Source: Nitratireductor thuwali (GTDB lineage: Bacteria > Pseudomonadota > Alphaproteobacteria > Rhizobiales > Rhizobiaceae). From it: a stretch of 64,000 nucleotides of DNA. A program made the translations under genes and the position numbers. Numbering within the stretch: position 1 is the stretch's first letter; each line of letters begins with the position of its first letter. The DNA lies in NCBI RefSeq assembly GCF_036621415.1, contig NZ_CP030941.1, positions 496,001 through 560,000 on the forward strand, read 5' to 3'. Below, piece after piece: positions 1 to 64,000 of this stretch. The notes beneath the pieces are model-generated. The model ran no database searches. It saw only the letters and a program-made list of their open reading frames with translations, and had not been told where the DNA came from.

Positions 1-1
1 G

Positions 2-382
2 GACGTCCTGAAGCGATGGTTCACCCCCGCGCCGTGGACGACGTCGAGGGCGGAACTCGACGTGCGCCCGGGCGGCTCCAGCCTTGTCGTCATGAAAGAC
101 CCCGACGGCAACGAGTACCCGAACAAGGGCGTCTATCTCGAAGTCGTGGAGAACGAGAAGATCGTGCTCACCGACGCCTATACGGAGGCCTGGGTGCCTT
201 CCGGCAAGCCCTTCTTCACCCTCGTCCTGACCCTGGAAGACGAAGGCGACGGCAAGACCCGCTACATCGCCCGCGCACGCCATTGGACGGCCGAAGACCG
301 CGAGGCCCACGAGAAGATGGGTTTCCACGAAGGATGGGGCCAGTGCGCCGGGCAACTCGAGGCGGTGGCCGCGAAGCTCTGA
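2..382 (+). CDS. AHSA1/SRPBCC-family protein, 5' end cut off
   Basis: The reading frame is open from base 2, so the N-terminus lies outside the window. The visible 126 residues show the family hallmarks: W-F-T-P near the start, an E-L-D-V-R-P-G-G strand, then I-V-L-T-D-A-Y, T-L-V-L-T-L-E and a C-terminal helix with H-E-K-M-G-F-H-E-G-W. These belong to the Activator-of-Hsp90-ATPase-1-like branch of the START/SRPBCC fold, a hydrophobic ligand-binding cavity. The family is usually about 150-165 aa, so some 30 residues are missing. In related genomes such genes often follow an ArsR-type regulator, but that position is outside the window. The substrate is unknown. Confidence 0.85.
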   Translation, partial: DVLKRWFTPAPWTTSRAELDVRPGGSSLVVMKDPDGNEYPNKGVYLEVVENEKIVLTDAYTEAWVPSGKPFFTLVLTLEDEGDGKTRYIARARHWTAEDREAHEKMGFHEGWGQCAGQLEAVAAKL

Positions 383-412
383 GGGCCTGCCTGTAACGAT
401 GGCGTGACCCGC

Positions 413-1267
413 TCACGAGTCGCGGTACATCCAGGAGCGGTTCTGCCACATCTTTTCGCCGATGAGACAATCGACGGCGCTGGCCTGGGCGAGGACGAAG
501 TGCACGCCTCCCTCGCCTTCCGGCGGCTCCATCGGTTTGCCGGCCAGTTCGATGACGAGCTTGCGGCGGACGGCCTCCGGAAACTGCGACCAGTCGTTGA
601 CCGGTATCATGAAGGCGCCGGGCCCCCCGATCACGCAGTCGCGGTAATAGATGTCGAGATCTTCCACATCGAACGACGTCGCCAGGCCGCCACTGGTCAT
701 CAGCGGCAGCCCGTTGATGGTGACGCCCTGCTCCGTCAGCCGGTCTCGGGCGGGTGTCACGGGCGGCCCCTGATTGTTGGGTCCGTCGCCGGAAACATCG
801 ACCACCCGGCGCAGGCCGCGATAGCCGCTTTCGGCCAGCAGATCGGCCGCAAAGCCCAGCGCTCCCGAAATCGACGTGCGCCGCGCGCTGCTGGGCGGGT
901 TCGCCGAAAGGCGCTCCGCCAGACGAACCGCATCCTCGCGGGATGCGATCGTCGTCCAAGGCACCACCACGGACTGTGTAAACTCGCCAGCCCATTCGAA
1001 ATAGGTCACCGCGATCCTGCCATGGGCTCCTTCGAGAACGGCATTGACGACATCCTCATGGGCAAGCGCGGCCGCATAGCCCCGGCGCTGGATCTCGAGC
1101 TCGTCCTGCGACATCGACAGCGATACGTCCACCGCCAGGACGAGTTCCACGTCCACGACTTCCTGCGAGCCGCCGGATTGGGGCTGGAGAACCAGGCCCG
1201 ACAGAACACCCAACGCGGCAAGCGCGCTCTTTCTCAGCCGGCGCCAGGGTTCCCTGTCATGGTCCAT
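413..1267 (-). CDS. DUF1194 von Willebrand factor A-like secreted protein
   Basis: The product is about 284 aa, with a basic N-terminus and hydrophobic segment (residues about 12-30) that look like a signal peptide, so it should be periplasmic. The core is a VWA fold: L-A-V-D-V-S-L-S-M near residue 47 is the DxSxS MIDAS motif, with further candidate metal ligands at the R-T-S-I-S-G segment and at D-V-S-G-D-G-P-N-N. This pattern defines DUF1194, common in Alphaproteobacteria and of unknown function. I chose the ATG at 1267; a GTG at 1297 would add ten residues ahead of the signal peptide. It is transcribed away from the upstream partial gene, and about 80 bp separate it from the FAD/GcvT gene on the same strand. 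Confidence 0.85.
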   Translation of the reverse strand: MDHDREPWRRLRKSALAALGVLSGLVLQPQSGGSQEVVDVELVLAVDVSLSMSQDELEIQRRGYAAALAHEDVVNAVLEGAHGRIAVTYFEWAGEFTQSVVVPWTTIASREDAVRLAERLSANPPSSARRTSISGALGFAADLLAESGYRGLRRVVDVSGDGPNNQGPPVTPARDRLTEQGVTINGLPLMTSGGLATSFDVEDLDIYYRDCVIGGPGAFMIPVNDWSQFPEAVRRKLVIELAGKPMEPPEGEGGVHFVLAQASAVDCLIGEKMWQNRSWMYRDS

Positions 1268-1346
1268 CCGATGGATTTTAGCGCGGGCGCCGTCCACGGC
1301 AAGCAGCCGCAGCGCAGCGCCCGATCAATCTTCCGCAGCCGGTGTC

Positions 1347-3863
1347 CTAGCCGTCGGCCCGCAGCGCCGCATTTTCCGGGTCGAACGGGCTCTCGGCGAT
1401 CACGGTCGCTTCGTGCAGCTTGCCGAGAATCTTGATCTCCAGCCTCGTCCCCTCGCCCGCCGCCTCCGGGCGCACCATGGCAAGCGCCAGGCTCTTGCCG
1501 ACGCGCCAGCCATAGCCGCCATGGGTCGCCCGGCCGATCAGCTTGCCGTCGCGGTAAATGGCTTCATTGCCGCGCGCGTCCGCATCGGTGATTCCGTGCA
1601 CCTCGAGCGTGACATAGTTCCAGTTGAGACCCTCCTCCCGCTGCCTGACGAGAGCGTCACGGCCGATGAAATCGCCTTTCTCCAGACGCACGAAACGGTC
1701 CAGCCCGCTTTCCCAGGCGGTATATTCGATGGAAAGCTCGCGCGGAATGAGGCGGTAGCTCTTCTCGATGGCCATGGCGGTCATGGCGCGAATGCCGAAT
1801 GGCTTTATGCCGAACTCGGCGCCGGCCTCCATCAGCATGTCGAAAATGGCGTTCTGCATCTCGATCGGGTGATGCAGCTCCCAGCCGAGCTCGCCGACGA
1901 AATTGACCCGCAGGGCGTGCGCCGTGGCATGGCCGAGCGATACCTTGCGACCCGACAGCCATGGAAAATCTGCATTGGCAAGCCTCGTGCGCGTGAGTTT
2001 CCTCAGAACTTCCCGGCTTTTCGGCCCAGCCAGCACCAATACGCCCCACTCCTGCGTTATCGGGAACATGCGTACGCTGCCGTCCGCCGGCAGGAGCTTC
2101 ATCAGCACATCGTGGTCATGCGCCTCGTAGGCACCGGCGGAGACGAGGTAGAAGCCCTGCGGCTGGCGGTAGACGGTAAATTCAGAGCGCACGCCTCCCT
2201 GCTTCGTCAGGATGTGGCACAGGGCTATGCGGCCGACCTTCTTCGGGATGCGGTTGGCGAAGATGTGCTCCAGCCACGCCTCCGCGCCTGGCCCGCCGAT
2301 CCAGCACTTGGCGAAGGCCGACATGTCGAGCAGGCCGACATTCTCATGAACGTTCCGCACCTCGTTGCCCACATGCTCGAAATAGTTCGAACGGCGGAAC
2401 GACCACTTTTCGACGATGCGGCCGTCTTCCAGGGGCGGCGCGTGATTGTGCTTCATCAGCACGTCCGCGCCGACGCCGAGTTCTTCGGCGGGCACTTCAT
2501 AGCCTTCCGGAGCAAACCAGTTGGGCCGCTCCCACCCATAGACCGAGCCGAACACCGCGCCGAGCGACTTCATGCGGTCATGGCAGGGGGTCGTCTTCAG
2601 CGGCCGGGCGGCGGCACGCTCCTCGTCCGGGTAATGGACGGTGAAGACATTGGCGTAAGCCTCCTCGTTCTTCTCGACGAGATAGCCTTCCGTCGCATAG
2701 GGGCCGAAGCGGCGCGGGTCGACGCCCATCATGTCGATTGAGGGCTCGCCCTCGACGATCCATTCGGCAAGCTGCCAGCCGGCGCCGCCTGCCGCCGTAA
2801 CGCCGAAGGAATGGCCCTCGTTAAGCCAGAAATTCTTGAGCCCCGGAGCCGGCCCTATGATGGGCGAGCCGTCGGGCGTATAGGCGATGGCGCCATTGTA
2901 GATCTTCTTGATGCCCACCTCGCCGAAGGCCGGCACACGCTCGATCGCCGTCTCCACATGCGGCATGAGACGTTCCAGGTCCTCCTGGAACAGTTCGTAC
3001 TCGCTATCTTCGGACGGTCCGTCGACATAGCAGCATGGCGCGCCCTTCTCATACGGCCCGAGCAGCAGGCCGCCATTTTCCTCGCGCATGTACCAGGAAG
3101 AATCGCTCTCGCGCAGAACGCCCATTTCCGGCAGACCCTGCTTCTTGCGGGCGACGATGTCTGGATGCGGCTCGGTGACGATATATTGGTGCTCGACCGG
3201 GATCACCGGCACGTCGAGGCCGACCATCGCTCCGGTCTTGCGCGCGAAATTGCCGGTGCAGGAGACGACGTGCTCGCAGGCGATGTCGCCCTTGTCCGTC
3301 TTCACCACCCAGCCCCCGTCCGCCTGCTGCTCGATGCCCGTCACAGCCGTGTTCCGGTAGATGGTTGCGCCGAGGTCGCGCGCGCCCTTGGCCAATGCCT
3401 GGGTCAGGTCGGCAGGCTGGATGTAGCCGTCGTCCGGGTGCTGGATGGCTCCAAGAAGTCCGTCCGTCTCGCAAAGCGGCCAGACCTCCTTCACCTGCTC
3501 GGGCGTCAGCGTCTTTACCGGAATGCCGATCGTCTCGGCGATGCCGGCATAATACATGTACTCGTCCCACCGGTCCTTCGTGCGCGCGAGCCGGATGTTG
3601 GAGCACTGGGTGAAACCGACATTCATGCCGGTCTCCTGCTCGAGCTCCCGGTAAAATCTCACCGAATATTTGTGTATCTGGCCTACCGAGTAGCTCATGT
3701 TGAAGAGCGGCAGTAGTCCGGCGGCATGCCAGGTCGAGCCGGAGGTCAGTTCCTTGCGCTCGACCAGGACGACATCCGACCATCCCTTCTTCGCCAGGTG
3801 GTAGAGCGTCGATACACCGACCACGCCTCCCCCGATGACGACCGCGCGCGCCTGGTTTTTCAT
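1347..3863 (-). CDS. FAD-dependent oxidoreductase with GcvT domain (dimethylglycine/sarcosine dehydrogenase-like)
   Basis: The 838-aa product starts with a Rossmann FAD-binding site (V-I-G-G-G-V-V-G, residues about 9-16) of the DAO family, followed by S-G-S-T-W-H-A-A-G typical of dimethylglycine and sarcosine dehydrogenases. A FAO_M linker follows at about 370-430, then a GcvT aminomethyltransferase domain (about 430-700) and a GcvT C-terminal barrel to the end. Family members oxidise N-methylated glycines and pass the methyl group to tetrahydrofolate. The length is normal for the family and no break is seen. The exact substrate cannot be read from sequence. A GGGAGCAGG stretch precedes the ATG. 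The sarcosine oxidase operon 10 kb away fits a methylated-amine diet. Confidence 0.88.
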   Translation of the reverse strand: MKNQARAVVIGGGVVGVSTLYHLAKKGWSDVVLVERKELTSGSTWHAAGLLPLFNMSYSVGQIHKYSVRFYRELEQETGMNVGFTQCSNIRLARTKDRWDEYMYYAGIAETIGIPVKTLTPEQVKEVWPLCETDGLLGAIQHPDDGYIQPADLTQALAKGARDLGATIYRNTAVTGIEQQADGGWVVKTDKGDIACEHVVSCTGNFARKTGAMVGLDVPVIPVEHQYIVTEPHPDIVARKKQGLPEMGVLRESDSSWYMREENGGLLLGPYEKGAPCCYVDGPSEDSEYELFQEDLERLMPHVETAIERVPAFGEVGIKKIYNGAIAYTPDGSPIIGPAPGLKNFWLNEGHSFGVTAAGGAGWQLAEWIVEGEPSIDMMGVDPRRFGPYATEGYLVEKNEEAYANVFTVHYPDEERAAARPLKTTPCHDRMKSLGAVFGSVYGWERPNWFAPEGYEVPAEELGVGADVLMKHNHAPPLEDGRIVEKWSFRRSNYFEHVGNEVRNVHENVGLLDMSAFAKCWIGGPGAEAWLEHIFANRIPKKVGRIALCHILTKQGGVRSEFTVYRQPQGFYLVSAGAYEAHDHDVLMKLLPADGSVRMFPITQEWGVLVLAGPKSREVLRKLTRTRLANADFPWLSGRKVSLGHATAHALRVNFVGELGWELHHPIEMQNAIFDMLMEAGAEFGIKPFGIRAMTAMAIEKSYRLIPRELSIEYTAWESGLDRFVRLEKGDFIGRDALVRQREEGLNWNYVTLEVHGITDADARGNEAIYRDGKLIGRATHGGYGWRVGKSLALAMVRPEAAGEGTRLEIKILGKLHEATVIAESPFDPENAALRADG

Positions 3864-3925
3864 GCAGCCTGCTCCCTCAACACCGTTGCGGCCCGCATTT
3901 TTGGGCCGACATTCATGCGGGAGAT

Positions 3926-3955
3926 TAGGCGGGCGGCGGCATCCCGCCCCCGCCT
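3926..3955. other. GC-rich hairpin in the gap between the membrane-protein and FAD/GcvT genes
   Basis: AGGCGGG (3927-3933) pairs with CCCGCCT (3949-3955) and further inner G-C pairs are possible. It lies just after the end of the minus-strand membrane-protein gene, so it could slow or end that transcript, but no T-run follows it. The remaining bases of the 123-bp gap show nothing else recognisable. Confidence 0.35.
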
Positions 3956-3986
3956 GTTTGCGACACCCGAAAAGCGGCGCGCGACC

Positions 3987-5183
3987 TCAGAGACCGCGGT
4001 TGGCCGGCACCAGATCGAAACGCGGCCGCCAGGACGCTATCAGCACCACCGCCATGCCGGCGATGAAGACGAAATAGAAGCGGTCGTCGGGAAGCGGAAA
4101 GCTGGCGAATTTGCCCAGCGTGCCGATGGCCAGCGCGAAGACCAGCCCATTGGCCCGGCGGCCCCCGATGCGGCCGAATTTCGCCAGCAGCGCCCAGGCC
4201 GCCGTCAGCGCCGCCAGAATCGCCGGCCAATCATTGGCTTGCAGGGCCACGACAACGCCGCGCACATAGCCCTTGATCATCAGAAGGACCGAGAAATCCG
4301 GCGAAAAGCCCGCCATCGAATTCTGCATCTCGACGCAGGAGAAATAGAAATGGGCCCACCAGCCGGGATGCCCGCCGAATTTCGAGATGGCCATGCAGGC
4401 GGCGAAGGCGGCGACGAAGGTGACGGCGATGGGCAATTTTCGCCCGTTGAACAGGATGGCGGCAATCAGCAGGGCGAAGATGAGGATAAGGTTGTCGGGC
4501 CGCACGAAGACCGAAACGAAGAGGCAAAGGCAGCCCACGACGTCCCGCCCGCGCCAGAAGGCGTAAAGCGCCGCCATCGACACCAGCGCCAGAAGCATGT
4601 CCGGCGCGACGGCGGCAGTCATGCGCGAATAGTCGGCCACGAGCAGAAGCGGCACCAGGAAGAAGGCGCCCTGCAACGCCTCGGCCCGCCACAGCCAGTA
4701 AAGGCACAGCATGCCCACGAGGAATGATGGAACGACGCTGAGGAGGATGGAGGCGTCGATCAGTCCCGTCACGGGCTCCAGAAGCCGCATCAGGCCGATA
4801 TAGGCGGCCTTGACGCGGTACATGGACAATTGGGACTGAAAATCGTCCGGCTGTTCCCACTGGTTCAGATTGTAGGGGTTTGAGAACTTCAGGTGGTATT
4901 GCTGCTTCTCGCTGGCCCCTTCGTCGATCAACTGCCAGGTGGCGGCGTGCAGCTCCCGCGGGTCCTCGAACCGGTTTTCAAGGGCGGTCGCCACATAGGC
5001 GACCATGTCCCAGTTGTAGTCGGGCCGCAGCAGCCCGTAGGCGGCGACCGCGAGAACGGAAAGCACCAGGAAGAGGGCCGCCAGCCGGTCGAGCGCCGAC
5101 CGGACAAGGAGCGCCTTCAGGATGCCCGCTCCCGGCCTGCTGGCGAATGCGCGCCCGATCGGCGTTTCGTCGACTGTACTCAT
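3987..5183 (-). CDS. Polytopic membrane protein, possible GT-C-type glycosyltransferase
   Basis: I do not recognise a named family. The 398-aa product has a hydrophobic helix near residues 33-50 (A-A-L-F-L-V-L-S-V-L-A-V-A-A-Y-G), then a soluble loop of about 100 residues with acidic and aromatic groups (D-Y-N-W-D-M-V-A-Y), then about eight further membrane helices. An early periplasmic loop with acidic residues followed by many helices is the general plan of GT-C glycosyltransferases that use polyprenyl-phosphate sugars, but no diagnostic motif proves this. It is the last gene of the minus-strand cluster running from 11059, 55 bp after the aminotransferase. That position suggests the cluster's membrane-bound acceptor step. 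Function is inferred. Confidence 0.6.
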   Translation of the reverse strand: MSTVDETPIGRAFASRPGAGILKALLVRSALDRLAALFLVLSVLAVAAYGLLRPDYNWDMVAYVATALENRFEDPRELHAATWQLIDEGASEKQQYHLKFSNPYNLNQWEQPDDFQSQLSMYRVKAAYIGLMRLLEPVTGLIDASILLSVVPSFLVGMLCLYWLWRAEALQGAFFLVPLLLVADYSRMTAAVAPDMLLALVSMAALYAFWRGRDVVGCLCLFVSVFVRPDNLILIFALLIAAILFNGRKLPIAVTFVAAFAACMAISKFGGHPGWWAHFYFSCVEMQNSMAGFSPDFSVLLMIKGYVRGVVVALQANDWPAILAALTAAWALLAKFGRIGGRRANGLVFALAIGTLGKFASFPLPDDRFYFVFIAGMAVVLIASWRPRFDLVPANRGL

Positions 5184-5238
5184 GCCTGCCCCGCTCCGGA
5201 CGTGCCCAACCGTCCGCCCCTGTTCAACTCGACTGCGT

Positions 5239-6711
5239 TCAGCCCATCTGGCTCTTCACGAAATCCTTGACGATCGAGACCACGCCCCGGCCCAGAAGCT
5301 GGTCCAGTGCATCGACGAAGGTGTCGACGTGGCTCCGCTCGACGATGAGCGGCGGCTCGAGCCGTATGACGTTGCGATTATACTCGGTGAAGGCGACCAG
5401 CACATCATGATCGCGCAGAAGCAGCGCACCGATGAAGCCGGACAGCGATCCCTTCAGCTTGTCGTCGAGCATGCCGACCATCGGCCGCATCACCGCCGGC
5501 AGCGTCTGTGAAAAGTCCTGAAACTCCAGTCCGACCATGCAGCCCTTCCCGCGCACGTCCTTGATGATCCGCGGATATTTTTCCTTGAGGCCGTTGAGGC
5601 GCTCGATGAGGTAGCCGCCGACGGCTTCCGCGTTCTCCATCAAGCCTTCATCGTAAAGGACGTTGAGCCCCTCGATCGAAGTGGCGCAGGCTTCGCCGAT
5701 GCCGCCGAACGTCGCCATGGCATGGATCATCGCGGTTTTCGGCGTGCCGTAGGCCTTCATGTAGACGTCGCGCTTGGCTATCATTGCGCCCACCGCCGCC
5801 TTGCCCGCACCGAGTGACTTGGCGAGCGCGGTGATGTCCGGCACCACGTCATAGTGTTCGAAGGCATAGAAGCGCCCTGTCCGGCCGAAGCCGCACTGCA
5901 CCTCGTCGGCCACCCATATCACGCCATGCCGGTCGCAAAGCTGGCGCAGTTTCTGCCAGTATTCCGCTTCGGCCTGAATGATGCCGCCGCCGCCCTGAAC
6001 CGTCTCCAGGACGATGGCGCCAATCTCGGGGTCGGACTTGAAGGCATTCTCCACGGCATCGATGTCGCCGAAAGGCACCCGCACCGTATTGTCGGTCAGG
6101 CGGAACTCGCCGCGATAGAGCTGCCCGTCGGTCAGCGTCAGAACGCCCTTCGTCTTGCCGTGGAAGGAGTTCTCGGCATAGACGATCTTCGGCCGCTTCG
6201 GCCCCGCCGCGCGCTCGGCCAGCTTCACCGCCGCTTCCATTGCCTCGGAGCCGGATGAGCCCAGAAACACCATGTCGAGGTCGCCCGGCGAGCAGGCGGC
6301 GAGGTTCGCAGCCAGCGCCGTCGCATATTGCGACATGAAGGCGATGGCGATCTCATGACGCTTTTCTTCCTGGAACTTCCGTCGCGCCTCCAGGATGCGC
6401 GGGTGGTTGTGGCCGAAGGCCAGCGAGCCGAAGCCGCCGAAGAAATCGAGAATTTTCCGGCCGTTCTGGTCGATGTAGTACATGCCCTCCGCGCTCTCGA
6501 CCTTCACCTTGTGGAAGCCGAGAAGCTTCATGAAGTGGAACTGGCCGGGATTGAGGTGAGCCTTGAAGAGCTCGGTCATCCGCTCGGTGGGAAGCGCCTT
6601 GGCATCCTCGACGGAGTAAAGGTCCGGCTTGGTGATCGTGCGCGGCGCCAGTTCCGGTGCATTCATGACGGGCATGGCTCCCTCGGCCTCGGTCTTCGTA
6701 AGTACGGTCAT
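5239..6711 (-). CDS. Class III pyridoxal-phosphate aminotransferase
   Basis: The 490-aa product is a fold-type I omega-aminotransferase of the acetylornithine/putrescine group. Visible motifs are F-G-G-F-G-S-L-A-F-G-H-N-H-P in the N-terminal part, G-S-S-G-S-E-A-M-E-A-A cofactor phosphate binding, S-F-H-G-K-T, V-A-D-E-V-Q-C-G-F-G-R-T-G with the PLP-contacting Asp, and A-L-A-K-S-L-G-A-G, whose Lys should form the Schiff base. It is somewhat longer than the usual 400-460 aa, with an N-terminal extension of about 50 residues. AGGAG lies about ten bases before the ATG. The epimerase gene ends 12 bp upstream, so the two are surely co-transcribed. It probably installs an amino group in the cluster's product, but the substrate is unknown. 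Confidence 0.85.
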   Translation of the reverse strand: MTVLTKTEAEGAMPVMNAPELAPRTITKPDLYSVEDAKALPTERMTELFKAHLNPGQFHFMKLLGFHKVKVESAEGMYYIDQNGRKILDFFGGFGSLAFGHNHPRILEARRKFQEEKRHEIAIAFMSQYATALAANLAACSPGDLDMVFLGSSGSEAMEAAVKLAERAAGPKRPKIVYAENSFHGKTKGVLTLTDGQLYRGEFRLTDNTVRVPFGDIDAVENAFKSDPEIGAIVLETVQGGGGIIQAEAEYWQKLRQLCDRHGVIWVADEVQCGFGRTGRFYAFEHYDVVPDITALAKSLGAGKAAVGAMIAKRDVYMKAYGTPKTAMIHAMATFGGIGEACATSIEGLNVLYDEGLMENAEAVGGYLIERLNGLKEKYPRIIKDVRGKGCMVGLEFQDFSQTLPAVMRPMVGMLDDKLKGSLSGFIGALLLRDHDVLVAFTEYNRNVIRLEPPLIVERSHVDTFVDALDQLLGRGVVSIVKDFVKSQMG

Positions 6712-6723
6712 TTCGGCAAACTC

Positions 6724-7731
6724 CTATTCGGCCGGCACATGATGCGCGCCGACATTGTCGCCGGCTTTCTTGGCCCGATATTCGTCGTAGGCGGCGATCA
6801 GCATGTCCTCGTCGCGGTATTGCGGCACCCACCCCAGCTCTCGCCCGCCCTTGGAGACGTCGAGAACGCACATCTCGTCGGCGATCAGGTACTGCTCGGG
6901 GTCCATCAGCGGCATGTTCAGGAGATCGAGCAGATCGAGCGTGCGCTTGACCGCCCAGCCCGGCGTCGGAACGAGCAGTGATCTGGAACCGGCATGCTTC
7001 ACCAGATTGCCCAGAAGCGTGCGCACCGGAGGCGGATTGAGCGAACCCAGATTATATGCCTCGTTGGGCACGCCAGCCTTCCACGCGAGCCGCGCTGCCT
7101 GCGCGCAGTCGAACACGGAAATGAACTGGTAGGGGTTCTTGCCCGAACCGATCATGGGCACCGGCAGGTTCATGTCGACCAGCTTGAAAAGCTTTTCGAG
7201 GATGCCGAGCCGCCCCGGGCCGATGATGAGGCGCGGGCGGAACAGCGAGATGTTCATGCCGCGCTTGCGCCACTCGGCGGCAAGCATCTCCGTGTCGAGC
7301 TTCGACTGGCCATATTCGCCCAACGGCGAGACTGGGTGGTCCTCCGTCATCGGATAGGTGACCGTATGGCCGTAGATCATGTCGGTGGTGAAATGGACGA
7401 GATTCTTCGCGCCCGCCTTGTCCATGGCCCCGATGATGTTCACCGTGCCGTGGTAGTTCACGGGATAGAAGAAGTCGTGGCGTTTGGCCCGCACCTGGAT
7501 CGGCGACAGCATCTTGGCCGACAAATTGTAGACCATGTCGTCCGGCGCGATTGCGACCGCCGCAACCGCGGCAGGATCGGTCACGTCGCACTGCACGAAT
7601 TTCGCCTTGCCATAGTGTGGCAGGTCGCTCTTCACGATATCGGCGACGACGACCGTCTCGCCGTCGGCCAAAAGCTTGGGTGCAAGATGACGGCCGACAA
7701 AGCCGTCACCGCCGAAGATGATGTGTTTCAT
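6724..7731 (-). CDS. NAD-dependent epimerase/dehydratase (extended SDR)
   Basis: The 335-aa product starts M-K-H-I-I-F-G-G-D-G-F-V-G-R, a GxxGxxG dinucleotide-binding motif at the very N-terminus. D-M-I-Y-G and the catalytic Y-G-Q-S-K (YxxxK, about residue 140) follow, as in extended short-chain dehydrogenases acting on nucleotide sugars. A longer open frame upstream exists, but its extra residues are out-of-frame reading of the transporter gene. The ATG at 7731 overlaps the transporter stop by four bases (ATGA), which fixes the start. In context it may be the reductase or epimerase partner of the DprE1-like oxidase. Note that mycobacterial DprE2 is a classical rather than an extended SDR, so equivalence is not assured. 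Confidence 0.85.
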   Translation of the reverse strand: MKHIIFGGDGFVGRHLAPKLLADGETVVVADIVKSDLPHYGKAKFVQCDVTDPAAVAAVAIAPDDMVYNLSAKMLSPIQVRAKRHDFFYPVNYHGTVNIIGAMDKAGAKNLVHFTTDMIYGHTVTYPMTEDHPVSPLGEYGQSKLDTEMLAAEWRKRGMNISLFRPRLIIGPGRLGILEKLFKLVDMNLPVPMIGSGKNPYQFISVFDCAQAARLAWKAGVPNEAYNLGSLNPPPVRTLLGNLVKHAGSRSLLVPTPGWAVKRTLDLLDLLNMPLMDPEQYLIADEMCVLDVSKGGRELGWVPQYRDEDMLIAAYDEYRAKKAGDNVGAHHVPAE

Positions 7732-8159
7732 TGGACGACAGACCCTTTGGACTGAGATGAACCCTGCGCGACCTCGGTCTCCGGCGTATCGCGGCCGCTC
7801 TGGGCGATCAGCACCGTGCCGAGACAGATCAGCGCGATGCCGGCAATGCGGTAGGCGTTGAGATCCTCGCGGAAGATGAAGTAGGCAAACACCGCCACCG
7901 CGACATAAGCGAGGCTGAGGAAGGGATAGGCGAAGGACAGCTCGACCTTCGAGAGGACGTAGAGATGCGAGGCCATCGACACCACGAACACCGTCAGACC
8001 CGCGAAAATCCACGGGCTGAACACGATCTGCAGGATCTTGAACAGCGGATTGACGCCGGCGAAGGTGAGCGGGCCCAATGTCATCATGCCATGCTTCAGC
8101 ATGAGTTGCGCCGCGGCGTTGGTCATCACCGTGAACAGGATGAATGGAATGTACTTCAT
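7728..8159 (-). CDS. EamA/SMR-type small transporter (ArnE/ArnF-like flippase candidate)
   Basis: This 143-aa protein has four hydrophobic helices of the drug/metabolite transporter superfamily (about 5-22, 46-66, 74-92 and 98-118) and a polar tail. The S-F-A-Y-P-F-L-S-L-A-Y-V-A stretch and the final I-A-G-I-A-L-I-C-L-G-T-V helix resemble EmrE-like proteins and the ArnE/ArnF subunits that flip undecaprenyl-phosphate-aminoarabinose. It sits between the DprE1-like oxidase and the SDR and overlaps the SDR start by four bases. A lipid-sugar flippase role is inferred from this context. In mycobacteria a small GtrA-family membrane protein is encoded beside dprE1. Confidence 0.75.
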   Translation of the reverse strand: MKYIPFILFTVMTNAAAQLMLKHGMMTLGPLTFAGVNPLFKILQIVFSPWIFAGLTVFVVSMASHLYVLSKVELSFAYPFLSLAYVAVAVFAYFIFREDLNAYRIAGIALICLGTVLIAQSGRDTPETEVAQGSSQSKGSVVQ

Positions 8160-8276
8160 TTCGGATTGCCCCGCTTGTCCCGCTGTCCTGCATAGACGGC
8201 GGAAGAAAAAATCGCGTGAAGCGGTCCGCTCGAATGCCGCCTCCTGCAGTTACCTTCCGGAAAGAACTTCACGGCC

Positions 8277-9629
8277 CTACTCCGCCGCCGGCTGAAGGTA
8301 GGCTGGACCCAGCCGCACCGCCGTCCTGCGCCAGAAGTCCGACATGAAGGCGGGATCGCGGAAGCGCTCGAGTTCCTCCCAGCCGGGAAACGATGCCGCG
8401 AAGACGTCGGCGCCCATGCGCGCATCCTTGTACGGATTGACCGCTCCGCCCGCGTCCACCGTGATGGCATCCAGCCTTGCCAGAAGATCGAGCGTGGCCC
8501 TGCCCCGGTTGGGAAGATCGAGCGTCAGCGTGTATCCCGGCCGGGGGAAGGACAGGATTCCCGGCGAAGCCGTCCCGCCGAACCGCTTGAGCACGGTGAG
8601 GAACGAGGCCTGCCCCGCATCGCGCGCGGCCTGAAGCATGGCGGGAACGGCTTTGCGGGCCGCCTCCTCCGGCACCACACTCTGGTGCTGATAAAGCCCC
8701 CCGGGCCCGTAGAGCCGGTTCCACCCACGCACGCCGTCGAGCGGAAAGAAATAGCCGCGATAGGGGGCGCGATTGACCCCCGTCCTGCGGCCCTTGGCCC
8801 AGCGATAGGCGGCGTTGAACAGCCTTATCGAGGCGCTGTTGAGCATGTTGAACGGCGGCTGGAAGGGAACGCCCAGCCTTGGCTTGCGCGCCGGCGAAAA
8901 GCTCCCGCCATGGCGGGCATGGTTGGCCGTCATCAGCAGCCCTCTGCCCGCCTTGCGCCCGCCGGCAAGCTGGTCGATCCAGGCTACCGCATATTCGTTT
9001 TCGGCGTCGGCCTCGACGGCGCGGTCGAAATATTCGTCGAGCGTGGCAAACGGCGTGATGTGCTCGTCGACATCGGCGCTGCCAACCTTCAAGAGCCGGA
9101 TGCTGGCCCCCAGGATCAGGCCCGTCAGGCCCATTCCGCCGATGGTCGCGCGGAAATAGTCCTCGTTCTTGCGCGGCCCGCATTCCAGGATCGTTCCGTC
9201 GGAACGCATCAGCGTGAACGAATGCACATGGCAGCCGAAGGTGCCGCGGCGATGGTGGTTCTTGCCGTGAATGTCGTTGGCGATGGCACCGCCGAGCGTG
9301 ACGAGCTGCGTTCCTGGCACGACGGCGGGGAAGAAGCCGCTTGGCGCGGCAAGGGCGATGATGTCGCGCAGCAGAACGCCGGCCTCCGCCTGCAACAGGC
9401 CGGAGCCGGCATCGAAGGAAAGGATGCGGGCCCGTCCGCGCATATCCGCGAGCCTGCCGCGGGAGTTCTGGCAGCTGTCGCCATAGGAGCGGCCATTGCC
9501 GTAGGCGAGCAGACCGCCGGCCGCCGGTGTGCCGCTTTGGAGAAGCTCTATCGCCGCGTCCGCCGTAATTGCATTGCGGCCCGCAGGCGTCGCCATGCCG
9601 AAACTGGGATAGCTGTCTCGCATCGTCAA
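8277..9629 (-). CDS. FAD-binding oxidoreductase, DprE1-like (decaprenylphosphoryl-ribose 2-oxidase family)
   Basis: The 450-aa product has a PCMH-type FAD domain in its first 200 residues: Y-G-N-G-R-S-Y-G-D-S contacts FAD, V-V-P-G-T-Q-L-V-T-L-G-G-A-I-A-N-D-I-H-G-K-N-H-H is the pyrophosphate-binding segment, and G-T-F-G-C-H-V matches the stretch that in mycobacterial DprE1 holds the Cys attacked by benzothiazinones. The C-terminal half is the substrate-binding domain. DprE1 oxidises the 2'-OH of decaprenylphosphoryl-ribose to the keto sugar, the first half of a two-step epimerisation to arabinose. It starts with an ATGA overlap on the HAD-UbiA gene, whose likely product would be its substrate. 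The family call is firm; the sugar is inferred. Confidence 0.85.
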   Translation of the reverse strand: MTMRDSYPSFGMATPAGRNAITADAAIELLQSGTPAAGGLLAYGNGRSYGDSCQNSRGRLADMRGRARILSFDAGSGLLQAEAGVLLRDIIALAAPSGFFPAVVPGTQLVTLGGAIANDIHGKNHHRRGTFGCHVHSFTLMRSDGTILECGPRKNEDYFRATIGGMGLTGLILGASIRLLKVGSADVDEHITPFATLDEYFDRAVEADAENEYAVAWIDQLAGGRKAGRGLLMTANHARHGGSFSPARKPRLGVPFQPPFNMLNSASIRLFNAAYRWAKGRRTGVNRAPYRGYFFPLDGVRGWNRLYGPGGLYQHQSVVPEEAARKAVPAMLQAARDAGQASFLTVLKRFGGTASPGILSFPRPGYTLTLDLPNRGRATLDLLARLDAITVDAGGAVNPYKDARMGADVFAASFPGWEELERFRDPAFMSDFWRRTAVRLGPAYLQPAAE

Positions 9630-11059
9630 AGGCCCGCGGCGAAAAGCAGGAGCGCGCCCAGGCCCGCCACGGCCTGGCTGCGCCAGTCGCGGATGATGAA
9701 GACGATCGGATCGTCATGCATCTCGTCGCGCCGCGCCAATATCCAGATGCGCATGGTGATGTAGAGCACGATCGGACCCAGCGGCCAGATGAGCCAGGGA
9801 TGAGTGTAGAGCGCGTCGATCGTGTCGCTCTGGATATAGAGCGCCAGCACCAGCGCCGAGGAAAAGGCGGACGCCATGCCGGCCTGAGCGATGATCTCCT
9901 GATCCTCGAGCCGGTAGCCGCGCCCTGCCAGGCGCTCGCCGACGGGCACCTCGGTCGAACGCAGCTCCACATAGCGTTTGACCAGCGCCAGCGAGAGGAA
10001 GAAGAACACCGAGAACGCCAGCAGCCAGAACGATACTTCTATGCCCGTCGCCGCGCAGCCGGCCAGGATACGCAGGGTGTAGAGGCCCGCCAGCATGAGC
10101 ACGTCCACCAGAAGCATGCGCTTGACCGCTATCGAATAGGCGGTCGTCGTGACGAGATAGAGCGCCAGCACGGCGGCAAAAACAGGGGGCAGGAAAGCCG
10201 CTGTGCCTGCAGCCACGAGCAGCAGCACCGCCATGGCGCCCAGCCCGAACGGGATCGACAGGACGCCGCTGGCCAAAGGCCGGTTGCGCTTGGTGGCATG
10301 GCGCCTGTCGAGCGCCAGATCGAAGAAGTCGTTCAGGATGTAGATGGCCGACGCCGCGGCGCTGAAGGCGATGAAGGCAAGCGTCGCGTCCAGCAAGACC
10401 GGTGGGTTGCCATATTGATGCGCCAGTACGAGCGGCACGAAGATCAGCGCGTTCTTGAGCCACTGATGCACGCGAAGCATCTTCGCGATCGTGCGCATCG
10501 ACACCTTCGGCGCCGCGATCAGCTCGCCGCCATGGGCCGCCTGCCACACGGAGGCTGCCCGGTCCGGCGCCACGACCACCGCCTGGCGGGCCGCCTCGAA
10601 CACCTTCAGATCCGCCTTGCTGTTGCCGGCATAGTCGAACCCGCCATCGCCGAAGGCCGCAACCAGCGCATCGCGTTTGGTGACGGATGCCATGTTGCAA
10701 TGGGGGTCGGTGCACAGCACCTGGTCGAAAACGCCCAGATGAGCGGCCACCTTCTCGGCGAGCAGGCGCGGCGAAGCGGTGGCCAGCACGATATATCGCC
10801 CCGCTGCCTTTTCTTCCTGCAGCTTTGCCAGCAATTCCGCGCGATAGGGCAGTGCGGCAGGATCGAAATCGATGCGCTCGGCGATGCGGCATTTGAGATG
10901 CGCCCGCCCCTTCATCAGCCACAATGGCAGAAGAAACAGGCACAGCGGCCGCTTGCGGATCAGCAGAAACAGACTTTCCCAAAGAAGATCGGCCGCGATC
11001 AGCGTGCCGTCGAGATCGACGGCAAGCGGTACCGCAATGCGCTCGGATCGCGCGTCCAT
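9626..11059 (-). CDS. HAD phosphatase-UbiA prenyltransferase fusion (decaprenyl-phosphate phosphoribosyltransferase-like)
   Basis: The 477-aa protein has two parts. Residues 1 to about 190 are a HAD hydrolase (V-D-L-D-G-T-L-I near residue 14, then A-T-A-S-P-R and a Y-A-G-N-S-K-A-D metal-site region). From about 195 on it is a UbiA membrane prenyltransferase with eight or nine helices. The motif N-D-F-F-D-L-A-L-D-R-R-H-A-T-K-R-N-R-P with A-S-G, and the later K-R-Y-V-E-L, are much closer to mycobacterial DPPR synthase (Rv3806c) than to ubiquinone-type UbiA. That enzyme transfers 5-phosphoribose to polyprenyl phosphate, and a phosphatase then removes the 5-phosphate. The fused HAD could do this second step. 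It is the first gene of the minus-strand cluster. Confidence 0.85.
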   Translation of the reverse strand: MDARSERIAVPLAVDLDGTLIAADLLWESLFLLIRKRPLCLFLLPLWLMKGRAHLKCRIAERIDFDPAALPYRAELLAKLQEEKAAGRYIVLATASPRLLAEKVAAHLGVFDQVLCTDPHCNMASVTKRDALVAAFGDGGFDYAGNSKADLKVFEAARQAVVVAPDRAASVWQAAHGGELIAAPKVSMRTIAKMLRVHQWLKNALIFVPLVLAHQYGNPPVLLDATLAFIAFSAAASAIYILNDFFDLALDRRHATKRNRPLASGVLSIPFGLGAMAVLLLVAAGTAAFLPPVFAAVLALYLVTTTAYSIAVKRMLLVDVLMLAGLYTLRILAGCAATGIEVSFWLLAFSVFFFLSLALVKRYVELRSTEVPVGERLAGRGYRLEDQEIIAQAGMASAFSSALVLALYIQSDTIDALYTHPWLIWPLGPIVLYITMRIWILARRDEMHDDPIVFIIRDWRSQAVAGLGALLLFAAGL

Positions 11060-11212
11060 GGTGAAGCCCCCGTTTCAGCCATTCGTCACGGGAAATATCC
11101 CGCCCGGCGGCAATCTTTAGCTTTCAACGGCTTCCGAACTCTAAATCCTCGCGCCAATACCGGCCGGCGCACGTGGCATTTCTAGCGACAGCGTTAACAA
11201 CTGGAGAATCAA

Positions 11213-11246
11213 CAAAATAAAAAGCCGGGCAAAACTGCCCGGCTCC
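11213..11246 (-). terminator. Rho-independent terminator after the small secreted-protein gene
   Basis: AGCCGGGCA (11223-11231) pairs with TGCCCGGCT (11236-11244) around a four-base loop. On the minus strand the hairpin is followed by TTTTTATTTTGTT. It lies 30 bp past the stop of the small secreted-protein gene and upstream of the HAD-UbiA gene, so it insulates the sugar cluster from that gene. Confidence 0.85.
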
Positions 11247-11273
11247 GGTGAATGCTTGAAATGACTTCCGGTT

Positions 11274-11537
11274 CTAGCGGATCCGGCCGCGGCCGCCGGT
11301 GATCTCTATGGTCTCGGTCCCGGTCAGGACCTCACGGTCGCCATTCGGCATGGTGACGAAGCAGCCGGCCGGGCAGAACTCGATGGTTTCGCCGGGGCCG
11401 ATCGTAATATCGGCCTGGCTGCCGCCTTCGGTCACGGTGATCGTGCGGGGATCGCCGTCCCGGTTGACGGCGCTGGCGGCCAAAGCAGCCGCGGCGCTGG
11501 CCAGAACGGCCGCGAATGCAAGAAGAGTCCGCTTCAT
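11274..11537 (-). CDS. Small secreted protein of unknown function
   Basis: The product is 87 aa. M-K-R-T-L-L-A-F-A-A-V-L-A-S-A-A-A-A-L-A-A is a clear signal peptide with cleavage near residue 22. The mature part is about 65 residues with a two-Cys segment, E-F-C-P-A-G-C-F-V, and ends in a G-G-R-G-R-I-R tail. The ATG at 11537 is preceded by GAGGGAACAAC, a good ribosome-binding site; the longer upstream frame has no such site. I know no named family, though similar short Cys-pair periplasmic proteins occur in Hyphomicrobiales. It is monocistronic, with its own terminator. Confidence 0.75.
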   Translation of the reverse strand: MKRTLLAFAAVLASAAAALAASAVNRDGDPRTITVTEGGSQADITIGPGETIEFCPAGCFVTMPNGDREVLTGTETIEITGGRGRIR

Positions 11538-11659
11538 GTTGTTCCCTCGGTGTCTCCACCGCCTCTGTCGTTCCGCCACGTCACGATGCGCGACGGATAC
11601 CTCTGTCATTCACGACCCTTATAGGCATAGCCATGTGAACGGCAACTGAACGGTGCGCT

Positions 11660-14095
11660 TCACTCGTTTTGCGCCTGCGCTTCCTCGTTTTCGATCTCTT
11701 TGCCGTCCGATCCGGACGCCCCGGCTCCAGACGGGACCGGGCCGGAGCGGACATGGATATCGCGCTGCGGGAAGGGAATCTCGATGCCTTCCCTTTCGAA
11801 GGCCTCGACGATGGCAAAGCGGATTTCGTTCTGCACTTCGAGCTGCGCCAGGATGTCAGCGAGGTAGACGCGGATCTCGAAATCCAGCGAAGAATCGCCG
11901 AACCCGGCAAACAACACGAAGGGCTCGGGGTTTTTGAGGACGAGCCGATTGTTCTGGGCGATCTCCAGGAGGATCGCATGCACCTTCTTCACATCGGTCC
12001 CGTAGGCCACGCCGACAGGTATCTCCACGCGGCCAAGGCTGTTCTTGTGGGTCCAGTTGCCCACCGCCGCGTTGATGAGCTCCGAGTTCGGCAGGATCAC
12101 CGTCTGGCGCTGGAAGGTCTCGATCTCCGTCGCCCGCACGGAAATCTTCTTGACCGTTCCCGACACCGTGCCCGCCACGATCCAGTCGCCCGCCTTGAAC
12201 GGCCGCTCGACCAGCAGGATAAGGCCGGAAACGAAATTCTCCAGGATGTTGCGCAGGCCGAAGCCGATGCCCACGGACAGCGCGCTGGCCACCAGCGCCA
12301 GGCTCGACAGGTCGATGCCCGCCGTGGCAACGCCGAACAGGGCCGCAACCACCACGCCGGCATAGCCCACCGCGGTGCGCACCGAATTGCGCACGCCCGT
12401 GTCGAGCCGGCTGCGCGCCATCACCCGACCGTCAAGCCAGCCCTGGAACCAGCGCGCGACGAAATAGCCGACGATGAACACCAGAAGCCCGGTCAGGATG
12501 CCGACGAGGGAAAAGGAGATGTTGCCGATGCTGACCCTGTTTGCGATGCCGTAGGTCCAGGCGGTCAATTCGGCCCAGTGGAAGCCCCACTGAAAAAGGA
12601 TCAGCGGCGCTCCGACCAGCACCACCGCCACGTTCGTGGCCAGTCCCGCCACCAGCCCGAGCTGATCGAGTGTCGTGCTGTCCAGGCTGAAGCGCCGGGA
12701 CAACAGCCGCCCCACCGCCGATCCGGCGAAGATCCCGTCGCCTGCCATGGCGCCCCCGGCCAGGAAACCGATATACATGGTCGTCAGGATGGCCCCGGTG
12801 ACGACGACCTGCTGCGACAGGAACCTCGAAAAGCCGATGTAGCCGAACAGCGCCGCGATGATCGTGGCCGCCGCAAACCCATATATCGCCACCCGAAAAG
12901 AGATCGGCCAGGGACGCGGCGGCGCGCCCTCCTTCCCGGCGAACGGCCTTACCGACCCGATCAGGATCAGCAGCACGCCGACGATTATGGTGGCGAGAAA
13001 GCTCGTCGCCACCGTCAGCGACAATTGCGAGCCGAACAGCTCGTAGAGCCTGTTCATGAAGAAGTCGAAGGCGGTAACCGCCGCCGTCGCCCCCACCAGC
13101 AGGCACAGTTTGCCGGCCGCGCCCGTTTGGACCGGCAAAAGCCGCCAGTTCTCCCGCGTCGGCGCGAGGATGCCGTGGGCGAGCCGATAGACGAAGAAGA
13201 CCACGACCGCCACGGAAAACAGCGTCCAAAGCAGCTCGGAAATATCGCCGCGAAGGATCCCGAACGTGTCGAGGAAGAAATAGGCCGAACCCAGGAAGAT
13301 GGCGAAGGCAGCCGAAGGCAGCAGTGTCGACCACAGGGCGAGCGAAAGGCGGCTTAGATAAGTCGGCTCGGCATCATGAAGGTCCGGATCGATCAGATTG
13401 CCGAAGAGCCTGCGCCCGGCCAGATGCAGCACCAGGGCTGCCGCCAGCGAGAAGAACACCGCCAGCAGAAAGCCCCGCAGCTTGAACGTGGTCGCAAAGC
13501 GCAGCCAGGAGGAGACTGTCGTGTAGACCTTTCCCATATCCGTATGGAATTCGTGGGCGACGTCGCTGCTCAATGCGGCGGTTATGTCGTAGCGCCTGGA
13601 AAGCGCGCTGGTGAACAGGTCGCGGCGCATTTGCGCGATCTGCTCTATCGTCCGGTTGATCTGCAGTGAAAGCGCTTCGGCTTCGCCGATCAGCGCGTTG
13701 ATCTCCGCCTTCTCGTCGAGCAGTCTCTGGCGCTCGCGCTGGACCAGTTCCGGCTCAGCCGGCTCGCCCTCCGCCCGCTCGGGTCCCAGCTGTTCAAGCC
13801 TGTCGTTGATCTCTGAAATGCGCGGACGAAACGCGACGCCGCTGGCAAGGAGCTCCCGCACCAGCCTCTCCAGTTCCACGCGAATCTGGACCAGGCCGGT
13901 GTCGTCGCTCGCCTTCTCCCGAAGCTGGGCGACAAGCTTCTCGGTCTGCCGGGAGATCTCATCGATCTTCTCGTCCTGGCTGGCGATAAAGCCGTTGCTG
14001 ACCTCGGACTGAGCCAGGGCCGGCGCACAGAAGATGACGGTCAACAGGAGCAGACAGCCTGAGAATGCTTTGACGAAATCCGACAGGCTGGCCAC
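11660..14095 (-). CDS. MscS-family mechanosensitive ion channel with DUF3772-type N-terminal region
   Basis: The product is about 811 aa. A signal peptide (S-D-F-V-K-A-F-S-G-C-L-L-L-L-T-V-I-F ending A-L-A-Q) is followed by a periplasmic helical region of about 150 residues rich in Glu and Arg, then about ten membrane helices. The MscS pore and beta domain come last: the family pattern G-I-G-F-G-L-R-N-I-L-E-N-F-V-S-G near residue 630, then E-R-P-F-K-A-G-D-W-I-V. It ends in a charged, low-complexity tail. Large MscS proteins release solutes on osmotic downshock. The open frame reaches a TTG at 14155, but the GTG at 14095 directly precedes the signal peptide, so I prefer it. The gene is divergent from soxB. 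Confidence 0.87.
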   Translation of the reverse strand: MASLSDFVKAFSGCLLLLTVIFCAPALAQSEVSNGFIASQDEKIDEISRQTEKLVAQLREKASDDTGLVQIRVELERLVRELLASGVAFRPRISEINDRLEQLGPERAEGEPAEPELVQRERQRLLDEKAEINALIGEAEALSLQINRTIEQIAQMRRDLFTSALSRRYDITAALSSDVAHEFHTDMGKVYTTVSSWLRFATTFKLRGFLLAVFFSLAAALVLHLAGRRLFGNLIDPDLHDAEPTYLSRLSLALWSTLLPSAAFAIFLGSAYFFLDTFGILRGDISELLWTLFSVAVVVFFVYRLAHGILAPTRENWRLLPVQTGAAGKLCLLVGATAAVTAFDFFMNRLYELFGSQLSLTVATSFLATIIVGVLLILIGSVRPFAGKEGAPPRPWPISFRVAIYGFAAATIIAALFGYIGFSRFLSQQVVVTGAILTTMYIGFLAGGAMAGDGIFAGSAVGRLLSRRFSLDSTTLDQLGLVAGLATNVAVVLVGAPLILFQWGFHWAELTAWTYGIANRVSIGNISFSLVGILTGLLVFIVGYFVARWFQGWLDGRVMARSRLDTGVRNSVRTAVGYAGVVVAALFGVATAGIDLSSLALVASALSVGIGFGLRNILENFVSGLILLVERPFKAGDWIVAGTVSGTVKKISVRATEIETFQRQTVILPNSELINAAVGNWTHKNSLGRVEIPVGVAYGTDVKKVHAILLEIAQNNRLVLKNPEPFVLFAGFGDSSLDFEIRVYLADILAQLEVQNEIRFAIVEAFEREGIEIPFPQRDIHVRSGPVPSGAGASGSDGKEIENEEAQAQNE

Positions 14096-14281
14096 GCGGG
14101 TGTGATTCCCTTCAATTCCGGCACCATTGATAGTCGCCGCGCGAAAACCGGGCAACCACGCCGTTCAGGGCACCGGTTCAGCCGAAAGGTCGGTCAACTG
14201 AAAAGGCAGGGCGTATTATTTGCGTCCGCCCGCGCTCGTGCCCTATAGCTTCAGGTCGAATGGGGACGACCGATCAAGACA

Positions 14282-15541
14282 ATGGCTGAATATTCGGCAC
14301 TTTCTCTCCTGAAAAACGCCTTCTCCGGCAATCGCGGCTGGAAACCGGCCTGGCGCAAGGCAAGCCCGAAGCCGGCCTATGACGTGATCGTCGTGGGCGG
14401 CGGCGGACACGGCCTTGCCACGGCCTACTACCTTGCCGCCGAGCACGGCATCCGCAAGGTCGCCGTACTGGAGAAGGGCTGGCTCGGCTCCGGCAATATC
14501 GGCCGCAACACCACCATCGTCCGGTCAAACTATCTCCTGCCCGAATCCATCCGCTTCTACGATCATTCGGTGAGGCTGTGGGAAAACCTTTCCCACGAGT
14601 TGAACTACAACGTCATGTTCTCCCAGCGCGGCGTGCTCAACCTTGCCCATTCGCCGGCTCAGGCCGACGATTATATCCGCCGTGGCAACGCGATGCGCCA
14701 CGAGGGCGGCGACGGGGTGTGGTTGTCGCCGGCGCAGATCGCCCGATATGCGCCTGGCGTCGACATCTCGCCGTCGGCACGCTTTCCCGTTGTCGGCGGC
14801 CTGCTTCAACCGCGCGCCGGCACGGCCCGGCATGACGCCGTGGCTTGGGGTTATGCGCGCGCTGCCGACCGGCTGGGCGTCGACATCATCGAGAACTGCG
14901 AGGTGACCGGGTTCCTGCGCGATGGCGATCAGATCGCCGGTGTCTCCACCTCGCGCGGCGACATACGGGGAAAGAAGGTGGCGGTGGCGGTCGCCGGCAG
15001 CACCGGCCGCGTGATGAAGCTCGCCGGCATTGAGAACCTGCCCATCGAAAGCCATGTGCTTCAAGCTTTTGTCTCCGAATCCATCAAGCCGTTTGTCGAT
15101 TGCGTCGTCACCTTCGGCGCCGGCCACCTCTACATGTCCCAGTCCGACAAGGGCGGTCTCGTCTTCGGCGGCAGCCTCGACCTTTACAACTCCTATGCCC
15201 AGCGCGGAAATCTGCCCTTGGTCGAGGAAGTCATGAGCGAAATGACGGCCATGTTCCCCGCTGTCGCAAGGCTGCGCCTGCTGCGTTCGTGGGGCGGCGT
15301 CATGGACATGTCGATGGACGGCTCGCCGATCATCACAAAGGGACCGCTGCCGGGCATGTATCTCAATTGCGGCTGGTGCTATGGCGGCTTCAAGGCCACA
15401 CCGGCCTCAGGCTATTCCTTCGCCTGGACCATTGCCAAGGACGAGCCGCACCCGATCAACGCGCCCTTCACCCTCAGCCGGTTCGAGCGCGGCGTCATCA
15501 TCGACGAAAAGGGCCAGGGGCCCACGCCGAAGCTGCATTGA
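14282..15541 (+). CDS. soxB: Sarcosine oxidase beta subunit
   Basis: The 419-aa length and sequence match the heterotetrameric enzyme's beta subunit. The N-terminus (Y-S-A-L-S-L-L-K-N-A-F-S-G-N) precedes the FAD site V-V-G-G-G-G-H-G-L-A-T-A at about residue 37. G-N-I-G-R-N-T-T-I-V-R-S-N-Y follows, and A-R-H-D-A-V-A-W-G-Y-A-R is the stretch that very probably carries the covalently FMN-bound His. The complex oxidises sarcosine to glycine, passing the methyl group to tetrahydrofolate and making H2O2. It is the first gene of soxB-D-A-G, with soxD starting 10 bp downstream. The 186-bp gap from the divergent MscS gene must hold the promoter, which I could not pinpoint. Confidence 0.95.
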   Translation: MAEYSALSLLKNAFSGNRGWKPAWRKASPKPAYDVIVVGGGGHGLATAYYLAAEHGIRKVAVLEKGWLGSGNIGRNTTIVRSNYLLPESIRFYDHSVRLWENLSHELNYNVMFSQRGVLNLAHSPAQADDYIRRGNAMRHEGGDGVWLSPAQIARYAPGVDISPSARFPVVGGLLQPRAGTARHDAVAWGYARAADRLGVDIIENCEVTGFLRDGDQIAGVSTSRGDIRGKKVAVAVAGSTGRVMKLAGIENLPIESHVLQAFVSESIKPFVDCVVTFGAGHLYMSQSDKGGLVFGGSLDLYNSYAQRGNLPLVEEVMSEMTAMFPAVARLRLLRSWGGVMDMSMDGSPIITKGPLPGMYLNCGWCYGGFKATPASGYSFAWTIAKDEPHPINAPFTLSRFERGVIIDEKGQGPTPKLH

Positions 15542-15551
15542 GGATCGAAAG

Positions 15552-15824
15552 ATGCTGATTTCCTGCCCCCATTGCGGCCCGCGCGACCTTGCCGAGTTCA
15601 CCTATCAGGGCGATGCCGCCCGAACCCGGCCGGACCCCGCCTCCACCGACACCGCCGCCTGGCACGCATATGTCTACGAACGGCCCAACCCGGCGGGACT
15701 GCATCGCGAGTACTGGCAGCATTCGGGCGGCTGCCGCTCTCATCTGCTGGTTGTCCGCGATACGGTCAGCCACGAGATCGTCTCGGCCGAATTTGCCCGA
15801 AAAGCGCGGGAGAAGACCGGATGA
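15552..15824 (+). CDS. soxD: Sarcosine oxidase delta subunit
   Basis: The 90-aa product is the small zinc-binding subunit of heterotetrameric sarcosine oxidase. Ligands are visible as Cys-x2-Cys near the N-terminus (S-C-P-H-C-G-P-R) and as H-S-G-G-C-R-S-H further on; Y-Q-H-S/Y-W-Q-H-S-G-G-C is a hallmark of the family. GGATCGAAAG precedes the ATG. Its TGA overlaps the soxA ATG (ATGA, 15821-15824), which implies coupled translation. Confidence 0.93.
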   Translation: MLISCPHCGPRDLAEFTYQGDAARTRPDPASTDTAAWHAYVYERPNPAGLHREYWQHSGGCRSHLLVVRDTVSHEIVSAEFARKAREKTG

Positions 15825-18810
15825 GCCCGCGCCGCGCCGCCGCCGGCGGCATTATCGACCGTTCGCGGCCCGTCGGGTTCACCTTCGACGGGGTGAAGAT
15901 GAGCGGCCATGAAGGCGATACGCTTGCCTCGGCGCTGCTCGCCAACGGGATCCTTCTCGTCGGCCGCTCATTCAAATACCACCGCCCGCGCGGCATTCTC
16001 GCGGCAGGAGCGGACGAACCAAACGCCCTGGTGACCGTGCTGCGCGACGGTATTCGCGAGCCCAACATTCCGGCCACGCAGATCGAGCTCCACGAAGGGC
16101 TGCGCGTGGAAAGCCAGAACCGCTTTCCCTCGCTCGACTATGATTTCGGCGCACTCGCCCAGCTTGCCGGGCCGCTGCTGTCGGCCGGCTTCTACTACAA
16201 AACCTTCATGGGCCCTGTCGCGGGACCGCTGAAGGGCACCCGGCTGTGGATGTTCTGCGAGCGCTTCATTCGCAGGGCCGCAGGTCTCGGCAGAGCCGAT
16301 CACAAGCCCGACCCCGCCCGCTACGAGCGCATGAATGCCTTCTGCGACGTGCTGGTGGTGGGCGGCGGCGTGGCCGGCCTGACGGCGGCGGAGGCCGCCG
16401 CCAAATCCGGCAAGCGCGTCATCCTGGCCGAGCAGGACCCCCCCTCGGCGGCATGGCCCGCTGGTCCGGCGAAGAGATCGGCGGCAGGCCCGCGCGCGAA
16501 TGGGCGGAGGGGCTTGCCGTCCGCCTCGCCCGCATGGACAACGTGCAGGTGCTGAGCCGCACGACCGTGTGGGGCTGTTATGACGGCAACACCCTTGCCG
16601 CCCTCGAGCGCGTCGGCGACCATCTCCCCCGGCGCCCGGCCGACATGCCCCGCCACCGCCACTGGACCATACGCGCGGCAAAGGTGATCCTGGCCACCGG
16701 CAGCATCGAGCGCCCCATCGTGTTCCCCGGCAACGACCGGCCCGGCATCATGCTGGCCGGCGCGGCGATGCGCTATGCCGTAGAATACGGCGTGCTGCCC
16801 GGCGAGAAGATCGCGATCTTCACCAACAACGACAGCGCCTACCGCGCCGCGCCAGTGCTCAAGGCCGCCGGCGCGTCGATCGCCGCGATAATCGATGTCC
16901 GCAAGGAAATTTCCGCCGCCGCGCGGGCGCTGGCCAGCGAGGCCGGAGTGGTGCCGCTGCTCGGCCATGCGGTCGTTGGAACCAGCGGAAAGCGCCTGCA
17001 ACGGGTGATTCTCCGCCGGTTTGACGCCGAAACTGGGCTGGTTTCGGGTGATTCTCGGCCCATTTCAGCCGATTTTCTGGCCGTTTCGGGCGGCTGGTCG
17101 CCCGCGATCCACCTTGCCAGCCAAGCCGGCGGCAAGCCCCGATGGGACGATTTCCTGCAAGCCTTCCTGCCCCCGGAACCCCAACAGGACTGGTCGGGCG
17201 CGGGCGCACTGACCGGCGGGACGACGACAGCCGACGCGCTGAGGACCGGCCGCAGTGCCGGGCGCGCCGCCAGCGGGCAAAAGCCTTCACGCGCCAGGCT
17301 CCCGCAGACCGAAGATCAGGGCCTCGACCCCTCACCCGCTCCGGTGCTGGAGATCAGGGCTGGCGGCAAGGCCTTTGTCGATTTCCAGCATGATGTGACG
17401 GCCGAGGACGTGCGCCTTGCCCACCGCGAGGGCTTCGTCTCGGTCGAGCATCTCAAGCGCTATACGACGCTGGGCATGGCGACCGACCAGGGCAGGACGT
17501 CGAACGTGCCGGGCCTGGCCATCCTGGCCGAGGCGCGCGGCATTTCCATTCCCGAGGCCGGGACCACGCGGTTCCGCCCGCCCTACAGCCCCGTCCCCAT
17601 CGGCGCACTGGCCGCCGAGCGGCACCGCCACTTCAAGCCCGACCGCCTGACGCCGATGCATGATTGGCATCTTGAGCATGGCGCCCGCATGATGGAGGCG
17701 GGCCTGTGGCACCGCCCGCAGATCTACGGCCAGGCCGGCGAGACGGTTGAACAGGCCTATGTCCGCGAAGCCAAAGCCGTGCGCGATGCCGTCGGAATCG
17801 TCGACGTGTCGACGCTCGGCAAGATCGCGGTCAAGGGCCCTGACGCCGCCGAGTTCCTCGACCGCGTCTACACTAACATGTTCTCGACCCTGAAGGTCGG
17901 AAGGGCGCGCTACGGCCTGATGCTGCGCGAGGACGGCATCGTGCTGGACGACGGCACCACCTGGCGGCTCGGCGAGCAGGATTTCCTGATGACGACGACC
18001 ACCGCCAATGCCGGCAAGGTCATGCAGCATCTGGAATACTATCTTGATGTGGTCTGGCCGGAGCTCAGGGTGCATCTCACCTCGGTGACCGACCAGTGGG
18101 CGGGCGCCGCGGTCGCGGGACCTCGGTCGCGCGACGTGCTGGAGGCGTGCGTTTCCGGCACGGGGGTCGATGACGAGACGCTGCCGTTCATGGCGATCGT
18201 CCATGGCGAGATCGACGGGGCTCCCGTCATGATCTGCCGCCTCTCCTTCTCCGGCGAGCTTGCCTTTGAGGTCTATTGCGGGGCCGGCCACGGCACCCAT
18301 GTGTGGGAAGCGCTGATCACGGCCGGCGAGCGCTTCGGCATCGTGCCCTACGGCATGGAGGCGCTTGGCGCGCTGCGGATCGAAAAAGGACATGTGACCG
18401 GCACGGAGATCGACGGGCGCACCACTGCCCGCGACCTCTATCTCGACTGGATGCTGTCCAAGAAGAAGCCGTTCATCGGCTCGGCCCTGATGGACCGCGA
18501 AGGGCTGATCGATAAAAGCCGCATACGTCTCGTCGGCGTCGTCGCGCTCGACGACCGGCCGCTCGGCGGCGGGGCCCACATCGTCGAGGATTCAACTTCT
18601 GAAGGTCTTGGCACAAGCATCGGCCACATAACGGCTTTCTGTTATTCGCCACAGCTCGAACGCTATATCGGCCTGGCCTTGGTCAAGGACGGCAAGGCAC
18701 GCCACGGCACGCGCGCCCGCATCTCCGACCCGCTGCGCGGCCGTTTCGGCCCGGTCGAGATCGTCAGCCACCACTTCTTCGACCCCGAAGGGAAGCGCAT
18801 GCATGGTTGA
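15821..18810 (+). pseudogene. soxA: Sarcosine oxidase alpha subunit, frameshifted as sequenced
   Basis: This is the large subunit (about 996 aa if repaired). The first part has an N-terminal 2Fe-2S-like fold (G-D-T-L-A-S-A-L-L-A-N-G) and G-G-G-V-A-G-L-T-A-A-E, the dinucleotide site. The frame starting at 15821 fails after I-L-A-E-Q-D-P-P, and the rest of the protein continues one frame over from G-G-M-A-R-W-S-G-E-E to the stop at 18810. It includes a GcvT domain (about 600-960) with a V-D-V-S-T-L-G-K-I start. Seven Cs stand at 16438-16444; eight would restore D-P-P-L-G-G-M-A-R-W, the expected sequence. Codon use is intact on both sides, so a sequencing error is the likelier cause. It overlaps soxG by 8 bp. 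Confidence 0.9.
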
Positions 18811-19393
18811 ACGCGAATCCCCCCTTGGGCCGGCCTTCGAGCCGGGCGCTTTTCCCAATCATGCCGGCGATACCGGCATCCGCCTGAGCGAAGCGACGCC
18901 CGCCCGCATCGTGGAGGCCTGCGCGTGGCCCGGCAAGGAGCAGGCGCTCCGCGATGCCATCGCCAGGGCGACCGGGCTCCGCCTTGAAGGAACGGCGGCC
19001 AACAGCGCCGCTTCCAGCAAGGATGCCGCGGCTTTGTGCATCGGACCCGGCCGCTATCTCGTCAGTTCGGCCCGGCAGGGCCTGTTCGAGACGATGCGGG
19101 CCGAGATCGACGCTGAAACCGGGACCGTCACGGACCTCTCCCACGGGCGGACATGCATAAGGCTGGAAGGCAGCGCCTGCGAATGGGTGCTGTCGAAGCT
19201 CTTTGCCGTGGATTTCCACCTGACCACATTCCCGCCCGGCACCGGCCTGGCGACGGCTCACCACGACATATTCGCCCAGATTCATCGATCCGGCGAAAAC
19301 CGCTTCGAGATATTCGTCTTTCGCTCCTTCGCGCGCGCCTTTTGGGCTGCCCTGCAGGAGGCGGCGGCTGAAACCGGCTATGAAGTCAGATAG
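18803..19393 (+). CDS. soxG: Sarcosine oxidase gamma subunit
   Basis: This 196-aa protein ends the sarcosine oxidase operon. Recognisable stretches are G-P-G-R-Y-L-V near the middle (GcvT/SoxG fold), D-L-S-H-G-R-T-C-I-R-L-E-G, and the C-terminal E-N-R-F-E-I-F-V-F-R-S-F-A-R-A-F. The subunit helps shape the folate-binding interface of the complex. Its ATG lies 8 bp inside the soxA end, as is common in this operon. No break is seen. Confidence 0.88.
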   Translation: MVERESPLGPAFEPGAFPNHAGDTGIRLSEATPARIVEACAWPGKEQALRDAIARATGLRLEGTAANSAASSKDAAALCIGPGRYLVSSARQGLFETMRAEIDAETGTVTDLSHGRTCIRLEGSACEWVLSKLFAVDFHLTTFPPGTGLATAHHDIFAQIHRSGENRFEIFVFRSFARAFWAALQEAAAETGYEVR

Positions 19394-19402
19394 ATCAAAG
19401 CC

Positions 19403-19867
19403 ATGAATGCGGTTGACGACAAGCTACCCTATTCATACCGAACCGACCCGGATGTACCTCTTTTCGAGGACAGCAGCCCGATTGTTTTCATGGATGGAGA
19501 ATGCGCGCTCTGTTCCAGGGGCGCGCGGCTTATCGCGCGTTTCGACAAGGCGGGCGAATTCCGGATATGCCCCGTGCAGTCGCCTACGGGAAAAGCGGTG
19601 CTGCGGCATTTCGGCCTGAACCCCTCCGAGCCCGACAGCTGGCTCTACCTGGTGGATGGTCGCCCCTTCACGTCCCTCGATGCCATCATGCGCGTAGGCA
19701 ATCGTATCGGCGGGGCGGGCCGCCTGCTGCAGGTTTTTCGCTTTCTGCCGCGCGGCGCCCAGGACTGGCTCTATGGCAAACTGGCAAGAAGCCGTTATCG
19801 GCTTTTTGGCAAAACGGATATGTGCGCCCTGCCCGATCCTGAACTGCGCGCCCGGTTGATGCACTGA
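19403..19867 (+). CDS. DCC-family thiol-disulfide oxidoreductase-like protein (DUF393)
   Basis: The 154-aa product carries the family signature F-M-D-G-E-C-A-L-C-S-R-G-A (D-G-x-C-x-x-C) at about residues 30-40, and L-Y-L-V-D-G-R-P-F-T and G-G-A-G-R-L-L-Q-V-F-R later. The two Cys form a CxxC redox site as in thioredoxin-like proteins, but the physiological substrate of DUF393 is unknown. It starts 9 bp after soxG and so is probably the last gene of the sox transcript. Its stop codon lies inside an 18-bp tandem duplication, and a terminator follows 50 bp later. Confidence 0.87.
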   Translation: MNAVDDKLPYSYRTDPDVPLFEDSSPIVFMDGECALCSRGARLIARFDKAGEFRICPVQSPTGKAVLRHFGLNPSEPDSWLYLVDGRPFTSLDAIMRVGNRIGGAGRLLQVFRFLPRGAQDWLYGKLARSRYRLFGKTDMCALPDPELRARLMH

Positions 19868-19886
19868 GCCCGGTTGATGCACTGAG
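19851..19886. repeat. 18-bp perfect tandem duplication across the DCC gene stop
   Basis: CCCGGTTGATGCACTGAG occurs at 19851-19868 and again, unbroken, at 19869-19886. The first copy holds the last codons and stop of the DCC gene; the second is untranslated. It looks like a recent slippage or duplication event. Confidence 0.9.
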
Positions 19887-19918
19887 ATAGTCGAATTTGA
19901 GGTCCGTCCGCCATGCCG

Positions 19919-19947
19919 GAGCCCGGCACCAGGCCGGGCTCTCTTTT
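19919..19947 (+). terminator. Rho-independent terminator of the sox/DCC transcript
   Basis: GAGCCCGGC (19919-19927) pairs with GCCGGGCTC (19933-19941) around a five-base loop, followed by TCTTTT. It sits between the DCC gene and the convergent EF-hand gene. Confidence 0.82.
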
Positions 19948-19966
19948 CATCTCGCCGTCGAAACGG

Positions 19967-20578
19967 TTACTCGGCCTGCTCACCCGCCGGCTCGCCCATC
20001 GCAGCAGGCATCTGCGCGCCAAAGGAGCTGCGCTCAAGCTTGCCGCCATGCCGCAGCCCTTCGTCCCCACCGCGCCAGCCATGGTGGTCGCGGCCGCCGC
20101 GCCCCTTGAAGCGCGGGCCCATCATACCGTGCATTTCGGCACGCGCCCGGCGAAGCTCTTCCTGGTCGAGCACACCGTCATCGTTGCGATCCAGCAGCGC
20201 GAAACGCTTGGCCTGCCGGCCTTCGATCTCAGCGATGGTCACTTCGCCGTCACCATCGACATCGAGCATCTGCGCGGCGCGGCGCGCCTTGCGCTCATAA
20301 TCGCGCTGGATGAGGAAGTCGACGATCTCGGCCTCGGTGAGCTTGCCGTCCGCGTCGGCATCGGCGTCCTGCAGCCTTCCCATGCGCATCGAGCCGAACT
20401 CGTCCGATGACAGCTTGCCGTCGCCGTCGGCATCGAGATGCCGGAACATGCCCCCCGTGCCCCCGTCGCGCTTCATCGCGGTTTCTGGTTTGCCAGCATC
20501 ATCGCGGTTCTGCGCCACGGCGGCGGTGCCGGCGGCGAAGGACAGGGCGAGGGCTGCAAGGATCGCTTTGCGCATCAT
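19967..20578 (-). CDS. Secreted EF-hand calcium-binding protein
   Basis: The 203-aa product begins with a signal peptide (K-A-I-L-A-A-L-A-L-S-F-A-A-G-T-A-A-V-A-Q). Four EF-hand loops follow in two pairs: D-A-D-G-D-G-K-L-S-S-D-E, D-A-D-A-D-G-K-L-T-E-A-E, D-V-D-G-D-G-E-V-T-I-A-E and D-R-N-D-D-G-V-L-D-Q-E-E. All keep the acidic ligands, so calcium binding is very likely. The C-terminal 60 residues are Gly-, His- and Arg-rich without known structure. The protein should be periplasmic or exported, and its role is unknown. It has two ATG codons in a row (20578 and 20575), both inside an inverted repeat. Confidence 0.88.
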   Translation of the reverse strand: MMRKAILAALALSFAAGTAAVAQNRDDAGKPETAMKRDGGTGGMFRHLDADGDGKLSSDEFGSMRMGRLQDADADADGKLTEAEIVDFLIQRDYERKARRAAQMLDVDGDGEVTIAEIEGRQAKRFALLDRNDDGVLDQEELRRARAEMHGMMGPRFKGRGGRDHHGWRGGDEGLRHGGKLERSSFGAQMPAAMGEPAGEQAE

Positions 20579-20631
20579 GCGTAATCTCCATGGTTGTCGC
20601 CGCGTCGGGCGGCGCCGGGTTACGCATGATG
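20573..20631 (-). promoter_or_regulatory. 12-bp inverted repeat covering the EF-hand start codon
   Basis: CATCATGCGTAA (20573-20584) and TTACGCATGATG (20620-20631) are perfect inverted copies separated by 35 bp. Both ATG start codons of the EF-hand gene lie in the proximal arm. In the transcript this would place the start in a stem, or the element may be a DNA operator. Confidence 0.6.
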
Positions 20632-20702
20632 TGTGGCACGTCCAACATTACGGCGTGCTTGCCGGCCGATTACAAATCGGTAAGCCGGCGCCGGGATCGG
20701 CT

Positions 20703-21419
20703 CTACCTGACGAAAGTCACGAACTCGTCGAGCGGCGCGCGTTCGCTGCGCAAATTGTTCTCCGGCTTGGACTTGTCCTCATATCCCAGCGCCATGCCGC
20801 AAACGACGATCTCTTCGTCCGGGATATTCAGGAGCGGGCGGATGATGCGGTGATAGGGCGCGAAGGCCGCCTGCGGGCAGGTGTGCAGCCCCCGCGAGCG
20901 CGCGGCGATCATGACCGACTGCAAGAACATGCCATGATCGACCCAGGAGCCCTTGTTGAGCCGGCGGTCAATGGTGAAGATCATTCCGACGGGCGCATCG
21001 AAGAAGAGGAAATTCCTGTCGTGCTGCGCCCGCATGCGCTCGACCTCGCGCCGCCCGATGCCCAGCAAATTGTAGAGCGCGAAGCCGACCGCGCGCCGCC
21101 GCGAGAGATAGGGCTCGAAAAACTTGTCCGGATAATATTTGTAGTCGTCCCATTCGATCTTTTCGGGCCGGATGCCGGATGAAAGAATCGCATCGGAGAG
21201 CTTCTGCTTGGCCTCTCCGCTCGTCACATAGACTTTCCACGGCTGCATGTTTGTGCCGGAGGGCGCGCGCGCGGCCAGCGCCAGGATCTCCCGGACGGTT
21301 TCCTCCGGCACTGCGTCCGGCAGGAACGCACGGACGGAGCGACGTGTCAGGAGAGCCTCATCGACAGTCCGTGCAACGTCTTCCGTGCGCAAGTTCTGTC
21401 TGCTATTCGAAACCAGCAT
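20703..21419 (-). CDS. Nitroreductase-family FMN oxidoreductase
   Basis: The 238-aa product has the fold's N-terminal signature R-R-S-V-R-A-F-L-P-D and A-A-R-A-P-S-G-T-N-M-Q-P-W-K-V-Y-V, and a C-terminal half with G-S-W-V-D-H-G-M-F-L-Q-S and M-A-L-G-Y-E-D. Such enzymes use FMN and NAD(P)H to reduce nitro groups, quinones or unsaturated carbonyls. The physiological substrate cannot be told. It is monocistronic, divergent from the class I aminotransferase gene that starts 86 bp away. Confidence 0.88.
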   Translation of the reverse strand: MLVSNSRQNLRTEDVARTVDEALLTRRSVRAFLPDAVPEETVREILALAARAPSGTNMQPWKVYVTSGEAKQKLSDAILSSGIRPEKIEWDDYKYYPDKFFEPYLSRRRAVGFALYNLLGIGRREVERMRAQHDRNFLFFDAPVGMIFTIDRRLNKGSWVDHGMFLQSVMIAARSRGLHTCPQAAFAPYHRIIRPLLNIPDEEIVVCGMALGYEDKSKPENNLRSERAPLDEFVTFVR

Positions 21420-21504
21420 ATCCGCCGCGTCTGTTTACTTCTTGAAGCGGGCGTATAGCTGGACCAACAGGGTCGCCGCAACCCGTCAACAGGAAACTGT
21501 TATA

Positions 21505-22701
21505 ATGCCCACGCCTTCAAAACGCATCACCGGCATCACGCCTTCGGGAAAAGACGGCTGGGAAGTGCACTTTGCCGCCATGCGCAAGAAGCTGGCGGGC
21601 GAGCCGATATTGATGCTGTCGGTTGGCGACCACGACTTCGATACGCCCGCAGGAACCGTCGAAGCCTGCGTGGCAGCCATACGCGGCGGCTACCACCACT
21701 ATATCCAGCTGCCGGGCCTGCCCCGCCTGCGCGAGGGCATGGCGCGGCTTTCCACCGAATGCACGGGCGTAGACACGACGCCCGATGAAATAATCGTCAC
21801 CCAGGGCGGCCAGGGCGCGCTGTTCGCCGTCTGCCAGGGCGTGCTTGACCCCGGCGACCACGCCATCATGATCTCGCCCTACTATGCCACCTATCCGGGC
21901 ACCGTGCGCGCGGCCGGAGCAAGCTTCACCGAGGTCGACGCAAAAGCCGAGAGCGGTTTCGAGCCGGACATCGCCGCCATCGAGGCAGCCGTGCGCCCAG
22001 AGACCCGCCTCCTGATGATCAATTCGCCGAACAACCCGACCGGCGCCGTCTATAGCCGCCAAACGCTGGAAGGCATCGCCGAAATCTGCCGCAGGCACGA
22101 CCTCTGGCTGCTGTCGGACGAGGTCTACTGGACCATCCGCGCCGATGCCGAACATGTCTCGCCGCGGGCGCTCGCGGGGATGAAGGAGCGAACGCTGGTT
22201 GTCAATTCACTGTCCAAGAGCCACGGCATGACGGGCTGGCGCGTCGGCTGGCTCACGGGGCCGGCCGAGATGGTGCGGCATCTGATCAACCTGAATCTCG
22301 TCTCCAGCTACGGCCTTGCCGACTTCGTCTCCCGCGCGGCGATAGAAGCCGTGGAGAACGGCCATGGCGTGAGGGAGATCGCAGAGCGATACGGTCGCCG
22401 GCGCGCAGCATTCCTGGAGTCCATCACCGGCCTCGGCGATCTCAAGATACGCGGCTCGGAAGGCGGCATGTATGTCATGCTCGACATTTCGGCGGTCGAC
22501 CCCGATTGCGAGGCGTTTGCCTGGCGGCTGCTCGAGGACGAAAAGGTCGCGGTCATGCCGGGCACCAGCTTCGGACCGTCGGCCGCAGGCCACATTCGCG
22601 TTTCCATGTGCCAGACGGAAGAGACCTTGCGCGAGGCTGCGCAGCGCCTTCGCCGCTTCGTCGCCCGTGCGGCCGGCGCGCGCCCTACGGCCGTCGCTTG
22701 A
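21505..22701 (+). CDS. Class I/II pyridoxal-phosphate aminotransferase
   Basis: The 398-aa product has the fold-type I pattern: Y-I-Q-L-P-G-L-P-R-L-R-E-G, T-Q-G-G-Q-G-A-L-F for phosphate binding, N-S-P-N-N-P-T-G-A, S-D-E-V-Y-W, and N-S-L-S-K-S-H-G-M-T-G-W-R-V-G-W, with the Schiff-base Lys. These are typical of AAT-like aminotransferases. The amino donor is unknown. The longer frame upstream is non-coding; I chose the ATG at 21505 because AGGAAAC lies about nine bases before it. The last 17 bases overlap the convergent small secreted-protein gene. Confidence 0.9.
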   Translation: MPTPSKRITGITPSGKDGWEVHFAAMRKKLAGEPILMLSVGDHDFDTPAGTVEACVAAIRGGYHHYIQLPGLPRLREGMARLSTECTGVDTTPDEIIVTQGGQGALFAVCQGVLDPGDHAIMISPYYATYPGTVRAAGASFTEVDAKAESGFEPDIAAIEAAVRPETRLLMINSPNNPTGAVYSRQTLEGIAEICRRHDLWLLSDEVYWTIRADAEHVSPRALAGMKERTLVVNSLSKSHGMTGWRVGWLTGPAEMVRHLINLNLVSSYGLADFVSRAAIEAVENGHGVREIAERYGRRRAAFLESITGLGDLKIRGSEGGMYVMLDISAVDPDCEAFAWRLLEDEKVAVMPGTSFGPSAAGHIRVSMCQTEETLREAAQRLRRFVARAAGARPTAVA

Positions 22702-23023
22702 GCCACCACCAGCGATCGTCGCGGTCGCGATCGATGACGCAGCGATAGCCGACGAAGCACTGCGCGGCGTCGCGTGTCGGCACATAGGCCCTTTCGGCGA
22801 CCTCGTATACCGGGCAGTGGCGCTCATTGGCCACGAACCGGTCATATGTGACGCGGCCGGTGCTGAGAACGATGGCTCCACTCTGGCGCACCAGAGCGGC
22901 TGCCTGTCCGCAGGTCATCGCCCGCGTGTCGGGCCGTGCCTCAGCTGTCTTCACGCCGGACAGGCTCATCAAGACCAGCGCAAGCCCCATGGCGAGCGCC
23001 GTCGGCGGGAGCTTCTCGATCAT
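22685..23023 (-). CDS. Small secreted cysteine-containing protein
   Basis: The product is 112 aa, with a signal peptide (about residues 1-29, ending A-E-A-R) and a mature part holding T-C-G-Q-A-A-A-L-V and two further Cys (R-H-C-P-V-Y; A-Q-C-F-V-G-Y-R-C). Four Cys suggest two disulfides. The T-C-G-Q-A-x2-L-V pattern recurs in hypothetical secreted proteins of Hyphomicrobiales, but I know no function. AAAGGAGG precedes the ATG. The end overlaps the convergent aminotransferase by 17 bp. Confidence 0.75.
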   Translation of the reverse strand: MIEKLPPTALAMGLALVLMSLSGVKTAEARPDTRAMTCGQAAALVRQSGAIVLSTGRVTYDRFVANERHCPVYEVAERAYVPTRDAAQCFVGYRCVIDRDRDDRWWWLKRRP

Positions 23024-23157
23024 GGAGCCTGCCTCCTTTGTTCACGCATTTCTCGCACGATTGAACGCCTCTTCCTTCACTTTTGCCACCCTATGACCTA
23101 GCCTTCGCCCGGCCACTCTCAAGGCCTGTATGATTCCATGTTAATTTGCTCGACGAT

Positions 23158-23940
23158 ATGGCTGGCACACCAGAACCTTTGACCTCCCTCGACCGTTCCA
23201 GGCTGCGGCCGGACCGGATCGGGATCTTTCTCGATTTCGACGGGACCTTGGCGGAAATCGCCGAACACCCGGAGGCCGTATCCGTGCCGCAGGCCACCCG
23301 CGAGGTGCTGGGACGGCTGGCGCGAAGCCTGAACGGCGCAGTTGCCATCGTCACGGGACGGCCAATCTCGGAGATCGACCGCTTCCTTCGGCCGCTGAAC
23401 CTGCCTGTGGCGGGCATCCATGGCCTGGAAAGGCGCGGCGCCGGCGGCGAGCGCAGCGCTGCCACGATCGATACGAGCCGGCTCGATGAAATCGAAGCCA
23501 GCCTGAAACGCTTCCAGAATGAGCATGAGGGCATCGTCATCGAGCGCAAATCCGCTTCCGTTGCGCTTCACTACCGCCAGCGGCCGGAACTGGCCGAAGC
23601 CGCCATGACCTGGGCCCATGAGGCGGTGGACGGCAGCCAGGGCCTGCAGATCCTGCAAGGCAAGATGGTCATCGAAATCAAGGCCGGAAAGGAGAACAAG
23701 GCGGACGCGGTGACGGCGTTCATGACGGAGGAGCCCTTTGCCGGCCGCCTGGCCCTTTTTGCAGGCGACGATGTGACCGACGAAGATGCATTCAACGAGG
23801 TCGCCCGAAGGGGCGGTATTTCCATTAAGATCGGGGGAGGAGAAACGGCCGCCGCATTCCGTATTGACGGCGTCGGCGCGTTTCGGCAGTGGCTCAGCCA
23901 ACTGGCAGACGATTTTGAAACCCCACAATTGACAGAATAG
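23158..23940 (+). CDS. otsB: Trehalose-6-phosphate phosphatase
   Basis: The 260-aa product is a HAD phosphatase. F-L-D-F-D-G-T-L-A-E-I-A has the nucleophile DxDGT motif, V-T-G-R is motif II, I-H-G-L-E-R is the cap-domain stretch, and F-A-G-D-D-V-T-D-E-D-A-F holds the metal-binding aspartates. It dephosphorylates trehalose-6-phosphate. The start is uncertain: a TTG at 23146 would add four residues, and neither start has a clear ribosome-binding site. A GH15 gene starts 10 bp downstream and otsA overlaps that gene, so the three form one operon. Confidence 0.9.
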   Translation: MAGTPEPLTSLDRSRLRPDRIGIFLDFDGTLAEIAEHPEAVSVPQATREVLGRLARSLNGAVAIVTGRPISEIDRFLRPLNLPVAGIHGLERRGAGGERSAATIDTSRLDEIEASLKRFQNEHEGIVIERKSASVALHYRQRPELAEAAMTWAHEAVDGSQGLQILQGKMVIEIKAGKENKADAVTAFMTEEPFAGRLALFAGDDVTDEDAFNEVARRGGISIKIGGGETAAAFRIDGVGAFRQWLSQLADDFETPQLTE

Positions 23941-23950
23941 GCAGATTTCA

Positions 23951-25732
23951 GTGAGCACACTCAACTTAGGCGCAGTAGGCAACTGCAGCTTTTCCGCGTT
24001 GATCGACCCCAGGGGCCGGTATCTTTGGTCCTGTCTGCCGCGTTTCGACGGAGATCCCGTTTTCAACGCGCTTTTGACCGGCGAGGACGAACCGGCCGAG
24101 GGCATCTTTTCCATCGATCTGGAGGATCTTGCCGAGACCGAACAGTTCTACGAGCAGAACACCGCCATTCTGGTGACCCGGCTGCATGGCGCATCCGGAT
24201 CCCTGGAGATCCGTGATCTTGCCCCGCGCTTCTTCTGGCGCGACCGCATTTTCCGCCCGCAGACCCTTGTACGGCGGGTGAAGCCGATTTCCGGCACGCC
24301 GCGCATCTCCATCCGCTGCCGTCCGACCTTCTCCTACGGGAATTCGAGGCCGCAGATCACGCGCGGCTCCAACCATGTGTGCTATGTCGGACCGGAGATG
24401 ACGCTCCGGCTGACCACCGATGCGCCGATCGACTACGTGCTCGGCGAGACCCGCTTCAACCTTTCCGCGCCGCTCGACCTCATCCTGGGTCCGGATGAGA
24501 CGCTGACCGGCAGCGTGGCCGACACGGCGCGTGACTTCGACGAGCGCACGTGCTCCTACTGGCGCAATTGGGTGAGCAGCCTGGCCCTGCCCTTCGAATG
24601 GCAGGAAGCCGTCATTCGCGCCGCCATCACCCTCAAACTGTGCACCTACGAGCCGACAGGCGCGATCATCGCGGCCATGACGACCAGCATACCCGAGGCA
24701 CCCAATAGCGGGCGAAACTGGGACTATCGCTTCTGCTGGCTGCGCGACGCCTTCTTCGTCGTGCGCGCCCTCAACAGCCTCGGCACCGTGCAGACGATGG
24801 AAAACTACTTCCGCTACCTCATGGACCTGGTCGCCGATGCCGGCGGCGGCCATTTGCAACCGGTGTTCGGTGTCGGCCGCGAACGCGACCTTATCGAGAA
24901 CATCCTGGAGAATTTCGCAGGCTATCGCGGCATGGGCCCCGTCCGCCGCGGCAACCAGGCCTACGAGCACTACCAGCACGACGTATACGGCAACGTCATC
25001 CTGGGCGCGGCGCAGATCTTTTTCGACCGCCGCATCCAGATGAAGCCGACCATCACAGACTTTCACCTGCTCGAACAGGCCGGTGAACAGGCCTACAAGG
25101 TTTACAACATGCCCGACGCCGGCATGTGGGAACTGCGGTCGCGCTCGCGCGTTCACACATCATCGAGCCTGATGTGCTGGGCGGCCTGTGACCGGCTCGC
25201 CGGCATAGCGGGCCGGATCGGCGAAACGGCACGGGTCCGGTACTGGAGAGAACGTGCGGAAGAGATCAAGGAAACGATACTGGCTCAGTCCTGGTCGGAA
25301 AAGCGCCAGGCCTTCGTCGAGAGCTTCGGAGGTGAGACGCTCGATGCGAGCGTGCTTCTGATGGCCGAGGTGGGCTTCCTTGATCCGCGCGATCCACGTT
25401 TCGTCAGCACCGTGGACCAACTTGAAAAAACGCTCGCCAGCGGCCCCTATATGATGCGCTACGAGGCGGCGGACGATTTCGGCAAGCCGGAGGTCTCGTT
25501 CAACATCTGCGCATTCTGGCGGCTCGACGCGCTGACCCGCATCGGGCGGCAGGAAGAGGCGCGGGAAATTTTCGAGGCGCTTCTGAAGACGCGGAACCCG
25601 CTCGGCATGCTGTCGGAGGACACCCATCCCGTCACCGGCGAAATGTGGGGCAACTATCCGCAGACCTATTCGATGGTCGGCATCATCAATGGCGCACGGC
25701 GCCTGTCGAAACCCTGGGAGTCGGTTGTGTGA
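23951..25732 (+). CDS. Glycoside hydrolase family 15 protein (glucoamylase/trehalase-like)
   Basis: The 593-aa product opens with a beta-sandwich of about 220 residues (start L-G-A-V-G-N-C-S-F-S-A-L-I-D), then an (alpha/alpha)6 barrel with S-I-P-E-A-P-N-S-G-R-N-W-D-Y-R-F-C-W-L-R-D-A near the barrel start and M-L-S-E-D-T-H-P-V-T-G-E-M-W-G-N-Y-P-Q near the end. This is the bacterial GH15 subgroup that includes mycobacterial trehalases and glucoamylases. It starts at a GTG. Its position between otsB and otsA suggests a trehalose or alpha-glucan role, perhaps recycling. Its TGA overlaps the otsA GTG. Confidence 0.88.
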   Translation: MSTLNLGAVGNCSFSALIDPRGRYLWSCLPRFDGDPVFNALLTGEDEPAEGIFSIDLEDLAETEQFYEQNTAILVTRLHGASGSLEIRDLAPRFFWRDRIFRPQTLVRRVKPISGTPRISIRCRPTFSYGNSRPQITRGSNHVCYVGPEMTLRLTTDAPIDYVLGETRFNLSAPLDLILGPDETLTGSVADTARDFDERTCSYWRNWVSSLALPFEWQEAVIRAAITLKLCTYEPTGAIIAAMTTSIPEAPNSGRNWDYRFCWLRDAFFVVRALNSLGTVQTMENYFRYLMDLVADAGGGHLQPVFGVGRERDLIENILENFAGYRGMGPVRRGNQAYEHYQHDVYGNVILGAAQIFFDRRIQMKPTITDFHLLEQAGEQAYKVYNMPDAGMWELRSRSRVHTSSSLMCWAACDRLAGIAGRIGETARVRYWRERAEEIKETILAQSWSEKRQAFVESFGGETLDASVLLMAEVGFLDPRDPRFVSTVDQLEKTLASGPYMMRYEAADDFGKPEVSFNICAFWRLDALTRIGRQEEAREIFEALLKTRNPLGMLSEDTHPVTGEMWGNYPQTYSMVGIINGARRLSKPWESVV

Positions 25733-27098
25733 GAAGACTGGTCGTCGTTTCCAATCGTGTTGCGGACCTGACAAGGACCACCCAGTCTGGCGGCCTTGCC
25801 GTCGGACTGGCGGATTCCCTGCGCCGCCGCGGGGGCGTGTGGATGGGCTGGGACGGCCAGACCGTGCGCGCCGACGAACAGCCCGAGCCGCGCATCCGCA
25901 AGATCGGCGACGTGACGCAGGTAACGATCCCGCTCACCGACGAGGACTATACCCAGTATTATCTGGGCTTTTCCAACAGCGTCCTGTGGCCGCTGTTCCA
26001 CTATCGCCTGGACCTGGTCGACTACAAGACGGCCTATCTGGAGGGGTATCGGCGCGTCACCTCGAAATTTGCGGATGCGCTGCTGCCCGTGCTCGAGCCG
26101 GACGATTTGATCTGGATCCACGACTATCACCTGATACCGCTCGCCGCGGAGTTGCGGCAGCGCGGCTGCAAACAGCGCATCGGCTATTTCCTGCACATTC
26201 CGTTTCCGCCGCCGGAAGTGCTGGCCGCCGTCCCCGCCACCGCTGGCTGGTCGAGAGCCTGCTGGAGTTCGACGTTCTGGGCTTTCAGACCAACACCGAT
26301 CTCGGCAATCTGCAGCACTATGTGGAGGAAAATCTCGGCTGCAAGATGGAGCGCGACGGACGCATCGCCGTCGGCAACCGCAGCGTCCATGCCGGCTGCT
26401 TCCCGATCGGCATCGATGTCGACGCCTTCGTTGCAATGGCGGAGCAGGCGAACGAGGAGGTCCAGATCGAAACGAAGCGCCGCGAGATCCTCGGCCGCAA
26501 GCAGATCATCGGCGTCGACCGCCTCGATTACACCAAGGGCCTGCCCGACCGCCTGCGCGCGTTTGCCCGGCTGTTGGAGCTCTATCCCGAGATGCGCAAA
26601 TCGGTGGCGCTCATGCAGATCGCCACGCCGACCCGCGAGGAGGTCGAGGCCTATGTCGAGATCCGCACGGAACTGGAAGCGCTCTCCGGCGCCATCAACG
26701 GGCGCTTTGCCGACTTCAACTGGACGCCCGTCCGCTACATACACGGCACCGTCCCGCGCGACGCGCTCGCGGCGCTGTTCCGCGCAAGCCAAGTCGGCTT
26801 CATAACGCCCCTGCGGGACGGCATGAACCTGGTCGCCAAGGAGTATATCGCTGCCCAGTCGATCGATAATCCGGGCGTGCTGGTGCTTTCGAAATTCGCC
26901 GGCGCTGCCGAGGACCTGCGCGAGGCGCTGATCGTGAATCCCTTCGACGTGGACGACATGGCCCGCAACCTGTGCCGGGCGCTCACAATGCCTCTTGAAG
27001 AGCGGCAGCAACGCCAGCGGGCACTGATGAAGCGCATTCGCGAGCACGACAATGCCCACTGGCTGAAGTCGTTTCTATCCGTTCTGGAAGACGGCTGA
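25729..27098 (+). pseudogene. otsA: Trehalose-6-phosphate synthase, frameshifted as sequenced
   Basis: Repaired, the product is about 456 aa, the normal OtsA length. Motifs are V-V-S-N-R-V at the start, G-G-L-A-V-G-L, W-I-H-D-Y-H-L-I-P-L-A, L-H-I-P-F-P-P-P-E-V, and, in the second frame, G-V-D-R-L-D-Y-T-K-G-L-P-D-R and P-L-R-D-G-M-N-L-V-A-K-E-Y. The enzyme joins UDP-glucose and glucose-6-phosphate. The frame breaks at CCCC (26232-26235): a fifth C gives A-A-V-P-R-H-R-W-L-V-E-S, the family sequence. All key residues survive, so this is probably an error in the sequence. It starts with a GTG overlapping the GH15 stop by four bases. Confidence 0.9.
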
Positions 27099-27108
27099 TC
27101 CTCGACCG

Positions 27109-27291
27109 TCAGTCCTTCTTGGGCGGCAGATCCTTGCGCTTGGTTTCGGCCAGGTCTTCGAGTTCTTTCTCCGTCATCGATTCGACCATGTCCTTGGAAG
27201 CACCCTTCAATTCGGACTTCTTCATCTCGCCGCGCTTGGCCGCAAGTGCGGCGCCCGCGGCTTTTTGCTGCGCTTTCGAGCGTGCCGGCAT
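27109..27291 (-). CDS. DUF3008-family small basic protein
   Basis: The 60-aa, Lys-rich product (P-A-R-S-K-A-Q-Q-K-A-A-G-A-A-L-A-A-K-R-G then L-K-G-A-S-K-D-M and E-K-E-L-E-D-L-A-E-T-K-R-K) matches DUF3008, a family of small cytosolic proteins of unknown role. AAAGGAGGCGAAA before the ATG at 27291 fixes the start; a longer frame reaching 27357 lacks this support. It is convergent with otsA (10 bp apart). Confidence 0.85.
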   Translation of the reverse strand: MPARSKAQQKAAGAALAAKRGEMKKSELKGASKDMVESMTEKELEDLAETKRKDLPPKKD

Positions 27292-27332
27292 TTTCGCCTC
27301 CTTTGTTTCACTGCCCGGATAAGCGCCTGCGG

Positions 27333-27355
27333 GCCCGATGGTTCCTGCATCGGGC
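27333..27355. other. Small hairpin between the beta-oxidation operon and DUF3008
   Basis: GCCCGATG (27333-27340) pairs with CATCGGGC (27348-27355) around a seven-base loop. It lies about 50 bp past the stop of the beta-oxidation operon and 42 bp upstream of DUF3008. It could end the beta-oxidation transcript, but no T-run follows, so the role is open. Confidence 0.35.
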
Positions 27356-27405
27356 AAGGATGGACTTCTGCCGTCGCCGCCGAAACGGACCCGGATTGCC
27401 CGGCC

Positions 27406-29517
27406 TCACTTGAGATCGTTCCAGCCCGCATCCGGCGCGAAACGCTCGCCGTGCTTGTCTTGCAGGCGTTCCAGCGCCGCCCTCACATCGTCGATGCCGC
27501 GCTGGCGGGCATAATGCAGCGGGCCGCCCCGGAAGGGAGCAAACCCGGTCCCGAAGATCATCGCTGCGTCCGCGGTCTCCTCGTCCCGGACGACCCCTTC
27601 CCGCAGGCAGCGCACCAGCGTGTTCAGGATGGGCAGCACCAGCCGGTCGGCCATCCGGTCCAGCCGCGCCTCGTCGTTCTCGCCTTTGGGAGACTGTTTC
27701 CTGGGCTTGCCCTTGTCGTCATAGGCGTAAAGCCCCTTGCCGGCCTTGCGCCCCGTTTCGCCGGCTTCCACGTGACGCGCCAGCCAGGCAGGCACCGGCG
27801 GCACCTGGCCCTCCAGCCGCTCGCCCAGCATTCGCGCCACCTCGAGGCAGATGTCGAGCCCGACCGTGTCGGCCAGCTCCACCGGCCCCATGGGCATTCC
27901 GAACCGCTCCGCCGCGCGGTCGATATCCTCTTTCGCCGTTCCCTCCTCGATCATCAGGAAGGCTTCGACCAGATACGGCATCAGGGCGCGGTTGACGAGA
28001 AAGCCGGGCGCGCTTTTCACCGGCGCTGGCAGGCGCGAGATTTTGCCGCAGAAAGCGCTGGCCCGCTTGAGCGTTTTCGCTGCCGCCTTGTCGTGCGAAA
28101 CGATCTCGACGAGCTCCATACGCGTGACCGGGTTGAAGAAGTGCAGTCCGACCAGGCGGTCGGCGGCAGATAGCCCCTCCCGCAAGGCCTCCAGCGGAAT
28201 GCTGGAGGTATTGGTCGCCAGGATCGCATCCTTCTTCATCCGTGGAAGGATGGATTGATAGACTTTCTTCTTCACGTCGGCACGCTCCGCCACGGCCTCG
28301 ATCACCAGATCGGCCGCCGCCACGCCGGCTCCGTCGAAATCGGGCATCAGACGGTCCAGCGCATCACGGCGCTCGATGGAGGAGTGCACCTTCTTGTCGA
28401 AGAAGGCCGAAGCACGCCCGATGGCCTTGGCCAGTGCCTTGGGATCGAGATCGGTAAGGCTAACCTTGAGCCCGCGCGCCGCGCACCAGGCAGCGATGTC
28501 GCCGCCCATGGTGCCGGCGCCGATGACATGCACCCGCTCAATGCCGCTGTCACCCTTTGCATTGGCGCGCAATCCTTCCCGCAGGAAGAACACGCGGATG
28601 AGGTTCTGCGCCGTCTCTCCCGCCAGAAGCTTCGAGAAGGATCTGATCTCGCCCTTCTGCATCTGGTCGCGGTCGCCGCCATGCTCCTCCCACAGGTCGA
28701 TGAGCTGATAAGGGGCGGGATAATGGCGTCTCGGCGCTCGCTTTTCGGCCTCCGACCGCATGCGGCGCGCCGCCATCCGGCGCGCCGGGGCAAGGCCCAG
28801 CGCGCGCGCCTTCCAGCCGGGCCGGTCCTGGTCCAGCCTGCCGGCAACAGCGGCCTCGACCGCGTTTGCAACATGCCTTTCCTCGATAACCGCGTCCACC
28901 AGCCCCAGCGCCTTGGCCTTCCTGGCATGGACGTTCTTGCCGGTCAGCATCATCGTCATGGCTTCGACCGGGTCGATCAGTTCGGTCAGCCGGAACGTGC
29001 CGCCGAGGCCGGGATGAAGTCCGAGGAGGATTTCCGGAAAGCCGAAGCTGGTGCCGCTTATCGCGAGCCGATAGCGGCAGGCCAGCGCAAGCTCCAGCCC
29101 CCCGCCGAGACAATGGCCGTGAATAACGGCGACCGTCGGCATCTTCAAGCGCGCCAGCCGGTCGATCACCGCGTGGGCCTGCCGCATACGCGGCTCGATC
29201 TGCCCGGCATCGTCGGCGCCACGGAAGTCGCGGATATCGGCACCGGCCGCAAAGCCGCCGGGCTTGGCCGACCGGATCACGAGCCCTCTGGCTCCCGATC
29301 CCTCGATCTCGCCCAGCACCGTGTCGAGTTCGCTAATCACCGCCTCGGACAGCGTGTTCGCGCTTTCCCCGGAACGGTCGAGAATGAGCCAGACGACCTC
29401 GTTCCCATCCCTGGCATAACGCCAGTGCTCCAGGTTTTTAGCTTTCTGGCCCTCGGGACCGAGTTCCCGGTTCCGCGGCTCGAGGACTTGCCAGACGGGT
29501 GCTTTTGCTACCGGCAT
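27406..29517 (-). CDS. FadJ-like enoyl-CoA hydratase/3-hydroxyacyl-CoA dehydrogenase
   Basis: The 703-aa product is the alpha-type multifunctional beta-oxidation enzyme. The N-terminal crotonase domain (about 1-200) has the oxyanion-hole pattern G-F-A-A-G-A-D-I-R-D-F and G-H-C-L-G-G-G-L-E-L-A-L-A, with the catalytic Glu in F-P-E-I-L-L-G-L. The dehydrogenase part starts H-V-I-G-A-G-T-M-G-G-D (about residue 327) and has H-F-F-N-P-V, then two C-terminal HCDH domains (about 510 onward). It hydrates enoyl-CoA and oxidises the 3-hydroxy product. Its ATG shares one base with the thiolase stop (TGATG), so the two are co-translated as a FadI/FadJ-type pair. Confidence 0.9.
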   Translation of the reverse strand: MPVAKAPVWQVLEPRNRELGPEGQKAKNLEHWRYARDGNEVVWLILDRSGESANTLSEAVISELDTVLGEIEGSGARGLVIRSAKPGGFAAGADIRDFRGADDAGQIEPRMRQAHAVIDRLARLKMPTVAVIHGHCLGGGLELALACRYRLAISGTSFGFPEILLGLHPGLGGTFRLTELIDPVEAMTMMLTGKNVHARKAKALGLVDAVIEERHVANAVEAAVAGRLDQDRPGWKARALGLAPARRMAARRMRSEAEKRAPRRHYPAPYQLIDLWEEHGGDRDQMQKGEIRSFSKLLAGETAQNLIRVFFLREGLRANAKGDSGIERVHVIGAGTMGGDIAAWCAARGLKVSLTDLDPKALAKAIGRASAFFDKKVHSSIERRDALDRLMPDFDGAGVAAADLVIEAVAERADVKKKVYQSILPRMKKDAILATNTSSIPLEALREGLSAADRLVGLHFFNPVTRMELVEIVSHDKAAAKTLKRASAFCGKISRLPAPVKSAPGFLVNRALMPYLVEAFLMIEEGTAKEDIDRAAERFGMPMGPVELADTVGLDICLEVARMLGERLEGQVPPVPAWLARHVEAGETGRKAGKGLYAYDDKGKPRKQSPKGENDEARLDRMADRLVLPILNTLVRCLREGVVRDEETADAAMIFGTGFAPFRGGPLHYARQRGIDDVRAALERLQDKHGERFAPDAGWNDLK

Positions 29518-30911
29518 CAGACCACCTCCAGAAGCATTGCGCCGCCCTGCCCTCCACCGATGCATTCGGTGGCGAGGCCGCGATTGAGACCCAGTCTGCG
29601 CATGGCGTTCACCAGATGCAAAACGATGCGGTTTCCGCTGCTGCCGACGGGATGGCCGAGGCTTATCGCCCCGCCGTCAACATTGAGCCGATCATGCGGG
29701 ACCCGGCCGAAGGGCTCGTCCAGCCCGAGCACCTTGGCGCAATATTCCTCATCCTCCCAGGCGGCCAGACAGGCCAGAACCTGGGCGGCAAAGGCTTCGT
29801 TGAGTTCCCACAGATCGACGTCTTCGCGCGCGAGCCCCTGCCGCTCGAGAAGCGCAACGGAGCAGATCGTCGGCCCCAGTCCCATGATCGAGGGGTCCAG
29901 CGCGGACCACTCGCTGTCGACGATGCGCGCCAACGGCTTCAGCCCGTGCCTTTTAACCGCCTCCTCCGACGCCAGCACCACCCAGCTCGCGCCGTCGGTG
30001 ATCTGTGAAGAGTTGCCGGGAGTGACCTCCCCGTACGGCTTTTCGAAAACCGGCTTGAGCTTGGCGAGCTTCTCCATGGTCGTGTCCGGGCGCACGCCGT
30101 CATCATAGTCGTAGAGCGTCCCGTCGCGCGAGACAGCGGGGATGAGCTCGCCCTTGAGATGGCCTTCCGCATGGGCCCGCGCCAGCCTTTGATGGCTCTC
30201 CAGCGCATAGGCATCCGCCGCCTCACGCGAGATGCCGAACAGATGCCCGAGGATTTCCGCGGTCTGCCCCATGTTGAGTTCTGTGATGGGATCGGTCAGC
30301 CCGCGCTCCAGGCCGATGACCGGCTTGGCCATATCGGGCCTGAAGGCCGCCAGCGCCGAAGCGCGCTCCATCGCACTTTTCGCGGTGGCGAACCGGCTGA
30401 ACCAGCCCGTGGCGGCCTGAGAAAGAACGAGCGGCGAATGCGACAGCGCCTCCGCGCCGCCGGCGAGGATGAGATCGGCCTTGCCAGCCTCGATCGTGCG
30501 GAAGGCCGTATCGATCGACTGCATGCCTGAACCGCAATTGATCTGTACCGTGAACGCCGGCATCGCAGCGCCCATGCCCAGCCGCAGCGCTGCGACGCGG
30601 GCGGGGTTCATCTCATCGGCTATGACGTTGACGCATCCCAGAATGACGGTATCGAAGCTTTCGGGGGCGAAGGGCTGCCGCGCCAGCAGCGGCCGGCCGC
30701 ACTGGACGGCAAGATCCACAGGGGTGAACGGACCCGGTCGGCCCCGAGCCCGCAGGAATGGCGTTCTCGCACCGTCGACGACGTAAACCGGCTTCCTTCC
30801 CTCCGCCTGCCCGCGCACCGGCATCGGCCGCGCCGCAATGCTGCGGGGCTGCGCCCTGCCCGCGGCCGTCCGCCTTGTGGCTGGCTTCTTCGCGCTTGGT
30901 GTTTTCGCCAT
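29517..30911 (-). CDS. Acetyl-CoA C-acyltransferase (FadI-like thiolase)
   Basis: The 464-aa product carries the thiolase catalytic set: N-C-G-S-G-M-Q-S (nucleophilic Cys), W-E-L-N-E-A-F-A-A-Q, G-G-A-I-S-L-G-H-P-V-G-S-S-G and C-I-G-G-G-Q-G. It cleaves 3-ketoacyl-CoA with CoA in beta-oxidation. The N-terminal 40 residues are Lys/Arg/Ala-rich (A-K-T-P-S-A-K-K-P-A-T-R-R) with no homology I know; the ATG at 30911 has GGAGAGCG before it. A further upstream extension to 31025 is not supported. First gene of the two-gene operon. Confidence 0.9.
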   Translation of the reverse strand: MAKTPSAKKPATRRTAAGRAQPRSIAARPMPVRGQAEGRKPVYVVDGARTPFLRARGRPGPFTPVDLAVQCGRPLLARQPFAPESFDTVILGCVNVIADEMNPARVAALRLGMGAAMPAFTVQINCGSGMQSIDTAFRTIEAGKADLILAGGAEALSHSPLVLSQAATGWFSRFATAKSAMERASALAAFRPDMAKPVIGLERGLTDPITELNMGQTAEILGHLFGISREAADAYALESHQRLARAHAEGHLKGELIPAVSRDGTLYDYDDGVRPDTTMEKLAKLKPVFEKPYGEVTPGNSSQITDGASWVVLASEEAVKRHGLKPLARIVDSEWSALDPSIMGLGPTICSVALLERQGLAREDVDLWELNEAFAAQVLACLAAWEDEEYCAKVLGLDEPFGRVPHDRLNVDGGAISLGHPVGSSGNRIVLHLVNAMRRLGLNRGLATECIGGGQGGAMLLEVV

Positions 30912-31231
30912 TCGCTCTCCGTTCCAAGAATGCCGTTTCGGATATCGGGCGTTCAGGGGAAGATAGGGGCTTTCATTCGCCTTGCCCACCGCCTCGATGG
31001 TCTTACATCGATCCGCTTTCCCCAATCAGGTCCGCTTCCGGTGGATTCATGATGTTCTCCAGCAACAGGTCTCCAAAATGCCTCAATGGGCCGGTTGTGC
31101 TGGCCCGGCATATTGAGCTACCTCTTGTCGGACAGGCCGCGTGAAGCCAATGCTTTCAGTGCATTTTTGGTTGCATCTGGCTGAAGCCCAGCTCGGCTTC
31201 GACTGTACATGTGTTCCGGGAGGCAGGTTCG
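30912..31231. other. 320-bp gene-free gap between fadI-like and tamA genes
   Basis: I see no gene here. It must hold divergent promoters for the beta-oxidation operon and tamA. A small hairpin GGGCC/GGCCC lies at 31088-31106, and GGGAGGCAGG (about 31218-31227) is the ribosome-binding site of tamA. No convincing -35/-10 pair or repeat was found. Confidence 0.5.
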
Positions 31232-33160
31232 GTGAGTAGCGGAAGGGCAGAGCGCGCGATACTGGACAGCCTGCGTCTACTGCTCGCGACGGGCGCGCTG
31301 GTGATGGCGGCGCCCGCGCCGGCTTCGGCTCTGGAGCTTTTCGGCCTCAAGCTCTTCGGCGGGGACGAGGAAGCCGAAGCCGAGGTGATCGGCACCCCCC
31401 ATTTTTATTCCGTGGATTTTATCGTCGGGGGCGCGGACGAGGAACTCGAGCGCGCGCTGAAAGCGGCTTCGAGCCTGTGGAACGACCGCGAGGAACCCGC
31501 TTCCGGCAGCGGCGGGCTCATTGCCAAGGCGCGCAACGACTATAGGCGCATTCTCGACGCGCTTTATGCCGAAGCCCGCTATGGCGGCGCCATCAGCATC
31601 GCGATCAATGGACGGGAAGCCGCCGACCTGCCGCTGATCGTCGACTTGCCCAGCCCGTCGCAAGTCACGGTCAGGATCGAGCCCGGACCGCTGTTCCGCT
31701 TTTCCGAAGCGCGCATCGTGAACGCCCCGCCCCCCGCGGCCAATCCCGAGGACGCGGTTGAAGACCCGGCCGATGAAGGCTTCCGCGAGGGCGCGATCGC
31801 CGGCTCGCAGACGATCATCAAGGCCGGCCGGCTGTCGGTGGCGGCGTGGCAACAGCAGGGTCATGCCAAGGCCGAGATTGCGGAAAGCCGCGTCACCGCC
31901 GCCCATACCAGCGACACGATCGCCGCCACGATAGTGCTCGCGCCCGGCCGCAGGGCCGTCTACGGCCATGTGGGCGTGCAGGGCACCGAACGCATGAACG
32001 ATGCCTTCATAGCGTGGATGACGGGGCTCGAGCCCGGCGAGGAGTACGACCCGGACGACCTTGAAGAGGCGCGGGAGCGACTGATCGACCTTGGCGTTTT
32101 CCGCGCCGCCCGCATAGTGGAAGCGGACGAGATCGGGCCCGATGGCCGTCTGCCGCTGAACATCGTCGTGCAGGAGCGTCCTCCGCGCCGCTTCGGCGTG
32201 GGCGGCTCGTTCTCCACGGTGGACGGCCTGGGCCTTGAGGCCTACTGGCTGCACCGCAACCTGTTCGGCCGCGCCGAAAGCCTGCGCGTCGAGGGCAAGG
32301 TGTCCGGTATCGGCAAGAGCATAGATCCGCAGGACTTCACCTATCGCCTTGGCGCCACCTTCACCCGTCCCGGGGTCTACACGCCGCTTACCAGTTTCGT
32401 TGCCTCTCTCTATGGCGAGCGCGAAGTGCTCGAAACCTATACCCGGACGGGCGTCAGCGCCGAGACAGGCTTCAGGCATGAGTTCACCGACGAGCTGTCC
32501 GGCCGTATCTTCGTCAATGGCGGCTTTGCCCGCTTCGAGGACGATTTCGGCACCCGCGAATTCATCACGGCCGGCTTCCTCGGCGGCATCGCCTATGACA
32601 GTCGCGACAACCCGGCCGACGCCACCGAAGGCATCTTCGCCGAATTGTCGGTTGAACCCTATTACGAGTTCAACTACGGCAACGCCGCAGCCCGCATCAT
32701 CGCCGAGGCGCGCGTTTATCAGTCACTCGACGCCGACGATCGGCTGATCCTGGCAGGCCGCGCCAAGATCGGCACGCTGCTTGATCCGCCGATCGCCGAG
32801 AGCCCGCCCGACAAGCTGTTCTTTGCCGGCGGCGGCGGCTCGGTGCGCGGCTACGCCTATCGCAACATCGGCGTCGAAACGCCCGGCGGCGTATCCGGCG
32901 GGCGCTCCCTCGTCGAACTTTCCGCCGAAGTCCGTGCCCGGGTGACCCAGTCCATCGGCATCGTCGGCTTCGTCGACGCCGGCTATGTGGGTGCGGAAGC
33001 TTTTCCCGATTTTTCGGAGGATCTGAAGATCGGCGTTGGCGCGGGAGTTCGTTACCAGACCGGCCTCGGCCCCATCAGGCTCGACGTCGCCGTCCCGCTC
33101 GATCGGGGCCGGGACGACCCCAGCGTCGCCTTCTATGTCGGAATAGGACAAGCGTTTTGA
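31232..33160 (+). CDS. tamA: Outer-membrane translocation/assembly protein TamA
   Basis: The product is about 642 aa. A signal peptide (L-L-L-A-T-G-A-L-V-M-A-A-P-A-P-A-S-A) is followed by three POTRA-like periplasmic domains (to about residue 290) and a 16-strand Omp85 barrel. Its hallmark F-F-A-G-G-G-G-S-V-R-G-Y sits near residue 520, and the final strand ends in Phe, as barrel proteins do. TamA works with TamB in outer-membrane protein or lipid transport. The GTG at 31232 has GGGAGG nine bases upstream; a GTG at 31211 would lengthen it by seven residues. Its stop overlaps the tamB start by four bases. Confidence 0.93.
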   Translation: MSSGRAERAILDSLRLLLATGALVMAAPAPASALELFGLKLFGGDEEAEAEVIGTPHFYSVDFIVGGADEELERALKAASSLWNDREEPASGSGGLIAKARNDYRRILDALYAEARYGGAISIAINGREAADLPLIVDLPSPSQVTVRIEPGPLFRFSEARIVNAPPPAANPEDAVEDPADEGFREGAIAGSQTIIKAGRLSVAAWQQQGHAKAEIAESRVTAAHTSDTIAATIVLAPGRRAVYGHVGVQGTERMNDAFIAWMTGLEPGEEYDPDDLEEARERLIDLGVFRAARIVEADEIGPDGRLPLNIVVQERPPRRFGVGGSFSTVDGLGLEAYWLHRNLFGRAESLRVEGKVSGIGKSIDPQDFTYRLGATFTRPGVYTPLTSFVASLYGEREVLETYTRTGVSAETGFRHEFTDELSGRIFVNGGFARFEDDFGTREFITAGFLGGIAYDSRDNPADATEGIFAELSVEPYYEFNYGNAAARIIAEARVYQSLDADDRLILAGRAKIGTLLDPPIAESPPDKLFFAGGGGSVRGYAYRNIGVETPGGVSGGRSLVELSAEVRARVTQSIGIVGFVDAGYVGAEAFPDFSEDLKIGVGAGVRYQTGLGPIRLDVAVPLDRGRDDPSVAFYVGIGQAF

Positions 33161-36100
33161 GACGGTTCTTCCTCGCTCTCTGCCTGATCCTGACGGCCGC
33201 GCCCGCCCTGGCGCAGGATCCGGCCGAGGAGGCATCGTTCTTCACCCAGCTCCTGGAGAACCGGCTTTCCACGCCCAACCGCCAAATCCGCATACGCGGC
33301 ATTCAGGGGGCGTTATCCTCGGAAGCAACGATAGACGAAATCACGGTCGCCGACCGGGAGGGCGTGTGGCTGCGGATCAGCAATGCCCAGATCGACTGGA
33401 GCCGCTCGACCCTGCTCCTGCGCCAGCGGCTGGAGGTGGAAAGGCTTGCCGCAGGGGAAATCCAGGTGCTGCGCCAGCCACTGCCCGACGAGGACCTTCC
33501 TGCCCCCGAAGCCACCCCCTGCAGGTGCCCGAGCTTCCCATCGCGGTCAATCTGGAGAACCTGGAGATCGAGCGGCTTGCTTTCGACGAAGATGTCTTCG
33601 GCCTCCAATCCGTGCTCACCGTCGAGGGCAGTCTGGCGATCGAGGGCGGTTCGCTCGACACCTCGCTCAGCATCGTCCGGCTGGACGGGCCCGGCGGCCG
33701 CCTCACCCTCGACGCGCAATATGCCAATGAAACGCAGCAGCTTGATATCGACGTCGCGCTGCGCGAGCCGGAAAACGGCGTTCTTGCGAACCTTCTCGAC
33801 ATCGAAGGCCGCCCCCCGCTTGCCCTGACCCTGGCCGGGTCAGGACCGATCGACCAGCTTGACCTCAACATGACGCTCGCCGCCGATGGGGCGCCGGTGC
33901 TGGAGGGCACGGGCCGGTTCCGCCAGCGCGCCGGAGGGCTTGGCTTCAATGTCGATGTCGGCGGCCCGATCGCGCGCATCGTGCCCGAGCGCTTCCGCCC
34001 CTTCTTCGGCGAGGACACCCGCCTCCAGGCCTCGGGCATGGCCAAGGAGGCCGGAGGCGTCCTGCTCGAAAACCTGACGCTTTCCAGCGCCGCCCTCTCC
34101 CTGGAAGCGGCGGCGGAAACGGCCAGCGACGGCTTCCTGACCTCGCTTTCGGTCGATGCCGAAATAGGCGACGACGACGCTGAGGCCGTGCTGCTGCCGG
34201 TGGCCGGCGGCGAGACGTCGGTGCGTCGCGCCACGCTCTCCGCCACCTATGGCGAAGCCGGAAACCAGCGCTGGCAAGCCGCACTGAACCTGTACGATCT
34301 CCAAACGGGGGCATTCGCCGCAGAAACCGCGACGCTCGACATGAGCGGCATCGCCGAGAATCTCCAAACCCCGGCCGAGCGCCACATCACCTACGAGATC
34401 GACGGTACGGTGGCCGGCATCACCGCCGAGCGCGCCGACATCGCCGAGGCCCTGGGCGATACGGTCCGCCTTCGCGCCGATGGCGGCTGGACGGCGGGAC
34501 AGCCATTCACGATCGCCGACGCCCAGCTTTCGGGAAACGACCTTGGGATATCGCTTGCCGGCGACGTGGCGGATTTCGCCTTTCGCGGCGACATAGGCGT
34601 GGAAGCCGCCAGCATCGCCCCCTTCTCGGGCTTTGCCGGCCGCGAGCTTGCCGGCGGTCTCGATCTGCAGGCGACCGGCGAGGTCAGGCCGATCAGCGGC
34701 GCTTTCGACCTGGTGCTCGACGGCGTCGGCGAGGATCTTCGTCTCGGCATCGAGCAGATCGCGCCCCTGCTTGAGGGCGAAACGCGCATCTCGGGACGTA
34801 TCGCCCGCGGTCCCGAAGGTATCGTGGCTGACGGCTTCACCATCGCCAACGACCAGCTGACGCTTCGCGCCGACGGGACCTATGCGAGCGATGCGGCCGA
34901 TATCAGGCTCAACGGCGGCGTTGCAGATCTCTCGCTGATCGACGAGCGGCTCTCGGGACGGCTCCTGGTCGAGGGCAGCGCCATGGGCGGAGCCGAGGGC
35001 CTGAGCCTCAATCTGATTTCCCGCATCGAGGACGGCAGCCTGCTCGGCAAGCCCCTTACCGACGCAAGCCTGGAGTTCGACGGGATGCGCCAGGACAGCG
35101 CGCTCACCGGGCGACTGACCGGCGATGCCTTCCTCGATGGCGCCCGCGTCGAGCTGCAGACAGATATCGTGCTCGCCGCCGGCGAAAAACGCCTGAACGG
35201 CATCGATTTCAGGGCTGGAGGCGCCCGGCTGCGCGGCGACATCGCGCAGGATCGGGAAGGCATGCTGACGGGGGAGCTGGAACTCGACGCCCCAAATATA
35301 TCGACCGCCGCAGCCCTCGCTCTCGTGGAGGCGACCGGCTCGGCAAATGCGCGCATCACCTTGCAGCCGCGCGGCGAAACCCAGCACGCGACGATAAACG
35401 GGATCATCCGCGATCTCGAAAGCGACCGGCTGTCCGTGGGGGTGGCCGACATAGAGGCCGAAATCGGCAACCTTTTCGGCGTGCCGCGGGTGGAAGGCGC
35501 CCTCCACGCCGAAGACCTTACGGCAGCAGGCGTGGAGGTGGCCGTGCTGAATGCCACCGCCGACACCCAGGCCAGCCAGACCGAGTTCGACCTCGACGCC
35601 CGCCTCGCCCATGGCACACAGATCGACGTCGCCGGACTTCTGGCGCCGCAGGATGGCGGCTACAGGCTCCGGCTGGACCAGGCGCAGTTGCAGGAAGGGG
35701 GCGCGACCGCGCGGCTTCTGGAACCGGCGACGGTCCTCGTTCAGGGCAGTGAAATCTCCTTCGACGAAATCCGGCTCGACATTGCCGGCGGAACCGTGAC
35801 GGCGCGCGGAGAAGCTGCCGACACGCTCGACATCGCGGTCTCCCTGGACAGCGTGCCGCTGTCCATCGCAAACGCCATACGTCCCGACCTGTCCCTCGGC
35901 GGCACCGTCAGCGGAACCGCTGAGATCGGCGGCAGCCGGGATGCGCCGCAGATATCCTTCGACGTGACGGGCACAGGCATCACGGCCGAGGCTCTGCGCG
36001 AGGCGGGCGTGGCGTCCCTCGACGTGGATGCGCAGGGCCGGACGGCCGACAACATGCTCTCGCTTCGCGCGGATGTGACCAGCCCCGGCGGCCTCTCCGC

Positions 36101-37757
36101 CCGCGTGGAAGGCAGCGTGCCGCTGGATCAAGACGGCCAGCTCGCGCTCGACGTTGCGCTGCAAGCCTTTCCCCTGTCCCTGTTGAACCAGCAGATGCCG
36201 GACCTGGATCTATCGGGAACGCTGACGGGCAATGCCGCCATTACGGGGACGCTGGCCGATCCGCGTGCCCGGTTCAGCCTCGAAGCTTCGGGCCTCAGCG
36301 CCCGACCTCTGAATGAATTCGGCGCGGGGCCGATCGAGCTCAGCGCGACCGGAAGCTTTGCCGACGGGACCGTGACGCTGAGCACTCTCGAAGCGTCCGG
36401 GCCCTCCGGGCTTTCCGTGTCAGCCAGCGGCCGTGTGCCGCTTGGCGGTGGCGGCCTTGCTGTCGACCTGCGCGGCAGCGTGCCGCTCGCGCTGGGTAAC
36501 CGTCTCCTGGCCGACCGCGGCACCCAGCTTGCCGGGACGCTGCTTGCCGACATCAGGATTGGCGGCAGCCTTGAAAACCCATCGCTAAGCGGCTCGATCT
36601 CGACCCGGGATGGCGCCGCCGTCGACCCCATGACCAATCTGCGTCTCAACGACATCACGCTGGATGCTGCGTTGCAGGGCGACACCGTCACCATCCGCTC
36701 CGCAACGGCTGCCCTGGCTGCCGGCGGCACCGTCACTCTTTCCGGAACGATCTCGACCAACGCGGCTGCAGGGTTCCCCGCCGACCTCACCATTAGGCTC
36801 GATGAGGCGCGCTACGTGGATGGCGAGATGGTCAGCGCGACGATAAGCGGCACGCTGGCGCTCAGAGGACCGCTCGCCCGCGATCCCCTGCTTTCGGGCG
36901 AACTAACCGTCGACCGTGCTGAAATCCTGGTGCCCGAAAACCTGGGAGGCGGCGTAGAGCATATCGATGTCCGCCATATCTCGCCGCCGCCGGACGTGGC
37001 CGCAACGCTGCGGCGCGCCCGTGCCGACGACGGAACGCCTGTGCCCGGCGGACGGCCGAGCGTGCTGCGCCTGGACGTCCAGCTGAACGCGCCGGCGCGG
37101 ATATTCGTCCGCGGGCGTGGCCTGGATGCCGAACTCGGCGGCTCTGTCCGGCTGACCGGTCCCGTTACCTCCATCCGGCCCGTCGGCGGCTTCCGGCTGA
37201 TACGCGGACGCCTTTCCATTCTCGGCCAGCGCATCGTTTTCGACGAGGGAACGGTGACGCTGGTGGGCGATCTCGACCCCTATCTCAACTTTGTCGCGCG
37301 TTCGACCAGCGGCGAAATCACGGTCTTCATCACGGTAACGGGCCGGGTCTCGGATCTCAATATCGATTTCTCCTCGCAGCCCGAGCTTCCGGAAGACGAG
37401 GTGCTGGCGCAACTGATCTTCAAGCGCGGCATTGGCGAGCTGTCGCCCCTGCAACTGGCCCAACTTGCAGCGGCCGCCGCCGAACTCGCGGGCGGCGGCG
37501 ACACATCGCTTCTGGGCTCCCTGCGTGACGCGGTCGGCCTCGACGACCTGGACGTGGTGACCGACACCGAGGGCAACACTGCCGTCCGTGCGGGGCGTTA
37601 CATTCAGGAAAACATCTATCTCGGGGTGGAAGCCGGTGCGAAAGGAAGCACTCGCGGCACGATCAATCTCGACATCACCGAGAACTTGAAGGCACGCGGC
37701 GCCGTCGGCGCGGACGGTGAATCCAGCCTCGGCCTCTTTTACGAAAAAGATTATTGA
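33157..37757 (+). pseudogene. tamB: Translocation and assembly module protein TamB, frameshifted as sequenced
   Basis: Repaired, the product is about 1533 aa. It starts at a TTG overlapping the tamA stop, with a signal peptide or anchor R-R-F-F-L-A-L-C-L-I-L-T-A-A-P-A-L-A-Q. A long run of beta-rich repeats follows (G-x-L-x-A-x-A-x-I-x-G-x-L motifs about every 50-70 residues). The C-terminal TamB_CTD (DUF490) region contains F-D-E-G-T-V-T-L and ends with D-E-V-L-A-Q-L-I-F and a final Y-E-K-D-Y. TamB forms a groove across the periplasm. The frame breaks at CCCCC (33515-33519); a sixth C gives A-T-P-L-Q-V-P-E-L-P and continues without further stops. Confidence 0.9.
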
Positions 37758-37770
37758 GCGCAAAAAAGAA

Positions 37771-37788
37771 GCCGGCTCAAGGGCCGGC
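37771..37788. terminator. Hairpin after tamB, weak candidate terminator
   Basis: GCCGGC (37771-37776) pairs with GCCGGC (37783-37788) around a six-base loop. A-rich sequence precedes it, so on the minus strand it would be followed by T's, while on the plus strand it lacks a T-run. It is a poor terminator for tamB but is the only structure near its stop. Confidence 0.35.
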
Positions 37789-37980
37789 AAACAGCACGCA
37801 ATGTGGGGCTTTGGGGGGCGGGGGTCGCGTGCTGTCTCCCATTGAACCGTCAACCCGGCAAAAGGTTCCGCCCGCTCCCGAGAAAATTGTAAGAAAACTG
37901 AATGAAGAATTTCCGGCATGGAACAGCCGGCGGCCTTTGCCGTTGAGGGACATCCGACGCGCGAACTTGAAGGAGTGGGT

Positions 37981-38307
37981 ATGAGCACCGGTCCCGACGA
38001 TGCCGAGCGGCTAAGACTGTTTCGACTTGTGCCCGATGCGCCGGCTACCGATCCGAATTGGGACTTGGCGGCGCCGCAAGGCGAACTCGTCGTGCGCGCC
38101 CGCTCCATCGCCGATGCGCGCATCGTCGCAGCGGAGGCGGAGGCGGACTTCCTCGACCTTCCAGCCAAGCCGGGTGACGGCGTATCCACCGACTTCGCCA
38201 GCGCCTTTCGCGACGAGAAGCTTTACCGGGTCGAAGAGATCGAGCCGGGCGAGCATGCCGCGCGGGGGCCGCGCGGCGTGGTCGCGCGCAAGCCATACGC
38301 TCCATAG
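37981..38307 (+). CDS. Hypothetical protein of 108 aa
   Basis: I do not recognise a family. The product is acidic and soluble, beginning S-T-G-P-D-D-A-E-R-L-R-L-F-R-L-V-P, with a central A-R-S-I-A-D-A-R-I-V-A-A-E-A-E-A-D-F stretch and a C-terminal R-V-E-E-I-E-P-G segment. No membrane helix or signal peptide is visible. GAAGGAG lies seven bases before the ATG, so translation is credible. Codon use is like its neighbours. It lies between tamB and the DUF421 gene on the same strand. Uncertain function. Confidence 0.7.
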   Translation: MSTGPDDAERLRLFRLVPDAPATDPNWDLAAPQGELVVRARSIADARIVAAEAEADFLDLPAKPGDGVSTDFASAFRDEKLYRVEEIEPGEHAARGPRGVVARKPYAP

Positions 38308-38442
38308 GAGAAGCGAAAGTGCAGGCGCGCCTGCGGAAGCTTCCGGCAGGCTGAGCTGCGTTCCGGGCTCCCTCCCGCCCCTCTCCTTGGAACCTCCCGC
38401 ATCCAGCAACCGTTCCCTCACCGCATCTTGGAAGGAGATTCG

Positions 38443-38919
38443 ATGAGCGAACCGCTCTTCTATGAGAGCTGGACGGGAATCGCGCGGACGCTGGTGGTCG
38501 GCTCGGCTGCCTATGTGCTGCTGATCCTGCTGCTTCGGGCTTCAGGCAAAAGAACCCTGAGCAAGATGAATGCGTTCGACCTCGTCGTTACCGTTGCCCT
38601 CGGCTCAACGCTCGCGACGGTGCTGCTCGACAAGAACGTTCCCCTTGCCGACGGCGTTACGGCTCTGGCGCTCCTCATCTACCTCCAATGGGCGATCACC
38701 TGGAGCTCTGTCCGTTTCGGAAAGGTCCAGGCAGTCGTGAAGGCGGAGCCAACGCTTCTGGTCAAGGACGGCCAATATCTTCCACAAGCGATGCAGCGAC
38801 AGCGGGTGACGGAAGAAGAGATCGTCGCGGCCATCCGGCAGAGCGGCAAGTCCGATATCTCTGCGGTCGATATGGTGGTGCTTGAGACAGACGGAAGCCT
38901 CAGTGTCGTGCCGCGATGA
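38443..38919 (+). CDS. DUF421-domain membrane protein (YetF-like)
   Basis: The 158-aa product has three membrane helices (about 14-32, 48-62, 67-84) followed by a soluble domain of about 75 residues. The L-L-I-L-L-L-R-A-S-G-K-R-T-L-S-K-M-N-A-F-D helix-loop and V-A-L-G-S-T-L-A are the DUF421 signature; L-L-V-K-D-G-Q and E-E-E-I-V-A-A-I-R follow. The role is unknown; B. subtilis members are expressed in spores. GGAAGGAG before the ATG supports the start. Confidence 0.87.
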   Translation: MSEPLFYESWTGIARTLVVGSAAYVLLILLLRASGKRTLSKMNAFDLVVTVALGSTLATVLLDKNVPLADGVTALALLIYLQWAITWSSVRFGKVQAVVKAEPTLLVKDGQYLPQAMQRQRVTEEEIVAAIRQSGKSDISAVDMVVLETDGSLSVVPR

Positions 38920-39024
38920 GCGTTTACTTGTGCGGTGACATCGTCTGCGTCAGAGCGCCGCGTCCATTCGAACGCTAGAGGACGCTCCAGCATCTTCAAT
39001 CCAGCGATGGCAAGCGATTGATTT

Positions 39025-39100
<76 letters not shown>

Positions 39101-39259
39101 GACCGTTGCGCCGCAATCGGTGGCGCCTCTTGTCCGCCGGTTGGTCCGGCGAACGTCGCGCTCATTAACGTGTCTCCGGCGCACATGCAAGCCCCACGGG
39201 GGCACTTTTGCGCCGCGCGCGGCTTTTGTCGCAGGCCGCCGCGATCTAGGCGGCCGGCG

Positions 39260-40177
39260 TCACAAATGCAGCGTTCCCTCCGCAATCTTGACCGCGCCGC
39301 CGCCGATCCGCGCAGCCTCCAGTCCGCGGCCGGCGACATCGATTTCCAACCTGATCCTGGACGGCCTTCCCATTTCGATGCCCTGCTCGATCCAGAAGCC
39401 ATGTGCCCCGTCCACCGGCTCGTCATGCATCAGGATCGCGCCGGCGAAAGCGGCCACCGCAGAGCCCGTTGCAGGGTCTTCCATGATACCTGCGTCGGGT
39501 GCGAACATGCGGGCGTGGAAGGCGCAATCGTGGTTCACCGTCTCTCGGCAGTAGACATAGGGATCGGCCATGATGCCGCCGTCCGACTGCACCAGATCGC
39601 GCCACAGCGACGCGTCCAGACGCGCCTGGGCCGCCGCCCGAAGGTCGGCTACGGGAACGCATATATATGGAACGCCGGCGGACCAGCCGGTAATGACATG
39701 GTTCTCAAAACCGATCCGGTTGTAGGCGAGCCCCAGGGCGGCGGCCACCGATTCGGCCGGAACGTCGAAGGCGAGGCGCTCGGGCATGCGGGGAAGGTCG
39801 AATTCGGCGAAGACCGCGTCCCCGCCGGTCGTCACCGCGCAGCGCACCGGACCGACCTTCTCCTCCAGCACGATGATCGAGGTACGCCCGCTCCCGTCCC
39901 CGCCGGCATGGCGCTGTGCCAGCGCGACGGCCGTGCCCACGGTGGGGTGGCCGGCGAAGGGCAGCTCCGCCCGAGGCGTGAAGATGCGGACGCTTGCCGT
40001 GTGGACCGGGTTTTCCGGCGGGCGGACGAAAACCGTCTCCGACAGGTTGAACTCGCCGGCGATCTTCTGCATCTGCGCGTCGTCCAGACCGTCGGCGTCG
40101 AGCACGATGGCCAGCGGATTACCCGAAAGAGCGGACTGGGTGAAAACGTCATAGACCATGTATCGACGAGGACGCAT
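39260..40177 (-). CDS. PhzF-family isomerase/epimerase
   Basis: The 305-aa product has the two-domain PhzF fold: V-F-T-Q-S-A-L-S-G-N-P-L-A-I-V near the N-terminus, the catalytic Glu in F-N-L-S-E-T-V-F-V, A-G-H-P-T-V-G-T-A, and the mirrored E-D-P-A-T-G-S-A-V-A-A-F. PhzF is an isomerase of phenazine synthesis, but most family members in Proteobacteria have no phenazine context, and none is seen here. GGGAGGG before the ATG at 40177 fixes the start; the frame open to 40216 is not used. The nearby EEP gene (63 bp upstream) runs the same way and may be co-transcribed. Confidence 0.9.
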   Translation of the reverse strand: MRPRRYMVYDVFTQSALSGNPLAIVLDADGLDDAQMQKIAGEFNLSETVFVRPPENPVHTASVRIFTPRAELPFAGHPTVGTAVALAQRHAGGDGSGRTSIIVLEEKVGPVRCAVTTGGDAVFAEFDLPRMPERLAFDVPAESVAAALGLAYNRIGFENHVITGWSAGVPYICVPVADLRAAAQARLDASLWRDLVQSDGGIMADPYVYCRETVNHDCAFHARMFAPDAGIMEDPATGSAVAAFAGAILMHDEPVDGAHGFWIEQGIEMGRPSRIRLEIDVAGRGLEAARIGGGAVKIAEGTLHL

Positions 40178-40240
40178 ATTCCCTCCCGGCCGGCGCCCGG
40201 CCCTGCTGTGTTGCACTTCGGCCCGGCCGTCCGGTGCGGC

Positions 40241-41353
40241 TCAGGCGATTTCTAGCGTTATCGCCACCGGACAGTGATCCGAGGCTTTCGGACGGTCCCA
40301 CCCGATGCGGGGGAAGCGCTCGACCTCCTGCCCCGGCGGAAACACGGTCCGGAACGGCTGCCCCGCCCGCACGATGTCGGGCACGGCTTTCGCGTTGCGG
40401 CGGGCGAGCGACGGCGAGATCAGTAGATAATCCAGTTGGCAAAGGTGCCGCTCCTCGGGTCCGCGGCTGTGATAAAGGGTCCAGCGGTCCATCTCCGGGC
40501 GGCGCTCGACGACGTTTTCGCAGAACCCGCCTTCCGTCAGGATGTTGAGGCTGGATTGCGTCTCCTGCACGACTTCGAACCGGTAGCCACAATAAGCATC
40601 CCCGCCCACGACGACGCGCTCGCGGTAATCGTTCAGGTCACCGCAGACGACCCAGCGCCTTTCGGCGGTGCGACCGACCCCGAAACGCTCCTCAATGATG
40701 CGCCGCACGGCGGCGGCCTCGGCAATCCGGATCGGCATCGAGGCATGGCGCCCGTCGAGGTCGCCGCGCGGCGGGCTCATCGCCTTGAAATGCACGCCGT
40801 AGATCGTGAAGGGCCGCCCGCCGATGCGCAGATCAATCTCAAGGCAGTCGCGCCGGAAGATGCGCTCGCTGCCGGCGATCCCCATGGCCGCCAATTGCTC
40901 ATTATGCAGATCCAGCGCCTCGAATGTCAGATGCGCGTGGCTGGTCATGCGCTCAAATTCGATCGGCTGGCCATCCGCGGTTTCCCGGCGCATCATCACG
41001 GCCAGGTCGATACCCCGCCCGTCGTTTCCCGCAGTTGAGTATTTTTCGCGATACCCGCTGCCGATCATCTTGAACAGGTAGCCGTGTTCGAAGGCTTTCA
41101 GCGCTGCCAGATTGTCGACTTCCTGCAGGCACAGAATATCGGCGCGGGTGGCGGCTATGGCCAGCGCCGTCAACTGCCGCGCATCGTCGGTATGGGCGAT
41201 GGTGCGCGCCCGCTCTAATTCGCGATACTCGTCCTCGTCGGCAATATCGAACAAGGCGAGAGCCCGGTCCTGCCGCAAATCGTTGCGGTACCCGGAGAAA
41301 TCGAACCGGTTCATCAGATTTTCAACGTTGAAGGTGGCGATCCGGACCGACAT
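40241..41353 (-). CDS. Endonuclease/exonuclease/phosphatase-family protein
   Basis: The 370-aa product is an EEP-superfamily metallo-enzyme: R-I-A-T-F-N-V-E-N-L near the start, D-I-L-C-L-Q-E-V-D-N (metal Glu), V-V-C-G-D-L-N-D-Y (catalytic Asp-Asn), and S-D-H-C-P-V-A at the end (general-base His). The length is long for a simple exonuclease III, and no secretion signal is seen, so it is likely cytosolic. It may act on nucleic acids or phosphoesters; the substrate is unknown. Three candidate starts exist, and I used the ATG at 41353. Confidence 0.87.
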   Translation of the reverse strand: MSVRIATFNVENLMNRFDFSGYRNDLRQDRALALFDIADEDEYRELERARTIAHTDDARQLTALAIAATRADILCLQEVDNLAALKAFEHGYLFKMIGSGYREKYSTAGNDGRGIDLAVMMRRETADGQPIEFERMTSHAHLTFEALDLHNEQLAAMGIAGSERIFRRDCLEIDLRIGGRPFTIYGVHFKAMSPPRGDLDGRHASMPIRIAEAAAVRRIIEERFGVGRTAERRWVVCGDLNDYRERVVVGGDAYCGYRFEVVQETQSSLNILTEGGFCENVVERRPEMDRWTLYHSRGPEERHLCQLDYLLISPSLARRNAKAVPDIVRAGQPFRTVFPPGQEVERFPRIGWDRPKASDHCPVAITLEIA

Positions 41354-41519
41354 GCTCAAAGGTTCTGCCTTCGGCACGGCCAAAAGGCAAGCACCGTTCG
41401 GCCGCCTCCTGCAACCTTTGCATTCATGCCGCATTCATGAGGCATCTGGAATCATTATGCTCGTGTAGAATTGGCGATGAAACGGCTTGGGCATCGCCCG
41501 AAGGAAATGGAGCAATCTC

Positions 41520-41987
41520 ATGAGATATCGGCTTTCGACCCTGGCGTTCTCCAGCCTGGTCGCGCTCGGACTCATGGCCGGTTCCGGTGCCGCCAATGCT
41601 TCGGCGCTGTCGGCGGCCGGCACGAGCGTCGATCCGGTGCGCACCCTCTCCGAGACGGCAAACCCGTCGGCCTCGGTCCAGAAGGTTCACGAGCGGCGGT
41701 ATCGCCACGGGCGCAAGCGGCATTTCAAGCGGCACCACGTCAGACCGCGCGCGGGCATATATTTCGAGTTCGGAACCGGTGGCTACCGCTATGACCCGCC
41801 CTACTACGTGCGGCCACACTATGTGCGGCCTCGCTATGTGCGCCCGCGTCCGGCGCGACCCTACCGCCTGAACAGACACCATGTGAGCTGGTGCTACGAC
41901 CGTTACCGCTCCTATCGGGCCTACGACAACACGTTCCAGCCCTATCACGGCCCGCGCAGGCAGTGCCGTTCGCCTTACATGTACTGA
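41520..41987 (+). CDS. BA14K-family secreted protein (first of two)
   Basis: The 155-aa product has a signal peptide ([10 protein letters not shown] to about residue 29), a basic Tyr/His/Arg/Pro-rich middle with repeated Y-V-R-P, and a C-terminal BA14K motif: [21 protein letters not shown] and C-R-S-P-Y. BA14K was first described as a Brucella antigen with lectin-like binding, and the family is confined largely to Hyphomicrobiales. GGAG lies eight bases before the ATG. The protein is probably periplasmic or surface-linked. Confidence 0.9.
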
Positions 41988-42000
41988 TACCAAGCATCTA

Positions 42001-42041
42001 CTAAGAATCGTTGGCGGCGCTATGCCGCCAACGATGCTTAG
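42001..42041. terminator. Long hairpin between convergent BA14K and PilZ genes
   Basis: CTAAGAATCGTTGGCGGC (42001-42018) pairs with GCCGCCAACGATGCTTAG (42024-42041) with one mismatch. The PilZ stop lies in it. No T-run follows on either strand, but its place between two convergent genes makes a bidirectional terminator plausible. Confidence 0.7.
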
Positions 42042-42328
42042 AGGAATGTCACGCCAATCTCCGTCAATGTCCGCCAGCGGATGACCGCTGGCCGCAGCCG
42101 CGGCTCCCGGCCGAGCTGGAGCATGAAACGGGGTGGAATGGCGCAAAGGTCGCAGAACCCTATCCGCGCGCCCGAACCGCTGAGATTGCGTACCGTGCCG
42201 GACAGGGTGGAACGGCCGTCATTGAAGACCAAACGCGCCGGCAGCAGCGCCTTGCGGCGAAGCTCCTCCCTCCTTTCGACGAAAGTGTCGCCGTCCAGCC
42301 CAATCGATTTTTCAATTATCGGTGTCAT
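42038..42328 (-). CDS. PilZ-domain protein
   Basis: The 96-aa product is a bare PilZ domain. R-R-K-A-L-L-P-A-R-L is the RxxxR-type segment and N-L-S-G-S-G-A-R-I-G is the N/DxSxxG motif, the two parts that bind cyclic di-GMP. CAGGAGGC before the ATG at 42328 fixes the start; the frame reaching 42424 is longer but unsupported. It sits between the two BA14K genes and is convergent with the first. It may act as a small c-di-GMP receptor. Confidence 0.87.
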   Translation of the reverse strand: MTPIIEKSIGLDGDTFVERREELRRKALLPARLVFNDGRSTLSGTVRNLSGSGARIGFCDLCAIPPRFMLQLGREPRLRPAVIRWRTLTEIGVTFL

Positions 42329-42539
42329 CCGAGCCTCCTGATGCTTCAATAGCCAGGAGAAGCGAAAAACGTGCCAATGGGCCCGTGTCGAAACGGCACA
42401 GCGTTTCAGAACCCGTGCCGGCACATCCCGGCCGCGCCACGGAAACCGCTCAAGCTTTAATTGGTAAAGTTCGACTTTTCATGCGCTGGTTTAGATATAC
42501 AGTACACGTATACTGAACGATATTTCAGGCAGTCATACC

Positions 42540-43103
42540 GTGTTCCTGTTTCCGAAAGTCATTGTTTCCCTTCTGCTGGCCTGCATGACGGGAACCGGCG
42601 TCCGTGCGGAGGTTTTCTCCATACGGGCGCCGGTGACCGTTCCGCACGAGGCGGCGGTTGCCCGGATTTCCGACCATGGGCCGCGAATGCGCCACAGCGG
42701 CGGCGGCTTCAGCATCGAGCTCAGAAGCGGCACGCACCCGCATCTGCAACGCTGGAGATGGCAACGCTATCGGCCCTACTGGGATACGCCCCACTACCGA
42801 AGCTACAAAACGCACAGGTTCGACCTGTCGGACAGCCTCTACAACGACTTCAAAGACTGGCAACGCCCAGGTTACCGCTACCACCGGCAGCGCGGCTGGC
42901 CCGACCGCGCGCCCTACTATAACGGCCGCCGCTTTCTCTTCGAGGTCGTGCCGGAAAGGCCAGCCGCCAGGCCCGGCCACGGGCAAAGGGCAGCGCATTT
43001 GGCCTGGTGCCGCGACCGCTACCGGTCCTACCGCGCGGCGGACAACACCTTCCAGCCCTACAAGGGACCGCGCAGGAAATGCCGGTCGCCCTACGGGCGA
43101 TGA
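42540..43103 (+). CDS. BA14K-family secreted protein (second of two)
   Basis: The 187-aa product has a signal peptide (F-L-F-P-K-V-I-V-S-L-L-L-A-C-M-T-G-T-G), a middle rich in Trp, Tyr, Arg and His (R-W-R-W-Q-R-Y-R-P-Y-W), and the same C-terminal BA14K motif, [21 protein letters not shown] and C-R-S-P-Y. It starts with GTG. The shared tail shows that it and the gene at 41520 are paralogs, but the middles differ strongly. It is transcribed separately from PilZ, which runs the other way. Confidence 0.88.
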   Translation: MFLFPKVIVSLLLACMTGTGVRAEVFSIRAPVTVPHEAAVARISDHGPRMRHSGGGFSIELRSGTHPHLQRWRWQRYRPYWDTPHYRSYKTHRFDLSDSLYNDFKDWQRPGYRYHRQRGWPDRAPYYNGRRFLFEVVPERPAARPGHGQRAAHLAWCRDRYRSYRAADNTFQPYKGPRRKCRSPYGR

Positions 43104-43170
43104 CGATGCCCCATGACAGGACCGGCCGCGGATCGCTCCGCGGCCGGCACCATGTCGAGAGGGTGCCGCC

Positions 43171-44887
<1,717 letters not shown>

Positions 44888-44910
44888 GCCCACCGGCGCC
44901 TCGCAAAAAT

Positions 44911-44926
44911 CGTACCGTACGGTACG
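44911..44926. promoter_or_regulatory. Palindromic operator upstream of the TetR gene
   Basis: CGTACCGTACGGTACG is a perfect 16-bp palindrome, 24 bp before the TetR start codon. Its internal repeat of GTACCGTAC/GTACGGTAC resembles TetR operators, so autoregulation and, through read-through, control of ilvC are plausible. Confidence 0.75.
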
Positions 44927-45125
44927 GTTCTGTCACACGCCGGCCGGGATTTCAAGCCTGTATCGCGAACGCCTGCTGTTCCGCCGACAGGTCCAGGACA
45001 GGCCTTGACCGTCCAAGGATGACGGAGGCCGGCATTCGCCGCTATCAACGCGGGCCGGGAGATATCCCGGTTTTTAGCGTTGATGACGGCGGTGGCAAGG
45101 CTTTCAAGGAGGCGAACCAGCAAGG

Positions 45126-45533
45126 CTACCGATCGGCATCGAACCGCTCCCGCGCTTGCCTCACCTTCCCGTGATTGCGTTCGGCCCACTGCACCAGCGC
45201 GTGAAGCGGCTCGAACAGCGAGCGGCCGAGATCGGTAAGGCTGTATTCCACGCTCGGCGGCGTGGTGGGAAAGACCTCGCGATGCACATAGCCGTCGCGC
45301 TGCAGATCGCGGAGCGTCTGGGTGAGCATGCGCTGGGAGATGTCCGGCACCAGCCGCCGCAGCGCGCCGAAGCGATAGGGCTGCTCGGCCAGCGCGAGCA
45401 TGATCAGCGAGTTCCACTTGCCCCCGATATTGTTGATGACGTCACGCACGGGGCAATCCCCGAGGTTCTGTTCGTTGCCGGCGGCCCTGTACGCTTCCAG
45501 CTTGGCACCCAGATTGATGGGCTTGGCATCCAT
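45126..45533 (-). CDS. HxlR-family winged-helix regulator (QorR-like)
   Basis: The 135-aa product is a winged helix: [22 protein letters not shown] at the start of the domain, [20 protein letters not shown] recognition region, and the wing [11 protein letters not shown] Cys (D-C-P-V) near residue 27 matches the redox-sensing Cys of QorR/YodB-type HxlR regulators. GGAGGCGACAT before the ATG at 45533 fixes the start. It is divergent from the QorB-like gene, the same layout as E. coli ytfH/ytfG. Confidence 0.87.
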
Positions 45534-45571
45534 ATGTCGCCTCCAGTCGGGACAGATCGGAGGTGGTTCCC

Positions 45572-45660
45572 ATTCGGTAACCACCGGGGCGAAAACTGCC
45601 TTCTTTACGGCAGTTCGGTTATACCTATTTTAGCCCTGCTCTCAAAAAGAGACAACCGAA
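45572..45660. promoter_or_regulatory. Divergent promoter region with inverted repeats (HxlR/QorB-like)
   Basis: Two inverted repeats occupy the 146-bp gap. GGTGGTT (45572-45578)/AACCACC (45589-45595) are ten bases apart. TTCGGTT (45614-45620)/AACCGAA (45654-45660) are wider spaced. These are the best candidates for HxlR binding sites that would control both divergent genes. Confidence 0.55.
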
Positions 45661-45679
45661 TTGATATTGGGATTGGAAC

Positions 45680-46576
45680 ATGAACAAGATACTTATCACC
45701 GGCGCTTCGGGACAATTGGGCGGTCTCGTCGTGAAACATCTGCTCGAAACGGAAAACGTATCCCCGACCCGGCTCATCGCCGGCTCCCGCGATCCGTCGA
45801 AGTTGAGCGCTCTGGCCGCAAGGGGCGTGGAGACGGCCAAGGTGGATTTCGACGATCCAGAGAGCCTGATGGAAGCATTCGGCCAGGCCGACACGGCGCT
45901 GATCATCTCGACGGATGCGCTCGACGAACCCGGCAAGCGCCTGCGCCAGCACAAGGCGGCGGTGGAAGCGGCGGCAAAGGCCGGCGTCAAGCATCTGGCC
46001 TACACGTCGATGCCCCGGCCGGAGCCTGGCAACCCCGTCCTGTTCGCGCCCGATCACCACGGCACCGAGCAGACGCTGAAAGCGTCCGGTATTCCCTATA
46101 CGATCTTCCGCAACAGCTGGTACCAGGAAAATCTGCTGATGAGCCTGCCCAAGGCGATCCAGTCGGGCACCTGGTATACATCCGCCGGGGACGGAAAGAC
46201 CGCCCATATCGCCCGGGACGACGCGGCACGCGCCATCGCCGCCTCCCTGGCCAAGGGACCGGTCGCCAACACGACCTATACGCTGACCGGCGCGAAGGCA
46301 TACACGAATGCCGAAATCGCGGCACTGGCGGCCGAAGCCACCGGCAAGCCCGTCAATGTGGTGAATTTGAGCGACGAGGCTCTTGCCGACGGCATGAAGG
46401 CGGCCGGCGTACCGGAGGCCTTCGTCCCGCTGCTCGTCTCCTTCGAGGCCAATACCCGCGCTGGGGGGCTGGCTGAAGTTACCGGGGACTTCGAACAGCT
46501 GACGGGCAGGCAGCCGAAGCCGCTCACGGCTTTCCTGGAGGAAAGCAAGGCGCTTCTTTCCGGCGCCGCCGGGTAA
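45680..46576 (+). CDS. NmrA/SDR-type NAD(P)-binding protein, quinone reductase QorB-like
   Basis: The 298-aa product starts I-L-I-T-G-A-S-G-Q-L-G-G, an atypical SDR motif (GxxGxxG), with S-T-D-A-L-D and N-S-W-Y-Q-E-N-L-L as in E. coli QorB (YtfG), an NADPH quinone oxidoreductase. The divergent HxlR regulator matches the E. coli ytfG/ytfH pair. It may detoxify quinones or reactive electrophiles. Start and length are as expected. Confidence 0.85.
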   Translation: MNKILITGASGQLGGLVVKHLLETENVSPTRLIAGSRDPSKLSALAARGVETAKVDFDDPESLMEAFGQADTALIISTDALDEPGKRLRQHKAAVEAAAKAGVKHLAYTSMPRPEPGNPVLFAPDHHGTEQTLKASGIPYTIFRNSWYQENLLMSLPKAIQSGTWYTSAGDGKTAHIARDDAARAIAASLAKGPVANTTYTLTGAKAYTNAEIAALAAEATGKPVNVVNLSDEALADGMKAAGVPEAFVPLLVSFEANTRAGGLAEVTGDFEQLTGRQPKPLTAFLEESKALLSGAAG

Positions 46577-46619
46577 ACCAGCCCCGCCGTGAGCGTTATC
46601 CTGCCGCTCGCGGCGGCCA

Positions 46620-46770
46620 AGGGCCGCTATAGCATTTTGCAGTCAGGTGGTTCCACCTGACGTCCGCATAAATGCGGAAAACAAAGAGATAGAGCGTCCT
46701 TGTGTAGCGTCCGAATGGACGCACGGCGCTCTGGATCAGCTCACCGTTTCCCAGAAGCGCCGAGCTGATC
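46620..46770. repeat. Intergenic palindromic repeat cluster
   Basis: The gap between the QorB-like gene and pdxJ holds several palindromes: TCAGGTGG-TT-CCACCTGA, TCCGCAT/ATGCGGA, GCGTCC/GGACGC and GATCAGCTC (46734-46742)/GAGCTGATC (46762-46770), the last touching the pdxJ stop. Such mosaics recur in Hyphomicrobiales genomes, often with the A-A-C-A-A-A-G-A-G-A-T-A-G-A-G-C core seen here. They may end transcripts or stabilise mRNA. Confidence 0.7.
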
Positions 46771-47516
46771 TAGCCCTTGCACGCTCGCAGGAACCGCCGC
46801 ACCGTCTCGGCCATGCCATGCTCCAGCGCGTCGGCGGTCAGCCCGTGGCCAATGGAGACCTCCGCCAGTGCAGGTATCCGCTTCGCGATCGCCGGCAGAT
46901 TGTCAACGGTAAGGTCATGGCCTGCATTGACGCCAAGGCCGAAACCGGCGGCAAGCCGGGCCGTTTCCGCGAGCTTTTCCAGCTCGATAGCGGCTTTTGC
47001 GGAATCATCGAAGCAAGCGCCGTAGGGGCCCGTGTAAAGCTCGACGCGATCCGCTCCCGTCTCGCGCGCGGCAGCAAGCTCATCCTCCGGCGCATCGGGA
47101 TCGCAGAACAAGGACACGCGAAAACCTTGCCTTTTCAGGCGCTGGACCACGGGCTTCAGAAATCCGAGCCGCTCGCGGAAAGGCCAGCCATGATCGGAGG
47201 TCGCCTGGGAGGGATCGTCTGGCACCAGCGTCACCTGGTCGGGTTGATGCTCTTCCACCAGCGCCAGGAAGGCCTCGCTCGGATAGCCCTCGATGTTGAA
47301 TTCGGCCTGGTGGAAGGCATCATCGATGAGCGCCCTGAGTACCGGCAGGTCCGAAAAGCGGATATGGCGCTCGTCCGGCCGCGGGTGTACCGTCAGACCA
47401 TGCGCGCCGGCCTCGAGCGCGATACGTCCGAGACCCGCCACGCTGGGCCAAGGCAGATCGCGGCGGTTGCGCAGCATGGCTATGGCATTGAGATTCACGG
47501 AAAGCTTGGCCGGCAT
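46770..47516 (-). CDS. pdxJ: Pyridoxine 5'-phosphate synthase
   Basis: The 248-aa product is a TIM barrel with the PdxJ pattern: [12 protein letters not shown], the sequence [27 protein letters not shown], and [10 protein letters not shown]. It condenses 1-deoxy-xylulose-5-phosphate with 3-amino-1-hydroxyacetone phosphate to pyridoxine-5-phosphate. The length is normal. No partner genes lie next to it. Confidence 0.95.
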
Positions 47517-47622
47517 GGAGATTCCTGACTTGGCAGTTGCCGCACCCTATACAGGGTTTCACGGAACTGACAGGTCCACATCACGTTGAACAGGATGACA
47601 GGAGGGAGCGCGGAGACGAGCC

Positions 47623-48030
47623 ATGCTGATCAACGAGACACCACCCAGCATCCGCCGCATCGACACCAGCCGCGACGACGCCTATGCCTTCGAGGTGACG
47701 GGCCACATCACCGCATCCGACATCGAGAACATGTATGGGCTCCTGGAGGGAGCCTACCTGCTGCACGAGAAGATCGATCTCATCGTCATCATACACGACT
47801 ATGAAGGCTTCGACTGGAGCGCGGCCCTGAGGGAAAAGTCCATGCTTGGCAAAACCCACGCTCTCAAGCACATCCGGAAATATGCGGTCGTGGGCGGGCC
47901 ATCCTGGATGGGGCCTACCATGGCTGTCTTGAGGCCGTTCTTCTCCATGGAGATGAGGCATTTCGATCTGGAGCAGCAGAACGAGGCCTGGGACTGGCTG
48001 CAAGCCGAGCCCGCACCGCCCGAAGTCTAG
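47623..48030 (+). CDS. SpoIIAA-like (STAS-fold) protein
   Basis: The 135-aa product has the SpoIIAA-like fold typical of DUF3478: F-E-V-T-G-H-I-T-A-S-D-I-E-N, K-I-D-L-I-V-I-I-H-D-Y-E-G-F-D-W-S-A, H-I-R-K-Y-A-V-V-G-G-P and W-L. Family structures resemble anti-sigma-factor antagonists and lipid-binding proteins, but the role is not known. No signal peptide. The start is ATG after GACGAGCC. Confidence 0.82.
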   Translation: MLINETPPSIRRIDTSRDDAYAFEVTGHITASDIENMYGLLEGAYLLHEKIDLIVIIHDYEGFDWSAALREKSMLGKTHALKHIRKYAVVGGPSWMGPTMAVLRPFFSMEMRHFDLEQQNEAWDWLQAEPAPPEV

Positions 48031-48120
48031 GCCGGCCAAGCGGCTCGACGCGGCAGCTCCAAGTCCGTCGTCCGCCGATCCAGCAAGATTGATAGATCCT
48101 GACTCCAGGCGCAGGACCGA

Positions 48121-49248
48121 TCAACGCACGATCGTCAGCCGCTCGGCAGCGCGTGTGATCCCCGTATAGAGCCAGCGCTGGCGCGTGTCGCGAAAGGCAA
48201 AGCTTTCGTCGAACAGAACCACATTGTTCCACTGGGAGCCCTGCGCCTTGTGCACCGTCAGTGCATAGCCGAAGTCGAAATCGTCGTAGCGCTTCTTGGT
48301 CTGCCACGGAATATCGCCCTCCGGGTTCTCGAACACGGCCTTCAGGAGCTTGATCTTGGCCACGCCCCGGTCCGGATCGTCCTCCTCCGGCGCGACCAGA
48401 AGGTTGATGCCGGGTTTCACGGTCTCCTTCGACGAGGTCATCACCTTCCACAGTGATCCGTTGAGAAGCCCTTTCGCCGGATCGTTGCGCAGGCACACGA
48501 GCTTGTCGCCCGCCTGGGGATACATCGCATCGAAGCCTTTCAGTTCGCGCAGGCGCTGGTTGTAGCGCCGCCGCGTCCTGTTCGTGCCGACCAAGACCTG
48601 ATCGGCCGCCAGCACCAAGTCGCGGTCAACGTCCGCCTTGGCGATGACCTGCGCCGTTCCGTAGTCGCCAAGCATGAACTCCCGCCCCTCGCGCACATCG
48701 AGCGCGAGCTGGATGATGGGATTGTCGCGGGCCTGGCGGTGGATTTCGGTCAACAGGTGATCCGGCTCATGCTCGGTGAAGAAGCCGCCGCCCGAGATCG
48801 GCGGAAGCTGCCCCGGATCGCCCAGCACGAGGATCGGCGTGCCGAAGGACAGGAGATCCCGCCCCAGCGCCTCGTCGACCATCGAACACTCGTCGATGAT
48901 CACCAGCTTGGCCTTCGATATGGGGCTCTGGCGGTTGAGCGAGAAGGTCGGCGACATGGAGGTCTTGCCGGTGATCTCATCCTCGACCTGCTCCTCGCCG
49001 CGCGGCCGGTAGATCAGCGAGTGAATGGTGCGGGCATTGCTCGCGCCCTTCGAGCGCAGCACCTGGGCGGCCTTGCCCGTGAAGGCGGCAAACTGCACGT
49101 CGCCGTCGACATGTTCGGCAAAGTAGCGCGCCAGCGTGGTCTTGCCGGTCCCCGCATAGCCGAACAGGCGGAAGACCTGGGTGCTCCCGTCCCTCAGCCA
49201 GCGCGACACGGCCTTCAGGGCCTCATCCTGTTGCGGCGAAAAATCCAT
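48121..49248 (-). CDS. RecD/Dda-type superfamily 1 DNA helicase
   Basis: The 375-aa product is a compact SF1B helicase. G-Y-A-G-T-G-K-T-T-L-A is the Walker A (about residue 30), V-I-I-D-E-C-S-M is Walker B, L-G-D-P-G-Q-L-P-P is motif III, and L-T-V-H-K-A-Q-G-S-Q and Y-T-G-I-T-R-A-A are the motifs V/VI of UvrD/RecD C-terminal domains. It lacks the long N-terminal part of RecD, so it resembles phage T4 Dda or RecD-like single-gene helicases. Its biological role is unclear. The ATG at 49248 is preferred; the upstream frame start at 49284 adds twelve residues. Confidence 0.88.
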   Translation of the reverse strand: MDFSPQQDEALKAVSRWLRDGSTQVFRLFGYAGTGKTTLARYFAEHVDGDVQFAAFTGKAAQVLRSKGASNARTIHSLIYRPRGEEQVEDEITGKTSMSPTFSLNRQSPISKAKLVIIDECSMVDEALGRDLLSFGTPILVLGDPGQLPPISGGGFFTEHEPDHLLTEIHRQARDNPIIQLALDVREGREFMLGDYGTAQVIAKADVDRDLVLAADQVLVGTNRTRRRYNQRLRELKGFDAMYPQAGDKLVCLRNDPAKGLLNGSLWKVMTSSKETVKPGINLLVAPEEDDPDRGVAKIKLLKAVFENPEGDIPWQTKKRYDDFDFGYALTVHKAQGSQWNNVVLFDESFAFRDTRQRWLYTGITRAAERLTIVR

Positions 49249-49389
49249 GAATGGTGAAGAACAGGATTCGACAGCCGTATGCAAGGCGTGTTCGGGGCGG
49301 CGGGCGCCGGCTTGGCATGAACGGGTATCTTTACGGGATGTAAGGCGGCAACGGTGTATCAGAGGCAGGCAACCATCGGGAGCACGGAT

Positions 49390-51237
49390 ATGAGGCGACT
49401 GACCTTGATCGTCGGGCTTATGACCGCCGCGGCGGCGGGGCTCCTGCTGCTGATGGCGGCCAATCGCCCGGAGGAAGCAGCCGCGTCACGGCCCCGTCTG
49501 CAGGTCAACCAGCTCGGCTACCTGCCCGACGGCCCCAAGCGCGCAACCCTGATCACGCAGGAGCAAAACCCGGTGGAATGGTGGCTGACTGCCGCCGACG
49601 GAACCATGGTGTCCCGCGGCTGGACGCGGGCGGCGGGCATCGATCCAACATCACGACGCAACGTCCACATTGTCGATTTTTCCGAGGTCGACGCCGAGGG
49701 CAAGGGCTTTCGCCTGCACGGCAGCGGCGAAAAGAGCCGGACGTTCGCCATCGCGCCCGGCATCTACAGGCCGCTCGCCCTCGACGCCGTCAACTATTTC
49801 TATCCGGTCCGCTCCGGCGTCGCCGTCGACGGCGCGATCGCCGGTGAAGCCTATGCACGCCCTGCCGGCCACACCGCCAGCCCGGCTGAAGGCCGGATCA
49901 ACAAGGGCGACCGCGATGTCTCCTGCATGCCGGCGGAGCTGGCCGCCGAGGCCTATGGAGAACCCTGGACCTGCAGCTACCGGCTCGACGTCGCCGGCGG
50001 CTGGTACGACGCCGGCGACCACGGCAAATATGTCGTCACTGGCGGCATCTCGGCGGCCCAGCTCATGCAGGCCTACGAGCGCAGCCTCCATGTCGAGGGC
50101 GCGGCAAAGGATCTCTACGCCGACGGCTCGCTGACGCTGCCGGAGACGGCAAACGGCGTTCCGGACATTCTCGACGAAGCCCGATGGGAGCTGGAGTTTC
50201 TGCTGAGGATGCAGGTTCCCGAAGGACATCCGCTCGCCGGCATGGCGCATCACAAAATCCACGACGACGCATGGACCGGGCTGCCCCTCTTGCCGCACGA
50301 GGACCCGCGCCCGCGCTACCTCCATCGCCCCTCCACCGCCGCGACCTTGAACCTTGCCGCCGCGGCAGCCCAGGGCGCGCGCCTGTTCAAGCCGTACGAC
50401 CGGGCCTTCTCCAAGACCTTGCTGGATGCGGCCGAGCGTGCATGGCAGGCGGCGGGCGAAAACCCGGAGCTGCTGGCTCCGCCATCGGACAATCAAGGCG
50501 GCGGCGCCTATGACGATGCCGGTGTCGACGACGAGTTCTTCTGGGCGGCCGCAGAACTCTTCATCACCACCGGCAAGCAGGAATATCGCGAGGCCGTCAC
50601 GGCATCGCGCTTCTTCGAGAACGCGGGACTAGGTGACGCCGGATTCGACTGGGCGAACGTCGCCGCGCTCGGCACGCTCTCGCTGAGCCTGGTGCCGAAC
50701 GGGCTGGCCACCGGCGAGACCGCCCGCCAGCGCGACGCGGTGATCGAGGCGGCGGAGACCTATCTGGCGCGTTGGAAAGATCGCGCCTTCGGCCAGCTCT
50801 ATGCGCCGGAGGACGGCAAATATGGCTGGGGCTCCAATCATCTGATGGCGCAGATCGGAACCGTTCTGGCCCGTGCCTACGATTATACCGGCGATGCCCG
50901 TTTCCGGGATGCGGCGATCGAAGGCGCCGACTATCTTCTGGGCCGCAATGCCCTCGGCCAGTCCTATGTCACCGGATACGGCACCGATTATTCCAGGAAC
51001 CAGCATTCACGATGGTTCGCCCGGCAGCTCGACCCTGCCCTGCCCGAACCGCCCGACGGGGCGCTAGCGGGCGGGCCGAACGCCTATCTGCAGGACGAGA
51101 TGGCGAGGCAAGCGCGTTCAGGTTGCGCGCCGCAGGAATGCTATCTGGACGACATCCACAGTTGGTCCACCAACGAGATCACCATCAACTGGAATGCGGC
51201 CCTTGCCCAATATGCCGCCTTCCTTGCCGAGCAGTAG
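49390..51237 (+). CDS. Glycoside hydrolase family 9 protein (cellulase-like)
   Basis: The 615-aa product has a signal peptide or anchor (T-L-I-V-G-L-M-T-A-A-A-A-G-L-L-L-L-M), an Ig-like CelD_N domain (about 34-140, starting L-Q-V-N-Q-L-G-Y-L-P) and an (alpha/alpha)6 GH9 barrel. D-A-G-D-H-G-K-Y-V carries the two catalytic-base aspartates. S-T-N-E-I-T-I-N-W-N-A near the end holds the acid Glu. GH9 enzymes are mostly endoglucanases. The product is probably periplasmic or membrane-anchored. It is unusual in this group; no cellulose-binding module is visible. Confidence 0.88.
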   Translation: MRRLTLIVGLMTAAAAGLLLLMAANRPEEAAASRPRLQVNQLGYLPDGPKRATLITQEQNPVEWWLTAADGTMVSRGWTRAAGIDPTSRRNVHIVDFSEVDAEGKGFRLHGSGEKSRTFAIAPGIYRPLALDAVNYFYPVRSGVAVDGAIAGEAYARPAGHTASPAEGRINKGDRDVSCMPAELAAEAYGEPWTCSYRLDVAGGWYDAGDHGKYVVTGGISAAQLMQAYERSLHVEGAAKDLYADGSLTLPETANGVPDILDEARWELEFLLRMQVPEGHPLAGMAHHKIHDDAWTGLPLLPHEDPRPRYLHRPSTAATLNLAAAAAQGARLFKPYDRAFSKTLLDAAERAWQAAGENPELLAPPSDNQGGGAYDDAGVDDEFFWAAAELFITTGKQEYREAVTASRFFENAGLGDAGFDWANVAALGTLSLSLVPNGLATGETARQRDAVIEAAETYLARWKDRAFGQLYAPEDGKYGWGSNHLMAQIGTVLARAYDYTGDARFRDAAIEGADYLLGRNALGQSYVTGYGTDYSRNQHSRWFARQLDPALPEPPDGALAGGPNAYLQDEMARQARSGCAPQECYLDDIHSWSTNEITINWNAALAQYAAFLAEQ

Positions 51238-51254
51238 GCTACCTCGCCGCCGCG

Positions 51255-51851
51255 TCAGCGAAGCATCGGCCAGAGCGTGGCCGCCAGGGCCAGGCCCATG
51301 GCGATGTTGAACCATTTGAGCCGGACCGGATCGGACAGGTAGCCGCGCAAAGCCGTGCCGAAACCGGCCCATACCGAGACGCTGGGAAAATTGACGATCA
51401 CGAAGGCGGCCGCCACCAGAACGACCGAGAGGAAAGGGGCGTCCGGGCTGGTGTAGAGTGCCATCGCCGTCACCGCCATCACCCATGCTTTGGGATTGAC
51501 CCACTGGAATGCGGCCGCCTCGACAAACCGCATCGGCCGTGCGCCGCCGCCGGCGGACTGGCCGAGCGTTCGCGACGCGGCGATGCGCCAGGCGAGGTAG
51601 AGCAGATATGCGCCGCCCGCAATCTTCAGAGCCAGATGCAGTTCCGGATAGGCTTTGAGCACGGCACCCAGGCCGAAACCCACCGCCAGAAGCAGCGAGC
51701 AGAACCCGCCGGCGATGCCGAACATGTGCGGAACCGTCCGGCGAAACCCGAAATTGACGCCCGACGCCAGCAGCATGAAGTTGTTCGGCCCGGGCGTCAC
51801 CGACGAGACGAAGGCGAATATCACCACCGCAATGAACACTTCGAGTGACAT
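51255..51851 (-). CDS. LysE/RhtB-family amino-acid exporter
   Basis: The 198-aa product has six hydrophobic helices and the family signature V-T-P-G-P-N-N-F-M-L at about residues 18-27, with F-Q-W-V-N-P-K-A-W in the second half. LysE-type proteins export basic, neutral or branched amino acids. It lies 60 bp after ilvH on the same strand and convergent with the GH9 gene. The operon position behind ilvB-ilvH suggests it exports branched-chain amino acids or a precursor; this is inference. Confidence 0.88.
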   Translation of the reverse strand: MSLEVFIAVVIFAFVSSVTPGPNNFMLLASGVNFGFRRTVPHMFGIAGGFCSLLLAVGFGLGAVLKAYPELHLALKIAGGAYLLYLAWRIAASRTLGQSAGGGARPMRFVEAAAFQWVNPKAWVMAVTAMALYTSPDAPFLSVVLVAAAFVIVNFPSVSVWAGFGTALRGYLSDPVRLKWFNIAMGLALAATLWPMLR

Positions 51852-51911
51852 GGGATATCTCCCGTTGGAGCGCCTGCGTCGCGCGGGCCGAAAGCGGCGG
51901 GCAGCCCGCGG

Positions 51912-52484
51912 CTACATCCCCTCCGGCCCCCGGTTCATCGCCGCCACTCCGGTGCGACAGACCTCGACCAGGCCGAGCGGCTTCATGATCGCGATGAACT
52001 GCTCGATCTTAGAGACCCGCCCGGTGATCTCAAAGATGAAATGCTCCGTATTTGCATCGATGACCTGGGCGCGGAAGGCATCGGCAAGGCGCAGCGTTTC
52101 CACCCGGTCCTCGCCCTTGCCGCTCACCTTCACCAACGCCAGCTCGCGCTCCAGCGGCCTGTCGTGACCGCGCTCCCTCGCGACGACGGACAGGTCGACC
52201 ACGCGGTGCACCGGCACGATGCGCTCGAGCTGGTGCTTGATCTGCATGAGCGTGTGCGGCGTGCCTCGCGTAACGATGGTGATGCGCGACAGATGTCGTT
52301 CGTGCTCGGTCTCCGAGACGGTGAGGCTGTCGATATTATATCCCCGCCCGGAAAACAGCCCGATGACCCGCGCGAGCACCCCCGGCTCGTTGTCGACAAG
52401 CACCGACAGGGTCCGCGTCTCGTTGCGTTCGGTTTCCTGGGTGATGAAATAGGCGGAGCCTGTGGGCTGGTGCTGGGCGTTCAT
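51912..52484 (-). CDS. ilvH: Acetolactate synthase small (regulatory) subunit
   Basis: The 190-aa product has an N-terminal ACT domain (L-S-V-L-V-D-N-E-P-G-V-L-A-R-V-I-G-L-F-S-G-R-G-Y-N, residues about 26-90) that binds valine, and an ALS_ss_C domain after it. It activates IlvB and gives feedback control. It lies 57 bp downstream of ilvB. Confidence 0.95.
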   Translation of the reverse strand: MNAQHQPTGSAYFITQETERNETRTLSVLVDNEPGVLARVIGLFSGRGYNIDSLTVSETEHERHLSRITIVTRGTPHTLMQIKHQLERIVPVHRVVDLSVVARERGHDRPLERELALVKVSGKGEDRVETLRLADAFRAQVIDANTEHFIFEITGRVSKIEQFIAIMKPLGLVEVCRTGVAAMNRGPEGM

Positions 52485-52541
52485 TCTTGATTCTCTTTAT
52501 CGGCTTCAGCTTGTAATCGTTTAAAGGAAAAGGAGAATCGC

Positions 52542-54344
52542 TCAAACGAGCGATCTGCCCTTCGCATCGATGGCGTTGGCGACAGCCTCATCCGTCGCCT
52601 CGTCGGGCAGCAGCATCTCGTTATGCGCCTTGCCTGAGGGGATCATCGGAAAGCAGTTGGCAAGGTTGGCCACGCGGCAGTCGAAGATGACCGGCAAATC
52701 CACCTCGATCATTTCGCGGATGGCGTCGTCCAGCTCCGCCGGCTTCTCGCATCGGATGCCGTGACCGCCATAGGCTTCGGCCAGCTTCACGAAGTCCGGC
52801 AGCGCTTCCGTGTAAGAATGGGAAAGCCGGTTGCCGTGAAGGAGCTGCTGCCACTGGCGCACCATGCCCATATACTGGTTGTTGAGGATGAATATCTTGA
52901 TCGGCGCCCGGTGCTGCACCGCCGCGCTCATCTCCTGCATCGTCATCAGCACCGAAGCGTCGCCAGCAATGTCGATGACGAGCGCGTTGGGATGGGCGAT
53001 CTGCACGCCGAGCGCGGCCGGCAGACCATAGCCCATCGTGCCGAGCCCGCCGGAGGTCATCCAGCGGTTGGGCGCTTCGAAGCCGAAATGCTGGGCCGCC
53101 CACATCTGGTGCTGGCCGACCTCGGTGGTGATGTAGACGTCGTGCTCCTTCGTCAGCTCATAGAGCCGCTGCACCGCATATTGAGGCATGATGACGTCGT
53201 CGCTCGGCTTATAGGCCAGCGAGTCGCGCGCGCGCCATTTCTCGATCTGCTCCCACCAGGGCCGCAGCCCGGTCTTGTCGGCCTTGGCGCCAGCGCGCCA
53301 CAGCCGCACGAGATCTTCCAGGACGCGCCCGCAATCGCCGAGGATCGGCACTTCCACGGGCACGTTCTTGTTGATCGAAGAGGGATCGATGTCGATGTGG
53401 ATCTTACGTGAATCGGGCGAGAACGCATCGAGCCGACCGGTAATGCGGTCGTCGAAGCGCGCGCCGATACAAAGCATCACATCGCAGTCATGCATGGCCA
53501 TGTTGGCCTCGTACGTGCCGTGCATGCCGAGCATGCCCAGCCAGTTCTTGCCGGAGGCGGGGTATGCGCCAAGGCCCATCAGGGTCGAGGTGATGGGAAA
53601 TCCCGTCAATTCCACCAGCTCCCGCAACAGATGGCTCGCCTCGGGCCCGGCGCTGATCACGCCGCCGCCCGAATAGATGACCGGCTTCTTGGCGCCGGCC
53701 ATGAGCTCGATCGCCCGTTTGATCTGCTCCTGGTCGCCCTGGAGTCGGGGCTGATAGCTGGTGCGCGGCGCGGTCTGCGGAGAGGTATAGGCGCCCCTGG
53801 CAAACTGGACGTCCTTGGGAATATCCACGACGACCGGCCCCGGCCGGCCCGTCTGCGCCACATGGAAGGCTTCATGCAGAACGCCCGCCAGCTGGTTGAC
53901 GTCCCGCACCAGCCAATTGTGCTTGGTGCAAGGCCGCGTGATGCCGACCGTGTCGCACTCCTGGAACGCGTCGGAGCCGATGAGCGAGGTCGGAACCTGC
54001 CCGGTGATGCACACCAGGGGAATGGAGTCCATCAAGGCGTCCTGCAGGGCCGTCACGGCATTGGTGGCGCCGGGCCCGGACGTTACCAGCATAACGCCGG
54101 CCTTGCCCGTTGAGCGGGCATAGCCCTCGGCCGCGTGGCCGGCCCCCTGCTCGTGGCGCACCAAAATGTGCTGGACGTCCTCCTGCTGGAAAAGCTCGTC
54201 ATAGATCGGGAGCACCGCGCCGCCGGGATAACCGAAGACGTGCTCGACGCCGTTGTCCCTCAAGGCCTGCACCACCATCTCGGCGCCCGTCATCTGATTG
54301 ATTGTGGCTTCATGGCTTTGTCGCTCAAGCGCTTGCCCGGTCAT
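52542..54344 (-). CDS. ilvB: Acetolactate synthase large (catalytic) subunit
   Basis: The 600-aa product is a thiamine-pyrophosphate enzyme. V-F-G-Y-P-G-G-A-V-L-P-I-Y-D near residue 36, R-H-E-Q-G-A-G-H-A-A-E-G-Y with the catalytic Glu, M-G-L-G-A-Y-P in the FAD domain, and G-D-A-S-V-L-M-T with I-L-N-N-Q-Y-M-G-M-V binding TPP. It joins two pyruvates, or pyruvate and 2-oxobutyrate. Control is by the upstream leader-peptide attenuator (54392-54501). The first ATG is used. Confidence 0.97.
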   Translation of the reverse strand: MTGQALERQSHEATINQMTGAEMVVQALRDNGVEHVFGYPGGAVLPIYDELFQQEDVQHILVRHEQGAGHAAEGYARSTGKAGVMLVTSGPGATNAVTALQDALMDSIPLVCITGQVPTSLIGSDAFQECDTVGITRPCTKHNWLVRDVNQLAGVLHEAFHVAQTGRPGPVVVDIPKDVQFARGAYTSPQTAPRTSYQPRLQGDQEQIKRAIELMAGAKKPVIYSGGGVISAGPEASHLLRELVELTGFPITSTLMGLGAYPASGKNWLGMLGMHGTYEANMAMHDCDVMLCIGARFDDRITGRLDAFSPDSRKIHIDIDPSSINKNVPVEVPILGDCGRVLEDLVRLWRAGAKADKTGLRPWWEQIEKWRARDSLAYKPSDDVIMPQYAVQRLYELTKEHDVYITTEVGQHQMWAAQHFGFEAPNRWMTSGGLGTMGYGLPAALGVQIAHPNALVIDIAGDASVLMTMQEMSAAVQHRAPIKIFILNNQYMGMVRQWQQLLHGNRLSHSYTEALPDFVKLAEAYGGHGIRCEKPAELDDAIREMIEVDLPVIFDCRVANLANCFPMIPSGKAHNEMLLPDEATDEAVANAIDAKGRSLV

Positions 54345-54391
54345 TGTCTTGGTTCCGTCTCTTTCGGTGCGTCGGTCGGTTTTCGGTCAAT

Positions 54392-54470
54392 AAAAAAGGC
54401 CCCCGGAGGAGCCTGTCTTTCGCACATGGTTGGCTGTCGCCCGGCGGCTACGCCGCCTTGCCCATGTGCG
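54392..54470 (-). promoter_or_regulatory. ilvB transcription attenuator (pause hairpin and terminator)
   Basis: In transcript order, CGCACATGG (54470-54462) pairs with CCATGTGCG (54429-54421), enclosing an inner GGCGGC-GTA-GCCGCC hairpin. A terminator then follows, with GGCTCC pairing GGGGCC and then TTTTTT (54414-54392). GGCGGCGTAGCC (54457-54446) could pair with the terminator's GGCTCCTCC as an antiterminator. The leader peptide overlaps the first hairpin, so translation can choose between the forms. Confidence 0.82.
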
Positions 54471-54501
54471 ATCTTACTACGATAAGAACATTCTTTATCA
54501 T
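54448..54501 (-). CDS. ilvB leader peptide
   Basis: This 17-residue frame reads MIKNVLIVVRSHMGKAA and ends in TAG. Codons 5-9 are Val-Leu-Ile-Val-Val, exactly the end products of the operon, as in classical branched-chain attenuator peptides. There is no ribosome-binding site, and a promoter whose start should fall at about 54501-54503 leaves almost no leader, so the message may be translated as a leaderless mRNA. Starvation for branched-chain tRNAs would stall the ribosome and block the terminator. Confidence 0.85.
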   Translation of the reverse strand: MIKNVLIVVRSHMGKAA

Positions 54502-54509
54502 GGCGCGGA

Positions 54510-54538
54510 CTTTAAGACCGAAAATTGCACGGTGTCAA
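54510..54538 (-). promoter_or_regulatory. Candidate sigma-70 promoter of ilvB
   Basis: On the minus strand TTGACA (54538-54533) is a perfect -35, then 17 bp, then TTAAAG (54515-54510) as a weak -10. The expected start at about 54503-54501 nearly coincides with the leader-peptide ATG. Confidence 0.65.
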
Positions 54539-54662
54539 CCGGTAACGCGGGGCAATTGGGCACTTCCCGAACCGCCCGGTCCAGCTCTTTTTAACCATGC
54601 GGCCTCACCCCGCCTTAACCTCGAACGCGTAGCTTGGCCGATCAAGGGTGAGAGGGGACATC

Positions 54663-56489
54663 ATGTTTGTCGATGGCAAGGTCGAAGGCGAGACGACGGC
54701 GCAGGAACGCCGAGGGCTGAACCAGCCTGCTTCACGGCTTCTGGGTCACGTCGTGCAATGCGACGGCGCGCGCGCCATCATCGCGGCAGACATAGAAACC
54801 GGCGGCCAGGACATCGCCAATGTCTGGACCGTCGGCAAGATGATCTCAATCAATCTAGGCGCCACGCGCACGGTTGGCCTCGTCTATGCCATCGAGCGGC
54901 CGCAGCGCCGCTGGGACGACACCGGCAACAATCCGATCATGATCTGCGTCGAGCTTATCGGCGAGGTGCGCGACAGCGACGGCACCCCGTGCTTTGATCG
55001 CGGCATCACCGAGTACCCTTATATCGGTGCGCTCGCCCACCGCATCCGTTCGCGCGACCTGAAGGCGATCTACGACCTCGGTGGGCGGCGCTCCATCTCG
55101 ATCGGCCAGCTCTCGCAGGACAATGAGATAGACGCATGCCTGGCGGTCGACGAGACGCTTAACCGGCATTTTGCGGTTGTCGGCACGACCGGTGTCGGCA
55201 AATCGACTGCCGTTTCGCTGCTTCTGCGCAAGATGATCGAGTCGCGCCCCGATCTGCGGGTCCTGCTTCTCGACCCCCACAACGAGTTTGCCGCCGCCCT
55301 GCCCGACTATTGCGTACGGCTCGACACCAATTCCCTCGAATTGCCGTTCTGGCTGTTTCGGCTGGAAGAGTTCGTCGAAGTCCTGTTTCGCGGGCGCGAG
55401 GCGGTTGACGAGGAAGTCGAGCTTTTGCGCGACCTCATCGTGGACGCCAAGAACAGCTATTATGGCTCCGACACCGGATCCGCCCTCCGCCGGCCTTCCC
55501 TCAAGAGCGATATCACGGCGGACACGCCCGTGCCCTATCGCATGGCCGATCTGCTGCGCCTAATCGACGAGCGCATGGGCCAGTTGGATACCAAGGTGGA
55601 GCGCCCATTCCACCGGCAGATCAAATCCCGTCTCCAGTCGGCTCTGAACGACCCGCGCTATCGCTTCATGTTCGCCTCGCATGTCATCGAGGACTCCATC
55701 CATACGGTCATCGGCCGCATCTTCCGCGTCCCAGCGCAGGGGCGTCCCGTCACCTGTTTCGAAATGGCCGGCCTGCCCTCGGAGATCGTCAACTCCGTCT
55801 GCTCGGTGCTTGCGCGTCTGGCCTTCGACCTGGCGCTGTGGAGCGAGGGAAAGCTGAAGCTGCTCGTCATGTGCGAGGAAGCGCACCGCTATATGCCGGC
55901 CGATCCGCGCCTTGGCTTCGCGCCGACCCGCCATGCGCTGTCGCGCATCGCCAAGGAAGGCCGCAAATATGGCTGCTATCTCGGCGTCGTCACCCAGCGC
56001 CCCGGCGACCTCGACCCGACCGTGCTCTCGCAATGCTCGACGGTTTTCGCGATGCGGCTGGCAAACGAGCAGGACCAGTCGATCATCCGTTCGGCCATCG
56101 CCGATTCATCCGCGTCCACCCTCACCTTTCTTTCGGCCATGGGCCAGCGTGAGGCAATCGCCTTCGGCGACGGCGTGGCGACAACAATGCGCATGAAGTT
56201 TCAGCAACTGCCGGCGCACCTTTTGCCGGGCGCCAAGGATGACGCCGAAGCGCCGGCCGACCCCACCCAGGATGACATCAGCGAAGCGGGACTGGCTCTC
56301 ATCGTCGACCGCCTGCGCAACTCCGGCAAGCCTCCGCGGCAAACCGCCAGCGCCTTTTCCAACAATCTTGGCGTGGACAGGGCGACCGCGGGCGAGCGCT
56401 GGCACCATTCCGGAGCGCTCGGCTCCGTCTACGACCTGAGCGAGGCCGAAAAGGCCGGCCTGGCGACGAGGAGCCGCTTCTCCCGCTGA
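54663..56489 (+). CDS. HerA-like (DUF87) ATPase
   Basis: The 608-aa product is an ATPase of the HerA/FtsK group. An N-terminal HAS-barrel-like region (to about 140) precedes Walker A G-T-T-G-V-G-K-S-T-A at about residue 175, and L-L-L-D-P-H-N-E-F follows. V-M-C-E-E-A-H-R-Y-M is Walker B and V-V-T-Q-R-P-G-D-L-D the arginine-containing segment. In archaea HerA works with the nuclease NurA in DNA end processing; no NurA gene lies near. GAGAGGGG precedes the ATG at 54663, and the GTG at 54648 is less likely. Confidence 0.88.
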   Translation: MFVDGKVEGETTAQERRGLNQPASRLLGHVVQCDGARAIIAADIETGGQDIANVWTVGKMISINLGATRTVGLVYAIERPQRRWDDTGNNPIMICVELIGEVRDSDGTPCFDRGITEYPYIGALAHRIRSRDLKAIYDLGGRRSISIGQLSQDNEIDACLAVDETLNRHFAVVGTTGVGKSTAVSLLLRKMIESRPDLRVLLLDPHNEFAAALPDYCVRLDTNSLELPFWLFRLEEFVEVLFRGREAVDEEVELLRDLIVDAKNSYYGSDTGSALRRPSLKSDITADTPVPYRMADLLRLIDERMGQLDTKVERPFHRQIKSRLQSALNDPRYRFMFASHVIEDSIHTVIGRIFRVPAQGRPVTCFEMAGLPSEIVNSVCSVLARLAFDLALWSEGKLKLLVMCEEAHRYMPADPRLGFAPTRHALSRIAKEGRKYGCYLGVVTQRPGDLDPTVLSQCSTVFAMRLANEQDQSIIRSAIADSSASTLTFLSAMGQREAIAFGDGVATTMRMKFQQLPAHLLPGAKDDAEAPADPTQDDISEAGLALIVDRLRNSGKPPRQTASAFSNNLGVDRATAGERWHHSGALGSVYDLSEAEKAGLATRSRFSR

Positions 56490-56584
56490 ACGGCAAACGG
56501 CGCGGCGCCGCGAAATCGAGCCGTAGCGGGAATCCCGGGACCTTCCATTCGTGAACGGCCTATGCCTGACGGCCGCCAGTCGGT

Positions 56585-56640
56585 TGGAGCATGATCCCGA
56601 AAAGCGGGCACCGGTTTTCGGAAAAGACCAGGCTCCAGCA
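56585..56640. repeat. Rhizobial-type intergenic palindromic repeat
   Basis: GAGCATGATCCCGAAAAGCG continues to GGTTTTCGGAAAAGACC; CCGAAAA and TTTTCGG are inverted copies about 11 bp apart. This core (G-C-A-T-G-A-T-C-C-C-G-A-A-A-A) is a familiar intergenic element of Rhizobium, Mesorhizobium and relatives. It sits in the 193-bp gap between the convergent HerA-like and GGDEF genes. Confidence 0.75.
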
Positions 56641-56682
56641 AGGCGATAGATCACGATGATAGTTCAGAGGTCTCATCATCGC

Positions 56683-57474
56683 CTAAGCGCAGACCCTGTT
56701 ACGGCCCAGCCGTTTTGCCTGATACAGCATCTTGTCCGCACGCCGGTAGAATTCGTCGGCGGTTTCCCGCCCGTCCCAGACGGCAAGGCCGACGCTGGCC
56801 GTGATCTTCAGCCGGATATTGCCGGCCTCCACCCCGAGCACCGAAATGGCGCCTCGAATCCGCTCTGCGAGCTTTACCAGCGCATCCTGGTTCATGTTGG
56901 GCGCAACGATGGCGAACTCCTCGCCGCCCAGACGGGCAACCACGTCATGATAGCGTGTCATGTCTTTAAGGCACCTTGCGACCTGGCGCAGCACCTCGTC
57001 GCCCACGCCGTGGCCATGGGTATCGTTGACCAGCTTGAAGTGATCGAGGTCGAGGACCATGAGGCCCACGGGCTTCTCGATCCTTCTGAACTCCAGCAGA
57101 TATTCGCGCAGCGCGTCATCGAAGAAACGGCGGTTCTGGGTGCCTGTCAGCCCGTCGGTCAACGCCGCATGCTCCAGCGATTGCGAACGTGCGCTGAGGG
57201 ACTCGGTCATCGCCCGAAGCTTGCCCTCCTCGCGCACCTGGATGCGGATCAGCGGGTAGATGAAGAAAATGCCGAAGACGATCGCCGTGGCCAGCAACAC
57301 GCCGGTGGTAAACAGAAGCTGGGCGAATTCGCTCACCGCCTCCAGTTCGTAAAGAGGCAGGATCGTATTGGCGTCGGTGCGCAGGATTCCATAGGCGAAA
57401 AACAGCAGGACGCCTGCACCGAGAACGAGCGCAATGAAGACAAAAAAAGCCGATTCCGCCTTGTGGAAACGCAT
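56683..57474 (-). CDS. Membrane-bound diguanylate cyclase (GGDEF)
   Basis: The 263-aa product has two N-terminal membrane helices (about 10-30 and 54-76), a short linker and a GGDEF domain from about residue 100. The active site reads G-G-E-E-F, and R-Y-H-D five residues before it is the RxxD inhibitory I-site, so product feedback is expected. L-D-H-F-K-L-V-N-D-T-H-G-H is the family core. It makes c-di-GMP. A PilZ-domain protein is encoded about 14 kb away. Confidence 0.9.
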   Translation of the reverse strand: MRFHKAESAFFVFIALVLGAGVLLFFAYGILRTDANTILPLYELEAVSEFAQLLFTTGVLLATAIVFGIFFIYPLIRIQVREEGKLRAMTESLSARSQSLEHAALTDGLTGTQNRRFFDDALREYLLEFRRIEKPVGLMVLDLDHFKLVNDTHGHGVGDEVLRQVARCLKDMTRYHDVVARLGGEEFAIVAPNMNQDALVKLAERIRGAISVLGVEAGNIRLKITASVGLAVWDGRETADEFYRRADKMLYQAKRLGRNRVCA

Positions 57475-57606
57475 GCCCGCCCCGATTGAAAGCCTGCCTA
57501 CGCTTCTCCCACACCCGACCTTACACGAGGTTAACCGGAACCGGCGGAATCGGTCGATCTGATCATTTTCAGCCAGTTTCTTCCCCCGGCGAAGCGGTGG
57601 CCCGCA

Positions 57607-58539
57607 CTAGATCCTGACCCGCTTCCACCGCTCATCGAGTTGATGGCGGAACCACGTGGACTGCCGCTTGGCATATTGTCGTGTCGCGGCAATGGCTTGC
57701 TCGACGGCAACGGAAAGTTGCTGCTCGCCGGCCAGATATGATCCAAGCTCGCGTACGCCGATGGCCTTCATCGACGGCATCGCCGGCGAGAGCCCGAGCG
57801 ACAGCAGCGCCCGCACTTCCTGAAGGGCGCCGCGGCGGATCATCTGGTCGAACCGGAACGCGATGCGGCCGTGGAGCACCTTCCGGTCCGGCTCCAGAAC
57901 CGTCAGCTGCGCCGAGGCCAGATCCACCAGAGGCTGCCCTTTCCGGGCCTGCCATGCGCCGATCGGTTCGCCCGACGATTCCAGCACTTCAAGGGCGCGG
58001 ACGATGCGCTGCCCGTCACCCGGCTCGATCCGCGAAGCCGATTGCGGATCGCGCTCGGCAAGGAGCCGATGGAGCGTTTCGGCCCCTTCCATCTCCAGGC
58101 GCTTGCGCCACGCCTTGCGGACAGGATCGGGTATATCGGGCATCGGCGCCAGTCCCTGCGTCAGCGCCCTGAAGTAGAGGCCGGTGCCACCGACGAAGAT
58201 TGCCGGTTTTCCCGCCAGATCCCCCGAACGCACGAGATCCGCGACGTCGCGGAGCCAGGCGCCGGTCGAATAGGGAGCGGAAGGGTGCACATGGCCGTAG
58301 AGCCGGTGAGGCGCGGCAGCCAATTCCTCCGCCTGCGGCCGGGCCGTGATCACGGAAAGCACGGAATAGACCTGCATGGAATCGGCGTTGATGATGACCC
58401 CGCCCGTCTGTTGCGCCAGATTGAGCGCATAGCCCGACTTGCCGCTGGCAGTCGGCCCGGCTATCAGAAAGGCGTTCTTCAGCAATGCCGCCTGCCCCGC
58501 CCGAATGGACGCGCCCATGTCTCTTGTCGCAACGCTCAT
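57607..58539 (-). CDS. miaA: tRNA dimethylallyltransferase
   Basis: The 310-aa product has the P-loop L-I-A-G-P-T-A-S-G-K-S (about residue 26), I-N-A-D-S-M-Q-V-Y, F-V-G-G-T-G-L-Y-F-R-A-L, and Y-A-K-R-Q-S-T-W-F near the end. It adds a dimethylallyl group to A37 of tRNAs reading UNN codons. An ATG seven codons in (58518) is an equally possible start. The gene is head-to-head with serB and the two 5' ends overlap. Confidence 0.95.
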   Translation of the reverse strand: MSVATRDMGASIRAGQAALLKNAFLIAGPTASGKSGYALNLAQQTGGVIINADSMQVYSVLSVITARPQAEELAAAPHRLYGHVHPSAPYSTGAWLRDVADLVRSGDLAGKPAIFVGGTGLYFRALTQGLAPMPDIPDPVRKAWRKRLEMEGAETLHRLLAERDPQSASRIEPGDGQRIVRALEVLESSGEPIGAWQARKGQPLVDLASAQLTVLEPDRKVLHGRIAFRFDQMIRRGALQEVRALLSLGLSPAMPSMKAIGVRELGSYLAGEQQLSVAVEQAIAATRQYAKRQSTWFRHQLDERWKRVRI

Positions 58540-59404
58540 CTCCCATCCGCGCCAGCGCGCGTTGAAACCTCAATTGGCGAATATGGCGAGCAAGACCCTT
58601 GGCGCAAGCCGCATCGACTGGCTGGCGGCCGATATTGCCTGCGACATCGAAATACCTGAAGATCGCTCGCCGGGCGAAGCCGATGCCTTGCTGCGCACGG
58701 CGCTTACCGGCCAACCGGTCGACATCGCCGTGCAGCCGGCTGCCGGAAGGCGCAAGAAAATGCTGATCGCCGACATGGACTCGACCATGATCGACCAGGA
58801 ATGCATAGACGAACTGGCCGATGAAATCGGCATCAAGGAAAAGGTGGCTACGATAACCGCGCGCGCCATGAACGGCGAAATCGAGTTCGAACCTGCCTTG
58901 CGCGAGCGTGTGGCGCTCCTGAAGGGTTTGGAATTGGCTGTCGTCGGCAAGGTGATCGAGGGGCGCATCAGCCTGGCATCCGGTGGCCGCGAACTGGTCG
59001 CCACAATGAAGGCTGCGGGCGCCTATACGGCGCTCGTCTCCGGCGGCTTCGACGTCTTTACCGGCCGTATCGCCGAGATGCTCGGCTTTCACGAACACCG
59101 GGCCAACAGGCTGATCGAGGAGCGCGGCGTGCTCACCGGTCTGGTTACCGAGCCCATTTTGGGGATGCAGGCCAAGATCGATGCGCTGACCGGGATTGCC
59201 GCGCGGCTCGGCATAGGCCACGACGAGGTGATCGCGGTGGGAGACGGCGCGAACGACCTCGGCATGCTGCGCTTGGCAGGCACCGGCGTGGCGCTCCACG
59301 CCAAGCCTTCGGTTGCCGCGGCGGCAGGCATCCGTATCGACCATGGAGACCTGACCGCTCTTCTATACCTGCAAGGCTATCGACAATCGCAGTTTGCCCA
59401 ATGA
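58517..59404 (+). CDS. serB: Phosphoserine phosphatase
   Basis: The 295-aa product has a short N-terminal region beginning S-L-V-A-T-L-I-S-H-P, then a HAD domain with I-A-D-M-D-S-T-M-I (nucleophile), V-S-G-G-F-D-V-F-T-G-R-I and V-G-D-G-A-N-D-L-G-M-L. It makes serine from phosphoserine, the last step of that pathway. A longer open frame upstream belongs to antisense miaA. The start ATG (58517) lies within the miaA 5' end on the other strand. Confidence 0.95.
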   Translation: MSLVATLISHPRQRALKPQLANMASKTLGASRIDWLAADIACDIEIPEDRSPGEADALLRTALTGQPVDIAVQPAAGRRKKMLIADMDSTMIDQECIDELADEIGIKEKVATITARAMNGEIEFEPALRERVALLKGLELAVVGKVIEGRISLASGGRELVATMKAAGAYTALVSGGFDVFTGRIAEMLGFHEHRANRLIEERGVLTGLVTEPILGMQAKIDALTGIAARLGIGHDEVIAVGDGANDLGMLRLAGTGVALHAKPSVAAAAGIRIDHGDLTALLYLQGYRQSQFAQ

Positions 59405-59985
59405 TCCCGTTACGTACCGAACGGCTCGTGATCCGCAACTGGGAAGATCGCGACCGGCCGCTCTTCCACCGCATCAACTCCGACCCGCAGGTGATGGAGT
59501 TCTTTCCCTTCCGGCGCGACCGCGAAGCATCCGACAGGCTGCTCGACCGGCTGCACGAGGGCATCGCCGAGCGCGGGTTCGGCTTTTGCGCGCTGGAACG
59601 GCTGGAGGACGGCGCTTGCATGGGCTTTGCAGGGCTGAGCCTGGTTTCCGGCATTCCGGGCCTGCCGGCCGATAGCGTCGAAATCGGCTGGCGCCTGGCG
59701 CCTGAATTCTGGGGCAAAGGCTACGTGACCGAGGCCTCGAATGCCTGGCTCGACTATGGTTTCTCGGAACTGGGGCTGAAAGAGATCGTCTCCTTCGCCG
59801 TGCGCACCAACAAGCGCTCCACCTCGGTGATGGAACGCATCGGTATGACCCACTATCCGGACGAAGACTTCGATCACCCCGCCGTGCCCGACAGCCATCC
59901 GGCGCTCAAGCCCCACGTGCTTTACCGCATCTCGTACGAGACGTGGCAGCGCCTACGCAGCGACCACAGCGTCAGTCCATCCTGA
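59401..59985 (+). CDS. GNAT acetyltransferase (RimJ/RimL-like)
   Basis: The 194-aa product has the GNAT fold: L-R-T-E-R-L-V-I-R-N-W at the start, I-G-W-R-L-A-P-E-F-W-G-K-G-Y-V-T-E-A (acetyl-CoA-binding core), and S-V-M-E-R-I-G-M as its end helix. RimJ-like members acetylate protein N-termini or other amines. It overlaps serB by four bases (ATGA), so the two are co-translated, and its end overlaps the convergent degP gene by 14 bp. Confidence 0.88.
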   Translation: MIPLRTERLVIRNWEDRDRPLFHRINSDPQVMEFFPFRRDREASDRLLDRLHEGIAERGFGFCALERLEDGACMGFAGLSLVSGIPGLPADSVEIGWRLAPEFWGKGYVTEASNAWLDYGFSELGLKEIVSFAVRTNKRSTSVMERIGMTHYPDEDFDHPAVPDSHPALKPHVLYRISYETWQRLRSDHSVSPS

Positions 59986-61450
59986 GCGTCGCGAACCGCA
60001 GCTCACCGGTTTTGTTAGCGAGCATCAACAGTGCATTCTTCCGGCCCTGCGCCTTCAGATCCTCGATCTGGTCGAGCACTTCCTTGGGTGTGGAAACCGA
60101 TGTCAGCGCGATCTCGACGATGACATCGCCCGGCCGTATGCCTTGCTGGTCGGCCACCGAACCTTCCTCGACCTCGGAGATCAGCACGCCGCTAACGTCC
60201 TCGGGCAGTTCGAATGTCGCGCGCGCCTCATCGTCCAGCTCGACAATGGACATGCCCAGCACCTTCGCCTCGGCGACGGGCGGCTCGTCCACGCCCTCTT
60301 CGTCCTCGGCGGAAGCGACCTCCTCGTCTTCCTCCAGACGCCCGAGCTTGACCGTCACCGTCTTCCGCTCGCCCTTGCGCAAAACCTCTACCTGGACCTC
60401 GCTCCCCACCGGGGCTTCCGCCACGATGCGGCGCAGTTCGCGCTGGTCCACGACCTCGACGCCGTCGAAGCCGATGATGATGTCGCCGGCCTCCAGGACG
60501 CCCTCGGCCGGTCCGCCCTTCTCGATGCCGCTCAGGAGCACGCCGCGGGCCTCTTCCAGACCGAGGCTTTCGGCGATCTCGCCGGTAACCGGCTGAATGC
60601 GCACGCCGAGCCAGCCCCGCCTTGTTTCGCCGAACTCGCGAAGCTGATCGACCACGTTGCGCGCCAGGTTCGACGGGATGGCAAAGCCGATGCCGATCGA
60701 CCCGCCGGACGGCGAGATGATGGCCGTGTTGATGCCGATGACCTCGCCATCCATGTTGAACAGCGGACCGCCGGAATTGCCGCGGTTTATGGCAGCGTCC
60801 GTCTGGATGTAGTCGTCATAGGGTCCCGACCCGATCTGCCGGTTGCGCGCCGACACGATGCCCACAGTAACGGAGCCGCCGAAGCCGAACGGATTGCCGA
60901 TGGCCATGACCCAGTCGCCAATGCGCATCGCTTCGGAATCGCCGAAAGACACGGCACGCAAGCTGCGGCCGGTGGTATCGATCTTGAGAACCGCAATGTC
61001 CGTCTTCGTGTCGATGCCCACGAGTTCGGCGTCCACCTTGGAGCCGTCGGAGAAATTGACGATGATCTCGGCGGCGCCGGTGATCACGTGGTTGTTGGTG
61101 ACGACGATGCCCTCGTCGGCGTCCACCACGAAGCCCGATCCCAGCGAAGCCCCCTGCCCGGGCGGGCGGGGCCGGCTCTCCTGGTCGCGGAAGAACTCAC
61201 CAAAGAACTCTTCGAAAGGAGAGCCTTCCGGCAGTTGCGGCATAGGCACGCGGCCGGGACCGCGCGGCGCGACGTTCTGCGTCGTCGAGATATTGACGAC
61301 AGCGGAGAGCAATCCGTCCGCCAGATCGGCCACCGAAGCCGGCCCCCGCGACTGCGACCACCCATCGACCGGCACAGCGACGAGACCCACGGCAACAATC
61401 ACGGCCAGCAACGGACCGCTGGTGACGCGTAGCGGGTTGGCAAAGCGCAT
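59972..61450 (-). CDS. degP: Periplasmic serine protease of the DegP/Do family
   Basis: The 492-aa product has a signal peptide, a trypsin-like domain with N-N-H-V-I (His), T-D-I-A-V-L-K-I (Asp) and G-N-S-G-G-P-L (Ser), and two PDZ domains (about 275-365 and 395-490). It degrades or refolds damaged envelope proteins. A proline- and arginine-rich linker precedes the protease domain. It follows hflK/hflC and DUF2065 as usual in this order. Confidence 0.93.
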   Translation of the reverse strand: MRFANPLRVTSGPLLAVIVAVGLVAVPVDGWSQSRGPASVADLADGLLSAVVNISTTQNVAPRGPGRVPMPQLPEGSPFEEFFGEFFRDQESRPRPPGQGASLGSGFVVDADEGIVVTNNHVITGAAEIIVNFSDGSKVDAELVGIDTKTDIAVLKIDTTGRSLRAVSFGDSEAMRIGDWVMAIGNPFGFGGSVTVGIVSARNRQIGSGPYDDYIQTDAAINRGNSGGPLFNMDGEVIGINTAIISPSGGSIGIGFAIPSNLARNVVDQLREFGETRRGWLGVRIQPVTGEIAESLGLEEARGVLLSGIEKGGPAEGVLEAGDIIIGFDGVEVVDQRELRRIVAEAPVGSEVQVEVLRKGERKTVTVKLGRLEEDEEVASAEDEEGVDEPPVAEAKVLGMSIVELDDEARATFELPEDVSGVLISEVEEGSVADQQGIRPGDVIVEIALTSVSTPKEVLDQIEDLKAQGRKNALLMLANKTGELRFATLRMD

Positions 61451-61556
61451 ATCGGAAACCTTTCGCCCGGTTGTAATCGTGCCCGGCAGTCATGCTCGTA
61501 GGTGAATGCGGCGCGTTTTGGGCTCAGCCGCCTCGAACCATATTAGTACAGGCTCG

Positions 61557-61742
61557 TCATCCGCGAACAAGCCAGACGATGATGACACCGCACACCATCA
61601 CGGCGAGCCCGGCTGCACGCATTAGCCCCTCGGGCATGTTGATGACGTCGGCCGCCATCCGCTTGGCCAAGCCGGGCAATCCGCCGTAAAGGAGCCCTTC
61701 AAAGACGAGGACCAGGCCCAGCGCGGCAAGAAAGTCGGTCAC
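61557..61742 (-). CDS. DUF2065-family small membrane protein
   Basis: The 61-aa product has two hydrophobic stretches (A-L-G-L-V-L-V-F-E-G-L-L-Y and L-A-V-M-V-C-G-V-I-I-V-W-L-V), the pattern of DUF2065, which is found between hflC and degP in many Proteobacteria. I chose the GTG at 61742, with GGAG upstream; the frame to 61799 is longer but without support. Unknown role, probably part of the HflKC quality-control neighbourhood. Confidence 0.85.
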   Translation of the reverse strand: MTDFLAALGLVLVFEGLLYGGLPGLAKRMAADVINMPEGLMRAAGLAVMVCGVIIVWLVRG

Positions 61743-61760
61743 GTGGAGGCTCCGATGAAA

Positions 61761-61792
61761 AGCCCCGCGCGGCTGCAACACCGCGCGGGGCT
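61761..61792 (-). terminator. Rho-independent terminator after hflC
   Basis: AGCCCCGCGCGG (61761-61772) pairs with CCGCGCGGGGCT (61781-61792). In the minus-strand transcript a short TTTT run follows. It lies between hflC and DUF2065, so DUF2065/degP probably rely on read-through or on their own promoters. Confidence 0.75.
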
Positions 61793-61802
61793 CTCGCAAA
61801 AT

Positions 61803-62765
61803 TTACTGGGCCGCATCGTTCTGCTGTTGCGGAACAGGAAGCGCAGCCGTGGGACCACCGCCGCCCGGGCTCTGCCCGCCGGGGGCACTGCCGCCGGCGC
61901 TGCCGAAGTAACGGAAGAACTCCGAATCGGGCGTGAGAAGCATCGTCGTCCCGGACGGATCGAGCGCCTGCCTGTAGGCAGCCATCGAGCGATAGAACTC
62001 GAAGAAGTCCTCGTCACGCTGGAAGGCATCGGCGAAGATAGCATTGCGCTCGCCTTCACCCTCACCTCGGAGAATTTCCGCCTCACGCTGTGCTGCGGCG
62101 AGAATTTCGACCACTTCGCGGTCGGCGCGTGCCCGGATGCGGGCCGCCGCCTCGCGGCCTCGGGCACGAAGCCTTTCGGCCTCCGCCAGACGCTCCGCTT
62201 TCATGCGGTCGTAGGTCTGCTGCGAGACTTCGGCAGTGAGGTCGGTCCGCCGGATGCGCACATCCTCGATCTGCAGACCGAGGGTGGTGGCCGCCGTCGC
62301 CAACTGAGCGGCGACTTCACGCATCATCGAGCTGCGCTCCTCCGAAAGGGCTGCTTCGAAGCCACGCAAACCGTAAACGCGGCGCAAAGCGGCATCGAGA
62401 CGGGTCCGCAGCCTCTGCTCGGCCAGCGCGATGCTGCCCGAAACCTCCCGGCGGAAGACACGCGGGTCTTCGATCGAATAGGCGACGAAGGCATCCACCT
62501 CGTAGAACTTGCCGCCCGACACCTGCACACGGATATCGTCGAGATCGAACCGCATTATACGGTCCTCAATGTGCTGGACGTTGTCGGCTTCGAGAAAGCC
62601 GAAGGGCAGCTTGAAATAGAGACCCGGCTCGCGCTCCACATCGACGATCTCGCCGAAGCGCAGGACGATCGCCTGCTGGCGTTCATTGACCACGAAGATC
62701 GAGGAATAGAGAAGGAACAGCACGATCGCCGCGATGACGACGATAATTGGAAGACGATTATTCAT
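61803..62765 (-). CDS. hflC: FtsH protease modulator HflC
   Basis: The 320-aa product has one N-terminal membrane helix (I-I-V-V-I-A-A-I-V-L-F-L-L-Y) and a stomatin/SPFH band-7 domain (about 25-190) followed by a coiled-coil-like Glu/Arg/Ala-rich segment (E-R-L-R-A-R-G-R-E-A-A-A-R-I) and a Gly/Pro-rich tail. With HflK it forms a membrane cage around FtsH that limits its proteolysis. Its ATG shares a base with the hflK TGA (TGATG). Confidence 0.95.
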   Translation of the reverse strand: MNNRLPIIVVIAAIVLFLLYSSIFVVNERQQAIVLRFGEIVDVEREPGLYFKLPFGFLEADNVQHIEDRIMRFDLDDIRVQVSGGKFYEVDAFVAYSIEDPRVFRREVSGSIALAEQRLRTRLDAALRRVYGLRGFEAALSEERSSMMREVAAQLATAATTLGLQIEDVRIRRTDLTAEVSQQTYDRMKAERLAEAERLRARGREAAARIRARADREVVEILAAAQREAEILRGEGEGERNAIFADAFQRDEDFFEFYRSMAAYRQALDPSGTTMLLTPDSEFFRYFGSAGGSAPGGQSPGGGGPTAALPVPQQQNDAAQ

Positions 62766-63874
62766 CAGTTGCTGCCCCCTTGGGTCTGAGCTTCTACCGG
62801 CTGCCTTTGCCTGAGTTCAGGCAGTGGCAGATAGGGGAGCACGCCCTGCCCCGAGCCGCCTTCGACGATCACCTTGTTGGAGCCGCGCAAAACGTTCTCC
62901 ATCGTTTCCAGGAACAGGCGCTTGCGCGTCACTTCCGGCGCCTTCGCGTACTCGTTGTAAACGGAGATAAAGCGCTGCGCCTCACCTTCGGCCTCCAGCA
63001 CCACGCGGTTTTTGTAGGCCGCGGCCTCCTCGCGGATTTCCGCAGCCTCACCGCGGGCCTGGCCGAGCCGCTGGTTGGAATACTGGTTGGATTCTTCAAC
63101 GAACCGGTCTTCGTCCTGCTCGGCGCGCTGCACTTCATCGAAGGCGTCGGCCACTTCACGCGGAGGTGCAGCGTCCTCGATCGACAGTGCGTTCACGATC
63201 AGGCCCGTACCGTACTCCTCCAGGGTCGACTGGATGATGCCGCGCACATCCTCGGCGATCCCCTGGCGATCATCACGGAAAATGTCCTGCGCGGGACGCC
63301 GTCCGACAACTTCGCGCATGGCGCTCTCGGCGATCTGACGGACCATCTCGTCGGGGTTCTGGACATTGAAGAGATAGGCGCCTGGATCTGCGACCTGATA
63401 CGCCACGGAGAACTTCACATCCACGATGTTCTGATCGCCCGACAGCATCAGTCCCGACGAACCGCCGGCGCGGACTTCACCGATATCGACCAGGCGTTCG
63501 GCCACGGAAGCCGTCTCAACCGTTTCGACCGGCCACCAATGGAAGTGCAGACCCGGCTCCGAGAGCTCGGCCTTGGGCTTTCCGAAGCGCAGTTCGACGG
63601 CCAATTCGTCCGGCTGCACCGTGTAAACGGACTTGAAGAGCCACAGGCCGACAAGCGCCACCGCGATCAGAATGAACATGCCGGGTCCGGCGCTTCCGCC
63701 GCCCGGCAGCGCGCGCTTGAGCCTGTCCTGTCCGCGCCGGATGATCTCTTCGAGGTCGGGCGGCGATCCCTGCGGACCGCTCGGGCCTCGCGGTCCCTGC
63801 CCCCAGGGCCCCCCACCATTACCGCCGCCGCCGCCCCAAGGACCGCCGCTGCCACTTTGATTGTTCCAGGGCAT
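62765..63874 (-). CDS. hflK: FtsH protease modulator HflK
   Basis: The 369-aa product has a Gly/Pro/Trp-rich N-terminus of about 40 residues, one membrane helix (G-M-F-I-L-I-A-V-A-L-V-G-L-W-L-F), an SPFH domain (F-S-V-A-Y-Q-V-A-D-P) and an Ala/Glu-rich coil. Partner of HflC. Its ATG overlaps the stop of the frame upstream (TAATG), which suggests an operon continues beyond the window. Confidence 0.95.
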   Translation of the reverse strand: MPWNNQSGSGGPWGGGGGNGGGPWGQGPRGPSGPQGSPPDLEEIIRRGQDRLKRALPGGGSAGPGMFILIAVALVGLWLFKSVYTVQPDELAVELRFGKPKAELSEPGLHFHWWPVETVETASVAERLVDIGEVRAGGSSGLMLSGDQNIVDVKFSVAYQVADPGAYLFNVQNPDEMVRQIAESAMREVVGRRPAQDIFRDDRQGIAEDVRGIIQSTLEEYGTGLIVNALSIEDAAPPREVADAFDEVQRAEQDEDRFVEESNQYSNQRLGQARGEAAEIREEAAAYKNRVVLEAEGEAQRFISVYNEYAKAPEVTRKRLFLETMENVLRGSNKVIVEGGSGQGVLPYLPLPELRQRQPVEAQTQGGSN

Positions 63875-64000
63875 TATTGTTCCTTTTCCTTCAGCCGGCG
63901 TTTGGCCGGCACTCCCTTGCGCTTGTTATAGGTAGGCGGAGCTTCCCTTTCAACGAGAAGGCTTGGCCGACCGGCGCGACCTGACGCCGCTGCGCTGTTT
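63874..64000 (-). CDS. Possible C-terminal end of an upstream gene
   Basis: A minus-strand frame is open from the window edge to TAA at 63876-63874, which overlaps the hflK ATG (TAATG). Its visible end is basic (T-Y-N-K-R-K-G-V-P-A-K-R-R-L-K-E-K-E-Q). In related genomes folA is often near this position, but these residues do not identify it. The tight overlap is the only strong hint that it is a gene. Confidence 0.35.
   Translation of the reverse strand, partial: NSAAASGRAGRPSLLVEREAPPTYNKRKGVPAKRRLKEKEQ

Follow-up and report, generated by a model that had tools for sequence, protein, structure and literature searches.

A conserved cluster of Nitratireductor and its relatives that pairs a DprE1-like oxidase with an aminotransferase: a candidate route to a lipid-linked aminopentofuranose

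When a locus encodes a DprE1-like oxidase and no match to DprE2 is found, which protein stands in for the latter? This question, which the comparisons below make directly testable, is raised by a gene cluster in a 64,000-nucleotide stretch of the Nitratireductor thuwali genome (hereafter, the window), whose nearest named relative is Nitratireductor luteus; the gene set is conserved among Mesorhizobium and its kin. The answer that we favour, with moderate confidence, is that an aminopentofuranose is built on polyprenyl phosphate by the enzymes of the cluster and brought across to the periplasm.

Gene content and layout of the cluster

Six ORFs were confirmed on the minus strand of the window between positions 3987 and 11059 (Table 1), and both the six-gene block and the family assignments of the earlier note were borne out by the ORF coordinates and by family models. 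With regard to the 4-bp overlaps described at two junctions, the one between the SMR and SDR genes (7731-7728, ATGA) is the sole certain one in the cluster, whereas that between UbiA and DprE1 (9629-9626) exists only if the oxidase starts at an upstream TTG (9629), which would give 450 aa; the ATG start leaves a 2-nt gap. The remaining intergenic distances, calculated from the coordinates, are 117 nt (DprE1-SMR), 12 nt (SDR-AT) and 55 nt (AT-GT-C). Two further genes, a sarcosine dehydrogenase-like gene (1347-3863) and an MscS-like gene (11660-14155), were considered as pathway members and dropped, given that their linkage varies among relatives.

Table 1. Features of the cluster within the window
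Feature	Coordinates	Strand	Length
HAD-UbiA fusion	11059-9626	-	477 aa
DprE1-like FAD oxidase	9623-8277	-	448 aa from ATG
ArnE/ArnF-like SMR/EamA transporter (SMR)	8159-7728	-	143 aa
Extended SDR, GalE-like	7731-6724	-	335 aa
Class III PLP aminotransferase (AT), PigE/HpnO-like	6711-5239	-	490 aa
GT-C-fold polytopic protein	5183-3987	-	398 aa

The HAD-UbiA fusion scored 633 bits against NF006088 (cut-off of 351) and 146 bits against the decaprenyl-P phosphoribosyltransferase model NF008978, under the curated equivalog cut-off of 207. Its UbiA half reached 9e-43 against models of decaprenyl-phosphate phosphoribosyltransferase, a far stronger result than the 8e-8 obtained with ubiquinone, 3.5e-5 with heme and 1.7e-4 with chlorophyll models, and it also matched the solved mycobacterial enzyme 8j8j (E value of 1.6e-27). 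These scores and the 8j8j match uphold the DPPR-synthase-like identity proposed earlier, and a ubiquinone, heme or chlorophyll UbiA identity was rejected on the model scores. The HAD motif DLDGT starts at residue 15 and the UbiA motif NDxxDxxxD at residue 243; by motif position, rather than by alignment to ORF15 itself, residues N243, D244, D247, D251 and D15 answer to those of ORF15 described in the text of PMC11127046. On the basis of its sequence, the protein is predicted to be a PRPP:polyprenyl-phosphate phosphoribosyltransferase with an N-terminal 5-phosphatase (HAD) domain.

The oxidase matched NF053785 with an E value of 1.4e-94 (318 bits, under the curated equivalog cut-off of 500) and 4aut with one of 5.6e-61, in line with its earlier description as DprE1-like. 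It is predicted to oxidize C2 of polyprenyl-phosphoryl-ribose, yielding the 2-ulose. The small transporter, which reached 52 bits against the ArnF model (under the cut-off of 99), is a predicted flippase of the lipid-linked sugar. The extended SDR carries the motifs GGDGFVG (at residue 7) and YGQSK (at 140), and is probably an accessory epimerase or reductase that is not present in every AT genome.

For the last protein of the block, a GT-C fold had been set beforehand as a test, and such a fold was supported by structural realignment of the predicted model; it is on this realignment that the claim rests, since plain Foldseek gave no match at E ≤ 0.001, with ArnT on top at 0.047. Residues W58-D59 are conserved, and the alignment of the family (A3) comprised the window, six locus stretches and 17 of 223 homologues (120 matches listed). 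The modelled fold suggests a glycosyltransferase that would take the sugar off polyprenyl phosphate and attach it to an acceptor.

Conservation of the cluster and partners of DprE1

A set of 61 related genomes, the window's own included, was used for comparison. AT was found in 17 of them (E ≤ 1e-80) and DprE1 in 22 (1e-20). In each of the 17 AT genomes, AT adjoins UbiA-DprE1, SMR is linked to AT, and the genes follow one another along a single strand as UbiA-DprE1-SMR-(SDR)-AT, with SDR missing in one genome; the five remaining DprE1 genomes harbor UbiA-DprE1-DprE2 instead. Because this order is kept in all 17 AT genomes, the arrangement is not due to chance. The Fisher tests ignore the relatedness of the genomes, and the AT alignment (A1) covered 16 of the 17, G009 being left out because its match held a TAG.

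The conservation of gene order expected among relatives was also found in a collection of named loci, which are the best 80 of 437 AT relatives and, as close kin, speak for conservation and not for independence; for the locus patterns, hits had to reach an identity of 55% for AT, 40% for SDR and 60% for sarcosine dehydrogenase. The GT-C gene lies inside the flanks of 69 of these 80 loci and adjoins AT in 10 of the 17 compared genomes, and the GT-C protein may therefore not be a dedicated sugar user everywhere.

No match to the DprE2 model was obtained at 1e-25 in the whole genome to which the window belongs, nor in any of the 10 AT genomes searched at that threshold. As a consequence of this genome-wide lack of a match, a plain DprE1/DprE2 arabinose pathway is unsupported. 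The same model gave one match in each of four comparison genomes (176-187 bits, under the curated cut-off of 250).

In a class-wide sample, DprE1 was present in 53 of 385 genomes, and 48 of these loci were examined, the weak or short matches of G202, G250, G345, G352 and G423 being left out. A DprE2-like gene adjoined DprE1 in 42 loci, a window-type AT was present in two, a distant class III AT in one, and neither partner in three (two of which are not explained by a contig end). None of the 48 loci contained both AT and a DprE2-like gene, and the two were not seen side by side in any sampled locus.

The distant genome G265 shares 71, 64 and 67% identity with the window in SMR, SDR and AT, respectively, against 28% in UbiA and 39% in DprE1; with a score of 242, its UbiA exceeds the threshold of a decaprenyl-P phosphoribosyltransferase model (234). 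In a DprE1 tree of 78 rows, which include eight of the 80 named loci and whose bootstrap is not quite settled, the G265 DprE1 falls among DprE2-type rows behind starred branches, which indicates that AT is joined to a second DprE1 lineage. The placement of one row on a very long branch (L203) was left unused. Another genome, G785, contains the same genes in a different arrangement.

Proposed route and alternative readings

The best curated model for AT is of the PigE type, and its AKSLG motif starts at residue 297; its predicted structure is poor (pLDDT of 55) and the active site is not inspectable. A role in prodigiosin synthesis was rejected, as one PigE-type neighborhood, on a Methylocystis iwaonis plasmid, has polyketide genes, unlike the window cluster. 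Well-characterized class III aminotransferases act mostly on open-chain carbonyl substrates, and a ring ketone adjoining an anomeric phosphate would be an unusual one. Nevertheless, AT occupies the place expected for DprE2 and is predicted to aminate the 2-ulose in its stead; the amino-sugar variant suggested in the earlier note is, for that reason, better founded now.

In the route that we infer, from each reaction to the aminated carbon, stereochemistry, lipid, product and acceptor, UbiA would use PRPP to load phosphoribose onto polyprenyl phosphate, after which the 5-phosphate would be cleaved off by the HAD domain. The DprE1-like flavoenzyme would then oxidize C2, giving a 2-keto-pentofuranosyl-phosphate-polyprenol, the keto carbon of which AT would aminate on the lipid, in replacement of the DprE2 reduction, to give 2-amino-2-deoxy-pentofuranosyl-phosphate-polyprenol. 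The extended SDR might provide optional tailoring, perhaps epimerization. The ArnE/F-like SMR would flip the sugar donor and the GT-C enzyme would transfer the sugar to an envelope acceptor.

An unlikely alternative, and yet the strongest, is that SDR replaces DprE2, in which case the product of UbiA, DprE1 and SDR would be a conventional donor of arabinofuranose or xylofuranose, and AT would act elsewhere, e.g., on the acceptor. The weight of SDR may indeed be underrated here: it is present in 80 of the 80 named loci and in 16 of the 17 compared AT genomes, it accompanies both SMR and AT where the locus is rearranged, in G265 and G785, and the Citrobacter SDR epimerase ORF13 is described as deciding between ribo- and xylofuranose side chains (PMC11127046). 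However, two of the three AT-bearing genomes of one genus keep AT with no SDR match at 1e-25, namely G034, with a UbiA-DprE1-SMR-AT locus, and G801, with a short DprE1-SMR-AT locus in a genome that is 79% complete; more distant SDRs, the best at 5.9e-15, could stand in for it in G034.

Less probable still is that AT aminates another carbon, such as a C5 aldehyde, or a non-polyprenyl lipid, in the manner of HpnO with ribosylhopane. Terminal carbonyls are frequent targets of class III aminotransferases, and a probable HpnO encoded in G421 shares 34% identity with the window AT, the range being 34-37% when the relatives of AT in G265 and G785 are included. Squalene-hopene cyclase was found in one of the seven AT genomes searched, G265, where gene linkage alone speaks against HpnO. 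In contrast, no match to this cyclase was obtained at 1e-30 in the other six (the window's own genome, G000, and G004, G010, G033, G034 and G785), so that a hopanoid is not the substrate there, and an HpnO identity was rejected for the window's AT. Furthermore, the nearest solved DprE1 relative is annotated as a ribofuranose-2-oxidoreductase and DprE2 as a 2-ulose 2-reductase, names that point to C2. Finally, it is highly improbable that UbiA serves common quinone, heme or chlorophyll synthesis and that its neighbors are there by chance: the superfamily is broad and weak ubiA_proteo and cyoE matches exist, yet the best phosphoribosyltransferase model is ahead by more than 30 orders of magnitude and the gene order is kept in 17 of 17 AT genomes.

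If amination on the lipid by AT is correct, Mesorhizobium, Nitratireductor and their relatives would carry an amino-bearing pentofuranose in the envelope, a conserved cluster would be explained, a family of class III aminotransferases would gain a function, the step order would be unusual in that amination takes place on the lipid and not on a nucleotide sugar, and enzymes for aminofuranoside synthesis would become available. In the open-access literature we found neither an aminotransferase variant of the polyprenyl-phosphate pentofuranose pathway nor a natural 2-amino-2-deoxypentofuranose glycan, and a name-based search of it returned no amino-bearing envelope pentofuranose in Mesorhizobium, Nitratireductor or their relatives.

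More tentatively, and with slightly less than even confidence, bacteria could possess a general route to amino sugars on a polyprenyl-phosphate carrier by means of an oxidase and a class III aminotransferase, of which the aminopentofuranose from PRPP would be the case at hand; related modules may exist in Nonomuraea and G387. In Nonomuraea (Actinomycetota), a more distant class III AT neighbors an SDR and a UbiA that resembles phosphoribosyltransferases (AT-SDR-UbiA); of the 64 rows of that record, 60 were listed, and DprE1 does not appear in these. G387, another Alphaproteobacterium, combines an ArnC/PgfS-like glycosyltransferase, a DprE1-like oxidase and a more distant class III AT.

Comparison with known systems

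Polyprenyl-phosphate pentofuranose systems are already known (PMC11127046). The three-component systems of Citrobacter youngae O1/O2 (Kelly et al. 2024, PMC11127046) are described as having, like the window, a HAD-UbiA polyprenyl-phosphoribose synthase, a small transporter and a GT-C enzyme, and some of them have SDR or DprE1/E2 modifying enzymes. In the window, by contrast, DprE1 has a class III aminotransferase as its companion, and no DprE2 was found; the main text of that paper uses none of the terms aminotransferase, transaminase and PLP. The mycobacterial decaprenylphosphoryl-arabinose pathway (Rv3806c, DprE1, DprE2) shares with the window the UbiA-type phosphoribosyltransferase and the DprE1 homologue, as well as a GT-C-fold protein, as in the mycobacterial arabinosyltransferases; the window differs in its HAD domain fused to UbiA, in the presence of AT and the extended SDR, and in giving no DprE2 match.

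The genes noeC, noeH and noeO are described as similar to mycobacterial arabinose-donor genes (PMC5080398, PMC2443382). A close likeness to the noe operon is not supported: the noeCHOP genes for Nod-factor arabinosylation are part of a nod operon and include the arabinosyltransferase noeP, with no aminotransferase named for them in the accessible text of these sources. The contig that carries the window cluster is 4.2 Mb long. Ribosylhopane, a ribose-carrying lipid, is reported as the substrate of the aminotransferase HpnO (PMC12583986), which counts in favor of the proposed route; the lipid is a different one from that proposed for AT in the window, whose genome gave no match to the cyclase.

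With the Arn pathway (undecaprenyl-phosphate 4-amino-4-deoxy-L-arabinose), the window has in common an ArnE/F-like SMR as well as a GT-C protein whose model comes nearest to ArnT, and the end result would likewise be a lipid-linked aminopentose. The Arn pathway aminates at the nucleotide-sugar stage, whereas the route of the present cluster would begin with PRPP and introduce the amine once the sugar is on the lipid.

Gene content of the cluster and the place of DprE2

The gene coordinates that the earlier note had put forward for the cluster proved correct, with six minus-strand genes found there; of the 4-bp overlaps it claimed at two junctions, that between the small transporter (SMR) and extended SDR genes was the only certain one, the second being uncertain. 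No match was obtained for the polytopic (GT-C) protein in the Pfam scan. Judged by the sequence of its class III aminotransferase (AT), the closest named record was Nitratireductor luteus (98%).

Among 61 genomes, the window's own included, AT was detected in 17 (E ≤ 1e-80, all with at least 75% identity) and DprE1 in 22 (1e-20). The order UbiA-DprE1-SMR-(SDR)-AT was present in all 17 AT genomes, and all five other DprE1 genomes, three of which belong to the window's genus, carried UbiA-DprE1-DprE2, DprE2 being the 2-ulose reductase partner in the mycobacterial arabinose-donor pathway. At 1e-25, the DprE2 model yielded no match in 10/10 AT genomes and one match apiece in four comparison genomes, at 176–187 bits, short of the curated threshold (250). 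Sampling across the whole class (385 genomes) detected AT relatives in two (1e-110) and DprE1 in 53 (1e-30). Within the 48 of these 53 DprE1 loci that were fetched, a DprE2-like short SDR adjoined DprE1 in 42 (identities down to 28%), this AT was present in two (the window and G265, a genome belonging to a different family within the class), one (genome G387) had a distant class III AT and three had neither partner, one of these being truncated where its contig ends; AT and a DprE2-like gene occurred together in 0/48. Exact tests, which ignore kinship, gave 3.8e-5 for the relatives and 0.013 for the class. The aminotransferase occupies DprE2's place in the cluster.

Locations of the cluster and of related or neighbouring features
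Feature	Location	Strand	Remarks
Window	G000:C1:496001-560000		G000, window genome; C1, its contig
HAD-UbiA, DprE1-like oxidase, ArnE/F-like SMR, extended SDR, class III AT, polytopic protein	window 3987-11059	minus	family scans
111-aa small protein and MscK-like channel	window 11274-14155		upstream; kept beside the cluster in most examined named loci
Second GT-C copy, 32% identical	G000:C1:3361875-3362927 (L165)		near apparent heme-biosynthesis and ispH genes (ORF reading)
GT-C gene match of genome G014	L050 2848-4041		in-frame TAA; possibly broken, misassembled or over-extended
834-aa protein with arylsulfotransferase-type domain	L062 8919-11423		adjoins UbiA-DprE1-DprE2 version, same genus
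Class III AT, extended SDR, phosphoribosyltransferase-like UbiA	L216 5992-9462		Nonomuraea gerenzanensis, actinomycete; adjoining
Flippase-like protein, class III AT, DprE1-like oxidase, ArnC/PgfS-like glycosyltransferase, two large proteins	L203 2405-11327		G387; one row
DegT-type AT, ArnC-like glycosyltransferase, FAD oxidoreductases, class III AT	L217 2434-10969		Embleya sp.; one run; DegT-type AT and FAD oxidoreductase named by ORF reading

Distribution and assembly of the gene set

In a phylum sample of 398 genomes, AT was found at 1e-100 in seven, namely six of the window's family and G785, from another family of its order, in which SMR-SDR-AT is encoded on one strand and DprE1-UbiA on the other, with about 1.6 kb between them. 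A scan of named genomes returned 437 AT relatives, and the best 80 of these, which were kept, came from Nitratireductor, Mesorhizobium, Chelativorans, Aquibium and other Rhizobiaceae, Phyllobacteriaceae or Hyphomicrobiales/Rhizobiales. In these best 80 loci AT and SDR co-occurred throughout (80/80), accompanied by DprE1 (79/80), SMR (79/80) and UbiA (78/80), the missing ones lying at contig ends, and by the GT-C gene in 69; DprE2 was present in 0/80. The five genes from UbiA to AT were also present in Neorhizobium, on a replicon whose listing gives it as a plasmid.

The G265 proteins were 71% (SMR), 64% (SDR) and 67% (AT) identical to those of the window, but only 28% (UbiA) and 39% (DprE1). 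The G265 UbiA, whose Pfam match was to the UbiA domain only, passes a curated phosphoribosyltransferase cut-off (242 vs. 234). In a DprE1 tree of 78 rows, with a bootstrap not quite settled, the G265 DprE1 sits among DprE2-type enzymes (39 of the 43 rows of its half), behind several starred branches, and the remaining AT-linked rows form a single clade in the opposite half, adjoining eight DprE2-type rows. The starred branches require at least three AT-label changes, one ascribed to the untrusted long row L203. By these identities and placements, the SMR-SDR-AT set is joined, independently, to two distinct UbiA/DprE1 lineages.

Role of the SDR and relatives of the aminotransferase

An alternative is that the SDR is the sole DprE2 substitute, in line with its accompanying AT and SMR in nearly all other loci. 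Against this, two of the three AT genomes of one genus, one just 79% complete and the other (G034) with more distant SDRs (best 5.9e-15), gave no SDR match at 1e-25, with AT beside SMR and DprE1, so that AT persists there without this SDR. A tailoring role for the SDR would fit this persistence.

The best curated model for AT was PigE, and its best PDB match was 4ppm, titled 'Aminotransferase', which we take to be PigE. The best AT relative in genome G421 (34–35% identical) is probably HpnO, the hopanoid aminotransferase, given its neighbours: HpnN at a distance of 0.8 kb and squalene-hopene cyclase at about 7.5 kb. The cyclase was unmatched in six of the seven AT genomes searched and matched in G265. 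HpnO is reported to convert ribosylhopane to aminobacteriohopanetriol (PMC12583986), which sets a precedent for amination of a lipid-borne, ribose-derived carbon by an enzyme related to AT.

The neighbourhoods of related ATs in Nonomuraea, G387 and Embleya, which belong to another branch of the AT family, are leads, not proof. The Nonomuraea UbiA reached 186 bits against the phosphoribosyltransferase cut-off of 234. The G387 row, which lacks both UbiA and DprE2, resembles a further module for a lipid-linked aminosugar; its DprE1-like oxidase scored 179 bits against a cut-off of 500, its flippase-like protein matched TIGR00374 slightly under cut-off, and its two large proteins, without family match, are membrane proteins by ORF reading.

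Proposed chemistry and comparison with known systems

On the simplest chemistry, DprE1 is predicted to yield a 2-ulose, which AT would aminate at the point where DprE2 would reduce it; the AT structure model was of too low a quality to inform the mechanism. The second GT-C copy is a possible other user of the sugar donor. No paper on a natural 2-amino-2-deoxypentofuranose glycan was found among the open-access papers searched.

Kelly et al. 2024 (PMC11127046) described polyprenyl-phosphate pentofuranose systems that combine HAD-UbiA with a transporter, a GT-C enzyme and epimerases; the word aminotransferase is absent from the main text of that paper, whereas the window cluster contains an AT. 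No paper on an aminotransferase variant of such a pathway was found among the open-access papers searched, and the cluster would therefore be a variant of these known systems, distinguished by its aminotransferase.
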